Assembly: GCF_000724545.1 (NCBI RefSeq)
Contig: NZ_JHBV01000020.1
Coordinates: forward strand, 62,001-126,000
DNA from: Aureispira sp. CCB-QB1
GTDB taxonomy: Bacteria > Bacteroidota > Bacteroidia > Chitinophagales > Saprospiraceae
Direction of reading: 5' to 3'
DNA length: 64,000 bases
The notes below the pieces were generated by a model. It ran no database searches, was not told the DNA's origin, and saw only the letters and a list, made by a program, of their open reading frames with translations. A program made the position numbers and the translations under genes. Numbering within the stretch: position 1 is the stretch's first letter; the number at the start of each line of letters is the position of its first letter. Positions 1 through 64,000 of this stretch are shown one piece after another.

Positions 1-375
1 GATTTTATAGTTTTCGATAAAAAATAATATTACAAACTTTTATTAAAAATAAAATAAAATAAACTTTATTAAGTTACTTTTTTAATAAAAAAAAAGCTAC
101 TCATTAAATTAACAATAAAATCAAGTGTATTAAATTATTTTATTTTAAACTATCTTTTTTCGAATAGTTCATTTTTCCTGTCATTTTGAATATGCCAAGT
201 TGTCGAGAGGTAATTTTGTCATATTTTTTAAACTAAAAAAAGAGAGATAGTTTAGCTACTTTTTGCTTTTTTGGGAAAAAAAGCATTTTCTACACATTTT
301 ATTGTAACCTATTTAAAGTTTTGACTTATGAAAAGACAGTAATTCAAATTAAATACTCTTGTTACAAATATTAGC
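1..375. other. AT-rich intergenic region without recognisable gene
   Basis: Very AT-rich sequence with many A and T tracts. No reading frame of useful length, no tRNA-like fold and no clear terminator hairpin was seen. It presumably holds the promoter for the OmpA-like gene at 376, but no good TTTG / TAnnTTTG Bacteroidota promoter was found. Confidence 0.5.
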
Positions 376-1422
376 ATGAAGCCTCTATTTTTCTGTCTAC
401 TTTGCCATCTTATTTATGATACAACTATTGCTCAGAATACGAATCTAGTTCCCAATCCCAGCTTCGAACAATTAAAAACCCTAGCTCCTTCCAAATTTTC
501 AGCCAATGTCATTGACTTTGATTCCACTATTCAAGACTGGCAATCAGCAAGCTTAGCTACCCCTGATATATTGACATCTCATCTTAATGACCTTAGTCGT
601 TCTTATAAAATCCCTATCGCTAGAACTGGCAAAAATAGCGTGGGCATTATCAACAACATGGGAGTATGGACAGAATACATACAAGTTCGGTTAAAACAAC
701 CTTTAGAGAAAGGAAAAACATACTATGCTGAATTTTGGTACATGGCTTTAATTGGGAAAAACCATCCTATGCCTCAGAAAAACCCTCGTTTTGGTTGCTG
801 GTTCCACGACGGGGTCATACAACAAACACAACGTTATATTGATGAACAGCCCCAAGTTGCTCCGCCTCAAAAAAAGGCTTGTCGACCTCATAGTTGGCAA
901 AAATTAGCTGGTACTTTTGTTGCTACTGAAGCACATACACACCTATGCATTGGACAGTTTCACACCGAGTACAAAAGTGCCATGGATGGTTGCATTGCCA
1001 TTGACGATGTAATTGTTTGTGAAGCAAAAGATTTGCCGATAGAACCACCAACACCCCTCCCTATCAAGATGGAAGTGGGGACTACGATTGTTTTAGATAA
1101 TATTATTTTTAAAAGTGGTACAGCTATCTTAGAACAAGAATCTTTCCCAAATCTTGACCTTTTGCTTCAAAACCTCTTAGAACATCCTAATATCTGCATT
1201 GCTATTCATGGGCATACTGACAATGTAGGAAGCCAAGAAGCTAATTTGGAATTATCAACCAACCGAGCGCAAACAATCTACCATTACCTTATTCAAGAAG
1301 GTATCGACAAGAAACGTTTGAAATTCGCAGGTTTTGGAGAAACAAAACCAGTCGCAAGCAATGAAAATGAGAGTGGTCGAAAGAAAAATCGTCGAGTAGA
1401 ATTTTTAATTCAAGATCTTTGA
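376..1422 (+). CDS. OmpA-family peptidoglycan-anchoring outer membrane protein
   Basis: Probably tethers the outer membrane to peptidoglycan. Residues 1-20 form a signal peptide ending in TIAQ. Residues about 24-215 carry the NLVPNPSFE start that is common in Bacteroidota secreted carbohydrate-binding-like jelly-roll domains. Residues about 236-346 are an OmpA C-terminal domain with GHTDN at 279-283. Asp282 and Arg297 are 15 residues apart, the spacing of the diaminopimelate-binding pair in OmpA, so peptidoglycan binding looks intact. There is no N-terminal barrel, so this is a soluble periplasmic or surface-associated protein rather than a porin. It is a single gene, convergent with the phosphatase gene. 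The family call is firm; the role of the N-terminal half is inferred. Confidence 0.85.
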   Translation: MKPLFFCLLCHLIYDTTIAQNTNLVPNPSFEQLKTLAPSKFSANVIDFDSTIQDWQSASLATPDILTSHLNDLSRSYKIPIARTGKNSVGIINNMGVWTEYIQVRLKQPLEKGKTYYAEFWYMALIGKNHPMPQKNPRFGCWFHDGVIQQTQRYIDEQPQVAPPQKKACRPHSWQKLAGTFVATEAHTHLCIGQFHTEYKSAMDGCIAIDDVIVCEAKDLPIEPPTPLPIKMEVGTTIVLDNIIFKSGTAILEQESFPNLDLLLQNLLEHPNICIAIHGHTDNVGSQEANLELSTNRAQTIYHYLIQEGIDKKRLKFAGFGETKPVASNENESGRKKNRRVEFLIQDL

Positions 1423-1528
1423 CAATAGTTAGCTACGCTACTACTACTTTGAGTAATTGCCCCAAAAAGTAAAAAAGCAGCGGAGTATTATTAATACTAA
1501 ATCCACCTCTTATCACTAAACAACCTTA

Positions 1529-2248
1529 CTACTTTTTTTTCCCTATCCAATCACTTGGATTATAGGCAATATAATTGAAGATTTTCTGTACTAGTCTTCC
1601 TTCTGGATGTTTTCCTGTTTCTAACTCAAACTGTTCAATAGCACAATTAGGAGGCTTGGGCAATGCCAATATCTCTGCTTCATTTAAATGCTCAAAAAGC
1701 GATTTAAACAAAATATAGGGAACTTGGTGGGTGATGATTAAGACATTTTGCCCCGCATAATCTCTACTTAATTTAGACAAAAAACTATAAATACGATCAC
1801 ATACATCAGGGTAATTTTCTCCTCGTGGCAATCGATAATAAAACTTGCCATCTCGTTCTCTATCTTCATACTCATCAGGATATTTAGCTTTAATTTCTTT
1901 GGTTGTAAAACCATGCAGCCTGCCAAACTCTTTCTCTCGCAATCGAAAATCATTGTAAACTAATAACTTATAGTCCAATTCTTTTTGGATGGCTTCAATA
2001 GTTTGAAGTGTTCTACAATAAGGTGATACAAAGCAAATGTCAAATGGCGAAATAGTATTCAGGTATTTTCCCGTCTCTGTTGCTTGCCAAAATCCTTTTT
2101 TTGTCAATTGAATATCAGCATCTCTTATTTTCTTTTGTTTGGCTAAAACACCTTCTAAATCGTGCTGAAAGAGATCCAAAGCTACGTTCTGCTCTGATTC
2201 TCCATGTCGAATAACGGTCAATCGGTTGGGCCACTTTAATTCTACCAT
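1529..2248 (-). CDS. Histidine phosphatase (phosphoglycerate mutase-like) family protein
   Basis: A branch-1 histidine phosphatase of 239 residues. The catalytic RHGE motif is at residues 14-17 (phosphorylated His15), Arg79 lies in SPYCRT, the acid Glu105 lies in LREKEFG, and the second catalytic His174 lies in ITHQ. All expected active-site residues are present. The substrate cannot be read from the sequence: phosphoglycerate mutase, broad phosphatase or SixA-like roles are all possible. The length suits the PhoE/Gpm-like group. It is a single gene that converges on the OmpA-like gene. Confidence 0.85.
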   Translation of the reverse strand: MVELKWPNRLTVIRHGESEQNVALDLFQHDLEGVLAKQKKIRDADIQLTKKGFWQATETGKYLNTISPFDICFVSPYCRTLQTIEAIQKELDYKLLVYNDFRLREKEFGRLHGFTTKEIKAKYPDEYEDRERDGKFYYRLPRGENYPDVCDRIYSFLSKLSRDYAGQNVLIITHQVPYILFKSLFEHLNEAEILALPKPPNCAIEQFELETGKHPEGRLVQKIFNYIAYNPSDWIGKKK

Positions 2249-2291
2249 TCTCTTATTGGTTTATTTTTTATCCTTTCAATAGTTCGTAAAA

Positions 2292-2316
2292 ACCACGCAG
2301 TAGCAGCGCAGCTAAG
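2292..2316 (+). repeat. Short dispersed intergenic repeat (box B)
   Basis: One copy of the box whose best form reads CCACGAAGTAGCAGCGCAGC followed by TAACT. This copy has CACGCAG in place of CACGAAG. Related copies lie near 34997, 36699 (opposite strand), 42238 (opposite strand), 49074, 57757, 57907 and 58791, always between genes. Confidence 0.6.
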
Positions 2317-2436
2317 TAGTATAACTAACATTCTTATTATAACATTTTTTCAGACGAATGTGTACTAATTTTAAAGAAAAATAATTTTACCTCATTCAAT
2401 ACCAAATAAAAACCTACAACCGATTAAATATGATGA

Positions 2437-2898
2437 CTATTTACTCATTGGCACTCTAATAGCACTAAAATAAGTCCAAAGAATAAACAAGACTTGAAGC
2501 GGTATCCTAAACCATAAGTAGGCTACTCCATGCCCGTCATAAGTTCCATTTTGATAGTCGACCTCTAAAATTGCGGCATTAATATTCGCAGGTAATAATA
2601 GGATAAAAAAGCCTAATAAAAACCAAGCGATTGCTTTTTGATATTTGGGAATATGCAACATTACTGCTGCTCCTATCTCCAATAATCCAGTCCCATATAC
2701 AATTGGGATTTTGAACGGAACTATCGCTGGCAACATCATAGCCATGCCCTCTGTAAAGACAAAATGGGCAATTGCAGTAAAACACAGCATAATAGACAAA
2801 GCTATTCTAGCAGAAAGAGCTATTCGAAATCTTTGATTCTTTTTGGTAATGAATACTAAAATTAAAAAGCTCGTCAATAGTACAATTAATGGTTTCAT
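2437..2898 (-). CDS. DoxX-like small integral membrane protein
   Basis: A 153-residue hydrophobic protein with about four membrane segments (roughly residues 2-18, 28-48, 62-80, 85-108, and possibly 130-148). The central PIVYGTGLLEIGAAV stretch resembles the DoxX/DoxD family, whose members are often linked to redox or thiol stress and are small membrane partners of oxidoreductases. It lies 70 bases downstream of a Crp/Fnr-family regulator in the same direction, so co-transcription is likely. Function is unknown beyond the family. Confidence 0.6.
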   Translation of the reverse strand: MKPLIVLLTSFLILVFITKKNQRFRIALSARIALSIMLCFTAIAHFVFTEGMAMMLPAIVPFKIPIVYGTGLLEIGAAVMLHIPKYQKAIAWFLLGFFILLLPANINAAILEVDYQNGTYDGHGVAYLWFRIPLQVLFILWTYFSAIRVPMSK

Positions 2899-2968
2899 AT
2901 GTTTTATTCTAGTTGTTTAAATTTTCACAAAAGTGCAACAACTAAATCAACGAAACAATGAACCCAAG

Positions 2969-3535
2969 TTAAGAAATGCGCTTTCTAATTCTACTCAAAG
3001 CTTGAGGAGTAATCCCTATATAAGAAGCCAAATATTTTAGTGGGATAAATTGCAACAGTTCTGGACGTTCGTGAAATAACTTCAAATATCGCTCCTCCGC
3101 TGTATCGTTCAACAACGACAGTTCTCTTTGTGCCTTGATTTTGTACAAATTCTCTGCGGCAAGTCTCCCTATGGTATTTCCGATAGAAGTTTCGACATAA
3201 ATAGATTGTAAATCATCATAAGACAAACTCCAAATACGACTTGGAGTTAATGTCTCTATCTTGCAAGCACTGGGCAATTGAGTAAGGAAAGAATCATAAG
3301 CACTAACAAATTCATTGTCAAAACAAAACCCAAAAGTTATATCGTTTTCGAATTTTGGAATAAAAAGTCGGACAATGCCTTTTTCAACAAAAGAAAGCCG
3401 CTGTTCAACCTTTCCCACCTCCAAAAGGATTGCTTTTTTAGGCAACTCTTGTAGCACCAGTTTTGATGAAAAAATCTCCCAATCGTTATCACTCAAAGGT
3501 ACCATGCGGTTCAAATATGCCCTGATAACATCCAT
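2969..3535 (-). CDS. Crp/Fnr-family transcriptional regulator
   Basis: A 188-residue protein with a cyclic-nucleotide-binding-like beta-roll at about residues 15-110 and a short C-terminal helix-turn-helix at about 150-188 (PLKYLASYIGITPQALSRI). This is the compact Bacteroidota form, in which the effector site is usually degenerate. No cysteine cluster is seen, so it is not an Fnr-type iron-sulfur sensor. It is followed by the DoxX-like gene in the same direction, its likely target or partner. The family is certain; the ligand is unknown. Confidence 0.85.
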   Translation of the reverse strand: MDVIRAYLNRMVPLSDNDWEIFSSKLVLQELPKKAILLEVGKVEQRLSFVEKGIVRLFIPKFENDITFGFCFDNEFVSAYDSFLTQLPSACKIETLTPSRIWSLSYDDLQSIYVETSIGNTIGRLAAENLYKIKAQRELSLLNDTAEERYLKLFHERPELLQFIPLKYLASYIGITPQALSRIRKRIS

Positions 3536-3561
3536 ATAATATCATTCTAAGTTAAGGCTCA

Positions 3562-3600
3562 AAAAGAAAAGAGGCCCCCCCTTGCAATGAGAAGCCTCTG
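3562..3600 (-). terminator. Rho-independent terminator of the sigma/anti-sigma operon
   Basis: Read on the minus strand: AGAGGC, a loop of about 18 bases with a G run, GCCTCT, then a T-rich tail. It lies about 210 bases downstream of the anti-sigma gene stop and before the Crp gene, so it ends the 6887-3812 transcript. Confidence 0.65.
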
Positions 3601-3811
3601 AAAAAACAGTACAAAAATTGCTAAATTACAAACCTATTATTTTATTAGAAACTTGTAAAAAGCATGGTAGAAAGGTAGTCAATCTTTCTACCTATATGCT
3701 TAAACGTTTAAACTAAAAATCAAGTTTCTTTTATATTGTATATTTTTCTTAACAAAATGTTAAAGTTTTGACAAATTCCAACTATTTGTCATTTTTAGTA
3801 TACTAATTGAA

Positions 3812-5638
3812 CTAAAAGCGATAGCCTAGGAGAACATATCCTCCTAAATGGATGATATTAGTTTTATCCTCGTTAGCATTCAACACACTATTTCCTTTAA
3901 AGATATTAGATGCGCCAATATCCGAACGAAGCCCATACCCTAATACAAATTTATCAATCAGTACTTCTTGCCCCAATGCCACTTTAAATCCAACATCAAA
4001 TTGATGATAATCTGATTGTTTGTCAAAAAATAGAACACCATCGTAAAATAATTTCGCTTCTCTCATCACTCCTACATAAATCCCCGCTTGTGCTACTACC
4101 TTTGTATTAACGAGCTTTTTGCTATTTGTTTGCCAGATAGCATGCTTGTATGCCAATGAGAGCCTATTGTATTTCATGACCCACTCTTTGATATAAAAGA
4201 CACCTTTTTGATACATGCCATATGCTTGTCGATTATCGGCATTAATTGAGAATTCAGCAACCAAAGCCCCTTTAGGAATAATTTGATACGATGCCCATAA
4301 GCCATAATTAGCAGCCAAACCAAAGTAATTTGTAGTTAAACTGTTTTGGTCAAATCCCTCTCTAGTTTCATTATTCAACAACATTGTTGAATTAACGACC
4401 ATAAAAGCACCAGCTTCCAACTTTCCTTCTACCAAATTCTTTTTTGCTTTTCGTTCTAGTTTCATTTCGTCCAACAACCGAATTGGCTCCACCGTATGAC
4501 CTATTGCTAAAGGATTTATTGTAGAACGATCCAGCCATATTATATCGAATTGTTTTTTTGCTACAAGAGCCTCCTTATTTTTAAGGAAATTAACATCCGA
4601 CGGGCTCACTTTTGTCCCTTTAGAATCAATAGGCTGGCTACTTGTTGCTGCATGACTTGGCAAGAGACCTTTTTCAATTTCACTAGCTACAATTGGTAAT
4701 TCATTATCAGAACTTGTTTCTTTTTTAGAATCAACTGCCAGTACTTTTTTGGATACATCAACTTGCTTATTACTCGACAGTTTGTTAGAAGACGAATGAA
4801 GTCCCCTTTGGGTTGGAAACTGAGCTATTAATTTTTTCTTTTTTGTTTTGGTATCCTTTGAATTATTAGAGTTTCTTGATGCTAATCTATTATTAGGTTT
4901 TTTTGATAATGGAGCAATAACAGGTTTAGATACACCTGATGGGGTATTTGTAGGATCTTTTTTAGTTACTAAAGGCATCAGTACCTGATCATTTGATTCC
5001 TTATTTTGCAACTGTTGAACAAAATCAGTACTTGGAATAGTATAAGGTTCATGTGTACAAGTTTTTAATAACAACAACAACAAGACCGCACTGGCTAGAA
5101 AAGCTAACATACGCCCACTCCAATCACTTACTATAGGCTCTTTGTCCAGCACTTTACTAATGCGTTCCCAAGTTTTGTCGATATTCAGTTGGCGACTAAC
5201 AGCATACCATACTCTATTGGGTGTTTTCTTAGATTCTTGTGAAAGAAAGCCTTGTTTTAATTTGTTGTCTAAAACTTCATCTATGGATGTTGCAGAACTG
5301 CTTAATTCATCAGAGATAGCCCCCCACAAAAAAGCAGGTGCTATATTTTTAGTATTTGACAAAAAACCATCTTTGATTTTCTCATCTAGTACTGCATCTA
5401 TCGAAGGCGTTTCATCTAGATTTTTTTCAACCTTTTGCCATATACCCAAAGGAGCTTTCTGTATTGGTATCTCAGAATGAGCTGCGTGCACTTTTTCATC
5501 TAAAGATTTATCCACAGCCTTTTCCAAATCCATTTTGCCAACAATACGCCCCCACAGGTCTGTAGGTGCTTGCTTTTGATAAGCATCAAAAGAAGTCTTT
5601 ATTTTTGCATCAATATGTTGGTCCAAATTACTTTTCAT
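3812..5638 (-). CDS. Dual membrane-spanning anti-sigma factor-like protein with C-terminal outer-membrane barrel
   Basis: The partner of the ECF sigma gene, whose 3' end it overlaps by 11 bases. The N-terminal cytoplasmic part (residues 1-165) has four tandem copies of a 38-39-residue module with an IDxxLDxKIKxxF helix followed by PxxxWxxI; the tryptophans sit at 29, 67, 105 and 144. A single transmembrane helix follows at about 177-191. Residues about 192-390 are a low-complexity Ser/Lys/Asn-rich linker. Residues about 395-608 are rich in alternating aromatic/polar strands and end in GYVLLGYRF, with a terminal Phe as in outer-membrane beta-signals. This order (anti-sigma domain, inner-membrane helix, disordered periplasmic linker, small barrel) matches the dual membrane-spanning anti-sigma factors reported in Bacteroides thetaiotaomicron, where they influence vesiculation. 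Bridging both membranes is inferred here. The four-fold module is unusual. Confidence 0.7.
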   Translation of the reverse strand: MKSNLDQHIDAKIKTSFDAYQKQAPTDLWGRIVGKMDLEKAVDKSLDEKVHAAHSEIPIQKAPLGIWQKVEKNLDETPSIDAVLDEKIKDGFLSNTKNIAPAFLWGAISDELSSSATSIDEVLDNKLKQGFLSQESKKTPNRVWYAVSRQLNIDKTWERISKVLDKEPIVSDWSGRMLAFLASAVLLLLLLKTCTHEPYTIPSTDFVQQLQNKESNDQVLMPLVTKKDPTNTPSGVSKPVIAPLSKKPNNRLASRNSNNSKDTKTKKKKLIAQFPTQRGLHSSSNKLSSNKQVDVSKKVLAVDSKKETSSDNELPIVASEIEKGLLPSHAATSSQPIDSKGTKVSPSDVNFLKNKEALVAKKQFDIIWLDRSTINPLAIGHTVEPIRLLDEMKLERKAKKNLVEGKLEAGAFMVVNSTMLLNNETREGFDQNSLTTNYFGLAANYGLWASYQIIPKGALVAEFSINADNRQAYGMYQKGVFYIKEWVMKYNRLSLAYKHAIWQTNSKKLVNTKVVAQAGIYVGVMREAKLFYDGVLFFDKQSDYHQFDVGFKVALGQEVLIDKFVLGYGLRSDIGASNIFKGNSVLNANEDKTNIIHLGGYVLLGYRF

Positions 5639-6188
5639 TATTCTTGCTCAGCAACTGTTTTAATAATGTTCTTGCACGGTGTAGCTGAGACTTTGAGGTT
5701 CCTTCACTAATGTCAAGCTTTTCAGCAATTTCTTTATGATTGTATCCTTCTACGGCATAAAGCTTGAGCACCATCGCAGCTCTAGAAGGCAACTCATTGA
5801 CCAAAGCAATTAAGTCTTGGGCATCTATTTGCTCTAAAACATTGCCAATCGTTGGACTTATTGCCACCTGTGTATAGGATTCTAGTTTTTCTTCGTGTCG
5901 TTTTTGTTTTCGGTAGTGGTCTAATGCAGTATTGATAATAATTCGTCTTACCCAACCTTTTAGAGAGCTTTCAAAATTGAATTGTTCCAATTTTCTAAAA
6001 ACCTTGATAAAGCCATCTTGGAGAATATCACAAGCAGCATCTTCATCGTTGTTATAAGAAAGACAAACACTATACATTTGGTCTGCATATTTTCGATAGA
6101 GCAATTCTTGGTACTGGCGCTCGTTGGCAATGCAACGTTGCACGAGTTCTCTCTCCGAAATATCGTTTATATCCAAATTATCTTTCAC
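5628..6188 (-). CDS. ECF RNA polymerase sigma factor
   Basis: A 186-residue sigma-70 family protein. Region 2 spans about residues 25-90 (ILQDGFIKVFRKLEQF, then WVRRIIINTALDHYRK) and region 4 about 130-182 (VEGYNHKEIAEKLDISEG, then KSQLHRARTLLKQLL). There is no region 1.1 or 3, as expected for the extracytoplasmic-function class. The start codon is GTG at 6188-6186; no ATG is available in the right place. It starts 6 bases after the stop of the lipoprotein gene and overlaps the anti-sigma gene, so the three genes form one transcription unit. Its activity is presumably held by the downstream envelope-spanning protein. Confidence 0.92.
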   Translation of the reverse strand: MKDNLDINDISERELVQRCIANERQYQELLYRKYADQMYSVCLSYNNDEDAACDILQDGFIKVFRKLEQFNFESSLKGWVRRIIINTALDHYRKQKRHEEKLESYTQVAISPTIGNVLEQIDAQDLIALVNELPSRAAMVLKLYAVEGYNHKEIAEKLDISEGTSKSQLHRARTLLKQLLSKNNEK

Positions 6189-6194
6189 GCTCAG

Positions 6195-6887
6195 TTAGCT
6201 TTGTTTTACAAAAATCGCTTCAATAGCATTATCTTTTAACGAAGTTACAATGTCTTCATATAATTGTTTATTGATTTTACTGTTAATCAATATAGTATTT
6301 ATTCCTTTAACCGAAACTTTTTCTGCCTTTTCTAAAGCTTTTTTGGGCAAAACAGCAAACCATTTAGCAGGATTGAGCAAAATAGTTGCCTTTGTTTTAG
6401 AATTTTGAAGCAAGTCAACTTCTTTATCGTTCTCAATCAAATCTTTGCCTACTATTGAAAATGTTTCCAATTGATTCAACTCAAAGCGAATAGGATAAGA
6501 AGTACCGAAAGAATTTTTAAAAATTCCATCAATTACCATATTAGCTTCTTCTTTGTTGGGTACGGTTTTTATTTCTAGATTGATTCCTGTATAAGTACCT
6601 TGCGGGACATCAAACTCTAACCCTTCCACATTTGCCGCTCCAAAAGTTGTATTAATCTTCTGCTCATAATGTTTTGTAAAATAAACATCTGCTCCTTGCA
6701 CTCTTTTGCCATCAAACTGAAAGGACTCAATTACAATATAACCATTTTTAAAAAATAAAGCACCGTCCATAATGGTCTCTTCTTCTAGGTCAATCTCAAA
6801 ACAAACTTGAGTTGGCTGTTTCCACTGATTTACTTTAGAACAAGCAAAAATCCCCAGAATAAAAAAGCAAAAAATTTTTAACCCCAT
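6195..6887 (-). CDS. Putative lipoprotein, first gene of the sigma factor operon
   Basis: A 230-residue protein with a lipoprotein signal ending FFILGIFAC (Cys at about 16). The mature part is predicted mostly beta and resembles DUF4382-like Bacteroidota lipoproteins in its GTYTGINLEIK stretch, but I do not firmly recognise it. The stop is 6 bases before the GTG of the sigma gene, so it is co-transcribed with the sigma/anti-sigma pair. It could be an envelope sensor or a target of the system; that is inference from position only. Confidence 0.65.
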   Translation of the reverse strand: MGLKIFCFFILGIFACSKVNQWKQPTQVCFEIDLEEETIMDGALFFKNGYIVIESFQFDGKRVQGADVYFTKHYEQKINTTFGAANVEGLEFDVPQGTYTGINLEIKTVPNKEEANMVIDGIFKNSFGTSYPIRFELNQLETFSIVGKDLIENDKEVDLLQNSKTKATILLNPAKWFAVLPKKALEKAEKVSVKGINTILINSKINKQLYEDIVTSLKDNAIEAIFVKQS

Positions 6888-7201
6888 AGCATATCATTTT
6901 CTTTTAAGACGTCTTTAAATTTTGATAGGTTGGAAGTATCTATTTTTTTTTATTTACAACACTATTATCAGATTGTCCTCAAACAGCATACACGCTAGAG
7001 TTACAACAATATATTTATATTAAATTAATAAAAAATTATCCAAAAAAATAGAATCAAGATTTTGTTTTATATTTTTTTTATTGTAGTTTGAATTAAAAGA
7101 TAGCCAGTTATACATTCAACAACAAAGTATGATTACTTTGAGATTTTGTATTTAAACGTCCCATAACCAAATTTTATTCACCACTTCCCCAAAATTTAAA
7201 C
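6888..7201. other. Divergent intergenic region between sigma operon and metalloprotease
   Basis: AT-rich region between two divergent start codons. It must carry promoters for both directions. No gene, repeat box or hairpin of note was seen. A sequence matching the sigma factor's own promoter could lie here, but I could not identify one. Confidence 0.4.
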
Positions 7202-9424
7202 ATGAAAAGTTTAAAGAAAAATTTCCCACTAATCCTTTTCTTACTATGCACAGGATTTGTACTCAATGCACAAAATGCACAACAACATTTGCACAGTCAT
7301 GGAACACCACACCAAGAATGTGCTACACACGCAACTCAAGGGCAGCTTGACTACATGAACAGAACCCTGAGAGAGCGCCAAAGTTATGTTGACAATGGGC
7401 GTTCAGGAACAATTTATATTCCTGTTCGACACATTATTGTCCGTAAAACAGATGGTACAGGAGGAATCTCCAATACCAATTTACAAAATGCAATGGATGG
7501 ATTAAATGCCGCTTATGCGGTTGCCAATGTACAGTTCTACGAGTGTAGTAGAGCCTATGTAAACGACGATACTTATTACACTTTTGAAACCTCCGAAGAA
7601 GCAGCTTTAGCAGCAGCTTATGAAGTTTCTAATGTAGTAAATGTCTTTCATTGTAATACCGTTTCTAATGGTGCAGGAAGTTCTTACTGCGGATATGCCT
7701 ACTATCCTGGAGGTGCCGATAGAATTTTCATGGCCAACGGCTGTACCACCAATGGAAGCACATTGATTCACGAATTTGGGCATTACTTTTCTGTTCGTCA
7801 CACCCACAACGCTGGTAATGAGCTAGTCAATGGTAGTAACTGTAGTACTGCTGGTGATCAAATTTGTGACACTCCTGCCGATCCTAATTTATCAGGTAAA
7901 GTAAATGGTTCTTGTGTTTATACAGGTACTGATGTAGATGCAAATGGTGATAGCTATACGCCACAAACGACCAACTATATGTCGTATTCCAGAAAAAGCT
8001 GTAGAACAGTATTCACGCCTGGGCAAATTGCTCGTCTTCGTTATAGTGCCATTAACGATAGAGCTTATTTGACCTGTTCTTGTTTTACGTATGATTTTGT
8101 AGGTTCTCACAACCTTGGTACCGATGTTACTAGCCACAATTATACTGTTTCTGCCAATACATCACTAACTACTGTTTATAACTGTGACAGCGATCCTCAA
8201 CAACTACGTGTTGGTTCTTGTTCTGCTTCTGGCGGAGACTTTGTTAGTGTAGAGTTTGACGTGCCTGCTGGTACAGACAAACTAAGATTGTTACTCAAAG
8301 GTGGTTGGCAAAACAATCATAGCGAAGTGCACATTGACGGACAATACCAACGTGATTTTACTTTATCAACTACCAACTGTAGCAGCGGTTATACCTATGT
8401 TTATGTTTACAATATTTCTAATCATACACAAGATGGAAAAGTAGTTATCAAATTGGTTGATCCTGAAGCAGGTTGTACAGGAGATTTTAACATTGATTAC
8501 ATGTATGTATATGCCGCTAATTGTAACCAAAGTGGCTATGCAAAAATTCCATATTTCACCAACTTCAACTCTGGTGTATTAGATAATTACTGGTTGACGC
8601 AAAGTTCTAACGAATTTGGACGTGCTGAATTGACCAATGCCAATGGTCCTTATTCTGGAGCCTATCACTTGGTGATGGATGTCAATACTAATAATAACTA
8701 TGCTACCAATCAAGCTGATTTAAGAGTTGACTTATCTGGATGTACTAGTCCTAAGATACTCTTCAGATGGAAAGAGTTTTTAGATGAAACACATACACAA
8801 GATGGCGTTTATTTATCAGACGATGGTGGTGAGAACTTTGTTAAGGTCCATGACCTAACGGGAGCAGCCAACAACACTTGGACAGCTGTTACACTTGACT
8901 TGGCTGCTTTGGCTACTGCCAATAGCCTAACACTAAGTGAAGAATTTGTTATCCGTTTCCAACAGTATGACAATTATGGTGCTACGACTGACGGAATTGC
9001 TATTGACTATGTCTATGTTTATGGTTGTAACAACGTTCCTTCTCCGATGGTTATGATAACAGACAACGATCGAGCTAAAGGAGATGTACTTAGTGTATAC
9101 CCTGGATCAGGAAATGAAACCAATGATGCTCTTACAACTAGCGTAGAAAAAATTGCTAACAAAGCAGAAGTGGATTTATTCCCTAACCCTGCCAATCAAA
9201 TTATTAGTCTAAACTTTAGACAATTCAAAGCAGATGATGAGTTAACGGTTAAAGTAATTAGTATGTTGGGTGCTGTTCAGTATACGACAACACACACTAT
9301 TAATAATGCTCAATCTGATATTTTAGAATTATCTGTAGAACAGCTACCTGCTGGAGTCTATAGCGTTATCATAGAAAACGCAACAACAACCGTTACCAAC
9401 AAACCTTTTGTCATCAAACGCTAA
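7202..9424 (+). CDS. Secreted M43-like metalloprotease with T9SS sorting domain
   Basis: A zinc endopeptidase exported by the type IX secretion system. There is a signal peptide at residues 1-23 (ending VLNAQ). The catalytic domain of about 50-295 holds HEFGHYFSVRH, which fits HExxHxxxxxH, and the Met-turn TNYMSYS further on, as in pappalysin/cytophagalysin (M43) enzymes. In the usual metzincin HExxHxxGxxH the Gly is replaced by Ser here. Many Cys residues in the catalytic part suggest disulfides. Two beta-sandwich regions follow: about 300-440, then a MAM-like region of about 445-610 with TNFNSG and DGVYLSDDGG. The C-terminal type A sorting domain starts at VDLFPNPANQ and ends with FVIKR. 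It is a single gene with its own terminator. Confidence 0.88.
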   Translation: MKSLKKNFPLILFLLCTGFVLNAQNAQQHLHSHGTPHQECATHATQGQLDYMNRTLRERQSYVDNGRSGTIYIPVRHIIVRKTDGTGGISNTNLQNAMDGLNAAYAVANVQFYECSRAYVNDDTYYTFETSEEAALAAAYEVSNVVNVFHCNTVSNGAGSSYCGYAYYPGGADRIFMANGCTTNGSTLIHEFGHYFSVRHTHNAGNELVNGSNCSTAGDQICDTPADPNLSGKVNGSCVYTGTDVDANGDSYTPQTTNYMSYSRKSCRTVFTPGQIARLRYSAINDRAYLTCSCFTYDFVGSHNLGTDVTSHNYTVSANTSLTTVYNCDSDPQQLRVGSCSASGGDFVSVEFDVPAGTDKLRLLLKGGWQNNHSEVHIDGQYQRDFTLSTTNCSSGYTYVYVYNISNHTQDGKVVIKLVDPEAGCTGDFNIDYMYVYAANCNQSGYAKIPYFTNFNSGVLDNYWLTQSSNEFGRAELTNANGPYSGAYHLVMDVNTNNNYATNQADLRVDLSGCTSPKILFRWKEFLDETHTQDGVYLSDDGGENFVKVHDLTGAANNTWTAVTLDLAALATANSLTLSEEFVIRFQQYDNYGATTDGIAIDYVYVYGCNNVPSPMVMITDNDRAKGDVLSVYPGSGNETNDALTTSVEKIANKAEVDLFPNPANQIISLNFRQFKADDELTVKVISMLGAVQYTTTHTINNAQSDILELSVEQLPAGVYSVIIENATTTVTNKPFVIKR

Positions 9425-9454
9425 GTTCAGTTACACTACATGACAAATGTGCAA

Positions 9455-9487
9455 AGCAATTACTCCGAAGAGTAATTGCTTTTTTTT
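9455..9487 (+). terminator. Rho-independent terminator after metalloprotease gene
   Basis: Perfect 11-base stem AGCAATTACTC / GAGTAATTGCT with a CGAA loop, followed directly by seven T. It lies 30 bases after the metalloprotease stop. The rest of the gap to 9763 is AT-rich and holds nothing else recognisable. Confidence 0.92.
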
Positions 9488-9763
9488 AGGTACTTCTGAA
9501 CTTTCTTGAATCAAGAATGGTTGTACAACAAACATTCTTATAAATCGTCTATAATATATTCGTCAATATGCGTTGGAAAGTAAAAAAAGAAACTTCCAAA
9601 CTTTGGATTTTAGAGGAAGGTAATTGTGACTAGCTACTCTTATGAAAATAGATGTTTAAAATTCTACTAATTTTAAATAGAAAATTCTATTTTCGCAACA
9701 CTAGATTTTAAATTACATAATTTATTAGTTTGTAAAGAACTAATTCAAATCCAATATAGCATA

Positions 9764-11296
9764 ATGCAACATCAATATATCCAAGATTTTGCTCAATACG
9801 AAGATGGAACCGAAGTCACTATAAAAGGCTGGATTGACAAACCTCGTAACAGCAAAACCAACCACTTTTTTGATTTCCGTGATGGTACTGGTTTTACTCA
9901 ATGTGTCGTTTCTTTAGACACTGTTGGGGAAGAAGCTTTTGAGCAAGCCAAACGCTTGACAGTAGAAAGCTCTGTTGCTTTTACAGGCAAGCTTCTACGC
10001 AACGATAAAAGTTTAGGTGGATACGAAATACAAGTTAGCAGTTATGATATTTATCATATTGCAACCGATTTTCCCATTACAAAATCAGATGGCGAGCACG
10101 GTCCTAACTTTTTGGAAGAACGTCGCCATCTTTGGCTCCGCAGACGCCGCCAATGGGCCATCAATCGAGTAAGAAACCAACTGATTATGGGAATCCATGA
10201 TTTTTTCCAAAAGGATGGTTTCGTTCAAATGGATGCTCCCTTGATGACAGGTTCTGCTTGTGAAGGAACAACCGATTTATTTGAAACAGACTTCTTTGGA
10301 CAACCTGCTTATTTGTCTCAATCTGGACAATTATATGCCGAAGCGATGGCAATGGCAATGAACAAGGTCTATACCTTCGGTCCTACTTTCCGTTCGGAAA
10401 AATCAAATACACCACGCCACTTAGCTGAATTCTGGATGATAGAGCCTGAGGTTGCTTTTGCAACCAACGAAGATAACATGGTTCTCATTGAGCGTTTTGT
10501 AAAACACGTTATCGCTCATGTCTTGGATAAATGTAAAATCGAATTTGACTTGCTGGAAAGAGATACTTCTAAACTACAAGCAGTTGTCGATGGTAAATTC
10601 CCACAAGTCGCTTATTCTGATGCGGTCAAAATTCTAAATGGATTGGTGGATGTTGATGGCAAGAATGCTATTCAGCTTCAAGAAGATGACTTAGCAGCAG
10701 CAAGAGCATTAATCGTTCGTCACAAAGAAGAAATTGCGACACGAGAAAAGGCGATTAAAGCAGGTATGAAAAAGGGAGCTAGAAAACACAGCGAACAAGT
10801 TATTGCCAAATTGCAAGCCGAAATAAAAATTGCTGAAGAACAAGAAAGAAACATTCCCAAATGGATTGAATCAGCCAAAAACTTCAAACATGGAGAGGAT
10901 TTAGGTAGCTCAGACGAAACGGTACTAACTCGTGTATTCTCTACTCCTGTGATGGTTTATAACTGGCCTACTAAGATTAAAGCATTTTACATGAAGGAAG
11001 TCGATGGAAATCCTGAATTTGTAAAAGGAGTCGATCTATTAGCTCCAGATGGCTTTGGTGAAATCATTGGTGGTTCTGAAAGGGAAACAGATATTGACAT
11101 TTTGTTGAAAAAGATTGAGGAGCATGAATTAGATCAAGCTGATTTTGAGTGGTACCTTGACTTACGTCGCTTTGGTTCTGTCCCTCATGCGGGTTTTGGT
11201 TTGGGCTTAGAGCGTTTGGTTCGTTGGTGTTGTGACTTGCATCACGTTAGAGAAACCATTCCATTCCCTCGTCGCTATGGACATATCAAGCCTTAA
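9764..11296 (+). CDS. asnS: Asparaginyl-tRNA synthetase
   Basis: Charges tRNA-Asn with asparagine using ATP in the cytoplasm. The N-terminal OB-fold anticodon-binding domain is at residues 1-105 (VTIKGWIDKPRNSK). The class IIb catalytic core follows, with motif 2 in FRSEKSNTPRHLAEFWM at about 210-226 (the NTPRHLAEF signature separates AsnRS from AspRS) and motif 3 in GFGLGLERLVRW near 473-484. The protein is 510 residues, longer than the E. coli enzyme, because of a charged, probably helical insertion at about 305-375. Such an insertion is familiar in Bacteroidota AsnRS. It is a single gene followed by a strong terminator. Confidence 0.95.
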   Translation: MQHQYIQDFAQYEDGTEVTIKGWIDKPRNSKTNHFFDFRDGTGFTQCVVSLDTVGEEAFEQAKRLTVESSVAFTGKLLRNDKSLGGYEIQVSSYDIYHIATDFPITKSDGEHGPNFLEERRHLWLRRRRQWAINRVRNQLIMGIHDFFQKDGFVQMDAPLMTGSACEGTTDLFETDFFGQPAYLSQSGQLYAEAMAMAMNKVYTFGPTFRSEKSNTPRHLAEFWMIEPEVAFATNEDNMVLIERFVKHVIAHVLDKCKIEFDLLERDTSKLQAVVDGKFPQVAYSDAVKILNGLVDVDGKNAIQLQEDDLAAARALIVRHKEEIATREKAIKAGMKKGARKHSEQVIAKLQAEIKIAEEQERNIPKWIESAKNFKHGEDLGSSDETVLTRVFSTPVMVYNWPTKIKAFYMKEVDGNPEFVKGVDLLAPDGFGEIIGGSERETDIDILLKKIEEHELDQADFEWYLDLRRFGSVPHAGFGLGLERLVRWCCDLHHVRETIPFPRRYGHIKP

Positions 11297-11334
11297 GTAA
11301 GATAATTAGTATTTATACCAATAGTTTACGAATT

Positions 11335-11376
11335 AACAACCCTTAACTACTTTTGTTGTAGTTAAGGGTTGTTTAA
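11335..11376 (+). terminator. asnS: Strong hairpin terminator after asnS
   Basis: Perfect 16-base arms AACAACCCTTAACTAC (11335-11350) and its complement (11358-11373) with a 7-base loop, followed by T-rich sequence. It lies about 40 bases after the asnS stop. Confidence 0.85.
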
Positions 11377-11406
11377 ATTTATATTTTATAATAGTAGTTA
11401 GCTTAG

Positions 11407-11495
11407 TTACTCCCTGCGGTCATGAGCCAGCAAGCTGGGTTTGTTACTCCCTTCGGTCGTGAGCTCGCTATGCTCGGTTCGCTGCTACTTCGTGG
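11407..11495 (-). repeat. GC-richer composite intergenic repeat (TTACTCCC module pair plus box B)
   Basis: Two imperfect direct copies of TTACTCCCTKCGGTCRTGAGC start at 11407 and 11444, 37 bases apart. They are followed by the complement of the box CCACGAAGTAGCAGCG at 11480-11495. A near-identical module on the other strand lies at 46289-46314. The block is clearly more GC-rich than its surroundings. Further GAGCGCAGCTAACT-like traces follow near 11640. It is non-coding in all frames. Confidence 0.65.
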
Positions 11496-11672
11496 TCGTT
11501 GATGTTTACGTTTTTAGCTCGCTGCGCTCGTAAAATCGCAAGCTCAGTCACCAAAAAAAAATAAAAAACCACATTTACATTGACTTGACAATCAAAACTT
11601 TAACAAAAGACACAACAAGTTTACAACTTGTTAATTATCGTGAGCGCAGCTAACTATTGTTATAAAAAATAA

Positions 11673-14600
11673 TTAAATAAAAGCGTCTACCACATAACGT
11701 TCCCCTCCTTCTTTGATCGCATCAAACCATTTTTCAGCTTCTTGTTCAGACACATTTGCCATGCTCTTGTAAATATTAACAAATGTTTTTTGAACTGCAG
11801 GTACCATATACTGACCATCTCCACAAACAAACACTTTGGCTCCCTGTTGGAAAAGTTGGTATACTTTCTCTCGTTCTGCCCATAATTTATGTTGAACAAA
11901 TTTAATCTCATCATCAAAGGCACTATATGCCCTAAATACTTTGACAATATTTTCTTTCTCCCACTGATTAAACTCATCAACATATAGTGCGTCAACATTG
12001 GGATGATCACAACCAAAAAACAACACAGTCTCCCCGATAGCCTGTCCTTTGGATTTAAGAACAGATCGCTCTTGAACAAATCCTCTGAAAGGAGCTATAC
12101 CGCTACCTGCCGCAATCATAATAACTGGCACAGTAGGGTCTTCTGGAAGATGAAAAGCGGTCGCTGCTGGTTGGGTTTCAATTTGGACTTGTCCGCCAAC
12201 AGGTAAGCCAGCCAAGTAATTGGATGCTAAACCTTTATAGTCACCCTGCCCTGACCAAGCAGGCGAATGAACAACAGCAACCGTTAGAGCCACCTTTTGA
12301 TTATCTAAATAAGGGGATGAAGCAATGGAATACAAGCGAGTTTTTATCGGTGGAAGCATTTTTAGCAACTCTTTCAAAGGAATATCAACAGACATATAGC
12401 GCTCTAACAAATCTAAAACACTAATTCGTTTCTTTAAAACTTCTTTTTCATAGACTTCTTTTGGCACCAATGCTTCTAAGGCATACTTTTCAGGAGGACA
12501 CAAACAATAAGATGCTAATGTCTCTATTTGTTTGGGCGTAGCTGGTTGCCCTAATTCTACATAATTGGTAAAAATATCAAGCAGTGTAATAGGATAACCA
12601 ACGGGCAAATGAAACTGTTGCATAGCTTCCGCTTGAATTGTAATTTGTGTATCTACGCTATAGCCCAAGCGGCGAAAAATTCGATCAATATTTTCTTTGG
12701 GATTGCTAGGAAGAATGGACAAATAATCTCCTGAATTATACTCCATCCCTTTAGGTAACTCAATCTCTATGTGCCTTTTCGAGCGTCCTAAAGGATGTGT
12801 CATATCGACCAACTCTTCGTTCCTTAAAACGATCCCTTTTCGTAGAATCTTTTGTTCAAGCGTTTTCAATCGGTCATTCGATATTTTTACCGAAAAATCT
12901 TGCCCTTTCAGGATTTCACGAGGCATTTTTGCCCAAAACATCTCTTGCCATTTCTCAAAATCATCATAAACATTGGCAGCACCATTCAAGGCTCCTCTTT
13001 CTACAATAGGCTTTGCTCCCATTTTAAATAATAATTGATCTACTTGCGTAGGAACAGCTTGATACGTTTTCACCCAATCTTTATGCCCACACCCCAACAC
13101 GGCATAAGACATACCTTTAAGTTTTCCATCTTGAAGCTCCTCCAACCATTCTAAAAATTTTACAGCATTTCTTGGCGGTTTTCCCTCGTAGGAAGCGGTC
13201 ACAATAACCGTAGGTACTTTGGGGCTAAGTTGGTCAATTGCATCGTCCATAGCACTTATTGTTGGTCGATATCCAAATTGACAAGCTTGCTGGTAAATGT
13301 TTCGAGCAAATCCTTCGGAAAGCCCTGTATTAGATCCAAATAAGATTAATAATGGTTTTCCAGTAGTACGACCTACAGGTAAATCAACTACTTCTTTAAC
13401 TTTTTTCTGTTTATTAGAAGCTTCGTTTTCTATGATAATTTCTTTTCTTTTCACCCTCATTTTAAAATCATCGGGTTTGATTGTAATTGCTTCTTTTATT
13501 TTTAGTTGATAATTGGGGTTATCCCTAGATATCTCAAATCGTTGTAACAACATAGATAATGCTAAAACAGCTTCTTGTATGGCAAAAAAGCGACCAATAC
13601 AAGCCCTTCTACCACTACCAAAAGGTTTAAAACAGTCCTCTGGAAGTTGATCTATATTGTTGGCAGCAAAGCGTTCGGGACGAAACTGCTCGACATCTTC
13701 TCCCCAAACTGTTTTATCTTTATGCAACCACTCTATTAGAATCGTTACCGTCTCATCCTTTTTGATTAAATACTCACCACCTATCACAGTATCTTCCAGT
13801 GCAGCAACACTATACATGGGCGCAATTGGATGCAATCGCAAGGTTTCTTTCAAAATTTGATCGATATACATCAATTTAGGAAGATGATCTATTGTTGGTT
13901 GTTGATTACCTAATACCTTATCAACTTCTGCTTGAGCTAGCTTCAATTTATCAGGGTTGTTCAACAACTCATAAATAGCAAAAGTCAACAGCCCACTAGT
14001 CGTTTCATGTCCTGCGATCAAAAATGTAATCATTTGATTTTTAATATTCTCATCCGTAAGCCGTTCGCCACTAATTGGATCAACACCATTTAACATAACA
14101 TTCAGCAAATCGTTGTACTTATGTCTATTCGGATCTTTTTTTCTGGTTTGAACAATTTCAGCACCAACTGTATGCATGTATTCAATATTAGAAAAATACG
14201 TCCGATTGGTATTGACCATTAACTTTGTTTGAAGAGGAAATCGAACAATCCGATTTCCCATTTCTGTCAAGCTATCAACCATTGATTTGACAAAAGGATG
14301 TAACTCATCTGAATAAAAACTATTAAATCGGTAGTTAAAGCTGCATAGAGCAATCGTATCTAGTGTCAGTTTTGTCATTTCGTCTGAAACATCAAATACG
14401 TGTGCCTCTCCCATTCGCTCAAATTTTAGCATCATTTGCTCGGCTATATCCAACATTTGTGGAAATAAATTTCGAATAGCTACGGGACCAAAAGCGGGCA
14501 TCAACAACCGATGTGCTTTGCCCCATGCCAAACTATTCGTGTCAGCGGTTACCAATCCATCGCCCAACAGCTTTTGTATCTCTTTGAACGATTGATTGAC

Positions 14601-14819
14601 GTTTTTAGCAAAACGACTTTCATCAGAAACCTCATGTACTAATTCTTGAGATCCTAAAATGATCATATTGTTGTTAGGTAACAACAGCTTAAAAATTCGA
14701 CCAGCCTCAAAATCTTTGGCAATAGCAGATAAACTTTGGCTAAAAGCTTTAGGGCTAATTAATTTGAGGTTGCCAAGGAACGGGAATGTTTTTGGAGTTG
14801 GGATGCTTGAATTCGACAT
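11673..14819 (-). CDS. Self-sufficient cytochrome P450 / NAD(P)H-P450 reductase fusion (CYP102, BM3-like)
   Basis: A monooxygenase fused to its own diflavin reductase, 1048 residues, the length of B. megaterium P450 BM3 (CYP102A1). The heme domain covers residues 1-470: AGHETTSG at 269-276, ExxR at 325-328 and heme ligand Cys407 in FGSGRRACIG. The FMN domain begins near 488 with FGSNTG at 494-499. The FAD/NADPH domain covers about 655-1048, with RLYSIASSP for FAD, CGDG near the end and aromatic Phe1047 at the C-terminus. By alignment from memory with BM3, Arg47, Tyr51 and Phe87 correspond to Asn50, Ile54 and Val90, so the classic fatty-acid carboxylate anchor is missing. NADPH-binding Arg966 corresponds to Ala967. 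The substrate is therefore uncertain. It lies 171 bases downstream of an AraC-type regulator in the same direction. Confidence 0.95.
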   Translation of the reverse strand: MSNSSIPTPKTFPFLGNLKLISPKAFSQSLSAIAKDFEAGRIFKLLLPNNNMIILGSQELVHEVSDESRFAKNVNQSFKEIQKLLGDGLVTADTNSLAWGKAHRLLMPAFGPVAIRNLFPQMLDIAEQMMLKFERMGEAHVFDVSDEMTKLTLDTIALCSFNYRFNSFYSDELHPFVKSMVDSLTEMGNRIVRFPLQTKLMVNTNRTYFSNIEYMHTVGAEIVQTRKKDPNRHKYNDLLNVMLNGVDPISGERLTDENIKNQMITFLIAGHETTSGLLTFAIYELLNNPDKLKLAQAEVDKVLGNQQPTIDHLPKLMYIDQILKETLRLHPIAPMYSVAALEDTVIGGEYLIKKDETVTILIEWLHKDKTVWGEDVEQFRPERFAANNIDQLPEDCFKPFGSGRRACIGRFFAIQEAVLALSMLLQRFEISRDNPNYQLKIKEAITIKPDDFKMRVKRKEIIIENEASNKQKKVKEVVDLPVGRTTGKPLLILFGSNTGLSEGFARNIYQQACQFGYRPTISAMDDAIDQLSPKVPTVIVTASYEGKPPRNAVKFLEWLEELQDGKLKGMSYAVLGCGHKDWVKTYQAVPTQVDQLLFKMGAKPIVERGALNGAANVYDDFEKWQEMFWAKMPREILKGQDFSVKISNDRLKTLEQKILRKGIVLRNEELVDMTHPLGRSKRHIEIELPKGMEYNSGDYLSILPSNPKENIDRIFRRLGYSVDTQITIQAEAMQQFHLPVGYPITLLDIFTNYVELGQPATPKQIETLASYCLCPPEKYALEALVPKEVYEKEVLKKRISVLDLLERYMSVDIPLKELLKMLPPIKTRLYSIASSPYLDNQKVALTVAVVHSPAWSGQGDYKGLASNYLAGLPVGGQVQIETQPAATAFHLPEDPTVPVIMIAAGSGIAPFRGFVQERSVLKSKGQAIGETVLFFGCDHPNVDALYVDEFNQWEKENIVKVFRAYSAFDDEIKFVQHKLWAEREKVYQLFQQGAKVFVCGDGQYMVPAVQKTFVNIYKSMANVSEQEAEKWFDAIKEGGERYVVDAFI

Positions 14820-14990
14820 CTTATTTGTTTTATTTTTATAGTTTTAATAAATATATATTTATGTATATCTATTCCATGCTTATCTTTTTTTAATCTAGAG
14901 GTTGTTTCAAATTGCGTCTTTTTTAAATAGGAGTTTCTCCAAAGGGAGCCGCGAAGCTAATTTTTTGATTTAAACAACTTCTCAATCTAA

Positions 14991-15932
14991 CTAAACTAAT
15001 TTTCGATATTGCGAAGGGGTTACACCGACTTTCTTTTTAAAAAGCCGACTAAAATATTGAGGATATTCAAAACCTAATTGAAAAGCAATTTGAGCAACAG
15101 AATCTTCATTGTTAAATAGCAACGTTTTGGCTTTATTAATAACTTGAGTGTGAACATGCTCTAACGTACTTTTCCCTGTCTCTTTTTTTAATAGGTTGCC
15201 CAGATAATTTCTAGACAAATTCATTTCTTTGGCCAATCTTTCCACCGTAGGCAAACCATTTCTTTCAAGCTCTTGAGCCGATAAGAGTGCTTTTAGTGTT
15301 TTCTCAAAGCGTATGATAATGTTGGTATACTCTAACTTTTTAGCCATAAACTGCCGATTGTAAAATCGTTCTATATATGTAAACAATAATACAATTTGAT
15401 GTACCCAAACAGTCGTGCTATAATCGTCAATCAATTGATACTCGCCGAGAATATTGTTCAAAATAGTCTGAATAATTTCTTTTTCTTGAACTGAGATTTG
15501 TAGTGCCTCATTTAGATTATAAGCTAAAAAGTTGTACTGTGCTATCTGCTCATAGGTAGGAGAAGAACGAATTAAATCGGGATGAAAAACAATTCCCCAA
15601 ACTTCGACTCCTTCTCGGCTAACAATATCGTATACTTGAACAATTTGATCTGGACGTAACACAATTAGGGTTCCTTGGTTTAATTCTATATCTTTTCTCC
15701 CATACGAAAAACTAGAGTGTACTCTTTTATTATATAGTAAAATTACATAAAAGGGATTTAACAACTCTACTTTAACGAGGTCTACCGTAAAAGTTGACTC
15801 CGTAAAGTTTATCACTGAAATTAAAGGGTGCTTGGGTTCAGGACAGCCTATAATCCCATGCAACTCAGCCAGTGTTCTAATATAAATTGGTTCCATATAA
15901 ATTGACATAGATAAATGTTGACCAATAATCAT
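14991..15932 (-). CDS. AraC-family transcriptional regulator next to the P450 gene
   Basis: A 313-residue regulator: N-terminal cupin-like sensing region (about 40-130) and C-terminal double helix-turn-helix at about 213-313 (LAKEMNLSRNYLGNLLKK and VAQIAFQLGFEYPQYFSRLF). The true start may be Met9 or Met13, because Bacteroidota homologues usually begin shortly before an IRTLxELHxxxGxPxPxHPLIS segment seen here. It is upstream of and codirectional with the P450-reductase gene, so it is the likely controller of that enzyme; in B. megaterium the BM3 gene has a TetR-type repressor instead. A 14-base palindrome lies about 100 bases upstream of its start. Confidence 0.88.
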   Translation of the reverse strand: MIIGQHLSMSIYMEPIYIRTLAELHGIIGCPEPKHPLISVINFTESTFTVDLVKVELLNPFYVILLYNKRVHSSFSYGRKDIELNQGTLIVLRPDQIVQVYDIVSREGVEVWGIVFHPDLIRSSPTYEQIAQYNFLAYNLNEALQISVQEKEIIQTILNNILGEYQLIDDYSTTVWVHQIVLLFTYIERFYNRQFMAKKLEYTNIIIRFEKTLKALLSAQELERNGLPTVERLAKEMNLSRNYLGNLLKKETGKSTLEHVHTQVINKAKTLLFNNEDSVAQIAFQLGFEYPQYFSRLFKKKVGVTPSQYRKLV

Positions 15933-16004
15933 TCAAAAGAAACCCATACATTGCCTTTCCAGTTTTTGGCAATCTACGCTTATCCTTCACAACAATCATT
16001 TATA

Positions 16005-16043
16005 CAAAAGTAAGCACTCTACAACATAGATTTGTATACAAAT
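16005..16043 (-). promoter_or_regulatory. Candidate promoter and 14-bp palindromic operator upstream of the AraC gene
   Basis: On the minus strand TACTTTTG (16005-16012) matches the Bacteroidota TAnnTTTG -7 element. A perfect palindrome ATTTGTATACAAAT (16030-16043) lies 17 bases further upstream, where a regulator would cover the -33 region. No TTTG at ideal spacing is present. The rest of 15933-16307 is AT-rich and otherwise featureless. Confidence 0.4.
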
Positions 16044-16307
16044 GCATTATAATTGAATACTTTTCACATATCTAGCCTTTCTATATAACAAGCAGCTCCC
16101 GCCAATTCGCCTATTTTGGAAAATTTGACTCTCAAAGTTTTGTTTGGGCAGTTATCAATACTAAAACTATATTTTATTACAAAAGTCCACAACTTTATTC
16201 GTGATAATCGCTAATAGTTATTTTTTAATGATTTATTTTCTCCTTCTACTTAGCTTTTTATTAATTTAGAGCAATGCTTAATTCCCCATTATTAAAACCT
16301 ACTTAGT

Positions 16308-16766
16308 ATGAATAAGGAGTACCTTAAATTAGAACTAGAAAAAAGCAAACAGACTACCTTACAATTTTTTAATTTGCCCTTAGATGATCTCGATAAGCGC
16401 TATGCTCCTGGTAAGTGGACGATAAGACAAATCTTGCACCACTTAGCAGATGCTGAAACGATTCTTTACGAACGTATTCGCCGTGTCATTAGTGGTCCTC
16501 AACAAGTTCTTTGGGTCTTTGATCAAGATCGTTTTTGCGAACAACTAAATTATGACAAATTCCCACTAGAGATTAATAAAGATATTTTTAATGTCACTAG
16601 AAGAGCTATGATTTACGTTCTAGAGCAGCATTACGATGATAAAAAAGCTTTGACTTTCATTCATAGCAAAACTGGAAAGCGGACTTTGGGTGACGAATTT
16701 GAAAAGGTAGCTTGGCACAACGAACATCATCTCAATCAAATTCGCCAAGCACTAAAATTTGGTTAG
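16308..16766 (+). CDS. DinB-superfamily protein
   Basis: A 152-residue four-helix bundle of the DinB/YfiT type, a possible metal-dependent thiol or bacillithiol transferase. The metal-site histidines of this fold are visible: ILHHLADAE near residues 43-51 and WHNEHHLNQI near 137-146. The motif FNLPLDDLDKRYAPGKWTIR at the start is typical. No neighbour explains the substrate. A second, distant DinB-like gene lies at 18868-19341 on the other strand. Confidence 0.75.
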   Translation: MNKEYLKLELEKSKQTTLQFFNLPLDDLDKRYAPGKWTIRQILHHLADAETILYERIRRVISGPQQVLWVFDQDRFCEQLNYDKFPLEINKDIFNVTRRAMIYVLEQHYDDKKALTFIHSKTGKRTLGDEFEKVAWHNEHHLNQIRQALKFG

Positions 16767-17030
16767 GTAATTTCAAGTAATAATAATCTTTGTTTCTCTA
16801 GAACACACCATACTGACTACCAAAACAATATACTTTAACGGCGTTTTCTCTCCCAAACTAATCCTCCAAAGAAGGCAACAAAAATAACAATAGGTTGTTG
16901 TTTTAGTAACTAGACTTCGATAATTTCTAGTTTCTACAATTTATTGTGTTTGCTTTCTTATTAAAAATGCTCTTTTAGTTGACTAAAAAAATAATAGCAT
17001 TTATCAAGCACTATAACCATAAACACATCA

Positions 17031-17792
17031 ATGAGCACTCAAAAAAACTCTGAAAAACGACTAGCCGTTCTTATTGACGGTGACAATATACCTTCTGCCT
17101 ACATCAAAGAAATGATGGAAGAAATTGCCAAATATGGCATTCCTACTATAAAAAGAATTTATGGCGATTGGACAAGACCACACCTAAAAAAATGGAAAAA
17201 TTTACTTTTAACCAATGCTATTACTCCGATACAACAGTATGCTTATACTAGAGGAAAAAATGCAACGGATTCTGCAATGATTATTGATGCTATGGATATT
17301 TTGTATTCTGGCAAAGTAGATGGCTTTTGCATCGTTTCTAGTGATAGCGATTTTACTCGTCTAGCTACTCGATTGCGAGAAGCTGGTATGAATGTCATTG
17401 GCATTGGAGAGAGAAAAACCCCTGAGCCGTTTATCGTTGCCTGCGATCGTTTTATTTATGTTGAAATCTTAAAACCTAAACTTGAAAAGATCATCTCCAA
17501 AGGCAAGGCGTCAAGCAAAATCAAAAAAGATGAAAAAGACGATTTTGAGCCTGTTACGCCCAAAGTAAAACGCTTGATCGAAAATACTATTTCTGACGTT
17601 GCCGATGATGATGGCTGGGCTTTTTTGGGAGATGTTGGTTCTCTACTACAAAAAAAGCAACCTAATTTTGATGCTAGAAATTATGGGTTTCCCAAACTAA
17701 CACCTTTGATTAAATCCGTTAAGTCTATTGAAATCGACGAACGAGAATCGGGGCGCAGCAAAAGTCGCTTAATTTATGTCCGAGTAAAATAG
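17031..17792 (+). CDS. NYN-domain putative RNase with C-terminal OST-HTH/LOTUS domain
   Basis: A 253-residue protein of the LabA/DUF88 group. The PIN-like NYN nuclease domain spans about residues 9-150: LIDGDN at 14-19, an acidic DSAMIIDAMD at about 80-89 and SSDSDF near 102-107 give the expected metal-binding aspartates. A Lys-rich linker leads to a C-terminal OST-HTH/LOTUS domain at about 178-250 (DGWAFLGDVGSLLQKKQPNF), a fold that binds RNA (G-rich or G4) in other systems. So it is probably an RNA-processing or RNA-decay enzyme. It is a single gene with no defence or phage neighbours. Confidence 0.88.
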   Translation: MSTQKNSEKRLAVLIDGDNIPSAYIKEMMEEIAKYGIPTIKRIYGDWTRPHLKKWKNLLLTNAITPIQQYAYTRGKNATDSAMIIDAMDILYSGKVDGFCIVSSDSDFTRLATRLREAGMNVIGIGERKTPEPFIVACDRFIYVEILKPKLEKIISKGKASSKIKKDEKDDFEPVTPKVKRLIENTISDVADDDGWAFLGDVGSLLQKKQPNFDARNYGFPKLTPLIKSVKSIEIDERESGRSKSRLIYVRVK

Positions 17793-17916
17793 TTTAACAT
17801 AAAATTATTCTACTTTCAGTTGGAATTAACCTTAATTAACCCTCTTTAACTTTAATACATACAGATTCCAAGTAGTTTTACTTTGTAATGTTTTTACTTC
17901 AAACAAACAAAATAAA

Positions 17917-18807
17917 ATGAAACCAATCACCTACTTAGGAATCTTAATTTTATTCCTAAACAATTTCCCCCTATTGGCACAAAACACCATTCACATTCCT
18001 TGTGGAAATGCGCCAACTATAAATGGTTCCTTCTCTAGTAATGAATGGCAAGATGCCAATAAAATCGATTTGCTCATTCAAAATGGCGCCAATACCGTTC
18101 AAGTCTTTTTTAAACACGATAGTTTGAACCTATATGTCGCTTTTGTTGACCATTTACAATCTTCTAACATTCGTTTTCCTGAGATTCTATTAGATGTTAA
18201 TCACGACAAAAGCCCTAGTTGGATGCCTGACGACTGGTGGTTTCATGTTTCTGCAACAGACTGCGAATCGCAAGGGCAACCTAATAATTACGACAGTTGC
18301 CAACTCGTTCGCCCCAACTGGGTTGCAGCTAATAATTTTGATCAAAATCCTCCTCAAACAGATACTGTTGAAATAAAAATCCCTTTCAGTACCATCCATT
18401 TAAACTCCAATACTACGGATAGCATAGGAATTGCTTTTGATGTCACCAATACATTCAACTCATGGGAGTACTGGCCTGCCGCTGCCAACTACAATAGTCC
18501 TGTAAGTTGGGCAACAGGTATACTAGGCTGTTCTAGCCTCTTGAACAAAACTAAACTAAATTCTCCCATAGAAACAATTTCTATTTACCCCAACCCTAGT
18601 AATGGTCATGTTGTAGTAGACCTACATCCTCTACAACAGACAATAAAGCAGTTGATGGTCTACAACCTTCTTGGTGAGTTGGTCTACCAATCTAACTTCC
18701 ATCCGACCAATTCAAAAGATCTAAATCTTCAACTAGCGAATGGTATCTATCTAATAAAAGTACAAACGACGCAAAAAGAATATACAAAAAAAATAATCAT
18801 TGAATAA
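17917..18807 (+). CDS. Secreted CBM9-like protein with T9SS sorting domain
   Basis: A 296-residue exported protein. There is a signal peptide at residues 1-21 (ending LLAQ). Residues about 25-205 resemble a CBM9/DOMON-like sandwich (NAPTINGSFSSNEWQDA, then LYVAFVDH and a PEILLDVNHD edge). The C-terminal sorting domain from about residue 222 (ISIYPNPSNGHVVVDL) ends with YTKKIIIE. It probably binds sugar or a surface polymer once secreted by the type IX system. No catalytic residues were recognised. It is a single gene with its own terminator. Confidence 0.78.
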   Translation: MKPITYLGILILFLNNFPLLAQNTIHIPCGNAPTINGSFSSNEWQDANKIDLLIQNGANTVQVFFKHDSLNLYVAFVDHLQSSNIRFPEILLDVNHDKSPSWMPDDWWFHVSATDCESQGQPNNYDSCQLVRPNWVAANNFDQNPPQTDTVEIKIPFSTIHLNSNTTDSIGIAFDVTNTFNSWEYWPAAANYNSPVSWATGILGCSSLLNKTKLNSPIETISIYPNPSNGHVVVDLHPLQQTIKQLMVYNLLGELVYQSNFHPTNSKDLNLQLANGIYLIKVQTTQKEYTKKIIIE

Positions 18808-18820
18808 AGTAAGGCTGTTC

Positions 18821-18866
18821 CATCTATTCTATATCTCGCTAAGGTGAGGTATAGAATAGGTGTTTT
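18821..18866 (+). terminator. Hairpin terminator between convergent genes
   Basis: A 17-base stem CATCTATTCTATATCTC pairs with its complement, with two G-U pairs and an 8-base loop, then TTTT. It lies right after the CBM9-like gene and directly abuts the stop of the convergent DinB-like gene, so it probably serves the plus strand. Confidence 0.75.
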
Positions 18867-18867
18867 C

Positions 18868-19341
18868 TTATATCCCTTCTCTAAGCATTTTTTTTATCAA
18901 TGATATTTGACCTAAGTGGTAATAACTATGCTCAATAATTGCTTCAATATTTCTACGGTAATTCCCATACTTTTCATCGACAAAACTTTTTTCCAACTGT
19001 TCGTCAGACATTTTTTCTACACAATTAGCAAATTGTTCCGCATTACTCCACATAGAATTTAGAAGATTGTCCCAATCGCTTTCGCATGTTATTTCGGGGC
19101 AATCAAAACTATACTTGTCTCGAATATCTAGCGTCCCTCCTTCCAAGACATTTAATACACCTGCTACATAATAATCAATGTGATACGTTAGCGCATGAAT
19201 GGTATTCAAAGAACCTATCTTTTGAATTGCTTCTTGCCACGATATACCAGACAACATTTCTTTACAATTCGTATTTGCAATCCATTGACCACTCAGAAGT
19301 ACTTCTCTAAAGCGGTTTGCGATTTGTTTTGATTGTTTCAT
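18868..19341 (-). CDS. DinB-like protein (DUF1572-type)
   Basis: A 157-residue helical protein. The motifs IHALTYHIDYYVAG (about 47-60) and SYYHLGQISLIKKML at the C-terminus place the two histidine-bearing helices of the DinB/DUF1572 fold. The catalytic role is unknown; members are proposed metal-dependent thiol-S-transferases. It is convergent with the secreted CBM9-like gene and separated from it by a hairpin. Confidence 0.65.
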   Translation of the reverse strand: MKQSKQIANRFREVLLSGQWIANTNCKEMLSGISWQEAIQKIGSLNTIHALTYHIDYYVAGVLNVLEGGTLDIRDKYSFDCPEITCESDWDNLLNSMWSNAEQFANCVEKMSDEQLEKSFVDEKYGNYRRNIEAIIEHSYYHLGQISLIKKMLREGI

Positions 19342-19487
19342 TGGTTCAAATATTAATTCAGGAATAAATATGATTTAAGTAATTTATTAAAATTAATCAA
19401 GTAAGTCGACATAAAAAACTTAGCAAACAAGAAAAAAATAAGATATCGAAAATGAATATTAAATCGAGCAAGTACTCAATGGTAAAA

Positions 19488-19520
19488 GCGTTTGCCAGAA
19501 ATATTATTCTGACAAACGCC
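19488..19520 (-). terminator. Probable terminator downstream of the propeller lipoprotein gene
   Basis: A 12-base stem GCGTTTGCCAGA / TCTGACAAACGC with one G-U position and an 8-base AT loop. On the minus strand a short T run (TTTT) follows. It lies about 190 bases after the stop of the gene at 19712-20725. The rest of 19342-19711 is AT-rich with nothing else recognised. Confidence 0.55.
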
Positions 19521-19711
19521 TTATCTATATTAAGCATGATTATATAAAAGTAAGTAATCGTTCATAAAAATTTATAGGCAAAATAGAATTCTTTTTGCAC
19601 TATACTTTTTTCTGTCCACTTACTTAATAGATAGCTTCACTACATTCATGAAAATAAATACCCTGTAGTAACATAGTTTTTTTCACGAAGTAATGCTAAA
19701 TATCACCTGTA

Positions 19712-20725
19712 TTAATTACTATAAAAATATAATGAAGAAGCTTTGGACAAGCTTTTGTTCATAGATGGTGTTAAGTCTCCCCCTGCATCAGCATTGGTAT
19801 AACTCAATACTCGACCACCACCGTTAGCAGCTTCTGCAATATAAACTACATTGGCGCTAGCGTCGTATTCAGCGGCAACAGGATTTCCCAACATAGTAGC
19901 AGCGCCTGCTACTCTTATTTGATTGCCTGCCACAGCTAACATACCTCCATCTGCTGTATTAGAAAATTTACTTTTAAAATCTGTGATAATATGAAAACCG
20001 CCATCCGAATCTGAAGTAGCAGCTCCTACATCGGTTAAAATCATCGTTCCACCGTCGTAAGCAAGACCATGAGTTCGAACAATTCCTTCAATGGCAATCG
20101 TTTTACTAGCACTTACGGTAGCATTGGTTGTATTAGAAGCTGTAAAATTAGCAAAAACTGCTAACTGGTTGGTTTTATCCACTACAGCATACAAATCATT
20201 CTCCACAAACTCAATTCCCCAAACGGCAAATTCTGTTGTAACAACATTTCTAAGCGTCAATGCTCCGTCGCTTTTGGTGTAAATAAAGAGTCGTCCATCT
20301 GCCGTTGCTGTATTTCCATCTACATCGGCATTATCTGCTACCACAACCATATTGCCATTAACAGCAACATCTCTTGGGCTAGACAAATCGGAAGAGCTCG
20401 AAAAAGCAAGAGATAAAATAGCATTGACTGATAAAGTGGAAATGCTGCTGTATACGTTCAGTTGATTACTGCTTCTAGATGCTTGGATTACCTTATCCAT
20501 ATCTGCATCATAATAAATACCTTCTGCTGCTAAAGATGTGGTTGTTAACGTTTTGGTCTCATTCTTTTCCATGTCATAAACAGTTACATTTCCATTGGAA
20601 TTATTGGAAACGTACAACTCTGTTCTTGTAGAATTATCATTGTTATTGTCCTCTTTGTCGCAAGCAACAAATGCCAAAGAGCTAATGGATAGCAAGAATC
20701 CTACTTTCAAAAAATTAGTGTTCAT
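19712..20725 (-). CDS. Lipoprotein with predicted beta-propeller fold
   Basis: A 337-residue protein with a lipoprotein signal (LAFVAC, Cys about 22) followed by an acidic Asp/Asn-rich tether DKEDNNNDNS. Repeating segments such as ELYVSNNSNGNVTVYD, KVIQASRSSNQLNVYS and NMVVVADNADVDG suggest a YVTN-type or NHL-like propeller. It was probably exported to the outer membrane surface, since the acidic residues after the Cys resemble lipoprotein export signals of Bacteroidota. Its ligand is unknown. It is a single gene, divergent from the DUF4272 gene. Confidence 0.7.
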   Translation of the reverse strand: MNTNFLKVGFLLSISSLAFVACDKEDNNNDNSTRTELYVSNNSNGNVTVYDMEKNETKTLTTTSLAAEGIYYDADMDKVIQASRSSNQLNVYSSISTLSVNAILSLAFSSSSDLSSPRDVAVNGNMVVVADNADVDGNTATADGRLFIYTKSDGALTLRNVVTTEFAVWGIEFVENDLYAVVDKTNQLAVFANFTASNTTNATVSASKTIAIEGIVRTHGLAYDGGTMILTDVGAATSDSDGGFHIITDFKSKFSNTADGGMLAVAGNQIRVAGAATMLGNPVAAEYDASANVVYIAEAANGGGRVLSYTNADAGGDLTPSMNKSLSKASSLYFYSN

Positions 20726-21170
20726 TTGTAAAAGTTTTATTGTTTAAATTGATTGTTTTTATACGAATCATTTAAGTAGGCTATGATAATTAAGTGCGGA
20801 AAGGCTTAATAAAATTAGCTTTTGATCGTAGCGTAATGAACTAATTTGGTGAAGAGAGATTAATGTAGGTGATTTCTAATTAAGCACCACATTGTGAGGA
20901 AAAGTTCAGTAGTTCAATCTTAAACAACATGATTACTAAACGCAGTTAACAAGAAAAAGTTTAGAAAAAGATTACTTTTTTCATTCAACATTGTTTGAAA
21001 TTAAGAAGATCTTTCTTCTATTATTTTTATATGCTCCCTTTTCTGTCTACTTCCTTGCCTTTATAAAAAGAATAAAAATTTTATCTTAGAGCCTATCGTA
21101 ACCATCAAGTATGAAGAAAGTTGATTAAGATTGTTTCTAAACCGTATCCTAATATAAATTAACCAAACAC
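20726..21170. other. Divergent intergenic region, 445 bases
   Basis: The region lies between the divergent starts of the propeller lipoprotein and the DUF4272 protein. It is AT-rich with no hairpin, repeat box, tRNA or convincing small gene seen. It presumably holds two promoters. Confidence 0.4.
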
Positions 21171-22379
21171 ATGGAGCAATGTACAATTTATAGCCATTCT
21201 ATTGATTTTGATGCTATAATACCTATTATAAAAAAATACCTTCCCAAAGCAACACTAGAAAGAAAAGATACAGAAGGTGAAAAAATTTTGATCGTGCAAG
21301 CAAAAAAAGGCTTGTTGAGTCGTAAACACATCGTTACCATCCAAGGAAGACAACGTACAGTACCCTCTTATCAACTAGAGCAACCAACCTGCCCTTTAAC
21401 ACAGAATTTAGTCGGGATGCACAACTATGTTTCTAATTTGCCCGCTCAAAATACAACCATTCAAAGTTTGTTGTTACAAAAAATTGCTACTCTTAATAGC
21501 GAAATTAGTTTTACAGCGCAACCTTATATATCTGAAGATTTTGAAAAAATTCTAAAAGAAACCCTACAAGTATTGGATGGCATTTTATTTACCCCTCCTA
21601 CTGCATTATTTTCAAAATCCAAACATCAACAATTCTTAGATAAAAACTTTGACTTAATTCTAGATACAGCTGGAGTATCCAAAATATCTCAATTAGAAGT
21701 GAACATTGATACTCAATATTATGATCCTCCCCAAGCAGCGTATACTTCAGCACAGCTCGACCGAAAGGCACGGAGTGAAGCTCTCCTTCAAAAACATCAA
21801 GTAACCATCAATCCTCATTTACCTTGCACGCCTAATCTTACTGAAATTGAATTGAGAGATAAAACGGCTATTATTAATCGCATCTATGCATTAACCATTA
21901 TCACAGCTAGAGCAGAAGGTGTAGCTATAGAGCAATTGAAAACTATTATGTCTGAAAAAGAAATTACAGAGCTTTCGCCTTATGAAAACTATGTATTGAG
22001 TAATGATGTTCCTGCCGATGAGTTGTCTATCTTGACTTGGCGCTATGAAAGTCTGTTCTTGCTCTGTTGGGCGATTCAAAAAATAGAAAATCTTCCTTAT
22101 CCATCTGAAATGTGTGTGGTTGATGAGTTCTTGGGTTCTATTCTACAACAATCGAGAGAAGAATTTACGGCTAGTAGTACACTTCGAAGCAAAGAGGAAA
22201 TTGTAGAGGCGTTAGATTTGACTTATCGAATGAACTGGGCTTGCGTAGACGCTCGCATCAAAAATACGCCTCCCTCTGGGAAACTACATCCAGGAATTGT
22301 ATACGAACGCCATTATGCCTTGAACTGGTTAGTGCATCATCGTCAACAAAATTGGGATGCTGTTACAACCGATACTTAA
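21171..22379 (+). CDS. DUF4272-domain protein
   Basis: A 402-residue cytoplasmic protein without signal peptide. The N-terminal 190 residues are unrecognised. The part from about 200 (LDRKARSEALLQKHQVTINPHLP) to about 395 (MNWACVDARIKNTP, then ERHYALNWLV) matches the DUF4272 pattern. No enzymatic residues are known for this domain. It is a single gene followed by a weak hairpin (AAACATAC / GTATGTTT at 22444-22469). Confidence 0.65.
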   Translation: MEQCTIYSHSIDFDAIIPIIKKYLPKATLERKDTEGEKILIVQAKKGLLSRKHIVTIQGRQRTVPSYQLEQPTCPLTQNLVGMHNYVSNLPAQNTTIQSLLLQKIATLNSEISFTAQPYISEDFEKILKETLQVLDGILFTPPTALFSKSKHQQFLDKNFDLILDTAGVSKISQLEVNIDTQYYDPPQAAYTSAQLDRKARSEALLQKHQVTINPHLPCTPNLTEIELRDKTAIINRIYALTIITARAEGVAIEQLKTIMSEKEITELSPYENYVLSNDVPADELSILTWRYESLFLLCWAIQKIENLPYPSEMCVVDEFLGSILQQSREEFTASSTLRSKEEIVEALDLTYRMNWACVDARIKNTPPSGKLHPGIVYERHYALNWLVHHRQQNWDAVTTDT

Positions 22380-22766
22380 ATATAAATAGGTGCTTTATTT
22401 GGAATATTAATTTTTTTATTATAAATTCGAGCTCAAATTCATCAAACATACATTGTTCCCCGTATGTTTTATCATAGTTTTATTGTGGGCACAATAAAGC
22501 TATACTCTCAAAATTCCACTTACTTAGTTCTCTCCCACAGATTTACTGTGTTGATATTTAGCTAATTCTAAATAGCATTTTTCTATTATAGGGCTAGTAG
22601 AAACTTATACTATTCTATGTTTTTAGCTAAATAAGCTATTCAACAATCTGTTTATTTCCAAACTAACTAAAATAGGTTAAGATAGTTTTTTTCTATAGTT
22701 CTAGAATGTAGAAATAGATGTTCTTGCCTGTAAAAAATTCTTTCACAAAGACCAAATTTAATTACC
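22380..22766. other. Intergenic region with two small hairpins
   Basis: AT-rich. It holds perfect inverted repeats AAACATAC / GTATGTTT (22444-22469) and TTTATTGTG / CACAATAAA (22479-22498), the first a possible weak terminator for the DUF4272 gene. No gene was seen in the remaining bases. Confidence 0.45.
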
Positions 22767-24128
22767 ATGTTAAAAACTAAAAAGAAATTTTTAATGGCTT
22801 TTTTAAGTCTAACACTATGTGCCCACTACAGTTGTAAAAAAGATGCTAGCATTCCAGAAAACAACACTATTTCTGAACAAATGTACTCTGCTGGTCAAAA
22901 ATCAATTACTGCCGATATCATCAAAACTAGTGATGGAGGTTATCTAATGGTAGGAACTTCTTATACCAATAGTCCTATAGAAGGAGATATTGTTGCTATA
23001 AAAACAGATGCTAGAGGCATCCAGCAATGGACAACTTCAATGGGGAAAGCCTCAGAGATGGGATCAGGTTCTTTAAACGGACAGACCGTTCATTATGACG
23101 AGGAAGGTGTCAAAGTTGTCGAAGAATCAGATGGCTCTTTTACCATTGCAGGGAATAGAACTTATATAGCTTATCCTAACATAAATAGCAGTCATGGAGT
23201 AAAAAAACATACCAAAATTGTATTTTATCAACTTTCCTCTACAGGTACTGCGACATCTACAGATGGAGTAGAGCTAAAAAGTAATGATGAATTTACAGAG
23301 AGGATCTCTGATTTCAAAATTGATGCTTCTAGTGGTACTTCAAAATATATTTTGACAGGATATACAACCGATGTTAACAATAGTAAGCCATTTTATAATA
23401 CCAATACAGATCTTACAGATATGTTTGTCATGTCTTTGGATAATAACTTCAATTTTAATTGGTATGAACAAAATGCTGCTTATGGTCTTCAAGGAAAAGA
23501 TTATGGCACTTCAGTAGCAATAACACCTGATGGATATGCTGTGATAGGAACCACCCAAACAATTCATTCTGGTTCTACTCCTTCTACAAAGTTTCTTGTT
23601 ACCTTGTTTGATAAAGCAACTGGAACTCCTACAAAAAGATCTTTCCACGATAGCCAAGGTTATGATGTAGAAGGTGGGTATTCAGTTTACGATGCAACCA
23701 CTCAAAATATTACATTTGTTGGTAATGTTGTAGGTGGCTCACTAACCATCGCTCAATTAGATGCTAATCTATCCACACAGTATCCAACTAACCAAGGATT
23801 TGAACTTCTTACTCCTTCTAGTAATGGTGCCTTTAAAGCTAGTTCTATAGCTATTGTTCCTAATAATGGTGGCTTTGTTATTTCATCGACGAAGTCTGAT
23901 AACCTTGGACAGGATATTTGCATTACCAAAGTAGAAAATGATTTTTCGCTTTCTTCTACTGTAGACTGGCCTCATTATTATAAGACTAATAATGGTATAA
24001 ATACTAACATGCATTGGGCTGGTCCTGTTCTTCCTTCAGTTGACGCTAATGGAAACCTGCAATATGCTTACACAGGTACTTTTAACGCCAATACGTTTAC
24101 TAGTCAAATAGGATGGGTACTATTTTAA
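22767..24128 (+). CDS. Putative lipoprotein with propeller-like repeats
   Basis: A 453-residue protein with a lipoprotein signal ending HYSCKKD (Cys about 23). Repeats of the type TSDGGYLMVGTSYTNS and DIVAIKTDARGIQQWT occur, the wording seen in many Bacteroidota secreted proteins with delta-60-like or propeller repeats. There is no C-terminal sorting domain. Its role is unknown; surface display is likely. It is a single gene. Confidence 0.65.
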   Translation: MLKTKKKFLMAFLSLTLCAHYSCKKDASIPENNTISEQMYSAGQKSITADIIKTSDGGYLMVGTSYTNSPIEGDIVAIKTDARGIQQWTTSMGKASEMGSGSLNGQTVHYDEEGVKVVEESDGSFTIAGNRTYIAYPNINSSHGVKKHTKIVFYQLSSTGTATSTDGVELKSNDEFTERISDFKIDASSGTSKYILTGYTTDVNNSKPFYNTNTDLTDMFVMSLDNNFNFNWYEQNAAYGLQGKDYGTSVAITPDGYAVIGTTQTIHSGSTPSTKFLVTLFDKATGTPTKRSFHDSQGYDVEGGYSVYDATTQNITFVGNVVGGSLTIAQLDANLSTQYPTNQGFELLTPSSNGAFKASSIAIVPNNGGFVISSTKSDNLGQDICITKVENDFSLSSTVDWPHYYKTNNGINTNMHWAGPVLPSVDANGNLQYAYTGTFNANTFTSQIGWVLF

Positions 24129-24233
24129 TAGGCTTAGCTGCTACTGCATATTTTCAACAACCACGCAGCAATCCTGTACTGTAACCAGTTATTAAAACAA
24201 GAGCATGTCAAATAATAACTTATTCTAAAAATT

Positions 24234-24266
24234 AAGCTGTATTTCTTACGAAATGCAGCTTTTTTA
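24234..24266 (+). terminator. Rho-independent terminator
   Basis: AAGCTGTATTTC / GAAATGCAGCTT stem with one G-U position and a TTAC loop, followed by six T. It lies about 105 bases after the lipoprotein gene. Confidence 0.8.
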
Positions 24267-24354
24267 GTTAACTTACTATGCTGTACCAAGCATCGCCATA
24301 CTATCATGTAAGTATGTCATCACTTTATCAATTCAATCTATAAAATAAACACCA

Positions 24355-24951
24355 ATGGAACGAGAATATATTGAAGGTTTTTATCAATCTGAAATACCTC
24401 CAAGAGACAGCGATATGGATGCTGTACTTATTAGAAACATGGCATCAAGTGCTACCCCATTTACATCTGAAGAAGTTCAAAAAATGCTTGAAGCCCACGA
24501 CCAATTCATCCAATCAGGAGGTAGTGGTGGTCGATTTGAACGATTACAGTTATCAGGTATCCCTATGAATATTTATATGGGTAAAAAAGGAACGGAAGGA
24601 AAACAGTTTGAAGTGCGCATGAAGCAGTTTTCTCCAGAAACAAGCTTAGAAAACGTACAACTAACCTACTCTGACTTTGCAGGTGCTATTGCTGAAGAAG
24701 TAAATTTTCAAGGAGCCAACCTAAACCACTCTTTGCTAACAGATGCCTTTTTGGCTGGTGCTAATTTTGACAACTGCTCTGCGGTAGGCACTGATTTTAC
24801 AGGGGCAGATTTAACTGGCGCCTCTTTTGTTAATGCTGATCTTAGAAATGCTGATTTTGAAATATGCAACTGCACAGGCGTAGATTTTACAGGCGCTAAT
24901 TTAGAAGGTGCTTTATTTAAAGGAACAACACTAGATGGCATTCGTCGTTAA
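24355..24951 (+). CDS. Pentapeptide-repeat protein
   Basis: A 198-residue protein. Residues about 98-195 contain consecutive A(D/N)Lxx-type pentapeptides (VNFQGANLNHSLLTDAFLAG, then DFTGADLTGASFVNADLRNA), predicted to form a right-handed quadrilateral beta-helix. The N-terminal 95 residues are unrelated and unrecognised. Functions of such proteins range from gyrase mimicry to scaffolding and none is indicated. The stop lies 44 bases before the guanine deaminase start, so the two may be one unit. Confidence 0.85.
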   Translation: MEREYIEGFYQSEIPPRDSDMDAVLIRNMASSATPFTSEEVQKMLEAHDQFIQSGGSGGRFERLQLSGIPMNIYMGKKGTEGKQFEVRMKQFSPETSLENVQLTYSDFAGAIAEEVNFQGANLNHSLLTDAFLAGANFDNCSAVGTDFTGADLTGASFVNADLRNADFEICNCTGVDFTGANLEGALFKGTTLDGIRR

Positions 24952-24994
24952 TGCTTACCCCATACGCATCAATTTTAACCAACACATAATCAAT

Positions 24995-25471
24995 ATGACA
25001 GAAGAAGATAAACAATTTATGCAACGAGCTATTGACCTAGCCAAGGAAGGCATGCATTCTAATGCTGGTGGTCCTTTTGGAGCCGTTGTTGTTAAAGATG
25101 GAATCATTGTTGGCGAAGGATACAATAAAGTAACCTCTACCAATGATCCTACTGCTCATGCAGAAGTTACGGCTATTCGAAATGCTTGCCAAGCTCTCAA
25201 TACCTTCCAATTAGACGACTGTATAATTTACACCTCTTGTGAGCCTTGCCCAATGTGCTTGGGTGCTATTTATTGGGCAAGACCCAAAATGGTTTATTTT
25301 GGCTGTGACCGAGAAGATGCAGCGGCAATAGGTTTTGACGATCAGTTTATTTACGATGAATTGGAACGGGATATTGATGATCGCCACATCAAAATTGTTC
25401 GTTTAATGCGCAAAGATGCTTTGTCTGCTTTTGAGGCTTGGACTCAAAAAATGGACAAAACAAACTATTAA
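24995..25471 (+). CDS. guaD: Guanine deaminase (CDA-fold)
   Basis: Converts guanine to xanthine and ammonia. At 158 residues it closely follows the Bacillus subtilis enzyme. Zinc ligands are His55 (in TAHAEVTA, with catalytic Glu57), Cys85 and Cys88 (SCEPCPMCLGAIYWARP). The AFEAWTQKMDKTNY C-terminus matches the domain-swapped tail of that family. I chose the ATG at 24995; an in-frame start at 24935 inside the upstream gene would add a non-homologous 20 residues. It is followed by a long-loop hairpin. Confidence 0.92.
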   Translation: MTEEDKQFMQRAIDLAKEGMHSNAGGPFGAVVVKDGIIVGEGYNKVTSTNDPTAHAEVTAIRNACQALNTFQLDDCIIYTSCEPCPMCLGAIYWARPKMVYFGCDREDAAAIGFDDQFIYDELERDIDDRHIKIVRLMRKDALSAFEAWTQKMDKTNY

Positions 25472-25494
25472 AGCTCGTGTCAGCTTCTAGGAGC

Positions 25495-25562
25495 CATCAA
25501 CTTGAAGGTTAATTTTTTGCAATACTTTTAGAAGTTTTAGAAACCTTCAAGCTGATGTATCT
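25495..25562 (+). terminator. Long-loop inverted repeat downstream of guanine deaminase
   Basis: Arms of 16 bases, CATCAACTTGAAGGTT (25495-25510) and its complement with one mismatch (25542-25557), are separated by a 31-base AT-rich loop and followed by a short T run. It is a probable terminator, though the loop is long. Confidence 0.5.
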
Positions 25563-25575
25563 TTTTATACAGAAA

Positions 25576-25611
25576 AAATTTTAGGGCGTTCAATATTTAA
25601 TGACACGCCCT
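25576..25611 (-). terminator. Terminator overlapping the 3' end of the DUF3291-like gene
   Basis: On the minus strand AGGGCGT / ACGCCCT forms a 7-base stem around a 15-base loop that contains the TGA stop, followed by AAAATTTTTTC. The left arm codes for the last residues of the gene. Confidence 0.6.
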
Positions 25612-25925
25612 TGCTTTATCTTTTCTTTTGCTACTTTCCACGAGGGAAACTCGTCCGACTCGTACGTGTAAGTAGCAATTTCTGTTGCTAGTGCAGCGCT
25701 CTCTTTCATTGCTTCTTGATGTGCTCCTGTTCGCATGGCTTGTTGCATCAACTCCTTCGACTCCCAAGCTGTTATGGTATAATGCATATATCCAAATCCT
25801 GTATTTTTTAAACGAATAAAACCAGGTGTTTTTTTTAGTTGTAGAGTTATTTTTAAACCGTGCCAAGATAGCTTAAAAAAGTTCCACACGCTTCTTAGTC
25901 GAATAGATGTAATTGTGATAAGCAT
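25590..25925 (-). CDS. Small ferredoxin-like-fold protein (DUF3291 / monooxygenase-like)
   Basis: A 111-residue protein resembling the dimeric alpha/beta-barrel group that includes DUF3291, spheroidene monooxygenase-like and antibiotic-biosynthesis-monooxygenase proteins. The YMHYTITAWESKELMQQAM segment and the later HQEAM are typical. No cofactor or substrate can be assigned. It lies 70 bases beyond the TPR gene in the same direction, so it may be a downstream member of that transcript. Confidence 0.55.
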   Translation of the reverse strand: MLITITSIRLRSVWNFFKLSWHGLKITLQLKKTPGFIRLKNTGFGYMHYTITAWESKELMQQAMRTGAHQEAMKESAALATEIATYTYESDEFPSWKVAKEKIKQGRVIKY

Positions 25926-25993
25926 AGTTTATAGTGTTTTATTTTCAAAATTTTTAGCGTTTTGGTTGTTCATCTTTATTTTAAATCATAAAC

Positions 25994-27172
25994 CTAAGTC
26001 CTCTCTATAGGACCATCATAGTCAAGACTTTTTGCTTTATCAAAGTGACTTTGGGCTCGTTTTAATTGGTTCAGCGCCTTATACAATAACCCAAGATTAT
26101 AATGAACATAAGAATTTTTTTTATCCAACTTTAAAGAATATTTGCAATCCATGAGCCCCTCTTTAAATTTTCCTAATTTATATTTTGCAAAGCCTCTATT
26201 ATTATATGAGTAGGCAAAAAAAGGATTGATTTCAATCGCAAGCGAAAAATCTTTAATTGCAGCTTCATAACTGCCAATAAATAGTCTGGTATACCCTCTA
26301 TTATTATAAGCTGTATGTGAAGTATTATCTATTGAGATTGCTTTAGAGTAGTCATCAATAGAATCGACATAGTTTTTTAACTTACATAGTATTAATCCAC
26401 GGTTGAGATATCCTGTACTATTTTGAGGATTGATTTTTATCGCTTTAGTAAAATCAACCAATGCGTTTTCATAATGACCTTGCATCAGAAGAATTTCGCC
26501 TCTTTCCAAATAGGCATCCAAATAATTTGAGTCTCTTTCAATAACAGAACTAAAATCTTTGATAGCTCCTTTGATGTCTCCTTCTTGATTTTTTAATCTA
26601 CCTCTATTGACAATCGCCAAAAAGCAATAACTATTAATCTCTATAGCTTTATTATAGTCTTCTAATGCGCCTTCTACATCATTTAGTTTTTGTTTGGAAA
26701 CACCTCTGTTATTATATGAATACTCAGCCTTAGGATTGATTTCAATCGCCTTATTATAATCATCAATTGCCCACCAATAATCTCCTAAACAATATTTTGC
26801 CCAGCCTCTTTGGTGATAAGCCTCTTCTAAATTAGGGTTAAAATCAATCGCTTTGTCGTAACTCTTAATCGCTTCTAAATAATCATTATTATCAAAACTA
26901 GCATTTCCTTTGTTCAAATATTCTAAGGCGTATTTAGATATACTATCACGTAATTTATAATAACTATGGCTTTTAATTTCTAATAACTCCTTTTTTTTGT
27001 CTAAAGGTCGTTTATTATCTTCTAATCCATCTTCGTATGGAACTCTTTGTGCAGCAACGTTTTCAACCTCTTTAGGACGAAGAGATAAAGATCCATCTAA
27101 AACATCATTATCCTCTCCTCCACGCAAAAAATTTTGAAAAAACGCTATTATTTTATAAAATAACTTCGTCAT
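25994..27172 (-). CDS. Cytoplasmic TPR-repeat protein (about nine repeats)
   Basis: A 392-residue protein with no signal peptide. From about residue 85 it consists of roughly nine consecutive 34-residue TPR units, with recurring signatures such as AYHQRGWAKYCLGDYWWAI, YSYNNRGVSKQKLNDVEGAL and ALVDFTKAIKINPQN. The N-terminal 85 residues are polar and unassigned. It probably acts as a protein-interaction scaffold. It is divergent from another TPR gene at 27322, which is not a close copy. Confidence 0.85.
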   Translation of the reverse strand: MTKLFYKIIAFFQNFLRGGEDNDVLDGSLSLRPKEVENVAAQRVPYEDGLEDNKRPLDKKKELLEIKSHSYYKLRDSISKYALEYLNKGNASFDNNDYLEAIKSYDKAIDFNPNLEEAYHQRGWAKYCLGDYWWAIDDYNKAIEINPKAEYSYNNRGVSKQKLNDVEGALEDYNKAIEINSYCFLAIVNRGRLKNQEGDIKGAIKDFSSVIERDSNYLDAYLERGEILLMQGHYENALVDFTKAIKINPQNSTGYLNRGLILCKLKNYVDSIDDYSKAISIDNTSHTAYNNRGYTRLFIGSYEAAIKDFSLAIEINPFFAYSYNNRGFAKYKLGKFKEGLMDCKYSLKLDKKNSYVHYNLGLLYKALNQLKRAQSHFDKAKSLDYDGPIERT

Positions 27173-27283
27173 CTATTACTATTTAAAATTGCTCTATTCA
27201 ACTTCCTCCAAAATTAAAAATTACTGGATTATAAATTTAAAGACTTCTGACTACTCTTTTCCTATTCCAATTTATTTTTTTTG

Positions 27284-27291
27284 TACTTTTG
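27284..27291 (+). promoter_or_regulatory. Candidate Bacteroidota -7 element for the TPR gene
   Basis: TACTTTTG matches TAnnTTTG and lies 30 bases before the start codon at 27322. No clear TTTG -33 element is present, so this is only a candidate. Confidence 0.35.
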
Positions 27292-27321
27292 AGGCTCTAT
27301 TATTCATTCACTGCATAAAAA

Positions 27322-28542
27322 ATGAAGGCACAACCCTTAACTTCTGACGAAATCAACAATTTATCTCAACTCCTCATCAGTTCTAACGCTAGTAGTATTG
27401 ATGTCGCTTTCCAAATCCTGCACAATTATCCAACTGCCATTCCAAAGGTAATGAACGAATTGGTGCTTATCAGCCAACTCTCTTGGAACGATGCTCAACG
27501 AAAAGAAGCACTTCAGCTCTTAGAAAGTACCTTTGATAGGACACAAATCAAGGCATGGAATGATATTTTTCAAATTTTTCATATTTACCAAAATTTATTT
27601 GAGCCCGAAGATTTTGAAGAAAACTGGCATTGGTTTGAACAACATGAAGCACACCGAGCTACTTTTATGCCCATTATTCGTCAAAATAATGACTATACAG
27701 GAGAGTATTTTGCCATCGCAGAAACTATTGCCGAATATTACAAAAAACGACTCGATTGGGCAGAACGCTATTATTTCATTTCTTTAGAATACAATCCTAA
27801 CGATCTCAACACATTAAGCACCTTGGCAACGCTATACAAAGATGGCTATCAAGACTACCCCAAAGCACTTTCTTTTTATGATAAAATGCTTGAAATTGAA
27901 CCTCAGCATTACGATGCATTGGAAGCAAAAGGAGCTTTGTTTTTAGATTATATTAAGGATATTGATAGGGCTACTCAAACTTTTGAAAATGCGCTTAAAC
28001 ATTATCCACAAGACGAAACACTTCAAATCTGGCTGGCAGATACTTATATGCAAAAGAACCACCCAGAAACCCTCCCTCGTGGTAAAGAAATACTAGAACT
28101 TGTCTTGGAAAACAATCCCCATAATATGTTTGCATGGACTATTTATGGCAATCGGCTTTGGATTACAGAAAACAAGCCCGAAGAAGCCATAGAAGCCTAT
28201 CAAAATGGTCTAAAAATCAACCCTAGAAGTTACAATATATTAGGTAATTTGGCAGAGTTATACGAGCGAGTCTATCAAAATTATGAACAAGCCAAAGATT
28301 ACTACATCAAAGCATTTTCTATTTATATGGATGATGCTTTTCACCTTAGCAACTTTGTTCGCCTTTTGGTTCTTCAAACTCAAGAACTCGACGATGCCAA
28401 GGATTATTATGTGCACCTTAAAAGTTTGTTTTTTGGAGCTATTAAGCGGGAACCAGAATTAAATGATGAACAATGGAAAGCATTTCAAGAAGCAGAACAA
28501 CTCTTATGGAACACCTTCCCCGAATTAAAAAACTACCTATAA
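27322..28542 (+). CDS. TPR-repeat protein
   Basis: A 406-residue soluble protein. TPR-like helices run from about residue 130 to 380, with irregular spacing: YYFISLEYNPNDLNTLSTLA, ALSFYDKMLEIEPQHYDALE, AIEAYQNGLKINPRSYNILG. The N-terminal 120 residues are helical and HEAT-like in look but not assigned. Its 3' end overlaps the convergent gene at 28533 by 10 bases. Partners are unknown. Confidence 0.8.
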   Translation: MKAQPLTSDEINNLSQLLISSNASSIDVAFQILHNYPTAIPKVMNELVLISQLSWNDAQRKEALQLLESTFDRTQIKAWNDIFQIFHIYQNLFEPEDFEENWHWFEQHEAHRATFMPIIRQNNDYTGEYFAIAETIAEYYKKRLDWAERYYFISLEYNPNDLNTLSTLATLYKDGYQDYPKALSFYDKMLEIEPQHYDALEAKGALFLDYIKDIDRATQTFENALKHYPQDETLQIWLADTYMQKNHPETLPRGKEILELVLENNPHNMFAWTIYGNRLWITENKPEEAIEAYQNGLKINPRSYNILGNLAELYERVYQNYEQAKDYYIKAFSIYMDDAFHLSNFVRLLVLQTQELDDAKDYYVHLKSLFFGAIKREPELNDEQWKAFQEAEQLLWNTFPELKNYL

Positions 28543-29183
28543 ACACGTTTTAAATCATCCAACAACAATATCGCTGCCTCCAAAGCTATTTTAAAATTCT
28601 CACAGCTTTTATCATGACTTAGTTGAAGGGGTACTTTATAAAAAATTTCTTGATTATCAACTAGCAACTCTCCAAAATACATCTTTGGAATATCAGTTAA
28701 TTTATCCCGTGTTTTTTTGTTTAGTAAGGTACGAGTAGTCGTGAGGTTTTCTGCATCTATCAAAAACCGATGGTCAAAATCCTGTACACCAATTTCTATT
28801 TCTTTGACAAGCCCCAAACCTTTTCCCATTTTTCTAAAAATATGCTCGCTCGCCAATCGAAGCCGATATCCTTCTGTATTAAGATTGTGCTGCAATTTAA
28901 AAGCTGTCCAATAGGTAGCATTTTTTCCTGCCCCTACCACATAGGTATAACAAACAAAATTATGCCCTTTGATGGTACCTTTTAAAAGTGGTCCTTTTTT
29001 GGTTCCATACTCTGCCAACATATCCTTTTCAAATCGCAAACCATAGGGTCTACCTAACTTTTTAAAGTTCTCTTCTTTTTTCTTTTCAAAATGAACAGCC
29101 AATTTGTAAATTAAAAAGATTAGCCCAGCAACAACTCCTAGAATAATTGTTACTGCAATTATTTTTTCTGATCCATCTGACAT
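28533..29183 (-). CDS. Membrane-anchored protein of unknown function
   Basis: A 216-residue protein with one N-terminal membrane helix (about residues 6-28, IIAVTIILGVVAGLIFLIY) and a soluble domain on the inner side or periplasm. The soluble part has an FVCYTYVVGAGKNATYW segment and a long C-terminal helix. I do not recognise the family; the arrangement recalls DUF3137-type kinases-like or PH-like membrane proteins, but this is weak. Its end overlaps the convergent TPR gene by 10 bases. Confidence 0.55.
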   Translation of the reverse strand: MSDGSEKIIAVTIILGVVAGLIFLIYKLAVHFEKKKEENFKKLGRPYGLRFEKDMLAEYGTKKGPLLKGTIKGHNFVCYTYVVGAGKNATYWTAFKLQHNLNTEGYRLRLASEHIFRKMGKGLGLVKEIEIGVQDFDHRFLIDAENLTTTRTLLNKKTRDKLTDIPKMYFGELLVDNQEIFYKVPLQLSHDKSCENFKIALEAAILLLDDLKRVYR

Positions 29184-29266
29184 AATGATATATTTTTAAC
29201 GTTTTTTAGTGGAGCTTAAAAATGGTGCGAATCATTCTACTCCTCCATGCTTTCCCCAAAGAGGTA

Positions 29267-29287
29267 TTAGAACTTCGTGCCTCTTTG
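29267..29287. repeat. Small inverted repeat in the 3' region of the GH-like operon
   Basis: Perfect arms CAAAGAGG and CCTCTTTG enclose AACTTCGTG-like sequence related to the dispersed box family. No T run follows, so a terminator role is unsure. Confidence 0.35.
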
Positions 29288-29404
29288 ATCGTCATTCATG
29301 GCAACTACAAAGTAGCAATGCAACGAACGGCTATAGTATTTTAAGGCAAAATTGTAAAACTTAGCCCCGTTTGTTAAAGATTAAATATTTATAACTGCTA
29401 TCTT

Positions 29405-30526
29405 TTACAAAATAGCTTTTAATTTTAAAAATACCTGTTTTTGTGCTGCATTTAAATCATCTGCCATAAAAATACACATTCCTTTTGCACCATTTTTTTT
29501 GGTAATGCGAATCGCTGCCTCCAAATCCTCAGCCAATCGCAACGCAGGAGAATACAAACCTGCATGAATTGGAAAATCAACATCTTGTACGCCTTGGTTG
29601 GTCGCAAAACCTATCCAATTAATCCCTTCTCTATAAAAATTGTGATACAACATAGGATAAGCGGCATCTAAATTCCAATCGTTCCATGCTTGACGAACCA
29701 TTTGGCGAGACATTTCTGGAAAAGGAAAAACTGCTGCTGTCAAAGGAATATTATACTGATGTGTTAAATCTGCAATTTCATTCACCAATTTTGTAATTGC
29801 ATTCAAGCGATATTGCCGCCACTCTGTGCTTAACTCTGGATGTTCCATGTCCATTGGATCTTTTCCAAAAATAGCTTTAAAACCTTCCCTAGCAATAGGA
29901 TGATAACCATAATCATATTCTGGCAGCTCTGTTTCTTGTTTTAAATTGTACTTAGGCTGCAAATCTGCTCCCAAAATCACATCCACATACCGTACATAAT
30001 CTAGATGTACTGAAGCTAAGTTTTCTATGGAACAATACGCTTGAACCTTGCTTTTGATATAGGCACAAGCATCGGGATGAAAAGGGCTTAGCCACTGATA
30101 ATAATTTACATAAGCTCGATATTCCAAAGAGTTTTGCCCTCGTCTATTAACAGCATACCATTCTGGGTGTGCTTGAGTTTCTTTGTTACCCGGTTGATTC
30201 AACGTCCACATCCAAGCATGCACCTTCATATTCATACGAGTAGCCAAAGGCACTAATTCTGTCAAAAACTCAGGACTTGCTTGCACCAACAATTCTGTGA
30301 TTCCCAAAGAGTCATAATAGTTCAACTTTTGAGTCCATTTGTCAGCATCGTATTCTTTTTCGCCATGCACCCAAGTTGACAATGTAAAGCTGCTGTCTAC
30401 AGAGGGAATTTCTATCGTTTCCTCTTGAACATTAGTTGCATCTTCTTCTTTGGGAACTTGGCAGGCAGCTAGTAAAGCAAATCCAATAATCAGCATTTTC
30501 CAACAACTAAATTTTACACTACTCAT
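29405..30526 (-). CDS. GHL10-like putative glycoside hydrolase lipoprotein
   Basis: A 373-residue protein with a lipoprotein signal ending LLAACQ (Cys about 22). The mature part follows the GHL10/DUF187-type TIM-barrel pattern: WTQKLNYYDSLGITELLVQA, MNMKVHAWMWTLN, ASVHLDYVRYVD and AVFPFPEMSR. Asp in HLDYVR is a candidate catalytic residue at the end of a strand. It probably hydrolyses a polysaccharide or peptidoglycan-like glycan at the cell surface; the substrate is unknown. It overlaps the upstream CBM9 gene by the 4-base ATGA, so the two are translationally coupled. Confidence 0.75.
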   Translation of the reverse strand: MSSVKFSCWKMLIIGFALLAACQVPKEEDATNVQEETIEIPSVDSSFTLSTWVHGEKEYDADKWTQKLNYYDSLGITELLVQASPEFLTELVPLATRMNMKVHAWMWTLNQPGNKETQAHPEWYAVNRRGQNSLEYRAYVNYYQWLSPFHPDACAYIKSKVQAYCSIENLASVHLDYVRYVDVILGADLQPKYNLKQETELPEYDYGYHPIAREGFKAIFGKDPMDMEHPELSTEWRQYRLNAITKLVNEIADLTHQYNIPLTAAVFPFPEMSRQMVRQAWNDWNLDAAYPMLYHNFYREGINWIGFATNQGVQDVDFPIHAGLYSPALRLAEDLEAAIRITKKNGAKGMCIFMADDLNAAQKQVFLKLKAIL

Positions 30527-31662
30527 AACAATTTAAATTTTCCTTCTTCATTAATAACAAATTGTTCTTTAGAGGTTAAGTTCTCTATGTATAATTCAAA
30601 ACCAACATAGGTTTTCAAAAAAACGACATCGAACAAATTTTGCCTAATTTCCAACTGATTTAATTGATACATTGTTTGAGGGCTACTATCTAACAAGGAT
30701 TTGTGTTTGCCAAACTTTATTTGTTCCAACAAAGCATAAGCCACCTGTTTGTTTAGTACTTGAGGAATGGTTACTTCCGTTGCTTCCTTACCTACTAAAT
30801 GATCACTAAACACCAAATAGCCCCAATGCTCAGGCAAATGCATGTTGATAGCACCTTGATTTGACCACACCCAATTGTACTCAGGCAACCGCTTCCCATT
30901 TTCTTTTTTCAAACTATACATTCCATCGTTCAAATCATGTTCCCATTGAACTCTAGAGAAATTAATCCGCCAATAATCTCCTCCCTTGGGATGCTTAACC
31001 GTTTTTCTTTTCCGTTGCAAAAGCACTTCAAAAGGAATCGCCATTTCTACCGACCAAAACGTATCAATATCAGTGGCATCATTCAAACTGCCTCCTAGAT
31101 AAACAGCCGTTTTTAGTCCTTCTATTTCATAGTAATCATTAGCGTGTCCTCCAAAACGATATGCTTTATTCAAACACAAATCCCAGACAGTATTCAAAGC
31201 ATTGACTTCAATTTCTACGTAATTATAAGTGTCATCTGTTGGATCTATAAACACCTCAAAATCGTTGTTATAAAAAACAACTGCATCGTGTTTTTTAATA
31301 TTGCCCCAAATGTGTGGTTCTTCTAATTCCGCATAAACATATAAGTACGCATCATCCCAAAGCATTTTTACCTGTGTTTTATATTTAGGTTCTTTAACGC
31401 CTTCTATATCTATGAAAGTACTCGTATAAGCTGCTTTTGACCAAGCATTCTCCACAGCTTGCCCATCAATTACCATATTGTCTGCCGTTCGGTATGCAGT
31501 GTACTCTGAAGGTATAATGATAGAAGAATCAATATGAATCGTATTTTCATATAGAACTGTTTTTGTTTCTGTCCTTGGCTTTTTGCTTGTACAGGCAACC
31601 ATCAATAGCCCTAAACAACAAACAAGTAATTGATTCATTTTTTGGAATTTGGTACCATACAT
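30523..31662 (-). CDS. CBM9-like carbohydrate-binding lipoprotein
   Basis: A 379-residue protein with a lipoprotein signal ending LLMVACT (Cys about 24). Residues about 60-270 form a CBM9-like sandwich: MVIDGQAVENAWSKAAYTS, MLWDDAYLYVYAELEEPHIW, then DFEVFIDPTDDTYNYVEIEV. The remaining 110 residues are unassigned. It was probably paired with the GHL10-like hydrolase encoded directly downstream (4-base overlap) to bind the same glycan. The start is the ATG at 31662. Confidence 0.82.
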   Translation of the reverse strand: MYGTKFQKMNQLLVCCLGLLMVACTSKKPRTETKTVLYENTIHIDSSIIIPSEYTAYRTADNMVIDGQAVENAWSKAAYTSTFIDIEGVKEPKYKTQVKMLWDDAYLYVYAELEEPHIWGNIKKHDAVVFYNNDFEVFIDPTDDTYNYVEIEVNALNTVWDLCLNKAYRFGGHANDYYEIEGLKTAVYLGGSLNDATDIDTFWSVEMAIPFEVLLQRKRKTVKHPKGGDYWRINFSRVQWEHDLNDGMYSLKKENGKRLPEYNWVWSNQGAINMHLPEHWGYLVFSDHLVGKEATEVTIPQVLNKQVAYALLEQIKFGKHKSLLDSSPQTMYQLNQLEIRQNLFDVVFLKTYVGFELYIENLTSKEQFVINEEGKFKLL

Positions 31663-31732
31663 AATCGTTTGACAAAACGCAGGGTAGTTTAATAAATATT
31701 CTAATGATGATCCATCCGATACAACTTTATCG

Positions 31733-32476
31733 CTAAAAATTAAAATCTAACAAAACACGCCATACTCCATCTTCTTCTAGTTGCCACAAAAGAAAATAAT
31801 GACCTCTTCCATCACTAACGTACTGTCCTATATCATAACACAAGCTATCACCTATCGGCATCGTTTGTATAGTAGACAATCGAATGTGCCAATTTTCACT
31901 CAACATATAAGCATACTTATCCTCGATTGCCCGCCGCCCTCGATAGATATAACCGTCATTTAAATAAAAAGCATTTTGACGATACAACTCCATAACCAAA
32001 GAATCAGGGTAATGTTGATTCGACCAATATTCCCAATCCTCTCGAGCCTTACCAACCGCTTTCATATGCATATCTTGATGCCTTGTTACAGGATATAAAA
32101 CTTCCAATTCTTTTGCCCAACGACCTCCTTCCTTTTTCCAAGCAATTGCATAAGCTATTTTAGACTCAAGACTATCCTTAGGTTCATAATACCCAATATC
32201 AAAGTAATTGGAAGAATCGTGCTTAACAATGGCTATAGAATATACCGTATCAATGATAGGCAAATTTTGTAGTTTTTGATCTATGCTATCCCTATTTTTA
32301 TAAATCTTATCTTGTGTCAGCAAAGCTCCTTGTCGGCAGTAGTAAGCTGCTCCGCTATTATTTTGATTCACAGTAGTGATAAAATTCATTTGAATCTTAT
32401 CAAAAGGCAGCTGTACAACTTCACTATTACAGGCTAACAATGCAAATAAAACAAGTATGACGAGAGCTATTTTCAT
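31733..32476 (-). CDS. Lipoprotein with SnoaL/NTF2-like C-terminal domain
   Basis: A 247-residue protein with a lipoprotein signal ending FALLAC (Cys16). The C-terminal part from about 145 (MELYRQNAFYLNDGYIYRG, then YFLLWQLEEDGVWRVLLDF) has the cone-shaped NTF2-like pattern of SnoaL/DUF4440 proteins. The N-terminal half, with VYSIAIVKHDSSNYF, may be a second copy of the same fold. Function is unknown. Confidence 0.6.
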   Translation of the reverse strand: MKIALVILVLFALLACNSEVVQLPFDKIQMNFITTVNQNNSGAAYYCRQGALLTQDKIYKNRDSIDQKLQNLPIIDTVYSIAIVKHDSSNYFDIGYYEPKDSLESKIAYAIAWKKEGGRWAKELEVLYPVTRHQDMHMKAVGKAREDWEYWSNQHYPDSLVMELYRQNAFYLNDGYIYRGRRAIEDKYAYMLSENWHIRLSTIQTMPIGDSLCYDIGQYVSDGRGHYFLLWQLEEDGVWRVLLDFNF

Positions 32477-32565
32477 AATGGAGATAAAAATACGTTATCA
32501 AAGATTTGCAATAAATTCTTAAGCAAGCAATTTACAAGACAGTGGACTAAAATAAAATCGTCAAT

Positions 32566-33690
32566 CTATTTTGTTTTTAACAACTGTGCCTCCCAATTTT
32601 TAATTCCTCCTGTCAGGTTAATTAAATTGTTGTATCCATAATTCGTTTGCAGTTGTTCGATAGCAATTTTACTTCGAATCCCTTTGGCGCAAAGAACAAC
32701 GACTGGTCTATCTTTAGGAATTCGATCTTTCCAAAGCACCAAACGAGGCAAAGGAATGTCGATTCCCTTTAGCGTTTCATAACGAGGTTGTTCCCAAGTT
32801 TCTCGAACATCTACCAAGGTGTATTGCTCCAAATTATCAGCTAATTCTTGAGGTGAAATTTCTAGAATACTTGGTTGTTTTTCTTCTTTTTTGATGCCAC
32901 AAAAAGCCTCATAACTGGTCGTTTTAAAGTCCTTTTTCATAGCTTTTGTTTGGGTAATAACGGCAGCGTTAGCCTGAATTGTTAAGATCAAACTTTCTGC
33001 TGTCAATGCATTATAAACCAATAGTTTTTCAGACAAAACATCCCCTAATCCCAATATAATTTTTAGGGCTTCATTGGCTTGCATCGCTCCTATCACTCCA
33101 GGTAGAACCCCCAATACACCTACTTCTGAGCAATTGGGCACCTCACCAGGTGCAGGAGGATTAGGGAACAAACAACGATAACTAGGACCTCCTTGATAAT
33201 TAAAAACAGCTACTTGCCCTTCAAACTTAAAAATAGAACCATAGACCAACGGTTTGTTAGTGATAATGCAAGCATCATTGACCATATAACGAGTCGCAAA
33301 ATTATCAGTGCCATCCACCACAAGATCGTATTGTTCGAATAATTCTAATGCATTTGAAACCTCCAAAGCATAAGGATAAGCCAATACCTCTATCAATGGA
33401 TTTAGAGCAACCAATCGCTTTTGAGCAGCCAAGGCTTTGTTAACTCCTATATCTGCTACCGTGTACAAAATTTGGCGTTGCAAATTACTCTCTTCCAAAA
33501 CATCAGCATCAATGACACCTATTTTTCCTACTCCAGCAGCAGCTAAGTATTGCAAAATCGGACAGCCCAAGCCACCAGCACCAATGACCAGTACGTTGGC
33601 ATTTTTCAGTTTCTTTTGCCCTTCTAAGCCGATTTCTGACAGCAATAAGTGACGACTATATCTCGCTAAATCTTCTTTGTTTAAATTCAT
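32566..33690 (-). CDS. moeB: MoeB/ThiF-like adenylyltransferase with C-terminal rhodanese domain
   Basis: An E1-like enzyme that adenylates the C-terminus of a ubiquitin-like sulfur carrier (MoaD or ThiS) and, through its rhodanese, may supply sulfur. Residues 1-240: RYSRHLLLSEIG, nucleotide-binding GAGGLG near 37-42, NLQRQ and DGTDNFATRY. The transfer cysteine is in PNCSEVGVLG. Residues about 265-374 are a rhodanese domain with active Cys in VVLCAKGIRS. The two CxxC zinc motifs of E. coli MoeB are not intact (SYRC and a lone Cys in AFCG). No other moa/mob or thi genes are nearby. ThiF and MoeB roles cannot be separated by sequence alone. Confidence 0.85.
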   Translation of the reverse strand: MNLNKEDLARYSRHLLLSEIGLEGQKKLKNANVLVIGAGGLGCPILQYLAAAGVGKIGVIDADVLEESNLQRQILYTVADIGVNKALAAQKRLVALNPLIEVLAYPYALEVSNALELFEQYDLVVDGTDNFATRYMVNDACIITNKPLVYGSIFKFEGQVAVFNYQGGPSYRCLFPNPPAPGEVPNCSEVGVLGVLPGVIGAMQANEALKIILGLGDVLSEKLLVYNALTAESLILTIQANAAVITQTKAMKKDFKTTSYEAFCGIKKEEKQPSILEISPQELADNLEQYTLVDVRETWEQPRYETLKGIDIPLPRLVLWKDRIPKDRPVVVLCAKGIRSKIAIEQLQTNYGYNNLINLTGGIKNWEAQLLKTK

Positions 33691-33899
33691 GCGCTATGTT
33701 TGATATCCTTTTTAAGCAGACTAATACTTGTATTCTATTTTTTTTATTCTGTCTAGTAACTTTTCTAATTTTCTAGAATTACAAAGATAACATCTTATTA
33801 ATTAAGTCGAAAAACAAAAGTCATTCGCTATAAAATAAATTACATTCCTCGACAGTTCTTATAAAGAATCTATTCGTACCACCTTCAAAAAAAGACATT

Positions 33900-34763
33900 A
33901 TGAACCTTAAACATTTGATGCTTTTATTTTTAGTTATCCCCAGCATTTCAAAAGCAGCCCCAGATACGAAGATTAAAACATTTAGCTTACAAGAAGCCAT
34001 TCAACAAAAAATTATTGTTTTATCAAGTATTCAGTCCGTTGCTTACCAATCCTTGCAACTTCGTTTAAAGAACGTGCACCAACGCAAAGACATCTACGTT
34101 TATTTTCCAACTGGTTTACAATTCGCCTCTAGAGATAGTTCTGAACAAGATCAAATCATTTTGCAAGAGCGCACTTTGTTGGTAAAAGCAGGACGAACCA
34201 TTAGCCCTACTTTTGTCAGCTATTGCACACAATCCAATCACCGCAGCCCAGGCAAGGAGAGTCAATTTGATTTAAAAGAAAATGCCAATGGTAAATTATT
34301 AGAGTTGGCTAGTTTTTTATCAACCATCAAGGATATTAACTATACAGCTCAACATGCTGTATGGACAGTTACCAATGACCATGACCTAAAAGGGCTACAT
34401 CATGATGACCTAAAAACAGCTATAAAAATTCAAAAATTTGTAGCAGACTTAACAGGAAAACCACTTCCTAAATACACCGTTCGATACAAAGATGGTCGAG
34501 AACGTCAAGTCGCTTTTACGGGAGAAGCCATTGTTATTTATGGTCATCATGAATACATCTTAAAAGAAGATGCAACCGTGACTTGCCAGATTTTTAATGA
34601 GGCAGGTGAAATGGTTCAACAAGTCTTTAAAGATATGACTCAAAAAGGAGGCAAAATACGCTTCAACTTTAAACTAAAGGCTTTGGATTTACCCCAAGGA
34701 AAATATGTTTCAAAGGTTTTTATTGAAGGAAAAACGATTCAAGAACAATGGGTCGAAGCCTAG
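33900..34763 (+). CDS. Secreted protein of unknown function
   Basis: A 287-residue protein with a signal peptide (residues 1-19, ending SISKA). No family was recognised. It starts with TFSLQEAIQQKIIVLS and ends with a region that looks like an immunoglobulin-type or propeptide-like beta domain (CQIFNEAGEMVQQVFKDMTQ). It was read as one complete gene and is divergent from the MoeB gene. Confidence 0.55.
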   Translation: MNLKHLMLLFLVIPSISKAAPDTKIKTFSLQEAIQQKIIVLSSIQSVAYQSLQLRLKNVHQRKDIYVYFPTGLQFASRDSSEQDQIILQERTLLVKAGRTISPTFVSYCTQSNHRSPGKESQFDLKENANGKLLELASFLSTIKDINYTAQHAVWTVTNDHDLKGLHHDDLKTAIKIQKFVADLTGKPLPKYTVRYKDGRERQVAFTGEAIVIYGHHEYILKEDATVTCQIFNEAGEMVQQVFKDMTQKGGKIRFNFKLKALDLPQGKYVSKVFIEGKTIQEQWVEA

Positions 34764-34996
34764 CACTAAAATTAACCTCATCCCCTTCTTCATCTTAACA
34801 ACTAATTTTCAACACATTGAGACTATCACAACAAAATTCATTCTATTAAAGTATACCCTATTCCTTTATGAGCAAATAGGATTTTCTTAAAAAGTAATGA
34901 CAAATAATAAATTTAGTTTTTAAATTTGCCCTCGATCAAATTTTTTGTTGTTGATAATTAGTGGTTACTTATGGTCCTACTATTTGGTCGTTGAAA

Positions 34997-35021
34997 CCAC
35001 GTAGTAGCAGCGCAGCTAACT
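34997..35021 (+). repeat. Short dispersed intergenic repeat (box B), reference-like copy
   Basis: CCACGTAGTAGCAGCGCAGC followed by TAACT. This differs from the best form by one base. It lies between the secreted protein and the SpoU methyltransferase gene; the rest of 34764-35103 is AT-rich. TAAATTTG at 34921-34928 is a weak -7-like element. Confidence 0.65.
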
Positions 35022-35103
35022 ATTTTGGTAATCTTGCAAACATTATATATAGTTTATAAACCATTCACAACAACATACTTAACACTAACAAACTACATTT
35101 ATT

Positions 35104-35658
35104 TTGAAAAAGCGATCCATGCTAGAACTCAATCGGTTGTCGGTAGAGTCATATAAAGAGACCCCAAAAACTCCTATTATTGTTATTTTAGATAATATTC
35201 GTTCTGCACTTAATGTTGGGTCTGCTTTTCGTACTAGCGATGCTTTTTTGGTTCAAGAAATAGCCCTTTGTGGTATTACTGCTCAACCTCCTCACAGAGA
35301 AATTTTAAAAACAGCTATTGGTGCCACTAAATCTGTGGCTTGGCAACATTTCGAAACGACTCAAGAGGCTGTCAATCATTATCGAGCCAAAGGGTTTCAA
35401 ATTGCTGCAATCGAACAAGCAGAAGGCAGTATTCCGTTGCAGAATGTTCCAGTTCAGGCACAAGATAAAGTAGCCATTATTTTTGGCAACGAGGTAAAAG
35501 GTGTTGATCAAGAAATTATGAATATCGTTGATTGTTGCATTGAAATTCCTCAATTTGGCACCAAACACTCTTTTAATATTTCTGTTTCTATGGGAATTGT
35601 TTTATGGAGTTTAACACAAAAAATTCGCCCCGATTTAATTATTCAAGAATCGCATTAA
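35104..35658 (+). CDS. SpoU/TrmH-family RNA 2'-O-methyltransferase
   Basis: Uses S-adenosylmethionine to methylate a ribose in tRNA or rRNA. It is 184 residues, SPOUT fold: motif 1 in LDNIRSALNVGSAFRTSDAF (about 29-48), motif 2 in VAIIFGNEVKGV, motif 3 in IEIPQFGTKHSFNISVSMGI. A TTG at 35104 is the chosen start, because it restores the short KK...LNRLSVESYK lead-in that relatives have. An ATG at 35119 is the alternative and would trim five residues. Which nucleotide is modified cannot be told. Confidence 0.85.
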   Translation: MKKRSMLELNRLSVESYKETPKTPIIVILDNIRSALNVGSAFRTSDAFLVQEIALCGITAQPPHREILKTAIGATKSVAWQHFETTQEAVNHYRAKGFQIAAIEQAEGSIPLQNVPVQAQDKVAIIFGNEVKGVDQEIMNIVDCCIEIPQFGTKHSFNISVSMGIVLWSLTQKIRPDLIIQESH

Positions 35659-35864
35659 AATATTATCTAACCTAGACTTTGGGGTTTTAGAGCAAGACAA
35701 TAGAGATACAAAATCAATTAGAAAGATGTCCATATATTCTATTTTTGTAGAATAACTAAGCAAAATTAATCCTAGACCATATTTAATCTTTAGGAGATAA
35801 AATCAAGCAAGGATTTGAATACTTATATTGACAACCATTAGTTTTGCTTAGTCATTTAGTTTAA

Positions 35865-36026
35865 TACTCCGTTGATTTTTTAGTTTTCCTACGAAAAACG
35901 TAAAAAAGCATCTTGCATTAGTTTGATTATCAATCTTTTAACACAAAAGTCAACAAAAATACATCTTACTGATAATCAACTGCGAAGCACTCATGCAATA
36001 AACTAATACGATTTTTCAACGGAGTA
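35865..36026 (+). repeat. Inverted-repeat element A, copy 1
   Basis: A 162-base element bounded by perfect 11-base inverted repeats TACTCCGTTGA (35865-35875) and its complement (36016-36026). A second inner inverted pair is TTGATTATCA (35923-35932) and TGATAATCAA (35970-35979). Similar cores lie at 46096-46345, 58791-58925 and 61090-61253. It lacks any gene, so it looks like a small non-autonomous mobile or structured repeat. No target-site duplication was established. The rest of the 35659-36132 gap is AT-rich. Confidence 0.7.
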
Positions 36027-36132
36027 ATGTTAGTTTGAATAATTACCAATTATACTCAAAACTGCCTATCAGCTCCATCTGCTATTTGTCTTCCTTCCCC
36101 TTCTTTTCCAAAGTCATTTTTTAATTATAACT

Positions 36133-36582
36133 ATGAAAATCGATATTAATTTTATTAAAAACATTGTAGAAGAACAAATTCCTATTCACAAATTTCTGAA
36201 TCTAAAACTCGTTGAAATTCGCAGTGGGTATGCGAAAGTTAAAGTCCCTTTTCAAGAAATGGTTTTGGGAGATATTGTTCGTAGAAGGTGGCATGGTGGC
36301 ATGCTATCCACTATCATGGACTCCGTTGGCGGAATTGTTGGCATGACTCATTTGACTTCTTTTGAGGACAAAATGGCGACCATTGATTTGCGTGTAGATT
36401 ACCTCAAAGGTGCCAAAGAAGAAGGCATTGTTGTAGAGGGGGAAATTGTGCGTCTAGGAAATCGGATTTTAGTAACACGAATGAAGGTTTGGAATGAAGC
36501 AGAAACCGAAGTGCTTGCAGAAGGAAAAGGTGTCTACAACTTTATCCGCATGAAAGACAAAAGCATCATAGAAGCTAATTAA
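36133..36582 (+). CDS. PaaI-type hotdog-fold thioesterase
   Basis: A 149-residue protein of the PaaI thioesterase family: RRRWHGGMLSTIMDSVGGIV (catalytic helix) and a MATIDLRVDYLKGA beta-strand followed by EGIVVEGEIVRLGNRI. It probably hydrolyses acyl- or phenylacetyl-CoA thioesters. It is a single gene, convergent with the small membrane-protein operon. Confidence 0.8.
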   Translation: MKIDINFIKNIVEEQIPIHKFLNLKLVEIRSGYAKVKVPFQEMVLGDIVRRRWHGGMLSTIMDSVGGIVGMTHLTSFEDKMATIDLRVDYLKGAKEEGIVVEGEIVRLGNRILVTRMKVWNEAETEVLAEGKGVYNFIRMKDKSIIEAN

Positions 36583-36618
36583 TATTCATAAGTTGTTTGT
36601 ATTTCTAGCACATTCGTT

Positions 36619-36673
36619 CTTAAGTTCCAAATCATTTTATGCTCCATGCGAGCCTTACAGTTTGGAACTTAAG
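36619..36673. terminator. 13-bp perfect inverted repeat between convergent genes
   Basis: Arms CTTAAGTTCCAAA (36619-36631) and TTTGGAACTTAAG (36661-36673) with a 29-base loop lie between the convergent PaaI-type and lipoprotein genes. There is no clear T run on either side, so its terminator role is inferred from position. Confidence 0.45.
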
Positions 36674-36698
36674 CATTTGAACTATTTACTTAATACAA

Positions 36699-36719
36699 TA
36701 GTTAGCTGCACTGCTACTA
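36699..36719 (-). repeat. Short dispersed intergenic repeat (box B), minus orientation
   Basis: The complement of TAGTAGCAGTGCAGCTAACTA lies downstream of the lipoprotein gene. It is a partial copy of the box described at 34997 and 49074. Confidence 0.55.
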
Positions 36720-36742
36720 TTAATAAAGACCTCTCTTCTTTC

Positions 36743-37267
36743 CTATTCTGAAAAGATAACGGTTAACATAGCCGAGTTAGTTTGGTGCGTTTTGTTGATT
36801 TTGGCAGATATAGTAGAGCCAGAAAATATCATTTTTTCATTGTATTGAAACGACTTCGCATTATCTTTCATTGCTATCGCCCATTGCTGTAATAAACCTA
36901 ATTCGTTGGGGGCTTGCTGCGATAAATTATAGAAAATTTCAGCAATATCTATTGCACAAACTTCTGGTGGTGTATTGAGCGGATACGTTCCATTTAGCAA
37001 CATCCGATATTCTTGCTGCAAGACATCGCAACCTGATTGATACAGTTCAATACTCAAATTCATAGCTGGCACGGTTACCTTTTCTACAGCATCCTGACCT
37101 TTGACTTCAAAACTATGATTAGCAAATCCCTGAATATGCTCAAAGATAGCTGTTGGTGGCTTGTACTTGCATTCTTTTTTTTGATTGCCTGATGCACCAC
37201 ATCCAACTCCAATAAATAGTATACTTATTATTAAACTCCAGAGAATTTTATATTTCAACCTTATCAT
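36743..37267 (-). CDS. Putative lipoprotein, last gene of a three-gene unit
   Basis: A 174-residue protein with a lipoprotein signal ending FIGVGCG (Cys about 23). The mature part has LFQSG-like helices and no recognised domain. It follows two small membrane-protein genes by 32 and 10 bases, so the three look co-transcribed. Confidence 0.6.
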   Translation of the reverse strand: MIRLKYKILWSLIISILFIGVGCGASGNQKKECKYKPPTAIFEHIQGFANHSFEVKGQDAVEKVTVPAMNLSIELYQSGCDVLQQEYRMLLNGTYPLNTPPEVCAIDIAEIFYNLSQQAPNELGLLQQWAIAMKDNAKSFQYNEKMIFSGSTISAKINKTHQTNSAMLTVIFSE

Positions 37268-37299
37268 ATTTTACAGTTCATCATTTGTTCCATCATTTC

Positions 37300-37692
37300 T
37301 TATTCCTTAACGATATTGCCACTTGAATTAGTATCAACGCCTCTTGACTGGTTGACAAAAAGATAAAAATATCCTCCTCCCAGCCCATAAGATACGTAGT
37401 CCCAATTGTCTCTTACAAAACCATCAAACACTCTAGTAAAAACTTCTTCATAGAGTAGACTCAACGCAACAACCATCACCAACGTGTCAAAAAGAGAAAA
37501 ACAGAAAGAAACATTTTGCATCAAAAAACGACGTTCGACCAATAATAAACCTAGCAAAATAGGCATGCACAAAAAGCTATCTAAATAACTGTCTATTAAT
37601 GGGCAATCCCAGTTCCATACTCTTTCTACAAATTGATGTCCCCCAAATAGCAAAAAACATCCCCACCAAGTTCTTTGTTTAAGTACTAACAT
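37300..37692 (-). CDS. Small membrane protein of unknown function
   Basis: A 130-residue protein with about three membrane segments. The stretch PLIDSYLDSFLCMPILLGLL and the glycine-rich YGLGGGYFYLF resemble a small Bacteroidota membrane family sometimes labelled as a magnesium-citrate transporter relative or a VanZ-like protein. I give the resemblance low weight. It is the middle gene of a three-gene unit. Confidence 0.5.
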   Translation of the reverse strand: MLVLKQRTWWGCFLLFGGHQFVERVWNWDCPLIDSYLDSFLCMPILLGLLLVERRFLMQNVSFCFSLFDTLVMVVALSLLYEEVFTRVFDGFVRDNWDYVSYGLGGGYFYLFVNQSRGVDTNSSGNIVKE

Positions 37693-37702
37693 CTACTCTT
37701 TA

Positions 37703-37921
37703 TTACATCGCAAAAGCAACCGCTAGTATAAAACCAAAAATAGCAAAGGGTGACAAAGCTACTAATACAGCTATTCCGATCACTCGAATACTTAGTTTTA
37801 GTGCAATAACAAGAATACTATCTTCAGCATGAATAGCCGCTGCATGATTCCACCACTTGAGTGTTTTAGATATTTTCTCTAGAACCACTTGGTCCATTGA
37901 GTTTTCTGGTTTCTTTGTCAT
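37703..37921 (-). CDS. Small membrane protein of unknown function
   Basis: A 72-residue protein with a polar N-terminus and two hydrophobic stretches at about residues 36-50 and 52-70 (IAVLVALSPFAIFGFILAV). It is the first gene of a three-gene unit, with 10 bases before the next gene. No family was recognised. Confidence 0.5.
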   Translation of the reverse strand: MTKKPENSMDQVVLEKISKTLKWWNHAAAIHAEDSILVIALKLSIRVIGIAVLVALSPFAIFGFILAVAFAM

Positions 37922-38068
37922 AATTCTGGTATATTTATTGGTTAATGTTTTGCTCCTCTATTTCTACGTGACCATAGGTAGTTGAAATATTCACTTGATA
38001 AACACAAAAATACACCATTTAATATTAGCGTACAGGCTTAGGTTTTTATTTAGAACAATTCTAAAATT

Positions 38069-38416
38069 TTATGCCAAATAATCCTTTAATGCCTCCACTG
38101 TTTTCTTTGCATTGCCAACAAAAATAGCCTCTTCAAACACAAATACAGGTCGTTTTAGAAATGTGTAGTGAGACAATAATAACTCTTTGTAGTCTTCTTC
38201 TGACAAATTCTTGTCTTTCAATCCCATTTCTTTGTATTTGGTAGCTCTTCGATTGATCAAAGATTCGTAAGACTCCGTTTGTTGTCTAAGTTCTTCCACC
38301 TGCTCTTCTGACAAGGCTTCTTTTTTTAGATCTTGTAATTCAAAATCAGTAGTATCTACTTCCGACAAAATGCGCTTGCAGGTACTACAAGTGCTCAAAT
38401 AATATACTTTTTTCAT
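38069..38416 (-). CDS. ArsC/Spx-family thioredoxin-fold protein
   Basis: A 115-residue protein. The N-terminal CxxC is in YLSTCSTCKR, followed by the ArsC-like helix-strand order and the KRPVFVFEEAIFVG segment that contains the cis-Pro of this fold. It is a relative of arsenate reductase, Spx and YffB, so it may reduce a substrate or act as a regulator; no arsenic genes are near. I chose ATG at 38416; a TTG at 38422 would add two residues. It is a single gene, divergent from the carboxylase operon. Confidence 0.8.
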   Translation of the reverse strand: MKKVYYLSTCSTCKRILSEVDTTDFELQDLKKEALSEEQVEELRQQTESYESLINRRATKYKEMGLKDKNLSEEDYKELLLSHYTFLKRPVFVFEEAIFVGNAKKTVEALKDYLA

Positions 38417-38606
38417 TATCAATTATAATGTTTTAGTTTTCGTATTCCTAACTATTGAGAATTGCAAAACTAATAATTTACGCCAATTTAGATGTTTTAT
38501 TCCTGAAATTAAATTGGTTGATATTTTACCCTCCTATTAATTCTTGACCTTTGATAAAAAATTTTAAATTGAGGAAATATTAATCTTTTGGTTAAAAAAT
38601 CAATTT

Positions 38607-40205
38607 ATGCGTCCAATTAAAAGTGCTATTCAGACAAATGCCCCAAGCTATCAAGACAATTATGAACAGATGTCCAAACTAGTCGAAGAACTTAATGGAT
38701 ATCTTCAAAAAAGTTTGTTTCAAGGAAAAGAAAAACACCTTCAAAAAGCTAAAAATTCAGGAAAGCTATTAGCTAGGGAACGAATAGAATTACTTCTAGA
38801 TCAAGATAGTTTCTTTTTAGAATTATTGCCTTTAATTGGTCTTCAAGGAGAAGGATTTGGTCCTGGTGGAACAGCTGTGTGTGGCATAGGTTTGGTCATG
38901 GGACGTTTGTGCATGATTAATGCCAATGTGGGAAGCAATAGAGGTGGTTCGATTGATAAAGCTACCCTAGAAAAAAGCATTCGCATGAGCGAGATTGCAG
39001 TAGAAAATGGGTTACCTGTCATTAATTTGGTCGAATCTTCTGGAGCAAATCTTCCTGAACAGGAACAAATTTTTAACTATGGAGGAACCATTTTTAGAGA
39101 AATTACAAGACGTTCCCGCAAAGGCTTTCCCACGATTTCTGTAGTTTTTGGAAACAGCACCGCAGGGGGTGCCTATATTCCTGGTATGTCTGACTATACC
39201 ATTATGGTCAAAAAGAAAGCAAAAGTTTTCTTAGCAGGTCCTCCGCTTGTCAAAATGGCCACTAACGAAATTACTGACGACGAGTCTCTAGGAGGGGCAG
39301 AAATGCATAGCACCATTTCAGGTGTTTCAGATTATCTAGCAGAAAACGAGCAGGATGCCATTCGATTAGCACGAGAAGTCGTAGAACAATTAAAAGCGCC
39401 TTCGGCAACAATCCCAACAAAAACAACCGTACAACCTCCTTTATACGATACCGAAGAATTGTTAGGCATTGTTCCTGCCGACATTCGAAAACCTATTGAT
39501 GCAAGAGAACTTATTGCTCGTATTGTTGATGGTTCTTGCTTTTCTGAATTCAAACCCAATTATGGCACTACCTTAATTACAGGCTATGCAGAAATTCATG
39601 GGTACAAAATAGGCATTATTGCCAATAATGGGGTTATTTTATCCGAGTCAGCCAATAAAGCAACGCATTTTATACAGTTGTGCAATCGCAATAATATTCC
39701 GTTACTTTATCTTCAAAATACAACTGGATTTATGGTTGGACGAGCTTACGAAGAAGGGGGCATTATCAAAGATGGTGCAAAAATGCTTAATGCAGTTTCT
39801 AACAGTGATGTTCCAACGATTACGATTATGATTGGTGCTTCTTATGGAGCTGGTAATTATGCTATGAATGGGCGTGCTTATCAACCTAGGTTTTTATTTT
39901 CTTACCCCAACTCCAAAATTGCCGTTATGGGACCTCAACAGCTCAGTGGTGTTATGGAAATTATACAACGAGCAGCCGCCAAAAAGGCAGGGGTAGAATA
40001 CAATGAAGCACAAGCTGCTCAGCTGCGACAATATATGATTCAACAAGTTGAACAATCCTCTACCGCTTGGTATTCTACCTCTCAAGGTTGGGACGATGGT
40101 GTTATAGACCCTAGGGAAACACGCAATTATCTAGCCGTTTGCTTGGCAACCATCCACAATCAACCCATCAAAGGAACAACAGATTATGGCGTCTTTAGAA
40201 TGTAA
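38607..40205 (+). CDS. Acyl-CoA carboxylase carboxyltransferase (beta) subunit
   Basis: Moves carboxyl from biotin to an acyl-CoA. It is a 532-residue crotonase-fold protein of the PccB/MccB family. The glycine-rich oxyanion loops are visible: GNSTAGGAYIPGMSDY near 182-197 and IGASYGAGNYAMNGRAYQPR near 411-430. The start and the end show the usual KLLARERIELLLD and PRETRNYLAVCL blocks. Which acyl-CoA is used (methylcrotonyl, propionyl or another) is not certain; my guess is methylcrotonyl or a related branched acid. It is the first gene of a three-gene unit with the biotin-carrying subunit 59 bases downstream. Confidence 0.9.
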   Translation: MRPIKSAIQTNAPSYQDNYEQMSKLVEELNGYLQKSLFQGKEKHLQKAKNSGKLLARERIELLLDQDSFFLELLPLIGLQGEGFGPGGTAVCGIGLVMGRLCMINANVGSNRGGSIDKATLEKSIRMSEIAVENGLPVINLVESSGANLPEQEQIFNYGGTIFREITRRSRKGFPTISVVFGNSTAGGAYIPGMSDYTIMVKKKAKVFLAGPPLVKMATNEITDDESLGGAEMHSTISGVSDYLAENEQDAIRLAREVVEQLKAPSATIPTKTTVQPPLYDTEELLGIVPADIRKPIDARELIARIVDGSCFSEFKPNYGTTLITGYAEIHGYKIGIIANNGVILSESANKATHFIQLCNRNNIPLLYLQNTTGFMVGRAYEEGGIIKDGAKMLNAVSNSDVPTITIMIGASYGAGNYAMNGRAYQPRFLFSYPNSKIAVMGPQQLSGVMEIIQRAAAKKAGVEYNEAQAAQLRQYMIQQVEQSSTAWYSTSQGWDDGVIDPRETRNYLAVCLATIHNQPIKGTTDYGVFRM

Positions 40206-40264
40206 CCCTCTATCAATACCAAAACTGCCATTTTACAAAGCTCTCAATGTCAAAAAATTTCACA

Positions 40265-42235
40265 ATGATACAATCTATCTTAATTGCCAATAGAGGAGAA
40301 ATTGCTACTCGAATTATCAAAACATGTCGCCGTTTAGGGATTAGAAGTATTGCCGTTTATTCAGAACCTGATCAGAATTTACCTTTTGTACACGATGCTG
40401 ACGAAGCCATTGCATTAGGTGGCAAATCCGCCAAAGAATCCTATTTAGTTCAAGATAAAATCATTGCTGCGGCCAAAAGAACTCAAGCCGATGCGATTCA
40501 TCCTGGATTTGGTTTTTTATCAGAACAGGCTGATTTTGCGCTTCGATGCCAAAAAGAAGGGCTTATTTTTATTGGTCCTAATGCTGATGCCATCCAAAAA
40601 ATGGGCTTAAAATCTACCGCAAAAGCCATCATGCAAGAGCATGGTGTTCCAACCATTCCTGGCTACCAAGGCGAGCACCAATCTCTAGACCAGTTAATTC
40701 AAGAAGCCAATCGGATTGGTTACCCCGTTCTAATCAAAGCAGTTGCTGGAGGCGGTGGCAAGGGAATGCGCATCGCTTATCAAGAAAACGAAATCAAGTC
40801 TGCTTTAATCGCTGCTCAACAAGAAGCTCAAAATAGTTTTGGCAATTCAAGCGTTCTCTTAGAACGATATTTCAAAAATGCTAGGCATATTGAATTTCAA
40901 ATTTTTGGAGATCAACAGGGCAATGTCTTGCATTTATTAGAACGAGAATGTAGTATACAGCGCCGCTATCAAAAAGTCATCGAGGAAAGCCCTTCCCCTA
41001 GCTTATCGGATCAGCTTAGAACAGAAATGGGAAACGCAGCTGTTTTAGCTGCTAAAGCAATTAATTATGATAATGCTGGTACAGTAGAGTTTATCTTAAC
41101 AGAAGAGCAGGAGTTCTTTTTTTTAGAGGTCAATACTCGTCTGCAAGTAGAGCATCCTGTTACGGAAATGATCACAGGGCTTGATTTGGTAGAATGGCAA
41201 ATACTTGTTGCTGAAGGACAGCCTTTGCCCCTCCAACAAGAAGCTGTAAGTAGTCACGGTTATGCCATAGAATGCCGTTTGTATGCTGAAGATCCTAGTG
41301 ATAACTTCTTCCCTTCTGTGGGTAAAATTTTACACTGGGAAACAGCCAATATAGATGGGGTTCGATATGAGGTTGGGGTTCAATCAGGGTCAGAAGTTGG
41401 CATCTACTATGACCCTATGCTAGCAAAAATTATTGCACATGGAGCAAATCGTTCTACCGCTATTCGAAAAATGCAATATGCCTTAAAACACTTAAAATGC
41501 CTTGGTGTGCTTACCAATCAAACCTTTCTATTAGCCTTGATGCAAAATAAGGCTGTCCAAGTAGGGGCTTATCATACTAATTTTATTGAGCAGGAATTTG
41601 ACTTTCAAAAATTAGCCACTCAAGCAGCAGAAGGAGAAACGATTGCGCTCATTGCTTCCTTATTGTATCGTTGGCAACAAAGGCAACAAAAACGCACCTT
41701 AATTCCTACTTTAGCATCGGGTTGGCGTAACAACTTTTATCAACCTCAACAAGAATCCTATTTGGTAAAAGAGGTTCCTATTGTAGTTCGTTATCAATAT
41801 CAAAATACAGCTTTTGATATAAACATTCAAACGAAAAACTATAATGTTAAACTCATCAGCCATACACACAAAACCTTGTCTATTGCTATTAATGGGTGGC
41901 AGCACAAGGTACACATAGAGGCATTGGATCATGATTATTATATTCATCATTTGAATTATGGTCAACTAAAAACAACCTTAATACCCCAATTCCCCATTAT
42001 TGAATCAGAAAAAGCAAAAGGTGATTATTTGGCTCCCATGCCCAGCGAGGTATTAAAGATTAATGTTGAGGTTGGGCAGCAGATTCAAGAAGGGCAAACA
42101 CTTATTACATTGCTTTCTATGAAAATGGAAAACACAATCGTTGCCCAAGAAAATGGTTGTATCGAGGAAATTTTAGTAACAGAAGGAAGCGCTATTGCTA
42201 AAGGGACTTTATTATTAAGAATCAAAGAACAATAA
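40265..42235 (+). CDS. Biotin carboxylase plus carrier (alpha) subunit of acyl-CoA carboxylase
   Basis: Carboxylates its own biotin with ATP and bicarbonate, then delivers it to the beta subunit encoded just upstream. The carboxylase domain starts with SILIANRGEIATRI. The ATP-grasp loop AVAGGGGKGMRIA, the lid EVNTRLQVEHPVTEM and the C-terminal GVLTNQTFLLALM block follow. The C-terminal carrier domain has the biotinylated lysine in SMKMEN (the usual AMKM has Ser here). The chosen start is the ATG at 40265; another ATG at 40247 adds six residues. The subunit length (about 656) fits the MccA/PccA group. Confidence 0.92.
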   Translation: MIQSILIANRGEIATRIIKTCRRLGIRSIAVYSEPDQNLPFVHDADEAIALGGKSAKESYLVQDKIIAAAKRTQADAIHPGFGFLSEQADFALRCQKEGLIFIGPNADAIQKMGLKSTAKAIMQEHGVPTIPGYQGEHQSLDQLIQEANRIGYPVLIKAVAGGGGKGMRIAYQENEIKSALIAAQQEAQNSFGNSSVLLERYFKNARHIEFQIFGDQQGNVLHLLERECSIQRRYQKVIEESPSPSLSDQLRTEMGNAAVLAAKAINYDNAGTVEFILTEEQEFFFLEVNTRLQVEHPVTEMITGLDLVEWQILVAEGQPLPLQQEAVSSHGYAIECRLYAEDPSDNFFPSVGKILHWETANIDGVRYEVGVQSGSEVGIYYDPMLAKIIAHGANRSTAIRKMQYALKHLKCLGVLTNQTFLLALMQNKAVQVGAYHTNFIEQEFDFQKLATQAAEGETIALIASLLYRWQQRQQKRTLIPTLASGWRNNFYQPQQESYLVKEVPIVVRYQYQNTAFDINIQTKNYNVKLISHTHKTLSIAINGWQHKVHIEALDHDYYIHHLNYGQLKTTLIPQFPIIESEKAKGDYLAPMPSEVLKINVEVGQQIQEGQTLITLLSMKMENTIVAQENGCIEEILVTEGSAIAKGTLLLRIKEQ

Positions 42236-42278
42236 ATAGTTAGTTGCGCTGCTAACTAAAAGAAAGTAAATAAAACTT

Positions 42279-43427
42279 ATGGAAACGTCTTTTGACATTA
42301 TTATTTGTGGTGCAGGACCAGCAGGAAGTACTTGTGCTTTGGCATTGGGAAACACAGGACTTAAAGTTGCATTAATTGACAAAAAGGGCTTTCCTAGAGA
42401 TAAAATCTGTGGAGATGCTGTGGCACCTTATGTTCCTAATGTTTTAAATACCATTCATCCTAGTTATAAAACTTCGTTTGAAGCATTTAGGGAAAAAGAA
42501 ATTGTTACAACCTTACGAGTTGTTGCGCCCAATCAAAAAAATATTGATTTAAATTTTCCTAAAGAGGGGGCTATTTCCATGCGTGTCCATTTGGACAACT
42601 TCTTATTTCAACATGCCCAGCAATTATCCAATGTCACTACTTTTATTGGCTCAGCAGTATCTAAAGTAGAGACAGACAATGACCAAGCTATCGCCGTATT
42701 AAAAAACGGTCAAGTGCTAAAAGCTCAAATCATCATAGGCTGTGATGGCGCTCAAGGGATTGTATCCAAACAACTAACTAGCAATAAAGTTGATTTGAGG
42801 CACAACTCTGCCGCTGTCCGTGCTTACTATCGAAATGTAAAAGATATTCCTAACAAGACGTTTGAACTACATTATTTAAAAGACTTGATGCCTGGCTATT
42901 TTTGGATTTTTCCTTTGCCTAATGGTTATGCTAATGTCGGCTTAGGAATGCTTTCTAAAACAGTTAGCGACAGAAAAATCAATCTCCGTAAAGAGTTAAC
43001 TCGTATCATTGAGACGACGCCTTACCTAAAAAAGCGTTTTGAAGCAGCAGAATTAATTGATCCTCCCAAAGGTTATGGTCTTCCTTTGGGGTCTAGAAAA
43101 GTTACGATTTCTGGACAACGTTTTATGCTTTGTGGAGATGCTGCCTCCTTAATTGATCCGTTGTCGGGAGAAGGAATTGGACAAGCAATTATTTCTGGGC
43201 GTTACGCAGGATGGCAAGCTAAAAAATGCTTTGAACAAAAAGATTTCTCCGCTAAAAATATGAAAGCTTATAACAAAATGGTCTATGATAAGCTATGGAA
43301 AGAACATAAAATACACTACTTTACACAGCGAGCAATTGCCAATCGACCGTGGTTAATCAATAGCTTTGCAAATATCGCTTCAAAAAATACTTTCCTTATG
43401 CGTCTTTTTCAAAAGGCATTTTGGTAA
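42279..43427 (+). CDS. Geranylgeranyl-reductase-family FAD-dependent oxidoreductase
   Basis: A 382-residue flavoprotein. It has an N-terminal dinucleotide site IICGAGPAGST (about 8-18), the CGDA motif KICGDAV typical of GGR-type reductases, and the FAD-contacting LCGDAASLIDPLSGEGIG near 287-304. It probably reduces or oxidises an isoprenoid or fatty-acyl-like substrate. It lies 43 bases after the biotin-carboxylase gene, with a box-B repeat fragment (42238-42258, minus orientation) between, so co-transcription is plausible but not proven. Confidence 0.82.
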   Translation: METSFDIIICGAGPAGSTCALALGNTGLKVALIDKKGFPRDKICGDAVAPYVPNVLNTIHPSYKTSFEAFREKEIVTTLRVVAPNQKNIDLNFPKEGAISMRVHLDNFLFQHAQQLSNVTTFIGSAVSKVETDNDQAIAVLKNGQVLKAQIIIGCDGAQGIVSKQLTSNKVDLRHNSAAVRAYYRNVKDIPNKTFELHYLKDLMPGYFWIFPLPNGYANVGLGMLSKTVSDRKINLRKELTRIIETTPYLKKRFEAAELIDPPKGYGLPLGSRKVTISGQRFMLCGDAASLIDPLSGEGIGQAIISGRYAGWQAKKCFEQKDFSAKNMKAYNKMVYDKLWKEHKIHYFTQRAIANRPWLINSFANIASKNTFLMRLFQKAFW

Positions 43428-43446
43428 TACATCAATAATAACTCCA

Positions 43447-44034
43447 ATGAAACTATTCAACACATTATGGCTAGGCATCGTTTTATTTTTCCTAGCTTGT
43501 AATCCAAGTTCCCAAAAACTACATCATTCTAAGAATCTTCCTTCTAAATCAATGGCTCAATTTCCTGAGGATTGGTTGGGCAAATATCAAGGTAATTTGG
43601 AATTATTTAATGCTCAAAAAGGGAAAACAATGGAATTGCCCATGACGGTTATTATTAGCGAAACAGATACTGTCAATCGTTGGCGATGGTATTCCAAGGC
43701 TATTTTTAATGGCAAGGAAATTATTAAAGACTATGCCCTTACTCGACATGACTCTATGCCTAAAAATCATTTTATTATGGATGAAAACAATGGTATTTTA
43801 TTAGATCGCATCCTCTTAGACGATGCCTTTTATGATTATTTTGAAGTTGGCAATTTGGGTTTGTATGGGATTACAAGAAAAGTAGGGCATAACATCCACT
43901 TTGAAATTGCTTCCTTTCCTTTGTCATCCAAAACTTACTCTACTTACAAAGGGCAAGATTTTGCAGTAGATACGGTTACAAGTTTTAAGGTCATCAACAC
44001 CCAAAAAGTTATCCTCAAACGGGTAAAAGAGTAA
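43447..44034 (+). CDS. Small lipoprotein of unknown function
   Basis: A 195-residue protein starting at the ATG at 43447 (the frame opens further upstream, inside the flavoprotein gene). The lipoprotein signal ends FFLACN (Cys about 16). The mature part looks beta-rich with a DWLGKYQGNLELF opening similar to lipocalin-like domains. It lies 19 bases after the flavoprotein gene and is probably co-transcribed. Its role is unknown. Confidence 0.6.
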   Translation: MKLFNTLWLGIVLFFLACNPSSQKLHHSKNLPSKSMAQFPEDWLGKYQGNLELFNAQKGKTMELPMTVIISETDTVNRWRWYSKAIFNGKEIIKDYALTRHDSMPKNHFIMDENNGILLDRILLDDAFYDYFEVGNLGLYGITRKVGHNIHFEIASFPLSSKTYSTYKGQDFAVDTVTSFKVINTQKVILKRVKE

Positions 44035-44225
44035 GTATATTTACTAAAATGATCGTAAACATGGCATAGTTAAAATAAACTTAAATAGGTTACTTACTAC
44101 ATTTTATTCATATCTTTATTAGTATAAATAATGTGTGTCTTACATCTTTGGGGCTTTAGCAAAATTTAACAACCGCACGCACCTGTTACTTGTATTCAAT
44201 TCTATTAACACTTAAACCTATAACC

Positions 44226-45395
44226 ATGAAAAAAATGTTTTATGTTGCCTTCGTTCTACTCTTCTTTTTACAGTCTAATTCATTTGCTCAAAACAAAGAA
44301 AAAGAAACAGTTATAACTACCACTGGCACCTCTGTTATTACATCGTCTAGCACAGATATGTATGGAGGAACAACTTCTCCCGAAGCCAGTAAACATTATC
44401 AAACAGCTGTTGAATATTTTAATAAAAGAGATTATGATAATGCTATTAAATACTATAACAAGGCTATAAAAAAGGATCCTAAATTTGTAGAAGCTTATGA
44501 TAATGCTGCCGTCCTTTATAGAAAAAGCGGAAATACAGAAAAGGCAATAGAATACAACAAAAAATCTATTAAAATTTATCCACAAGGCCCAATGGCTCAC
44601 CAAAACTTAGCTTTAATCTATTCCATACAAGGCGATTTTGATGCTGCTTTAAAAGAATATCAAACTTTAGCAGAAATTAATGAAAATGATCCTGAAAGCT
44701 ATTTTGGAATGGCCAATATTTATATGAGTCAACAAAAGTTGGATTTAGCTTTAAGCAATGCAAATAAAGCTGTTGAGATTTATAAAGCGACCGATTCTCA
44801 TCATTTAGCAGATGGTTACTTACTAACAGGTTATATTTATTACTATCAGAAAGATGATGAAAATGCTAAAAAGTTTCTAGGTTTTGCCAAAGAAAAAGGA
44901 GCTAAATTAGACCCAAAGCTAGAATTGCAATTTTTTGGAGATTCCAAAGAGTTAGAAAAAGAAAAGGATTTTGTTCTTGAAACCAAGGCAGATTACTTAC
45001 GCTATGAAAATGATTTTATTAGTGGAGTGGTTTATTTAATGGAAACTCCTCCTAACGAAAATAAAGAGCAACGAAAAGCACTTGAGAAATTCTTGATTGA
45101 ATGGGTTATTGGCAGTCCTACTGTATCCGTAGAAATTTCTGAAACCATCTCTCCTTACATTAAGGAAGCACCAGAATACTTGATTATCTTTTTAGGTGGT
45201 GCTTCGGTTTACCAAATTAAAACAAGAGATTTAGACGACAAATACAAAAGCTATATAGCAGGTACAGAATTGGTCATTGCTTTTTACGAGAAGAATAAGA
45301 AAATTTTAGGCAAGAATAGGGCAATTGAAAAATTAATCAAATTACAACAAAAAGACAAACTTGCTGACTTCATCAAAGAAAAAAGCCCACAGTAA
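44226..45395 (+). CDS. Secreted TPR-repeat protein
   Basis: A 389-residue protein with a signal peptide ending SNSFAQ (after starting at the ATG at 44226; an upstream in-frame start at 44190 is less likely). Four or five TPR units occupy about residues 45-230, for example HYQTAVEYFNKRDYDNAIKY, AYDNAAVLYRKSGNTEKAIE and LALIYSIQGDFDAALKEYQT. A C-terminal 150-residue helical part is unassigned. It probably works in the periplasm or at the outer membrane as a scaffold. Confidence 0.75.
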   Translation: MKKMFYVAFVLLFFLQSNSFAQNKEKETVITTTGTSVITSSSTDMYGGTTSPEASKHYQTAVEYFNKRDYDNAIKYYNKAIKKDPKFVEAYDNAAVLYRKSGNTEKAIEYNKKSIKIYPQGPMAHQNLALIYSIQGDFDAALKEYQTLAEINENDPESYFGMANIYMSQQKLDLALSNANKAVEIYKATDSHHLADGYLLTGYIYYYQKDDENAKKFLGFAKEKGAKLDPKLELQFFGDSKELEKEKDFVLETKADYLRYENDFISGVVYLMETPPNENKEQRKALEKFLIEWVIGSPTVSVEISETISPYIKEAPEYLIIFLGGASVYQIKTRDLDDKYKSYIAGTELVIAFYEKNKKILGKNRAIEKLIKLQQKDKLADFIKEKSPQ

Positions 45396-45409
45396 TTTAT
45401 TTATCAAGC

Positions 45410-45452
45410 AATTAGTAAGTAGAACTATTTAATACCGTTCTACTTACTAATT
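45410..45452. terminator. Perfect 16-bp inverted repeat between convergent genes
   Basis: AATTAGTAAGTAGAAC (45410-45425) and its complement (45437-45452) with an 11-base loop, between the TPR gene and the convergent hypothetical gene. There is little T tail, so it may act as a bidirectional terminator with the stem doing most of the work. Confidence 0.55.
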
Positions 45453-45486
45453 ACCTATTGATGGTTTGCAATCCATTGAAGGATTA

Positions 45487-46068
45487 TTAACCTACCTCTT
45501 GCCCACAAAATAAAATTTGATGCTCCCAATTTACAACCTTCAGCTCTGCATCAAAAATGAATTTTTCCTGTTCTGCATGTCTTCCATCCGTGCTTTCTCT
45601 AGACAACGCTAGCACAAACCCTTCCTTCTCCTTTCTCCAAATCAAGCGTTCATTGCGTAGAGTATCCTCCTGAATAGCAGGCGCATTCATTACAAAATCT
45701 AACAACCAAGTACAATTCAAACTTCCTGTACTATCCAAAGAGGTTTTTGAAATATTTTGCTCAGGAAAGTCAGCTTGAAAGATTTCTTTTTCAACCTCAA
45801 CCAAGGTGCCATTAGAAGACAACTGCCCCAAATACTGGAACTTATATTCTGTCAATTTTTTGCCAACTAAGTCACTAACACTAGCTGGTGTAACAGGCGT
45901 TTGCACTTCCTTCCATTCCAAAAAAATGGACTCTTGAGGCAACTCAGCAGCAAAATCTATAATTTTTAAGTTATGATGTTTTTGTAGGGCGTCAAATAAA
46001 TCTAATTTCCCTGTGCACCATACCTTTTGTTCTGCTAATCGTTGTGAGGATAATAGTAATTCCGTCAT
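45487..46068 (-). CDS. Cytoplasmic protein of unknown function
   Basis: A 193-residue protein with no signal peptide or membrane helix. It is predicted to be mixed alpha/beta, with LLLSSQRLAEQKVWCTGKLD at the start and a beta-rich middle. I do not recognise it. It lies at the end of a convergent pair and is followed upstream by a repeat cluster. Confidence 0.5.
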   Translation of the reverse strand: MTELLLSSQRLAEQKVWCTGKLDLFDALQKHHNLKIIDFAAELPQESIFLEWKEVQTPVTPASVSDLVGKKLTEYKFQYLGQLSSNGTLVEVEKEIFQADFPEQNISKTSLDSTGSLNCTWLLDFVMNAPAIQEDTLRNERLIWRKEKEGFVLALSRESTDGRHAEQEKFIFDAELKVVNWEHQILFCGQEVG

Positions 46069-46095
46069 TGGTAGAAATTGAGTGTAAAATAATAG

Positions 46096-46345
46096 TACTT
46101 CGTGACTTTTTTGTCAAAAACTTAAAAGGCACCTTTGCATCAGCCTGATTATTAATTATTTAACAAACCAAACAATAAAAAAACATACTCTATTGATAAT
46201 CAACTGCAAGGCACTCATGCGATACCACTCAGCAGCAATGCAGCTAACTAAAAGCGCAGCGCTCACGAAGTACCACGTAGAGCTGTGCGAGCTCACGACC
46301 GTAGGGAGTAACAAAGCTAAACCAATATGATTTTTCCACGAAGTA
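46096..46345 (+). repeat. Inverted-repeat element A, copy 2, with inserted box modules
   Basis: Bounded by TACTTCGTG (46096-46104) and its complement CACGAAGTA (46337-46345). It keeps the inner CTGATTATT / TTGATAATCAAC core and, after it, carries a box-B-like stretch and a GCGAGCTCACGACCGTAGGG module (46289-46308) matching 11444-11468 on the other strand. It is about 90 bases longer than copy 1, so it appears to be a composite. The rest of 46346-46512 is AT-rich. Confidence 0.65.
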
Positions 46346-46512
46346 ATGAAATAAAGAATAATACGTTTTGTAAGTTACAAAAAACAAAAAGATAAATCAA
46401 GTATTTTTTAAATTAAGACTTTTCTTTAATCTACTGCTTCTTCAATAAGCACACTATATTGTAAATACTTCATTTCTAATATTTCAATCCATTTCATAAC
46501 AGTTTTTCTATC

Positions 46513-47508
46513 CTACTCTCCTATCAACAAATTACAGCCTCTCAAATCACTGGCATCAAAACGCCCCAACACACGAAAGGTTCCATCCTCATAACACCTT
46601 CCTAAATCATCAGTCGCAATAAAACTACAACTGTCAATATTTGCCAAATCTATTATATTGATTCCCCCTGTTTTTTGAGTTGAAAGAATATGAAAAGGAT
46701 CTGTAGTTTCTCGAATCAAAACCCGCATGGTTGGACTTGGTTGAAATATCCCCCCTCCTTTTGAATAGGCTTGTGATAACAACTCTGTCATACCATACTC
46801 CGAATGAATGGCATCTAACTCAAAAGCTCTTTTTAGAATCTCATGAATGGTATCTTTTGTCATTTCAGCTCGTTTCCCTTTCATACCCCCCGTCTCCATA
46901 ACAACAACGTTTTTTAGAGCTTGAGGATAATCCTTGGCTAAATCCAATAAGGCATAAGTCACTCCTAATAATAGGACACGTTGGTTTTTTATTTGGCAAG
47001 CACCCAACACCTCCATCAATTCATCCGTATTATATAGAAAGAAACCACTAGAAGGATGTTGAGAACGTTGAATAAATTGTTCTGCCATAAAAACCAGTGA
47101 AGAACCTTGTCGTTCTAAATACGAAGGCAATAGAGCTAAAACGACATAATCCTCTAATGCTCCATAAACTTGCTCAAAGGCTTTGAAAGCACATTGATTG
47201 TACCAATCCAAAGAGCGAACATAATGCTTGGAAGGATTCTGCAAAGTTGTTCCACTACTTGTAAATGTAGCTTCAGGTAGCCATTCTTTTGTTTTAATCG
47301 TATGATATTTAAAAAACTGAATAGGAAGGAATGGAATTTGCTGCATTTTTGTAACTGCTTCGACCGAAAGCCCTAGCAAATTTATGAATTCTTGGTAAAG
47401 TGGATTATTTTGGACTTGATAACGAAAAACGGCCAATGCAGTGGACTCAAAAGTAGCATCTGTTACGTTATCTATATGTAATTTTAAAGTATTATAAACT
47501 GTATCCAT
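46513..47508 (-). CDS. LuxE-like acyl-protein synthetase family protein
   Basis: A 331-residue protein with an acyl-protein synthetase (LuxE) pattern: FLPIQFFKYH, the phosphate-binding TFTSSGTT, then VALLPSYLERQGSSLVFM and the C-terminal adenylate-forming TDDLGRCYEDGTFRVLGR. In luminous bacteria LuxE activates fatty acids, but such genes are also common in non-luminous Bacteroidota, where the role is unknown. No luxC/luxD-like gene is nearby. The start is the ATG at 47508; a TTG at 47529 is possible. Confidence 0.8.
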   Translation of the reverse strand: MDTVYNTLKLHIDNVTDATFESTALAVFRYQVQNNPLYQEFINLLGLSVEAVTKMQQIPFLPIQFFKYHTIKTKEWLPEATFTSSGTTLQNPSKHYVRSLDWYNQCAFKAFEQVYGALEDYVVLALLPSYLERQGSSLVFMAEQFIQRSQHPSSGFFLYNTDELMEVLGACQIKNQRVLLLGVTYALLDLAKDYPQALKNVVVMETGGMKGKRAEMTKDTIHEILKRAFELDAIHSEYGMTELLSQAYSKGGGIFQPSPTMRVLIRETTDPFHILSTQKTGGINIIDLANIDSCSFIATDDLGRCYEDGTFRVLGRFDASDLRGCNLLIGE

Positions 47509-47611
47509 TATTTTTTTTAATTCTATCAACCCTCATCAAACAAAAATTATACTGTTCTAGTTTTATTTTAAGAACTGCATATTGATGAGACGAGAGCTTA
47601 ATACTAAAAGT

Positions 47612-48085
47612 ATGCGTCTAAAAATAACATCTTTTCTGTTCCTTGTAACTATTCTTTACTTTTTTTCTTGTGGCGAAAAACCATCGAATACACCTTTTGT
47701 TGAATTTGTTAGTGTTTCTAAAAACTATATGGTTCAAGGAGGCGTTGATTCATTGTATTTGAAATTTAAGTTTACAGATGGTGATGGAAATATTGGAAGC
47801 GATACCAGTGACAATATCTTTGTTTCTGATTCAAGAACAGGTGCCGTTATTGCTTCTTATAAATTGCCTAACTATACAGGTAACAATACGAATAATACGA
47901 GCCGAACAGGAGAAATTACACTTATTATCTATTCTCAATGTTGTATTTATGACAATGGAACGTCTTGTCAACCTAGCACAGCAGAACCAACTAAAAACAT
48001 GCGTTACGAAGTGCAAGTAGTTGACCAAACAGGCAATTATAGCAATATTATGCAAACCGATGAAATTGTTCTAGAGTGCAATTAG
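47612..48085 (+). CDS. Small lipoprotein, first of a paralogous pair
   Basis: A 157-residue protein starting at ATG 47612, with a lipoprotein signal ending YFFSCG. The mature part is a beta-sandwich-like domain with the Asp/Gly-rich FKFTDGDGNIGSD loop and a C-terminal NYSNIMQTDEIVLEC. It resembles the next gene (same order of motifs), from which it is separated by 48 bases. The two are an ancient tandem duplication. Function is unknown; the Asp-rich loop could bind calcium. Confidence 0.65.
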   Translation: MRLKITSFLFLVTILYFFSCGEKPSNTPFVEFVSVSKNYMVQGGVDSLYLKFKFTDGDGNIGSDTSDNIFVSDSRTGAVIASYKLPNYTGNNTNNTSRTGEITLIIYSQCCIYDNGTSCQPSTAEPTKNMRYEVQVVDQTGNYSNIMQTDEIVLECN

Positions 48086-48133
48086 AAATAGTTGGATTCA
48101 AATCAGTTCTTAAGAAAAGAAAAATTAATTCAT

Positions 48134-48619
48134 ATGAAGAAAATAATTGGAATCAGCCTATTAATTTTTAGTTGTTATTGCTGGATGTCCTGCGACAAGC
48201 CCCCCATCTATAACGATACCCCAAGTATTAGCTGGGCATCTTTTTCTGTCGATACCGTCCAACAATTGACAGGAACCGTTGTCTTTAAATTTGATTTTAC
48301 CGACGGAGATGGAGATTTGGGACAAGATGGAGATACTGCCAATCATATTATTATTGTAGATACCCGTCGAACACCTAATGATACTTCATTTTACAAAATT
48401 CCAACCATCGAACAACAAGGCATAGTTAGTGGCATATCTGGACAACTAGAGGTTACTGTATCTCAAATTTGTGGCATCGATCAAAATAACCCGTTGATTC
48501 TCTGTCAACCACAACCCAATTATTACGATCCTATCGTATATAAGATTCGAATCAAAGATAATGCAGGGCGTTGGAGCAATGAAATCACGACAGATACACT
48601 CTATGTTAAGTGCTTTTAG
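48134..48619 (+). CDS. Small lipoprotein, second of a paralogous pair
   Basis: A 161-residue protein starting at ATG 48134, with a lipoprotein signal ending CWMSCD. It shares with the previous gene a central FDFTDGDGDLGQDG loop and a C-terminal RWSNEITTDTLYVKC block, but identity is otherwise low. It is likely exported and may bind metal through the Asp/Gly loop. A small membrane-protein gene follows. Confidence 0.65.
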   Translation: MKKIIGISLLIFSCYCWMSCDKPPIYNDTPSISWASFSVDTVQQLTGTVVFKFDFTDGDGDLGQDGDTANHIIIVDTRRTPNDTSFYKIPTIEQQGIVSGISGQLEVTVSQICGIDQNNPLILCQPQPNYYDPIVYKIRIKDNAGRWSNEITTDTLYVKCF

Positions 48620-48648
48620 ACAACGTGCCTTTGCAAAATCAAAGGATT

Positions 48649-49065
48649 ATGCAAAATATTTTAGATGATTTCAAAGAAGATTTGGGACGAAAACAACGTA
48701 CATTTTATTGGGTTGTTTATACTATCCTAATCATTGGCGTTCTTGTTGGTGCTTCGTATTTACAATCAAGAGATATCCTTCAATCTACCCCTGCTTTGGA
48801 GACACCATCTGGACAATGCATTACTTGTTTCCTATTTATTGCAACCATTTATTGTTTTCGAGTTACAGTAAAAAGTAGTTGGTTTATTTCTATGATTATG
48901 GGAAGCCTACTTTTAGTTATTTGTTTTACTTTTGCGTTACAACTCGTTGTCTCTATTGTTGGGCGGACGTCTTCAATTGTTCTTACTTGGTTTTTTATTT
49001 CCGTTTGTTATACTTTTTTATCAACAATGACAATGAAAATAGTAGCTCAGAAGTGGAACCGATAA
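48649..49065 (+). CDS. Small integral membrane protein of unknown function
   Basis: A 139-residue protein starting at ATG 48649 (a GTG at 48610, overlapping the previous stop, is possible). It has about four membrane segments (VYTILIIGVLVGASY, CITCFLFIATIYCF, a third near 82-105, and LTWFFISVCYTFL). It is the third gene of a co-directional cluster with the two lipoproteins. No family was recognised. Confidence 0.55.
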   Translation: MQNILDDFKEDLGRKQRTFYWVVYTILIIGVLVGASYLQSRDILQSTPALETPSGQCITCFLFIATIYCFRVTVKSSWFISMIMGSLLLVICFTFALQLVVSIVGRTSSIVLTWFFISVCYTFLSTMTMKIVAQKWNR

Positions 49066-49073
49066 AAGTGATG

Positions 49074-49099
49074 ACCACGAAGTAGCAACATAGCTAACT
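49074..49099 (+). repeat. Short dispersed intergenic repeat (box B)
   Basis: CCACGAAGTAGCAACATAGC followed by TAACT, a copy with three differences from the best form. It lies between the membrane-protein gene and the YdjM-like gene. Confidence 0.6.
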
Positions 49100-49130
49100 T
49101 ATTATTATACCAATACTCAAGTTTAAATTC

Positions 49131-50141
49131 ATGGACTCTCTTTCTCAGGCGCTGCTAGGCGCCTCGACTTTTGCTGTTGTCAAAGACAAGTATATTGGAA
49201 AAAAATCTCTTGTTATAGGTGCCTTGGCAGGTACATTGCCTGATTTAGATGTTTTCTTAGCTCCTTTTTTTAATGAGGTTGCTTTTATCACCGTCCATAG
49301 GAGTATCTCTCACTCCTTAGGCTTTGCTATTTTAGCAAGTTTTGGGCTAGCCTTTTTGGCTCACAAATGGACCAAACAGCGCTATCGGTATAAAGATTGG
49401 GCATTAGCCTTTTTTCTAGCCATTTTTACCCACTCTTTATTAGATTGGTGTACCACTTATGGCACCAAAATTTTAGCTCCATTTAATGGGCATTTGTTTT
49501 CTCTTAACAACATTCACATCATTGAACCTATTTATACCTCTATTTTATTAATAGGCGTCCTCCTACTTTTGCTAAAAAAATCCATACCGCCCATCAGAAG
49601 AGAAAAAATTCTTCGGTTTACCCTTTCCTTGTCTACCTTTTATTTGTGTTGGACTTTTGTATCCAAAGGAATTGCTAATCAAAAGTTTTTGACTCAGCTA
49701 GAAAAGCAAAATATCCACTATGAAAAAATGATGATTAGCCCAACCCCTCTAAATTCTTTTTTGTGGAATGGTATTATAAAAACCAATAAAGGATATTATT
49801 TTGGTTCTTATTCTCTATTCGATTCTAGAGAAAACATCGAACTTCAATTTGTCGAAAGTCACAATGAGTTGTTGCCTCAAATTAAGCGCTTTAAAAAAGG
49901 GCGACAATATCTTGAATTCACACAAGACTTTCCTCTTATAACAATCGAAAATGAGGTTACTAAAATTTATGCCATCAAGTTTGGTCCTATTAATTATTTT
50001 GGAGCACCAGAATTTGTATATCCGCTGTCTCTTAACTTAGATGAAAACGATGATGCTAACTTTAAAATTGACCATTCGTCTAAACAAAGAGGTCCTATCA
50101 AAAATTACAAGAAACTCTTCAAAAGAATTAAAGGAATTTGA
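49131..50141 (+). CDS. YdjM/DUF457-type membrane-bound metal-dependent hydrolase-like protein
   Basis: A 336-residue protein. The N-terminal 200 residues carry the motif HRSISHSLGFAI, the GTLPDLDVFLAPF block and HSLLDWCTTYGTKILAPF, which fit the LexA-regulated YdjM-type membrane protein family with metal-site histidines and aspartates. There are several membrane helices (about 72-90, 98-112, 140-158, 165-185). The C-terminal 150 residues are soluble. Its substrate is unknown. It is convergent with the LysM gene. Confidence 0.8.
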   Translation: MDSLSQALLGASTFAVVKDKYIGKKSLVIGALAGTLPDLDVFLAPFFNEVAFITVHRSISHSLGFAILASFGLAFLAHKWTKQRYRYKDWALAFFLAIFTHSLLDWCTTYGTKILAPFNGHLFSLNNIHIIEPIYTSILLIGVLLLLLKKSIPPIRREKILRFTLSLSTFYLCWTFVSKGIANQKFLTQLEKQNIHYEKMMISPTPLNSFLWNGIIKTNKGYYFGSYSLFDSRENIELQFVESHNELLPQIKRFKKGRQYLEFTQDFPLITIENEVTKIYAIKFGPINYFGAPEFVYPLSLNLDENDDANFKIDHSSKQRGPIKNYKKLFKRIKGI

Positions 50142-50155
50142 GTCTAACGCTTTTG

Positions 50156-51073
50156 TTACTGACAATAATGCACTTTAACATAAAATCGAGCATCTAAACC
50201 TCCTAAGGCGTGCGCCACCGTTGGCGTCAATACAATAATAGACTTTTGGGTAAAGGAATTTTCGGGTTTTGCAGCAACTACTTTTGCATACAATTCTCGG
50301 TTTGTCATAGGATTTTCTATTCGAACAATACCATTTTTGGGCACGTAAGAACACATCACGTATAATTTATTCTTGGCAGATAATTCCATTGCTTTATCCC
50401 AACAAGCCGTTCCTTGGAGCGTTTTTTCATTCTTGCCATTGAATACCGCTTCGTAACGGTATTTATTTTTTTGGCTCTCTTCGCCCAAAATGCCAGGTAA
50501 TCCCGTAAAGTTTTTTAACGAATCTGGAATGCCGTTTTTATCAATCCAGCCAATGTGCAACACTTGATTACTGCTTATATTTTCAGAAAGCAACTGATTT
50601 CTAGACATTAAGATTTCGGTCGGCAATCGAAAATAGACTTTAGAAATGCGATACATGGTTTCTGAGGGGCGTACCTTATAAAATATAGGAATATAAGCTG
50701 TAGCATCAAAGTTGGTTTCCTGAAAACGTTTGATGGCTTTGCTTAGAATAGGAATCCTTAATTTTTCACCTACTTTCAAATCATTGGTATTGCTTATATT
50801 AGGATTGCTATAATAAATATCTGACAAATCTACTCCATAAAACTTTTTGATAGAATAAAGCGTTTGCCCCGCACGAATGGTGTGTAACAAATATTTTTGT
50901 CCATTAGAAATTTCTACAAAAAGAGAATCTGTAGCCCCCATTGTCCAATTGGGTTGATATTTTTTAATCCCCAATTGATCCATTTCGAACTCTGCAAAAC
51001 CATCGGTTTGTGCTTGCAGCAAAAATGAACAAAAAACAAAAAAGAAGACATTAAAGTAAAACTTAAACGGCAT
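50156..51073 (-). CDS. Secreted LysM-domain peptidoglycan-binding protein
   Basis: A 305-residue protein with a signal peptide ending LLQAQ. One clear LysM domain lies at about 62-108 (HTIRAGQTLYSIKKFYGVDL, then LKVGEKLRIPI) and a second, more divergent one at about 130-176 (YKVRPSETMYRISKVYFRLP). The C-terminal 120 residues look like a double-psi or SPOR-like beta domain, ending ARFYVKVHYCQ, unassigned. It probably binds cell-wall glycan or acts in envelope assembly. Confidence 0.85.
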   Translation of the reverse strand: MPFKFYFNVFFFVFCSFLLQAQTDGFAEFEMDQLGIKKYQPNWTMGATDSLFVEISNGQKYLLHTIRAGQTLYSIKKFYGVDLSDIYYSNPNISNTNDLKVGEKLRIPILSKAIKRFQETNFDATAYIPIFYKVRPSETMYRISKVYFRLPTEILMSRNQLLSENISSNQVLHIGWIDKNGIPDSLKNFTGLPGILGEESQKNKYRYEAVFNGKNEKTLQGTACWDKAMELSAKNKLYVMCSYVPKNGIVRIENPMTNRELYAKVVAAKPENSFTQKSIIVLTPTVAHALGGLDARFYVKVHYCQ

Positions 51074-51608
51074 TGGTTGGTTGGTTTTTAGGAAAAAAAA
51101 GTTCGTTGGTTAATATACAATTTTGCAACATCAAAAATACGCTATTTTTAGGAAAAAAAAATCATTTATTTTCATTACCAATTATGGTTATTCTATTTTG
51201 ATGCCAGACTATTGGTTTCTTCTAAAAATTTCAGTTTCTATTCGCTCTTCCTCTTTATCTACAACAATTCAGATTGTTTTCAAGGGCTTTTTTTGGGGTA
51301 TAATTTTCCCCAACAATAAGTCATTAAGATTATTAATAAATTTCTATTCAAAATAAGAGCAATTGCACCTTAAGATAATTTAGAAACGTACAACTTCAAA
51401 GCATAAAAAGAAAAAACCGTTGACAAACATTCGTATAATTCACAAAAAATGACGAAATTTGCACCACTTTTATTCAATTGTAACAAAAACAATGAGTAGT
51501 AGGTTCACAGAAACAACCCCACTCTTTTGAGTTGATAAAAACCATTAAGTAGCGTTCTTTCTACACTTACTATTTACCATTAAAAGACAACTTTCAATAG
51601 TTTTAACC
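51074..51608. other. Divergent intergenic region, 535 bases
   Basis: The region lies between the divergent LysM and gap genes. It is AT-rich. A possible 77-codon frame at 51123-51356 starts with TTG and has random-looking composition, so it is not called. A TTGACA-like and a TATAAT-like block near 51420-51450 do not have correct spacing; GAAATTTGC near 51460 is a loose -7 match. Confidence 0.4.
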
Positions 51609-53087
51609 ATGGACGTAAAAACGTTAGAAACACAGTTCGAATCTCACCTAAGTACTTGGCGTGAAGATGAAAAAGCAGCTTTAGAATTATTAAAAATCGT
51701 AGGAGATTTACGATTTGATCGCTCTATCGAAGTCATTCTTTTCCGTCGTGACATTTATGATTCTCGACCAACAGAGGTTATGAACGATCATCTTTTTGCA
51801 AAAAATTACTCTAAACAACCTATTACGGTTCAAATGAGTGTAAAAATTGCAAAAGCCATTGCAAAGCTTGACTTAGCTCCTTCTCGTATTGACTTGGGCA
51901 AGTTAGCAACTCAATGGCTAAGTTCAGAAGAAAGCTGGGACAACATTGATCATTTTGTAGCTGAAGAATTGTCAGACTTTATTGGCAAAGATGCTAAAGA
52001 AGCAAAAGTTATTACACCAAGAGATGTTGTGTTGTATGGTTTTGGTCGTATTGGTCGTTTGGCTGCTCGTTGTTTGATTGAAATGATGGGACGTGGCGAA
52101 CAATTGCGCTTAAAAGCAATCGTTTTGCGTCAAAAAAACAAAAAAAATCCACACGAAGAGTTACTAAAACGTGCCTCTCTATTGCGTAAAGATTCTATTC
52201 ATGGCAAATTCCGTGGAACCATCAGCGTAGATGAGGAAAATAATCAGTTGATTGTAAACAGTTGTCGTGTACAGATTATTTTTGCCAATAGTCCAGAAGA
52301 TGTTGATTATACAGAGTACAGCATCAAAGACGCTATTTTGATTGATAATACAGGGGCTTGGAGAGACAAAGAAGGTCTAAGCCGTCACTTGCGTCCTGGT
52401 ATCAAGCAAGTTTTGTTTACCGCTCCTGGCAAAGGTATTAAGAACATCGTTCACGGTATCAACCAAAAAGATCTTAACTTCCAAGAAGATACTGTTTTCT
52501 GTGCTGCTTCTTGTACCACCAATGCAATTGCGCCTGTATTAAAAGTATTACACGATAAATTAGGCATCAACAATGGTCACTTAGAAACCATACATGCCTA
52601 TACCAATGCTCAAAACTTATTGGATAATTATAATTCAAAAGAAAGACGTGGTTCTGCGGCCGCTCTTAATATGGTAATTACGTCTACGGGTGCAGCAAGT
52701 GCTGTTAGTAAAGTAATTCCAGAACTAGAAGGCAAACTAACAGGTTCTGCTATCCGTGTTCCTACTCCAGATGGTTCTTTGGCTGTAATGACATTAAATG
52801 TTGAAAAAGAAACTACTGTTGAGGAAATCAACGAAATGATGCGCCAAGCCTCTCTACATGGCAACTTGGTAGAGCAAATCAAATATTCTATTTCTAAAGA
52901 ATTTGTTTCTTCGGATGTTATCGGAGCGCCTGCTGCTTCTGTTTTTGATGCTCCATCCACCAAAGTTGGCAATAATGGTAAAACAATTACTGTTTATGTT
53001 TGGTATGACAATGAATATGGTTATACTCGTCAAGTATTGCGTCTTGCCAAATATGCGGCACAAGTAAGACGTTACCGTTATTACTAG
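51609..53087 (+). CDS. gap: Long-form glyceraldehyde-3-phosphate dehydrogenase
   Basis: Oxidises glyceraldehyde-3-phosphate to 1,3-bisphosphoglycerate with NAD(P) in glycolysis. It is 492 residues, about 150 longer than classical GAPDH, because of an N-terminal extension of about 130 residues (alpha-helical, unknown role). The NAD site GFGRIGR is at 144-150, catalytic Cys302 is in CAASCTTNA, and the partner His329 is in IHAYTNAQ. The C-terminus WYDNEYGYTRQVLR is conserved. Such extended forms occur in Bacteroidota. It is a single gene with a terminator right after it. Confidence 0.93.
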   Translation: MDVKTLETQFESHLSTWREDEKAALELLKIVGDLRFDRSIEVILFRRDIYDSRPTEVMNDHLFAKNYSKQPITVQMSVKIAKAIAKLDLAPSRIDLGKLATQWLSSEESWDNIDHFVAEELSDFIGKDAKEAKVITPRDVVLYGFGRIGRLAARCLIEMMGRGEQLRLKAIVLRQKNKKNPHEELLKRASLLRKDSIHGKFRGTISVDEENNQLIVNSCRVQIIFANSPEDVDYTEYSIKDAILIDNTGAWRDKEGLSRHLRPGIKQVLFTAPGKGIKNIVHGINQKDLNFQEDTVFCAASCTTNAIAPVLKVLHDKLGINNGHLETIHAYTNAQNLLDNYNSKERRGSAAALNMVITSTGAASAVSKVIPELEGKLTGSAIRVPTPDGSLAVMTLNVEKETTVEEINEMMRQASLHGNLVEQIKYSISKEFVSSDVIGAPAASVFDAPSTKVGNNGKTITVYVWYDNEYGYTRQVLRLAKYAAQVRRYRYY

Positions 53088-53174
53088 AAACTGCAACAAT
53101 CGTTTTTGGCTCTGCCAACGATTGACAAAATAATGTTATAGGTTATTATCAATCTATAATGGTTGTGTTGTTAA

Positions 53175-53206
53175 AAGCTCTCTGATTTATTCAGAGGGCT
53201 TTTTTG
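53175..53206 (+). terminator. gap: Rho-independent terminator of gap
   Basis: AAGCTCTCTGA / TCAGAGGGCTT stem with one G-U and a 4-base loop, followed by TTTTTT. It lies about 90 bases after the gap stop and overlaps the 3' end of the convergent CHAT gene (stop at 53187). Confidence 0.8.
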
Positions 53207-56200
53207 TTCTTCGAAACCCAAACACACCCCAAACACCCAACAAAAGCAACAAAAAGCTACCTATTGCATATCCAATCACCTGTGACTTATGAGCGACACT
53301 AATCGGTTTGTAATCTCCTAATTGTACAAATGCCGCCCAAAAAGCAGGATGGCTTAATACGCCTGATGCATCGGCTAAGTAAACTTGTTTTGCTTTTTGC
53401 AAAGCCTCATCTTTGGGCAATCCTTTTTGAAGATTTTCATAAAACAACTTCGTAATAAAAATACTAGAATAATCGTTAATCTTCCAAAGTGTCATCACAA
53501 CACTAGGTGCACCAGCATACATAAAGCTTCTGCCTAAACTAACAACTCCTTCCCCATGTTGGTACTTCCCAAAACCTGTTTCACAAGCAGAAAGCACCAC
53601 TAGATTTGCTTGTAAATTTAATTGTTTAATTTCATTCGAGTGCAAAAAATTATCCTCCAAGCCACTTTCATCCTCTGTAAATGCCAAACTAGAAAACTCA
53701 GGATTTTGGTCATCTACAATACCATGCATTGCTAAATGCAAAATTCCATATTGAGACGCTTCTTGCTTAAATCGATGTTCATTAGCAGCATTACCAGTAT
53801 AAAAAGCTCCTCCAAAATAGTCTTGTAGGACGTTCACCTCTTCTACTGTTCCAGGAATTGCTGCCAATCCCTTGCGCAATTGGTACATTCTATTGTTCTT
53901 GATAGAATCTACCAGTTTAACGTTTGTTTGATTATAAACGGCTGCCATTGCCAGTACATCATAATTGTTCGTACTAGAATGAGTGGTCAATTGGTGTCTC
54001 CACATCATCGCCGAATAATTGTAGGATACCGTATACTGATGTAACAAATAAGGCAGTTGATTAAATTGCATATTTTGCTTGTGATCAAAAGTAGACTGAG
54101 TAGTTAATAATGCCTCAAAAGCTATAAAATTAAGTGTTCCATCTGGCACAATAACCAAACGCTTCATTCCTTCAGGAATTAGAGTATCAACATACTTTTT
54201 GTAGAAGGGATAAGCATAGCCGATGTATTCAGAATACGCAGCTGTTGGGTTGTTAACAGCAATAGCAGCATTAGACATTGAAGCTCTAAAGTTCTCTAAA
54301 TCTTTATTGTAATTTTTTTCTCTTGCCCAAGTACGATACTCAATATTGTCTTTGGTAATACTAAAACCAATAATATGATCATAGCCTTCAAAGTATTCCA
54401 AAATACACGTTTCTTGGGATAGCTTTTCTTGAATTTTTTCCAAAGAGATCGAAGTCTTAGAATACTTTAATTCATAATACTTAGGATATTCTTTTTCTAA
54501 TTGATACTTCAAGGCATCTTGCTTTTGGCGCGACTCAAACAAGTGTTTTTTACTAAGCTGTATTTCTTCCTTATCTTTTGATTGTTCAGCCAAATACAAC
54601 GCTTGTTGATGCATGGATATTTGTTGAGACAAGAATGCTTCTTGTTGAATCAATGTATCGGGAACGCCACCAAAAGATAGGGCATTTTCTTCCTTCAAAG
54701 CATCCTCCAACAAAACAGATTTACTTTGTTCGGCAAATTCAAAGGCTTTGATCAGATAGGCTTTGTCTTTATGTTTTTCATATAGTTTCAGATAAGTGGC
54801 AATAGCTTGTTCGTAGGTAAAATAAGCTGTTTCTAACAAAGACCGCTTAGAACTCTCTCGATCAAAGGAGTTGCGAACTTCTTCAAAACATTCGACGGTC
54901 AATTCTACTAATTCTTGTAAACTCTCTCCGTGCTTATCCCACAAATTATTTTTATGGACATACTGATAATAACTATATAATTTATCCGCTAAATTATCCA
55001 CGATGCTATTTTTGTATGGAATATCTGCTAGACTAGGATGTTTTGTAAAGTCTGCTGCTTCCCAATTCGGCAAATGCGCTACAATAGATTGATGAAAATA
55101 GTGGGTTGCCAATCGGTAATCTTCCATAGCTTTGGCGATTTTCCCCAAATTCCAATAAGCCGACCCCAAAGGAGCATTTTCCTTTCGATACGCAACAATG
55201 GATTTTTCATGCGCCTCAATGGATTTTTGATAAGCCTTGGTATGCTCGTATAAAAATCCCCAAGTCGCCCATGTCCAAGAACATTTCAAATCAGATTCAG
55301 CAGGAAATTCAGCGATTTTGTGCAAATATTGTTCTGCTTTTGCATATTGATTCAACTTAATATAAGACGTTGCCATAGAACGATAAATATCAACATACAA
55401 TTCTTTTACATAATCGGTTTGAGGATTAATCTTATCAAGCTCTTGTATGCTTTGCGTATAATGATAAATAGCCTGTTCGTCTTTGGCTTGTGTAATATAA
55501 GCTCCTCCTATACTTTGTTTGCATTCCGCAATCGTCAAATGCATTCTTAGGGGAATATAAGTCAAAGCGTTCTCAAAGTATTCAATGGCTTTATCCTCTT
55601 CTTGTTTATAGGTATAAATCTCCCCAATTTTTGTCAACGTATTCGAATAATGCAAAGAGTCCATTTTCTTTTGACTTCTCAAATCTTCCAAGGCATGATT
55701 ATAAGCCTCCAAACAAGCCGTTTCATTATCATTTTCATATAACTCTACAATCCCTATATTATCATAATTATAATACATATAATAAGGGTAGAGTCGATAC
55801 AAATGCTTGTCTTTTTCTGGTTGGCGCATTGTATTTTTTTGTACTAAATCAATCGACTTTTGCGCCAATTCACCACATTTTTCAGCATCCCAAGTACAGT
55901 AAGCATAGGTGCTTGCCATATAACTTGCCGCTGCTGCCTCATAGTCCCAATTGGGATACTTTTTGAGGTGTATGTCCAACAACTTATAAATCTCTTCAGC
56001 ACGTTCAAGATCATCATCAATCCAAGTCTTTTGCAAAATCCCCAAATACAGAATCGCCTTCAATTCAGGGTATTGATCTAGGTGATTGGTAATTTCTTTC
56101 TCAGCAATTTGATAACGTTTTAAGAAAGCTGCATCATCAAAATCAGTGTCTATGGCCATCCACAGGATTTTATCGTACAACCTTAATGCCTCCAACACCA

Positions 56201-56414
56201 TTCCTTTTTCTTTATACAATTTTTGCGCTTCTTGTAAACTCTCAATAGCACTTGCATAGGCTGCTGTGCAGCGTTGATTTTCTGCTTTATTCAACAATAC
56301 TTGAATATCATTAGGAATTGATTGTCCATCGGGCAAGGTATAAGATAGACACATGAATAGACTGGCGATACTCAAACAGAGGCGCAGGGGTGCTTTTAGT
56401 CTGTGGTAATTCAT
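53187..56414 (-). CDS. TPR-CHAT caspase-like protein with C-terminal membrane anchor
   Basis: A 1075-residue envelope protein. There is a signal peptide at about 1-29. About a dozen TPR-like helices run from about 35 to 530 (for example KAIEYFENALTYIPLRMHL and AKAEQYLHKIAEFPAESDLK), followed by a coiled-coil-like stretch at about 560-660 with repeated Gln/Lys. The CHAT domain (about 760-1035) has catalytic His897 in HLAMHG and Cys944 in VVLSACETG, as in the caspase-HetF-associated TPR proteins. A hydrophobic helix at about 1047-1067 (IGSFLLLLLGVWGVFGF) with a following FRRTKK anchors it. The C-terminal orientation suggests the large part lies outside the cytoplasm. It stands alone, so its substrate and trigger are unknown. 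Confidence 0.9.
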   Translation of the reverse strand: MNYHRLKAPLRLCLSIASLFMCLSYTLPDGQSIPNDIQVLLNKAENQRCTAAYASAIESLQEAQKLYKEKGMVLEALRLYDKILWMAIDTDFDDAAFLKRYQIAEKEITNHLDQYPELKAILYLGILQKTWIDDDLERAEEIYKLLDIHLKKYPNWDYEAAAASYMASTYAYCTWDAEKCGELAQKSIDLVQKNTMRQPEKDKHLYRLYPYYMYYNYDNIGIVELYENDNETACLEAYNHALEDLRSQKKMDSLHYSNTLTKIGEIYTYKQEEDKAIEYFENALTYIPLRMHLTIAECKQSIGGAYITQAKDEQAIYHYTQSIQELDKINPQTDYVKELYVDIYRSMATSYIKLNQYAKAEQYLHKIAEFPAESDLKCSWTWATWGFLYEHTKAYQKSIEAHEKSIVAYRKENAPLGSAYWNLGKIAKAMEDYRLATHYFHQSIVAHLPNWEAADFTKHPSLADIPYKNSIVDNLADKLYSYYQYVHKNNLWDKHGESLQELVELTVECFEEVRNSFDRESSKRSLLETAYFTYEQAIATYLKLYEKHKDKAYLIKAFEFAEQSKSVLLEDALKEENALSFGGVPDTLIQQEAFLSQQISMHQQALYLAEQSKDKEEIQLSKKHLFESRQKQDALKYQLEKEYPKYYELKYSKTSISLEKIQEKLSQETCILEYFEGYDHIIGFSITKDNIEYRTWAREKNYNKDLENFRASMSNAAIAVNNPTAAYSEYIGYAYPFYKKYVDTLIPEGMKRLVIVPDGTLNFIAFEALLTTQSTFDHKQNMQFNQLPYLLHQYTVSYNYSAMMWRHQLTTHSSTNNYDVLAMAAVYNQTNVKLVDSIKNNRMYQLRKGLAAIPGTVEEVNVLQDYFGGAFYTGNAANEHRFKQEASQYGILHLAMHGIVDDQNPEFSSLAFTEDESGLEDNFLHSNEIKQLNLQANLVVLSACETGFGKYQHGEGVVSLGRSFMYAGAPSVVMTLWKINDYSSIFITKLFYENLQKGLPKDEALQKAKQVYLADASGVLSHPAFWAAFVQLGDYKPISVAHKSQVIGYAIGSFLLLLLGVWGVFGFRRTKKPSE

Positions 56415-56756
56415 TAGGGACGTTTTAAATTAACTAAACAAGCATTCAATAAACTAATAATGTGCCAATCTCCTTTGTTGTTACCCATCCGATACGACTT
56501 TATTCGTCGCTGCACAACTATTCTATCGTTCGTTTAAGTAATTGTCTAAAAGTTCTCGCACTAAAATTCTTATCGCAAGTTTTCTTTTAATTAGTGTATT
56601 AAGTTACTAAAATAATACCTGAATAAGTTCACTTTTTGAAATTTATATCGATTCGTTGGGTCAAGAATTTTATTTTTTTATTTAAAATACTCTATCCTAA
56701 TATTTTTTTTGAGATGCCAATTTTTCAAAAAAAGAACTATAGGGAATTTGATAAAA
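56415..56756. other. Intergenic region upstream of the CHAT gene
   Basis: It lies between the CHAT gene start and the terminator of the PNPOx-like gene. The sequence is AT-rich. CATCCGATACGACTTTATTCG near 56485 matches a similar stretch near 31711 (CATCCGATACAACTTTATCG) beside another gene end. No small gene was recognised. Confidence 0.45.
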
Positions 56757-56785
56757 CTAAAAAAGGCAATCTTGTAAGATTGCCT
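56757..56785 (-). terminator. Rho-independent terminator after the PNPOx-like gene
   Basis: On the minus strand the perfect 10-base arms AGGCAATCTT / AAGATTGCCT with a 2-base spacer are followed by TTTTTTAG. It lies 30 bases beyond the stop of the gene at 56815. Confidence 0.88.
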
Positions 56786-56814
56786 AGATTAAACGTTATC
56801 CTAAAAGTGCTCTG

Positions 56815-57312
56815 TTATGCACCGAATTTTTCATGTTCCCCAATTTCTGGACGCTCATCCAACAAATTGGCTTTAACCAGCTCAAATAGTTGAACTACTT
56901 TACTTTCATCTGCATTCCAATGTTCTCCTTTGTAAATTTTTACGACCAACATGGCAACTTCTCCATCTTGCCTTCCATTCGGAAACCAAGCCGAAACACC
57001 TTTGTTCCAATATTGATTGATTAAATCTTTATCTTGGGTTACCTCCGCTTTACCTGACAAAGAGACATAGACTTGATTCTTCGGATCTGAAAAAGTAATA
57101 CAGACCTCTTTTTTTTCTTCTTTCACTTCATATACCTTTGCCGCTGATTTGGCAGTAAAAAAGTATAAGGTGCCATCGTAAGCATCTTGAACCAACGACA
57201 TAGGTCTTGCACGCAAAGAATCTTTTGTATCATTCTCTTGTGTGGTTAACATACCAATTTTAATATCTTTAATAAGATTCCATATAAGGGCTTTATGCTC
57301 TGGACTAGACAT
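56815..57312 (-). CDS. PNPOx-like general stress protein 26 family
   Basis: A 165-residue split-barrel flavin-binding-type protein. The pattern MLTTQENDTKDSLRARPMSL and YFFTAKSAAKVYEV, then QVYVSLSGKAEV and the C-terminal VVKIYKGEHWNAD fit the pyridoxamine-5'-phosphate-oxidase-related general stress protein 26 family. These bind flavin or F420-like cofactors, and catalysis is unproven. It is a single gene with its own terminator. Confidence 0.83.
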   Translation of the reverse strand: MSSPEHKALIWNLIKDIKIGMLTTQENDTKDSLRARPMSLVQDAYDGTLYFFTAKSAAKVYEVKEEKKEVCITFSDPKNQVYVSLSGKAEVTQDKDLINQYWNKGVSAWFPNGRQDGEVAMLVVKIYKGEHWNADESKVVQLFELVKANLLDERPEIGEHEKFGA

Positions 57313-57756
57313 ATTATTTTGTATTTTTTTGATTAGATAATTGATTTGAAAGAGACTCGCTCGTGTGGTGGTAGTTAAGAAGTAAAAATAAGGAATTAGA
57401 TACCTTATACTTTTTATATATCTTACATCAAAGGAGATACAAAGCAGTAGATTATAAGTGATATTGCATCACAATGCTTTTAAGTACACCTTCAAAATCT
57501 GCATGACAAAACAGTTATGTTCTCATATGATTTCATCTATCTACACACACATAATGTGCTATAAGATCATGCACTTTTTAGTCTCTTGAGTCAACGTTTT
57601 AATATTATTTTGACTACACTAATAAAACAACTTCTGGGGCTTATTGTTCATTCAAATTAGACAAATTCTTATGTTTATTTTGAAAAATTTAATTCTTAGG
57701 CAAGAAAAAACATTCTTATTCAAATGCTAATTTAACGTAACAATAGTTTACTGAAA

Positions 57757-57931
57757 CCACGAAGTAGCACCGCAGGTAACTAAAAGCAAAGCACTCACGC
57801 AGCTAAACTTATACAAATGCTCTTTTTTGTCTTTTTGGTAACTAAGCTTGCCGAGTAGGCTTGTGCTAATAGCACAAAAGCCCAAGGTCATGAGCGTAGC
57901 GCACTACCACGAAGTAGCACCGCAGGTAACT
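57757..57931 (+). repeat. Two box-B copies bracketing a hairpin
   Basis: Two almost identical box copies, CCACGAAGTAGCACCGCAGG then TAACT, at 57757-57781 and 57907-57931, lie 150 bases apart in direct orientation. Between them are a GGCTTGTGCTAATAGCAC hairpin and a GAGCGTAGCGCA stretch. The two copies agree with each other more than with other copies, so they look like a local duplication. The rest of the large 57313-58047 gap is AT-rich with no gene seen. Confidence 0.65.
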
Positions 57932-58047
57932 AAGCGAAGCGATCTCATAAAATAATCAACGAACGACTAACGCAATATATCCTCCAATAAAAGTCCATGA
58001 TTGAATCCCATAAGAATCCCAAAAAATAAAAGAGGCATTATTTCAAA

Positions 58048-58641
58048 CTAATGATTAGAAGCTTCCCTCTTCCGAAAATTCTCTATAGCAACCTCAAACG
58101 CTTGTACATAATCCGTTGGGTCAGGTCGATACCCCATTGGTTCTGTCAATAATTCTCCTTCCCAAGTCATTAAAGCCATATAAGGCTGACTCATTACTCC
58201 AAACATTATTTCTTGCAAATAAGCATTGTAATTTCCTACTGTACGTAGTTCTTTAACTCCTGTTGCTGTTTCTACTTCTTCCTTAGGAATCCGTTGTCGA
58301 TCATCAACATATAAAATAATTGGAACAAAATCATTGGTCAAATAATTAACAATAGCACGTTGCTGAATTACAACATCAGGAAAATATCGCATTCGGCTGC
58401 CAAAACCTGTAAAAGCCAAAAATACAGGCTTATTTTGTCGTTGCGCGCAAGCAATACCTGCATCATAATCAACAAAAGCACTTAAACTTGACAAAAATGA
58501 TAGCTTATTGTCTGAAGTAGAGTATTCATAATGAGTAGCTTCACTAAACTCACACACTGGAATTCGATTTTTTGAGGTGCAAGCTTGCAAAGCTACTACC
58601 AAAATACTGCTTAAAAAGATGCTCAAAGAATGGATATACAT
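58048..58641 (-). CDS. Lipoprotein with DsbD-type thioredoxin-like domain lacking its cysteines
   Basis: A 197-residue protein with a lipoprotein signal ending VALQAC (Cys21). Residues about 55-190 follow the C-terminal thioredoxin-like domain of DsbD: KPVFLAFTGFG, FVPIILYVDDR, VGNYNAYLQEIMFG, SQPYMAL and MGYRPDPTDY. In DsbD the FTGxGCVNCRKM motif carries the redox pair; here it reads FTGFGSRMRYFP, so both Cys of CxxC are gone (Ser81 and Arg84 in their places). It therefore cannot act as a disulfide reductase in the usual way. It may be a structural or binding relative. Confidence 0.72.
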   Translation of the reverse strand: MYIHSLSIFLSSILVVALQACTSKNRIPVCEFSEATHYEYSTSDNKLSFLSSLSAFVDYDAGIACAQRQNKPVFLAFTGFGSRMRYFPDVVIQQRAIVNYLTNDFVPIILYVDDRQRIPKEEVETATGVKELRTVGNYNAYLQEIMFGVMSQPYMALMTWEGELLTEPMGYRPDPTDYVQAFEVAIENFRKREASNH

Positions 58642-58790
58642 AAGAGATTGGAAGAGGTTAACGTTTGATATAAAACGACAATTTTTAAGTCATAAAAACA
58701 AGGAGTTTAGACACAGTTTATAATAAAAATAAAAAACTCCCTACTTTTGAAGAAATTTTATTCGTTTCCTTAAACTTTACTTCGCGGGAA

Positions 58791-58925
58791 CCACGAAGTA
58801 GCAGTGAACAGAGCTAAATCGTATCCGTTCACTTTATGAGCGCTGCTCAGTTGATTATCAACGGAACACACCATCACCATTTAAGGAACTGATAATCAAA
58901 CTATGCAAAGATACTTTTTTAATTT
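58791..58925 (-). repeat. Inverted-repeat element A, copy 3, with adjacent box B
   Basis: Inverted pair TTGATTATCA (58851-58860) and TGATAATCAA (58890-58899), plus the AAAAAAGTATCTTTGCATAG stretch read on the minus strand, which matches copy 1 (AAAAAAGCATCTTGCATTAG). It lies directly beside a box-B copy (from 58791, plus orientation) in the divergent gap 58642-58972. Confidence 0.6.
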
Positions 58926-58972
58926 TTTGTAAAGTACTACTTAAATATACCTTAACAAAACACAATACAACA

Positions 58973-60457
58973 ATGCACAAAATACGAATCATATCTTTAT
59001 CTATTATTTGCTCTATTGCATTTATTCCTTCTTCTAAAGCTCAGCTAAATTTATACTCAGGTCAAAATGCGCTCCGCAGCAATACCACTGGTGTTCATAA
59101 TACTGCTACTGGAAATGATTGCTTGCGCAACAACTCTTCTGGCAGCTACAACACAGCCTACGGCATGGGAACAATGTATAGCAATCGAGAAGGGAAAAGC
59201 AATACCTCTATTGGTTATCAATCGCTATATAGAAATACTTCTGGTACAGAAAATGTTGCTGTAGGCGCCAATGCACTCAACAGCAACAGCACTGGAAATT
59301 ACAACACAAGCCTAGGTACCTTTTCTTTGGGCTTTAATAGAAATGGGATGAACAATACCGCAGCAGGCTATCATGCACTCATGAGCAATACATCTGCTTC
59401 AGCCAACACGGCCTTTGGAGCTTATGCCCTACAAAGCAATACTACTGGAGAAAACAATGTAGCTTTGGGGTATTACTCCTTGTATAATAATAGTCTAGGT
59501 AGCAGTAATGTAGCTTTAGGTACCAATACATTGGGTAATAACACTTCTGGGAATGAAAATGTAGCGAGTGGTCACCACTCTATGATGAGAAATACGACAG
59601 GAAGTTACAATATAGCAATGGGAAGCAATTCTTTACACAACAACCTAAATGGTACTAAAAATATTGCCATAGGCTATTCTAGCATGTATAAAAATGTCTC
59701 TGGGCTAAACAATACTGCTATTGGGGCTACAAGCATGGAAAATAACTCTTCGGGTGACCACAATACAGCACTTGGGTTCCAAAGTATGAAAGACAATAAA
59801 ACGGGCAACGAAAATGTTGCTATAGGATATGATGCCTTACTTAGAAATACTGCTGGCAATAAAAATACAGCAGTAGGATACAATGCTTATGGACGTGGTT
59901 TTGCTTATGGAAATTCGACAGCTATTGGTGCCAATGCACATGTTTCAGCAAGTAATCAAATGCGTTTTGGAGATGAAAAAGTCACAAGCATTGGTGGGCA
60001 AGTTTCTTGGTCCAAATTATCAGACAAACGTTTTAAGACCAATGTTCAAGCCAATGTTCCTGGTTTAGATTTTATCAACTTGTTAGAACCCGTTACATAT
60101 TATGTAGATGCACAAAAATTGCGTGACTACCAAGGCGTGGAAGAATGCGCCCCTTCTGACAATAACTGGATCCTCGAAACAGGTTTCTTAGCACAAGACG
60201 TAGAACAAGCTGCTCTGTCTTTGAATTTTGAATTTAGTGGTGTTGACAAGCCAGAGTCCAACGAAGATTACTATGGATTGCGATATGCAGATTTTACCGT
60301 ACCTTTGGTTAAAGCAGTTCAAGAATTATCACAAGAAAACAAGGCTCTGAAAGCTAAAATTCAACTACTGGAACAAGATCATAAACGTCTGGCTACCCTA
60401 GAACAGGAAATCGAAGAAATAAAAACATTATTAAATACCAATGCGCAAATAGACTAA
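58973..60457 (+). CDS. Surface repeat protein with S74-type intramolecular chaperone domain
   Basis: A 494-residue exported protein with a signal peptide ending SKAQ (residue 24). From residue 30 to 319 the sequence repeats every 17 residues without any insertion (seventeen units marked by a Gly at 30, 47, 64, 81, 98 and so on), with a GxxxLxxNTTGxxNxAx pattern. This suggests a beta-roll or head-like fibre. Residues about 343-450 are an S74-type chaperone domain: SDKRFKTN at 350-357 holds the Ser350/Lys355 dyad and TGFLAQDVEQAA follows. A coiled coil ends the chain (about 446-488). By analogy with endosialidase tailspike proteins, the domain may fold a trimer and cut itself off. It is followed 3 bases later by a Nudix gene. 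Confidence 0.88.
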   Translation: MHKIRIISLSIICSIAFIPSSKAQLNLYSGQNALRSNTTGVHNTATGNDCLRNNSSGSYNTAYGMGTMYSNREGKSNTSIGYQSLYRNTSGTENVAVGANALNSNSTGNYNTSLGTFSLGFNRNGMNNTAAGYHALMSNTSASANTAFGAYALQSNTTGENNVALGYYSLYNNSLGSSNVALGTNTLGNNTSGNENVASGHHSMMRNTTGSYNIAMGSNSLHNNLNGTKNIAIGYSSMYKNVSGLNNTAIGATSMENNSSGDHNTALGFQSMKDNKTGNENVAIGYDALLRNTAGNKNTAVGYNAYGRGFAYGNSTAIGANAHVSASNQMRFGDEKVTSIGGQVSWSKLSDKRFKTNVQANVPGLDFINLLEPVTYYVDAQKLRDYQGVEECAPSDNNWILETGFLAQDVEQAALSLNFEFSGVDKPESNEDYYGLRYADFTVPLVKAVQELSQENKALKAKIQLLEQDHKRLATLEQEIEEIKTLLNTNAQID

Positions 60458-60460
60458 GTT

Positions 60461-60922
60461 ATGACGACAAAAGAAATTCATCAAGGTGTTGGATTATTAA
60501 TTAGCAATTCAAATCAGACAAAATTTTTTGTACAGATAAAAGATGACCAATATCCTCATGAAGCTTGGCGTGGCGCTTGTGCCTTTTGGGGGGGAGCCAT
60601 CGAACCTGAAGACAAAGAAGAATTAATCGCTGTGGAACGAGAGCTAGAAGAAGAAATTCCAGAAGCGGCTGTCTTATTAAAAAAAGTACCCAAACAAAAA
60701 ATAAAACGTTATTGGATTGATAACAAAACCGTTGTACAGGCTTTTTGGCTAACAGTATTTGAAGCTGTTGTTTCGGATGCTCAGTTGCAACAAATTTCCC
60801 AAACAGAGGTCTTAGAAGGTCGAGGTTTGTTAATTTCTAAAGAAGATTTATTACAAAGAAAATGGATTTGGGGCATGGATTTTATCCTCAAAGAATATTT
60901 AGAACACAAAGAGAATGTTTAA
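60461..60922 (+). CDS. NUDIX hydrolase-fold protein
   Basis: A 153-residue protein with the Nudix fold. The nudix-box region GGAIEPEDKEELIAVERELE keeps the REUxEE core (RELEEE) but has a one-residue shift in the spacing, and the final Gly is missing (Ile/Pro instead). It probably hydrolyses a nucleoside diphosphate derivative or acts only as a binding protein. Its start lies 3 bases after the repeat protein stop, so the two genes are likely co-transcribed, an odd pairing. Confidence 0.75.
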   Translation: MTTKEIHQGVGLLISNSNQTKFFVQIKDDQYPHEAWRGACAFWGGAIEPEDKEELIAVERELEEEIPEAAVLLKKVPKQKIKRYWIDNKTVVQAFWLTVFEAVVSDAQLQQISQTEVLEGRGLLISKEDLLQRKWIWGMDFILKEYLEHKENV

Positions 60923-61089
60923 TTTTGTAGGCAGACACATACTAAAATTGGTCTGATTTTAGTTTTATACAAAGAAGTTTGTGTCTATCAAGTAGACTTT
61001 TCACGAAGTAAAGTTTGAAAAAATCTAAATATTAAAGTATGCTCTTAGCCTGATTACCTTTAAAACAAAATCCGTATTACTATTTGTCT

Positions 61090-61253
61090 TAGTAGTTCGT
61101 TGATTTTTTTACTTTTTCACCAAAAAGATAAAAAAGAACATTCATATTAGTTTGATAATCAAAATTTTACCATAGAATGCATTGAAATTATAATTCATTG
61201 ATTATCAACTGCGCAGCACTCACGAAGTAAACTAATAAAGTTTACTTCGTGAG
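61090..61253 (+). repeat. Inverted-repeat element A, copy 4, ending in a 15-bp perfect hairpin
   Basis: Inner inverted pair TTGATAATCAA (61152-61162) and TTGATTATCAA (61198-61208), followed by a CTCACGAAGTAAACT / AGTTTACTTCGTGAG hairpin (61219-61233 and 61239-61253) with a 5-base loop. The left end TTCGTTGATTTTTTTAC matches copy 1. The gap 60923-61342 otherwise has no gene. Confidence 0.65.
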
Positions 61254-61342
61254 CGCTTTGCTTTTAGTTAGCTTTGTTGTCTAGAATCAAAATTCAATCA
61301 ATTTATTAAGCTCCTTCACTCATTGGTTTAAATTTAATTTTT

Positions 61343-62275
61343 ATGAAAAAATATTTGTTATTGCTGTTTAGTGTCGCCTGCTGTTGTTCAACTTATGCAG
61401 CAGATGTAGATACAACATTTATTGTGGAAGCTGAAGCTGCTATGAGTAGCTTAATGGAGGATATCTTGACCAACAAAGACCTAAAAGTACGTCAAGAAGC
61501 ATCCGAAGAGCTCGAAGCGTTATTAGAAAAAACCTTAACGCAAAGTGGTTCTTTTGAGCATGATTTTTCGGAGCTAAAAGGCATCTCGCTTGTTCAACCT
61601 GAAGATAAAACAGTACGAATATTTACTTGGCAATTATACATCGACAAAGATCATTATCAGTATCGTGGTTTTATACAAACCAAAGAAGGTAAAGTCTATC
61701 GCTTACAAGACAAATCCGACGATATGCGTACCGTAGAATTTAGTATTCACAAGCCAGAAAATTGGTATGGTGCCTTGTATTATAATATAAAAGCATTCAA
61801 ATCGGAAGGACAGACAATGTATTTATTGTTTGGATATGATGCGTTTGATTTTTACAATCGAAGAAAATTATTGGATGTACTCTATTTTGATAACTCAGGT
61901 AGACCTCGTTTTGGAAAAACAGTCTTAGAAATGAAAGACGGTTCTGGTAGAATGCGAAAAGTAAAGCGTTTTGTTATGGAGTATTCGGCTAGTGTTAATG
62001 TTAGTCTCAACTATTCTGAAGAGCAGGACATGATTATTTACGATCACCTCATCTATGGTTCTCCTATCAAAAGTGCAGGTCCTTCTAATGTTCCAGACGG
62101 CAGCTATTCTGGGATGAAATTGAGCAAAGATGGTACTTGGAAATATGTTGACAAGGTACACAAAGACGATCCTGCCAATATTTTGGTAGACGCAACAAGT
62201 TATGAGCGTATTATTCAAAATGAGAAAGAAAAACCTAAACGAAGAAAAAAAGATTTATTTGGTCGAAGTAAATAA
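61343..62275 (+). CDS. Secreted protein of unknown function
   Basis: A 310-residue protein with a signal peptide ending STYA (residues 1-19; the Cys cluster CCC lies in the signal). The mature part begins with a helix-rich DTTFIVEAEAAMSSLMEDIL and continues as a beta-rich domain (FTWQLYIDKDHYQYRGFIQT, WYGALYYNIKAF). It ends in a basic KPKRRKKD tail. No family was recognised; it may be part of an envelope-associated protein group of unknown role. It is followed by a terminator. Confidence 0.6.
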   Translation: MKKYLLLLFSVACCCSTYAADVDTTFIVEAEAAMSSLMEDILTNKDLKVRQEASEELEALLEKTLTQSGSFEHDFSELKGISLVQPEDKTVRIFTWQLYIDKDHYQYRGFIQTKEGKVYRLQDKSDDMRTVEFSIHKPENWYGALYYNIKAFKSEGQTMYLLFGYDAFDFYNRRKLLDVLYFDNSGRPRFGKTVLEMKDGSGRMRKVKRFVMEYSASVNVSLNYSEEQDMIIYDHLIYGSPIKSAGPSNVPDGSYSGMKLSKDGTWKYVDKVHKDDPANILVDATSYERIIQNEKEKPKRRKKDLFGRSK

Positions 62276-62323
62276 ATCTTCTTTCCAAGATAGCTCTTTC
62301 GAGTAGTTCGTTTTTTAAACAAA

Positions 62324-62362
62324 AATAGGATTAATCTATACGTGGATTAATCTTATTTTTTT
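62324..62362 (+). terminator. Terminator after the secreted-protein gene
   Basis: A GATTAATC-centred stem (AATAGGATTAATC with GATTAATCTTATT, one G-U) and an 8-base loop, followed by a T run. It lies about 50 bases after the stop at 62275. Confidence 0.75.
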
Positions 62363-62403
62363 GCTATTTTAGCAGCCATTTTAGTAACATCTATCTTTAA
62401 TCT

Positions 62404-62901
62404 ATGTACACACTGTGGTTGATGCCTGACAAAGCTGCTTATCAAAAATTAAGCAAACTAATTGTAGATTTAAGTACAACACACGACACACCGACCTTTG
62501 AACCTCACGTGACCCTGCTAAGTGGTATCACTGACGAAATTTCTATTGCCATCCAAAAGACAGAAGAACTTGCCAATAGTCTCATTCCTGTTTCTGCCAC
62601 CTTAACCCGCATTGAATTTTTGGAAGTTTACTATCGGTGTTTGTTTTTTTGCACCAATGACAGTGAAGATTTGATGGAAGCTAGAACTTTGGCAGAAGAA
62701 ATTTTTGAACACACTCAAATTACCCCCTTTATTCCACATGTAAGTTTTCTTTATGGTTCTTTGCCTATTTTTCAAAAAGAAGCCATTATTGGTGCATTGG
62801 GCGATAGTTTTTTTATGGATTTTAGAATGCCAAAACTCCGCTTGGTCAAAACACAACGAACACCAGAGCATTGGGAATTGATGGCAGAGTTCGAGTTGTA
62901 A
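62404..62901 (+). CDS. 2H phosphoesterase (cyclic phosphodiesterase / RNA ligase-like)
   Basis: A 165-residue protein with the two HxT/S motifs of the 2H phosphoesterase superfamily: His35-Val-Thr37 (PHVTLLSG) and His112-Val-Ser114 (PHVSFLYG). The length and pattern suit the cyclic nucleotide phosphodiesterase-like (CPDase) branch rather than the larger tRNA ligases. The substrate could be a 2',3'-cyclic phosphate or ADP-ribose-1'',2''-cyclic phosphate, inferred from the family. It is a single gene. Confidence 0.85.
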   Translation: MYTLWLMPDKAAYQKLSKLIVDLSTTHDTPTFEPHVTLLSGITDEISIAIQKTEELANSLIPVSATLTRIEFLEVYYRCLFFCTNDSEDLMEARTLAEEIFEHTQITPFIPHVSFLYGSLPIFQKEAIIGALGDSFFMDFRMPKLRLVKTQRTPEHWELMAEFEL

Positions 62902-62947
62902 CCTTCCCTGTAACACTGTTCTATTCTAACTTACTTCTCTAACTAAG

Positions 62948-63799
62948 TTACATAGCATATACCAATACGCGTTCCGTCATATCTATAGGTTTTCCATCCT
63001 TGTAATGGATTCTACGAGTCCAGTTTCCTATCTCATCAAAAGTATATGTATACGATGTCAATGGCTCTTTTTCTGTAGGCGCTTGATGCGTGATGACATT
63101 CCCCTTTTCGTCGTATTGAGTATAAGAGGTAAATACAAAATCATCTAAATGATTAACAATAGTATGTTCCTTCTGAAAACCATGGGCATCGTACTGATAA
63201 AGATCTGTTTGGTGTTTTTGATGCTTTTGATTGTACGTATATTGCTCTATTAGTTGCCCTTCCTTGTTGTAAACAAATTCATACTTTGAAGTAGTGTAAG
63301 CATTTGTTGGGGCATGAACATCCGTTTGCAGCAATTGTCCTTTCGTTCCATAAGTATGGATATAACGAACCAATAAGCTATTATCAGCAGTATAGATAGA
63401 TTCAGCAGCTATTTCTCCCAAACTGTTGTAAGTATACGTTAGTTGTTCGATGCGGTAATCTCTAGCATCATACATATTTCTGCGTTGAAGTTGATTTTGT
63501 TTTTTGTATTTGTATTGATAATAAAAAAGAATCTTATTTCCTGCATCATAGCACTTCTTTTCTGTAATAAAACCTTTTTTATTAAACTGAATGTCCCAGT
63601 TCTCCAACGGATCCAACATCAAATGCCTTTTCTTGAGCGTCTGCTCTCTCTTACTTACCTCATACACTCTTTGAGAAATAGCTTGCACCGCTCCAATTAA
63701 TTGCATCTTATCAATATCGGTGGTTGGCGAAGGCCATTCGGGAGCTTTCTCCCAAGCACAAACTATCCAACAAATTGATATCCACAACAATCGTTTCAT
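62948..63799 (-). CDS. Secreted YD-repeat-like protein
   Basis: A 283-residue protein with an N-terminal signal-like segment (LLWISICWIVCAWE). It is made of repeats with the YD signature, such as YQYKYKKQNQLQRRNMYDAR, YTYNSLGEIAAESIYTAD and YEFVYNKEGQLIEQYTYNQK. This resembles Rhs-type YD shells, but there is no toxin or core domain and the protein is short. It was probably a surface or periplasmic sugar-binding or structural protein. It starts 4 bases after the stop of the upstream gene at the window edge. Confidence 0.68.
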   Translation of the reverse strand: MKRLLWISICWIVCAWEKAPEWPSPTTDIDKMQLIGAVQAISQRVYEVSKREQTLKKRHLMLDPLENWDIQFNKKGFITEKKCYDAGNKILFYYQYKYKKQNQLQRRNMYDARDYRIEQLTYTYNSLGEIAAESIYTADNSLLVRYIHTYGTKGQLLQTDVHAPTNAYTTSKYEFVYNKEGQLIEQYTYNQKHQKHQTDLYQYDAHGFQKEHTIVNHLDDFVFTSYTQYDEKGNVITHQAPTEKEPLTSYTYTFDEIGNWTRRIHYKDGKPIDMTERVLVYAM

Positions 63800-63803
63800 T
63801 TTC

Positions 63804-64000
63804 CTATTCCAATATTTCCCAAGTATGATCCGCCAAAAGGCTTACCGTTGCCAAAAAACTATTAAATGGACACCCTCTAGGTCCCCATTCTTGTGGACCA
63901 ACCACTGACAATACAGCAGTTTCATCCACCCGTTGGTACAAGTGATATGTTTTCCCAATCAAAGGCTTAAATCCCATTTCTGCTCCGTAAATAATTTCCG
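63804..64000 (-). CDS. DUF2452-family protein, 5' part outside the window
   Basis: Partial gene running off the end of the window. The visible 64 C-terminal residues read from about 63998 down to a TAG at 63806-63804. The sequence has the pattern GAEMGFKPLIGKTYHLYQRV, LSVVGPQEWG, ATVSLLADHTWEILE, which matches the C-terminal half of DUF2452 proteins. The role is unknown. It is the upstream partner of the YD-repeat-like gene (4 bases apart). Confidence 0.72.
   Translation of the reverse strand, partial: EIIYGAEMGFKPLIGKTYHLYQRVDETAVLSVVGPQEWGPRGCPFNSFLATVSLLADHTWEILE

Follow-up and report, generated by a model that had tools for sequence, protein, structure and literature searches.

The locus described here raises the question of how an anti-sigma protein that carries four similar modules in its N-terminal region is to be understood. 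To our knowledge, the usual description of an anti-sigma factor gives it a single sigma-binding domain. One such domain per protein is likewise what the available portions of two published accounts describe (PMC13088901; PMC7406223), and no published report of a tandem anti-sigma module was found.

Operon and protein architecture

The protein is encoded in a stretch of 64,000 nucleotides from the marine bacterium Aureispira sp. CCB-QB1 (the window), in a minus-strand operon with the gene order lipoprotein, ECF sigma factor, anti-sigma factor. The features are listed below; identities are those among the four orthologues that have four modules.

6905..6935, minus strand: ECF-type promoter candidate TTCCAACC-N16-CGTCTTA, before the operon, sole match without mismatch in the window
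6195-6887, minus strand: lipoprotein, 230 aa, ATG start, first gene of the operon, beta-rich
5628-6188, minus strand: ECF sigma factor, 186 aa, GTG start
3812-5638, minus strand: tandem-module, predicted dual-membrane anti-sigma factor, 608 aa
5528..5620, minus strand: anti-sigma module 1, residues 7-37, 60% identity
5414..5509, minus strand: anti-sigma module 2, residues 44-75, absent from three-module orthologues
5300..5395, minus strand: anti-sigma module 3, residues 82-113 (78-113 with the first profile), 61% identity
5183..5278, minus strand: anti-sigma module 4, residues 121-152, closest to the membrane, 72% identity
5114..5182, minus strand: juxtamembrane Trp helix, residues 153-175, 80% identity
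5060..5119, minus strand: inner-membrane helix, residues 174-193
4427..5053, minus strand: variable low-complexity periplasmic tether, residues 196-404, 26% identity
3815..4426, minus strand: predicted C-terminal outer-membrane barrel, residues 405-608, 86% identity

The sigma and anti-sigma genes overlap by 11 bases, and the sigma factor, which matches Pfam Sigma70_r2 (5.5e-17) and Sigma70_r4_2 (6.6e-16), is 67-95% identical to seven orthologues in the genus. The GTG-started, overlapping sigma gene and the opening lipoprotein gene of the preliminary description of this DNA are thus confirmed. The lipoprotein is homologous to those of paralogous operons on another contig, C12 (hhalign probability 99.8, E 1.4e-28); it has no Pfam family above the cut-off and no match in the PDB at E ≤ 0.001, the matches among its relatives are weak and scattered, and at one locus (L044) its position holds no ORF of at least 100 aa. 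An artefact of a single genome was rejected, since anti-sigma orthologues occur in all seven other genomes of the genus that were examined, one of them split over two contigs (G007) and another cut by a contig end (G001).

The 608-residue protein consists, in order, of four tandem modules of about 31 residues, one membrane helix, a tether of about 210 residues and a predicted OmpA-like barrel. The modules are 47-72% identical among the four-module orthologues, as against 26% for the tether, and have diverged to 18-42% identity with each other; in the structure model their region has a pLDDT of about 30-51. The membrane helix is marked by a hydropathy window at residue 173, the sole peak in the first 450 residues, and by a model helix at 173-193. 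Ten-residue pLDDT means of 22-34 characterise the tether, within which two low-confidence helices are drawn (205-209 and 347-373). In the C-terminal domain the model places nine strand segments within residues 407-607, eight of them of at least 13 residues and one short, and Foldseek matches it to OmpA (E 2.5e-7 to 5.6e-6), OmpW, NspA and OmpX; it is probably an eight-stranded barrel, and its final residue is Phe. The earlier outline of the protein therefore stands in each of its parts: the four modules with Trp29, 67, 105 and 144, a single membrane helix (placed at 177-191, found at about 173-193), a low-complexity linker of about 200 residues and a barrel-like C-terminus ending in Phe. The juxtamembrane helix, in which W157 and W173 are invariant in seven orthologues, did not figure in that outline.

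Nature of the repeated modules

A profile was trained on 34 single-module anti-sigma factors, all from outside the family; a rigid version was run first, and a loop of flexible length (-1 to +5 residues) was then introduced. With the flexible loop the profile matches exactly four modules in the anti-sigma protein, scoring 16.5, 12.9, 7.1 and 14.0 for modules 1 to 4, where shuffled sequences give a mean best score of -7.3 (sd 4.4). A fourth-best score as good as that observed was reached by none of 2000 shuffles, and the individual scores of modules 1, 2 and 4 were likewise never reached; that of module 3 was reached by 0.5%. Chance repeats are rejected on these counts, with the caution that under the rigid, ungapped profile module 1 alone passes (16.5; 0/5000 shuffles), modules 2-4 scoring from -8.7 to -10.4, inside the null, and still ranking in the top five windows of the full-length protein. 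Since lone scores of 7-9 arise elsewhere (one of 8.7 occurs in a 1075-aa protein of the window), the case for module 3 is drawn from its position in the series, its conservation and its score of 30.7 with a retrained profile.

A coiled linker or an unrelated repeat was also rejected, because the single-module relatives sit in the same place before a membrane helix, beside ECF sigma genes. The four matches to a single-module profile thus identify the module, as far as sequence can, as an ordinary, very short anti-sigma domain of the Bacteroidota that has been multiplied. The fourfold multiplication proposed in the preliminary description is in this respect borne out, and it is not unique: the counts in the Bacteroidota run from one to five.

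Module number among relatives

Among 101 sigma-linked proteins, one, two, three, four and five modules occur in 57, 18, 11, 6 and 8, respectively, at about 38 residues each, and the membrane helix shifts by 38 residues with every added module (r 0.96 over these 101 proteins). These counts come from the retrained profile (whose null, from 505 shuffled regions, is 0.008 modules per region) and are partly circular, because it was retrained on the surveyed proteins. The survey took the best sigma matches per genome in 40 family regions and 40 class regions, mostly in list order. Two family regions (L062 and L064) had no downstream gene, a family match at a contig edge (G033) was left out, as were several genomes of the class (among them G231, G182, G219, G151, G164, G224, G203, G199 and G210), and the Aureispira loci were selected for their resemblance to the operon described here. 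The organism's own genome has ECF-linked genes with one, two, three, four and five modules. A five-module profile run against 296 genomes of the phylum found 5 genomes at E ≤ 1e-5, the organism's own among them, which is no estimate of prevalence because divergent arrays are poorly detected.

The Aureispira orthologues have three or four modules. Whole modules have been gained or lost, and module 2 is the one that the three-module orthologues lack: it falls in a gap of their alignment, and the module trees, built on 31 columns and weakly supported, agree. That close relatives within one genus differ in count is what would be expected if duplication were neutral and copy number simply drifted through recombination between repeats, with little effect, as would be the observation that in several arrays the modules are more alike internally than they are to those of other arrays. 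This explanation is nevertheless quite improbable, for the four diverged modules are conserved in parallel in four orthologues, and arrays of at least three modules occur in three GTDB families (f1, f20 and f32).

In 12 representative arrays the Trp is kept in 10/12 first, 20/24 internal and 12/12 last modules, so that the arrays are not one live unit with debris. Modules that do lack it (1 and 4 of L054, 2 of L059, 1 and 3 of L061, 3 of L168) imply that not all modules need be active. Its retention in every last module fits a further alternative, in which sigma is bound by the membrane-proximal module only, together with the juxtamembrane helix, and the others are spacers or sites for different partners, which might be RNA polymerase, a protease adaptor or further sigma factors. 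Module 4 and the juxtamembrane helix (72% and 80% identity) are the most conserved of the cytosolic parts, with the W157 helix beside the membrane (N152-L164) highest of all, and the two might bind sigma alone. Against such an arrangement, which we regard as unlikely, modules 1-3 retain the signature of single-module anti-sigma factors and are conserved far above the tether, and the best score with the single-module profile belongs to module 1. More than one module probably participates in sigma binding.

Relation to known anti-sigma factors

In its layout the protein resembles the Dma proteins of Bacteroides. It has four profile matches to an anti-sigma domain at its N-terminus, one transmembrane helix, a long disordered tether and a predicted C-terminal beta-barrel, a layout that, together with an adjacent ECF sigma factor, it has in common with Dma2 as presented in the part of PMC13088901 available. 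Dma2 has, in the same part, one N-terminal domain, whereas the Aureispira protein has four tandem modules and its relatives one to five. The sigma factors of the Dma family belong to the ECF21 group, and that of Aureispira, adjacent and overlapping, is ECF by its Pfam domains. Of the distant membership that had been proposed, the layout holds, and the likeness to the Dma family, which influences vesiculation, is one of layout.

Class I anti-sigma domains (RseA, RskA, ChrR, RsiW) have an average length of 101 and several helices according to the portion of PMC7406223 at hand. Anti-sigma control of an ECF sigma factor would be common to them and the Aureispira protein, in which no anti-sigma family in Pfam or NCBIfam, class I included, matches at E ≤ 1. 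The class II, CnrY-like factors offer another comparison. In CnrY two helices suffice to cover sigma4 and sigma2, as the same portion describes (PMC7406223). CnrY and the Aureispira module are both very short two-helix units; the binding mode is compared by analogy only, and no solved relative was found by sequence (best E 0.86).

Upstream promoter candidate

The candidate site before the operon is covered by no ORF of at least 60 aa in the window. The pattern TTNCAACC-N16-CGTCWTA, an ECF-type promoter by its look, precedes the operon in 9/9 genomes of the genus (the entry for G237, of the same species, is taken from identical sequence and spacing) and is found in 6/6 aligned upstream regions, in which the spacer sequence differs. 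More widely, CAACC-N16-CGTC lies upstream of 23/99 operons (one a duplicate, L048), while each of the other spacer lengths between 10 and 23 gives 0-3. Nine of these sites (L054, L059, L063, L066, L067, L071, L082, L087 and L096) were dropped, because they lie about 1 kb upstream within open frames of more than 140 residues and are probably coding sequence. There remain seven distinct operons of the window type in Aureispira, one site 761 bases upstream (L099) and five sites no more than 150 bases from where the sigma gene starts (L058, L095, L105, L112 and L126). Within that distance, spacers of 14, 15 and 16 occur in 1, 3 and 5 of 98 operons and none at the others from 8 to 25. The odds given here are unaltered by this reduction, because the genus-wide site stands.

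Across the genome, CAACC-N16-CGTC is not commoner than its reversed control (25 matches vs 60). Seven matches are not covered by an ORF of at least 110 aa; for five of these an ORF begins no more than 320 bases downstream, and the operon is one of the five. With one mismatch, TTNCAACC-N16-CGTCNTA is unenriched over the control in 8/9 genomes of the genus (a tie in G004; 13 vs 10 in G006). The genome-wide pattern scan gave no large regulon, and no clear one apart from the operon and a single small gene.

Proposed mechanism

The explanation that best accounts for these observations, to which we give a probability of about 0.7, is an envelope-spanning anti-sigma factor whose four-copy array holds the ECF sigma factor, with sensing linked to the barrel and autoregulated release. 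By tandem duplication, the short two-helix unit found in ordinary anti-sigma factors of the Bacteroidota would have reached four copies, and the cytosolic array would keep the co-encoded sigma factor inactive. The membrane helix and the long tether would join the array to the small outer-membrane barrel, which, perhaps with the co-transcribed lipoprotein, would monitor the condition of the outer membrane. Once that condition changed, the sigma factor would be freed and would transcribe its own operon, using the CAACC-N16-CGTC site. Sequence establishes the architecture, the homology of the four modules to single-module anti-sigma factors, the upstream site throughout the genus and the gain or loss of entire modules. 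We infer the nature of the signal, the binding of sigma by each module and the role of the upstream site as the sigma factor's own promoter; by the same token, the array may raise the sigma-holding capacity, or the avidity, per costly sensor molecule, and so sharpen a titration switch.

How the copies would work together admits two further readings. Several modules may act on one sigma, either on different surfaces or as a continuous helical scaffold, for a tighter hold or a slower release. In two arrays (L054 and L072) the module starts are 28-36 residues apart with almost no linker, a spacing that may be too tight for each module to hold a sigma of its own, the low-confidence model runs the Trp helix of module 1 into the first helix of module 2 (one helix, 26-56), and the overlap of the sigma and anti-sigma genes fits roughly equal synthesis. 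However, 57/101 relatives have one module only, and most modules retain the full two-helix signature and are not specialised halves; we consider such a clamp possible, if rather doubtful. The other reading, which we hold tentatively and at somewhat short of even odds, is that of a sigma magazine, in which one envelope-spanning sensor holds several sigma factors on its tandem modules and evolution tunes the threshold and gain of the ECF switch by adding or deleting whole modules, of which one to five occur within a single genome. If this were true, one outer-membrane event would release a burst of sigma.

Significance

The relatives with one to five units indicate that bacteria seem to change the number of sigma-holding units on one sensor. 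They form a natural series in which a 31-residue unit, located ahead of a membrane helix in proteins encoded next to ECF sigma genes, is present in one to five copies, partly within one genome, and it thereby becomes testable how the number of binding sites and the stoichiometry set the threshold and sharpness of an ECF switch. A compact profile has been gained for anti-sigma factors of the Bacteroidota, of a kind that Pfam and NCBIfam leave unnamed in this protein, and a candidate promoter is available for following the switch.

The operon and its setting

The window belongs to contig C20, part of a genome of 7.37 Mb, and holds the following operon:

6195-6887, minus strand: lipoprotein gene, operon member
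5628-6188, minus strand: ECF sigma gene with a GTG start, recognised by Pfam and NCBIfam
3812-5638, minus strand: predicted anti-sigma gene (608 aa), overlapping the ECF sigma gene by 11 bases

Neither Pfam nor NCBIfam, both of which recognise the adjoining sigma, assigns the 608-aa protein to an anti-sigma family. Its layout is that of the Dma family, the dual membrane-spanning anti-sigma factors of Bacteroides, which are described as having an N-terminal anti-sigma domain (PMC13088901). Literature searches, in which subscription journals are thinly covered, returned no report of tandem, duplicated, repeated or multiple anti-sigma domains. Judged from the searched literature, the layout is known and the tandem multiplication of the anti-sigma unit appears to be new.

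The lipoprotein has no Pfam match above cut-off and is homologous to lipoproteins of paralogous operons on contig C12; the family (window 6195-6887, minus strand; locus L045, 3860-4561) goes with multi-module Aureispira operons, and the L044 operon is without a counterpart. The divergent gene adjoining the operon (7202-9424, plus strand) encodes an HExxH-bearing, apparently secreted protein. A similar gene is present in loci L039 and L056 and absent at that place in L041-L043, where the neighbour resembles the window gene at 9764-11296, whose product we take to be asparaginyl-tRNA synthetase. Two other window genes have been described from sequence alone:

11673-14819, minus strand: 1048-aa protein
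58973-60457, plus strand: protein of many short NTAxGxxxLxxN-like repeats

The former resembles a cytochrome P450 of the self-sufficient type, with the reductase on the same chain, and the C-terminal part of the latter resembles an intramolecular chaperone.

Evidence for four modules

The comparison set, taken from other genomes, consists of the genes that immediately follow related ECF sigma genes. Most such proteins from outside the family carry one short N-terminal unit (helix, loop, Trp helix) and a membrane helix around residue 50. A rigid profile built from 34 single-module proteins places only module 1 of the window protein above the null (16.5; 0 of 5000 shuffles); modules 2-4, in which the loop is longer, score -8.7 to -10.4, yet they are three of the protein's five best windows. 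When the loop may be shortened by 1 residue or lengthened by up to 5, this flexible profile matches residues 7-37 (16.5), 44-75 (12.9), 78-113 (7.1) and 121-152 (14.0), the next-best match being -8.0. Shuffled cytosolic regions scored likewise gave a mean best score of -7.3 (maximum 12.1), and the observed fourth score was reached as a fourth best in 0 of 2000 shuffles. Judged by these profile scores, the four modules are real. Module 3 by itself is not decisive, because a score of 8.7 turns up once among 48 other window ORFs; it scores 30.7 with the retrained profile, which was rebuilt on the surveyed proteins and is hence partly circular.

Structure of the whole protein

The AlphaFold2 model was computed with seven sequences, and its confidence is low overall (mean pLDDT 44.0, pTM 0.33). 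It places low-confidence helices at every module, a membrane helix at residues 173-193 and a tether of pLDDT 22-34 containing two doubtful helices, followed by nine strand segments within 407-607, eight of them of at least 13 residues. From residue 401 on, 14 of 21 ten-residue blocks reach a mean pLDDT of at least 60. Foldseek matches this domain to OmpA, OmpW, NspA and OmpX, so that the C-terminal barrel proposed in the preliminary description is borne out by prediction.

Module number and its history

Among 101 scanned proteins, best sigma hits and not a random sample, the partly circular module counts are none in 1, one in 57, two in 18, three in 11, four in 6 and five in 8; the membrane helix shifts by 38.2 residues per module (r 0.96; 101 proteins), and the null is 0.008 modules per shuffled region (505 regions). 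The group breakdown covers 98 proteins (minus the window protein, L167 and L168). One module is found in 20/39 Saprospiraceae proteins outside Aureispira, two or more in 18/39 and none in 1/39, while proteins of the order and class have one in 37/41 and more in 4/41; the 18 Aureispira operons, picked for similarity to the window operon, have 2 to 5. Outside the family, L132 has five modules. Three strong modules, plus an N-terminal fourth Trp unit uncounted by the scan, are present in L167, which comes from a different family within the order. Single-module genes also exist in Aureispira. The genome that contains the window has 36 sigma-70 region-2 hits, and 23 of them are followed immediately by an ORF of 100 aa or more; 12 of these ORFs have no module, seven have one (three weak, scores 6-9), and one ORF each has 2, 3, 4 and 5.

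Eight short two-module Saprospiraceae proteins (L060, L063, L066, L067, L071, L082, L087 and L096; 216-284 aa) are too short for a tether and barrel, and their second module continues into an [IL]PLxL stretch preceding the membrane helix.

Orthologues of the window protein occur in 7/7 other genus genomes compared, with four modules in G006, G001 and G003 and three in G004, G005, G002 and G007, where one whole module is missing at the position of window module 2. A module tree of modest support, including two three-module orthologues, groups window module 1 with their first, 3 with the middle and 4 with the last, and places module 2 elsewhere. Four-module orthologues are 26% identical in the tether, 86% in the barrel and 80% in the juxtamembrane Trp helix; across modules 1-4 the values are 60, 47, 61 and 72%. 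In several arrays the modules are closer to one another than to those of other arrays (L057, 0.49 vs 0.22), whereas L059 and L061 lack this likeness; some expansions therefore look lineage-specific.

Upstream site and candidate regulon

The pattern TTNCAACC-N16-CGTCWTA, with a diverged spacer, is common to six aligned upstream regions, shortly 5' of the lipoprotein start. A mismatch-free site stands at the operon in 9/9 genus genomes, the window's among them; in G237, which is the same species, it is deduced because sequence and spacing are both identical. Across 98 operons, the stretch within 150 bases of the sigma start contains CAACC-Nn-CGTC with n=16 five times, 15 three times and 14 once, and never at any other n from 8 to 25, which lends modest support to CAACC-N16-CGTC outside window-type operons. 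Genome-wide, the pattern is not enriched over its control. The pattern fits a candidate autoregulated ECF promoter.

Nine further CAACC-N16-CGTC matches were dropped, as they lie roughly 1 kb 5' of the sigma gene, within open frames, in Saprospiraceae loci (L054, L059, L063, L066, L067, L071, L082, L087, L096); they probably recur because these loci have a neighbour gene in common whose coding sequence is conserved.

A TTNCAACC-N16-CGTCNTA site also lies 177-294 bases before the start of a gene for a 79-aa protein (MKHQITKEDL...) in G000, G237, G001 and G006 (L156, L148, L141, L145), a possible second regulon member.

Function of the module array

The two helices of CnrY cover sigma4 and sigma2 (PMC7406223); by analogy, a unit as short as a window module can suffice for sigma binding. 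Class I domains are reported there to be associated with only 6% of Bacteroidetes ECFs, which would fit a different kind of anti-sigma being common in this group. Binding by the last module of the array only is unlikely, and a firmer grip of the array on one sigma ranks a close second in plausibility. On the favoured reading, the window protein is an anti-sigma factor with a multiplied short unit, tethered to a small outer-membrane barrel, in an operon probably autoregulated by its own sigma; its array may hold several sigmas, a reading to which we give a probability of about 0.4.
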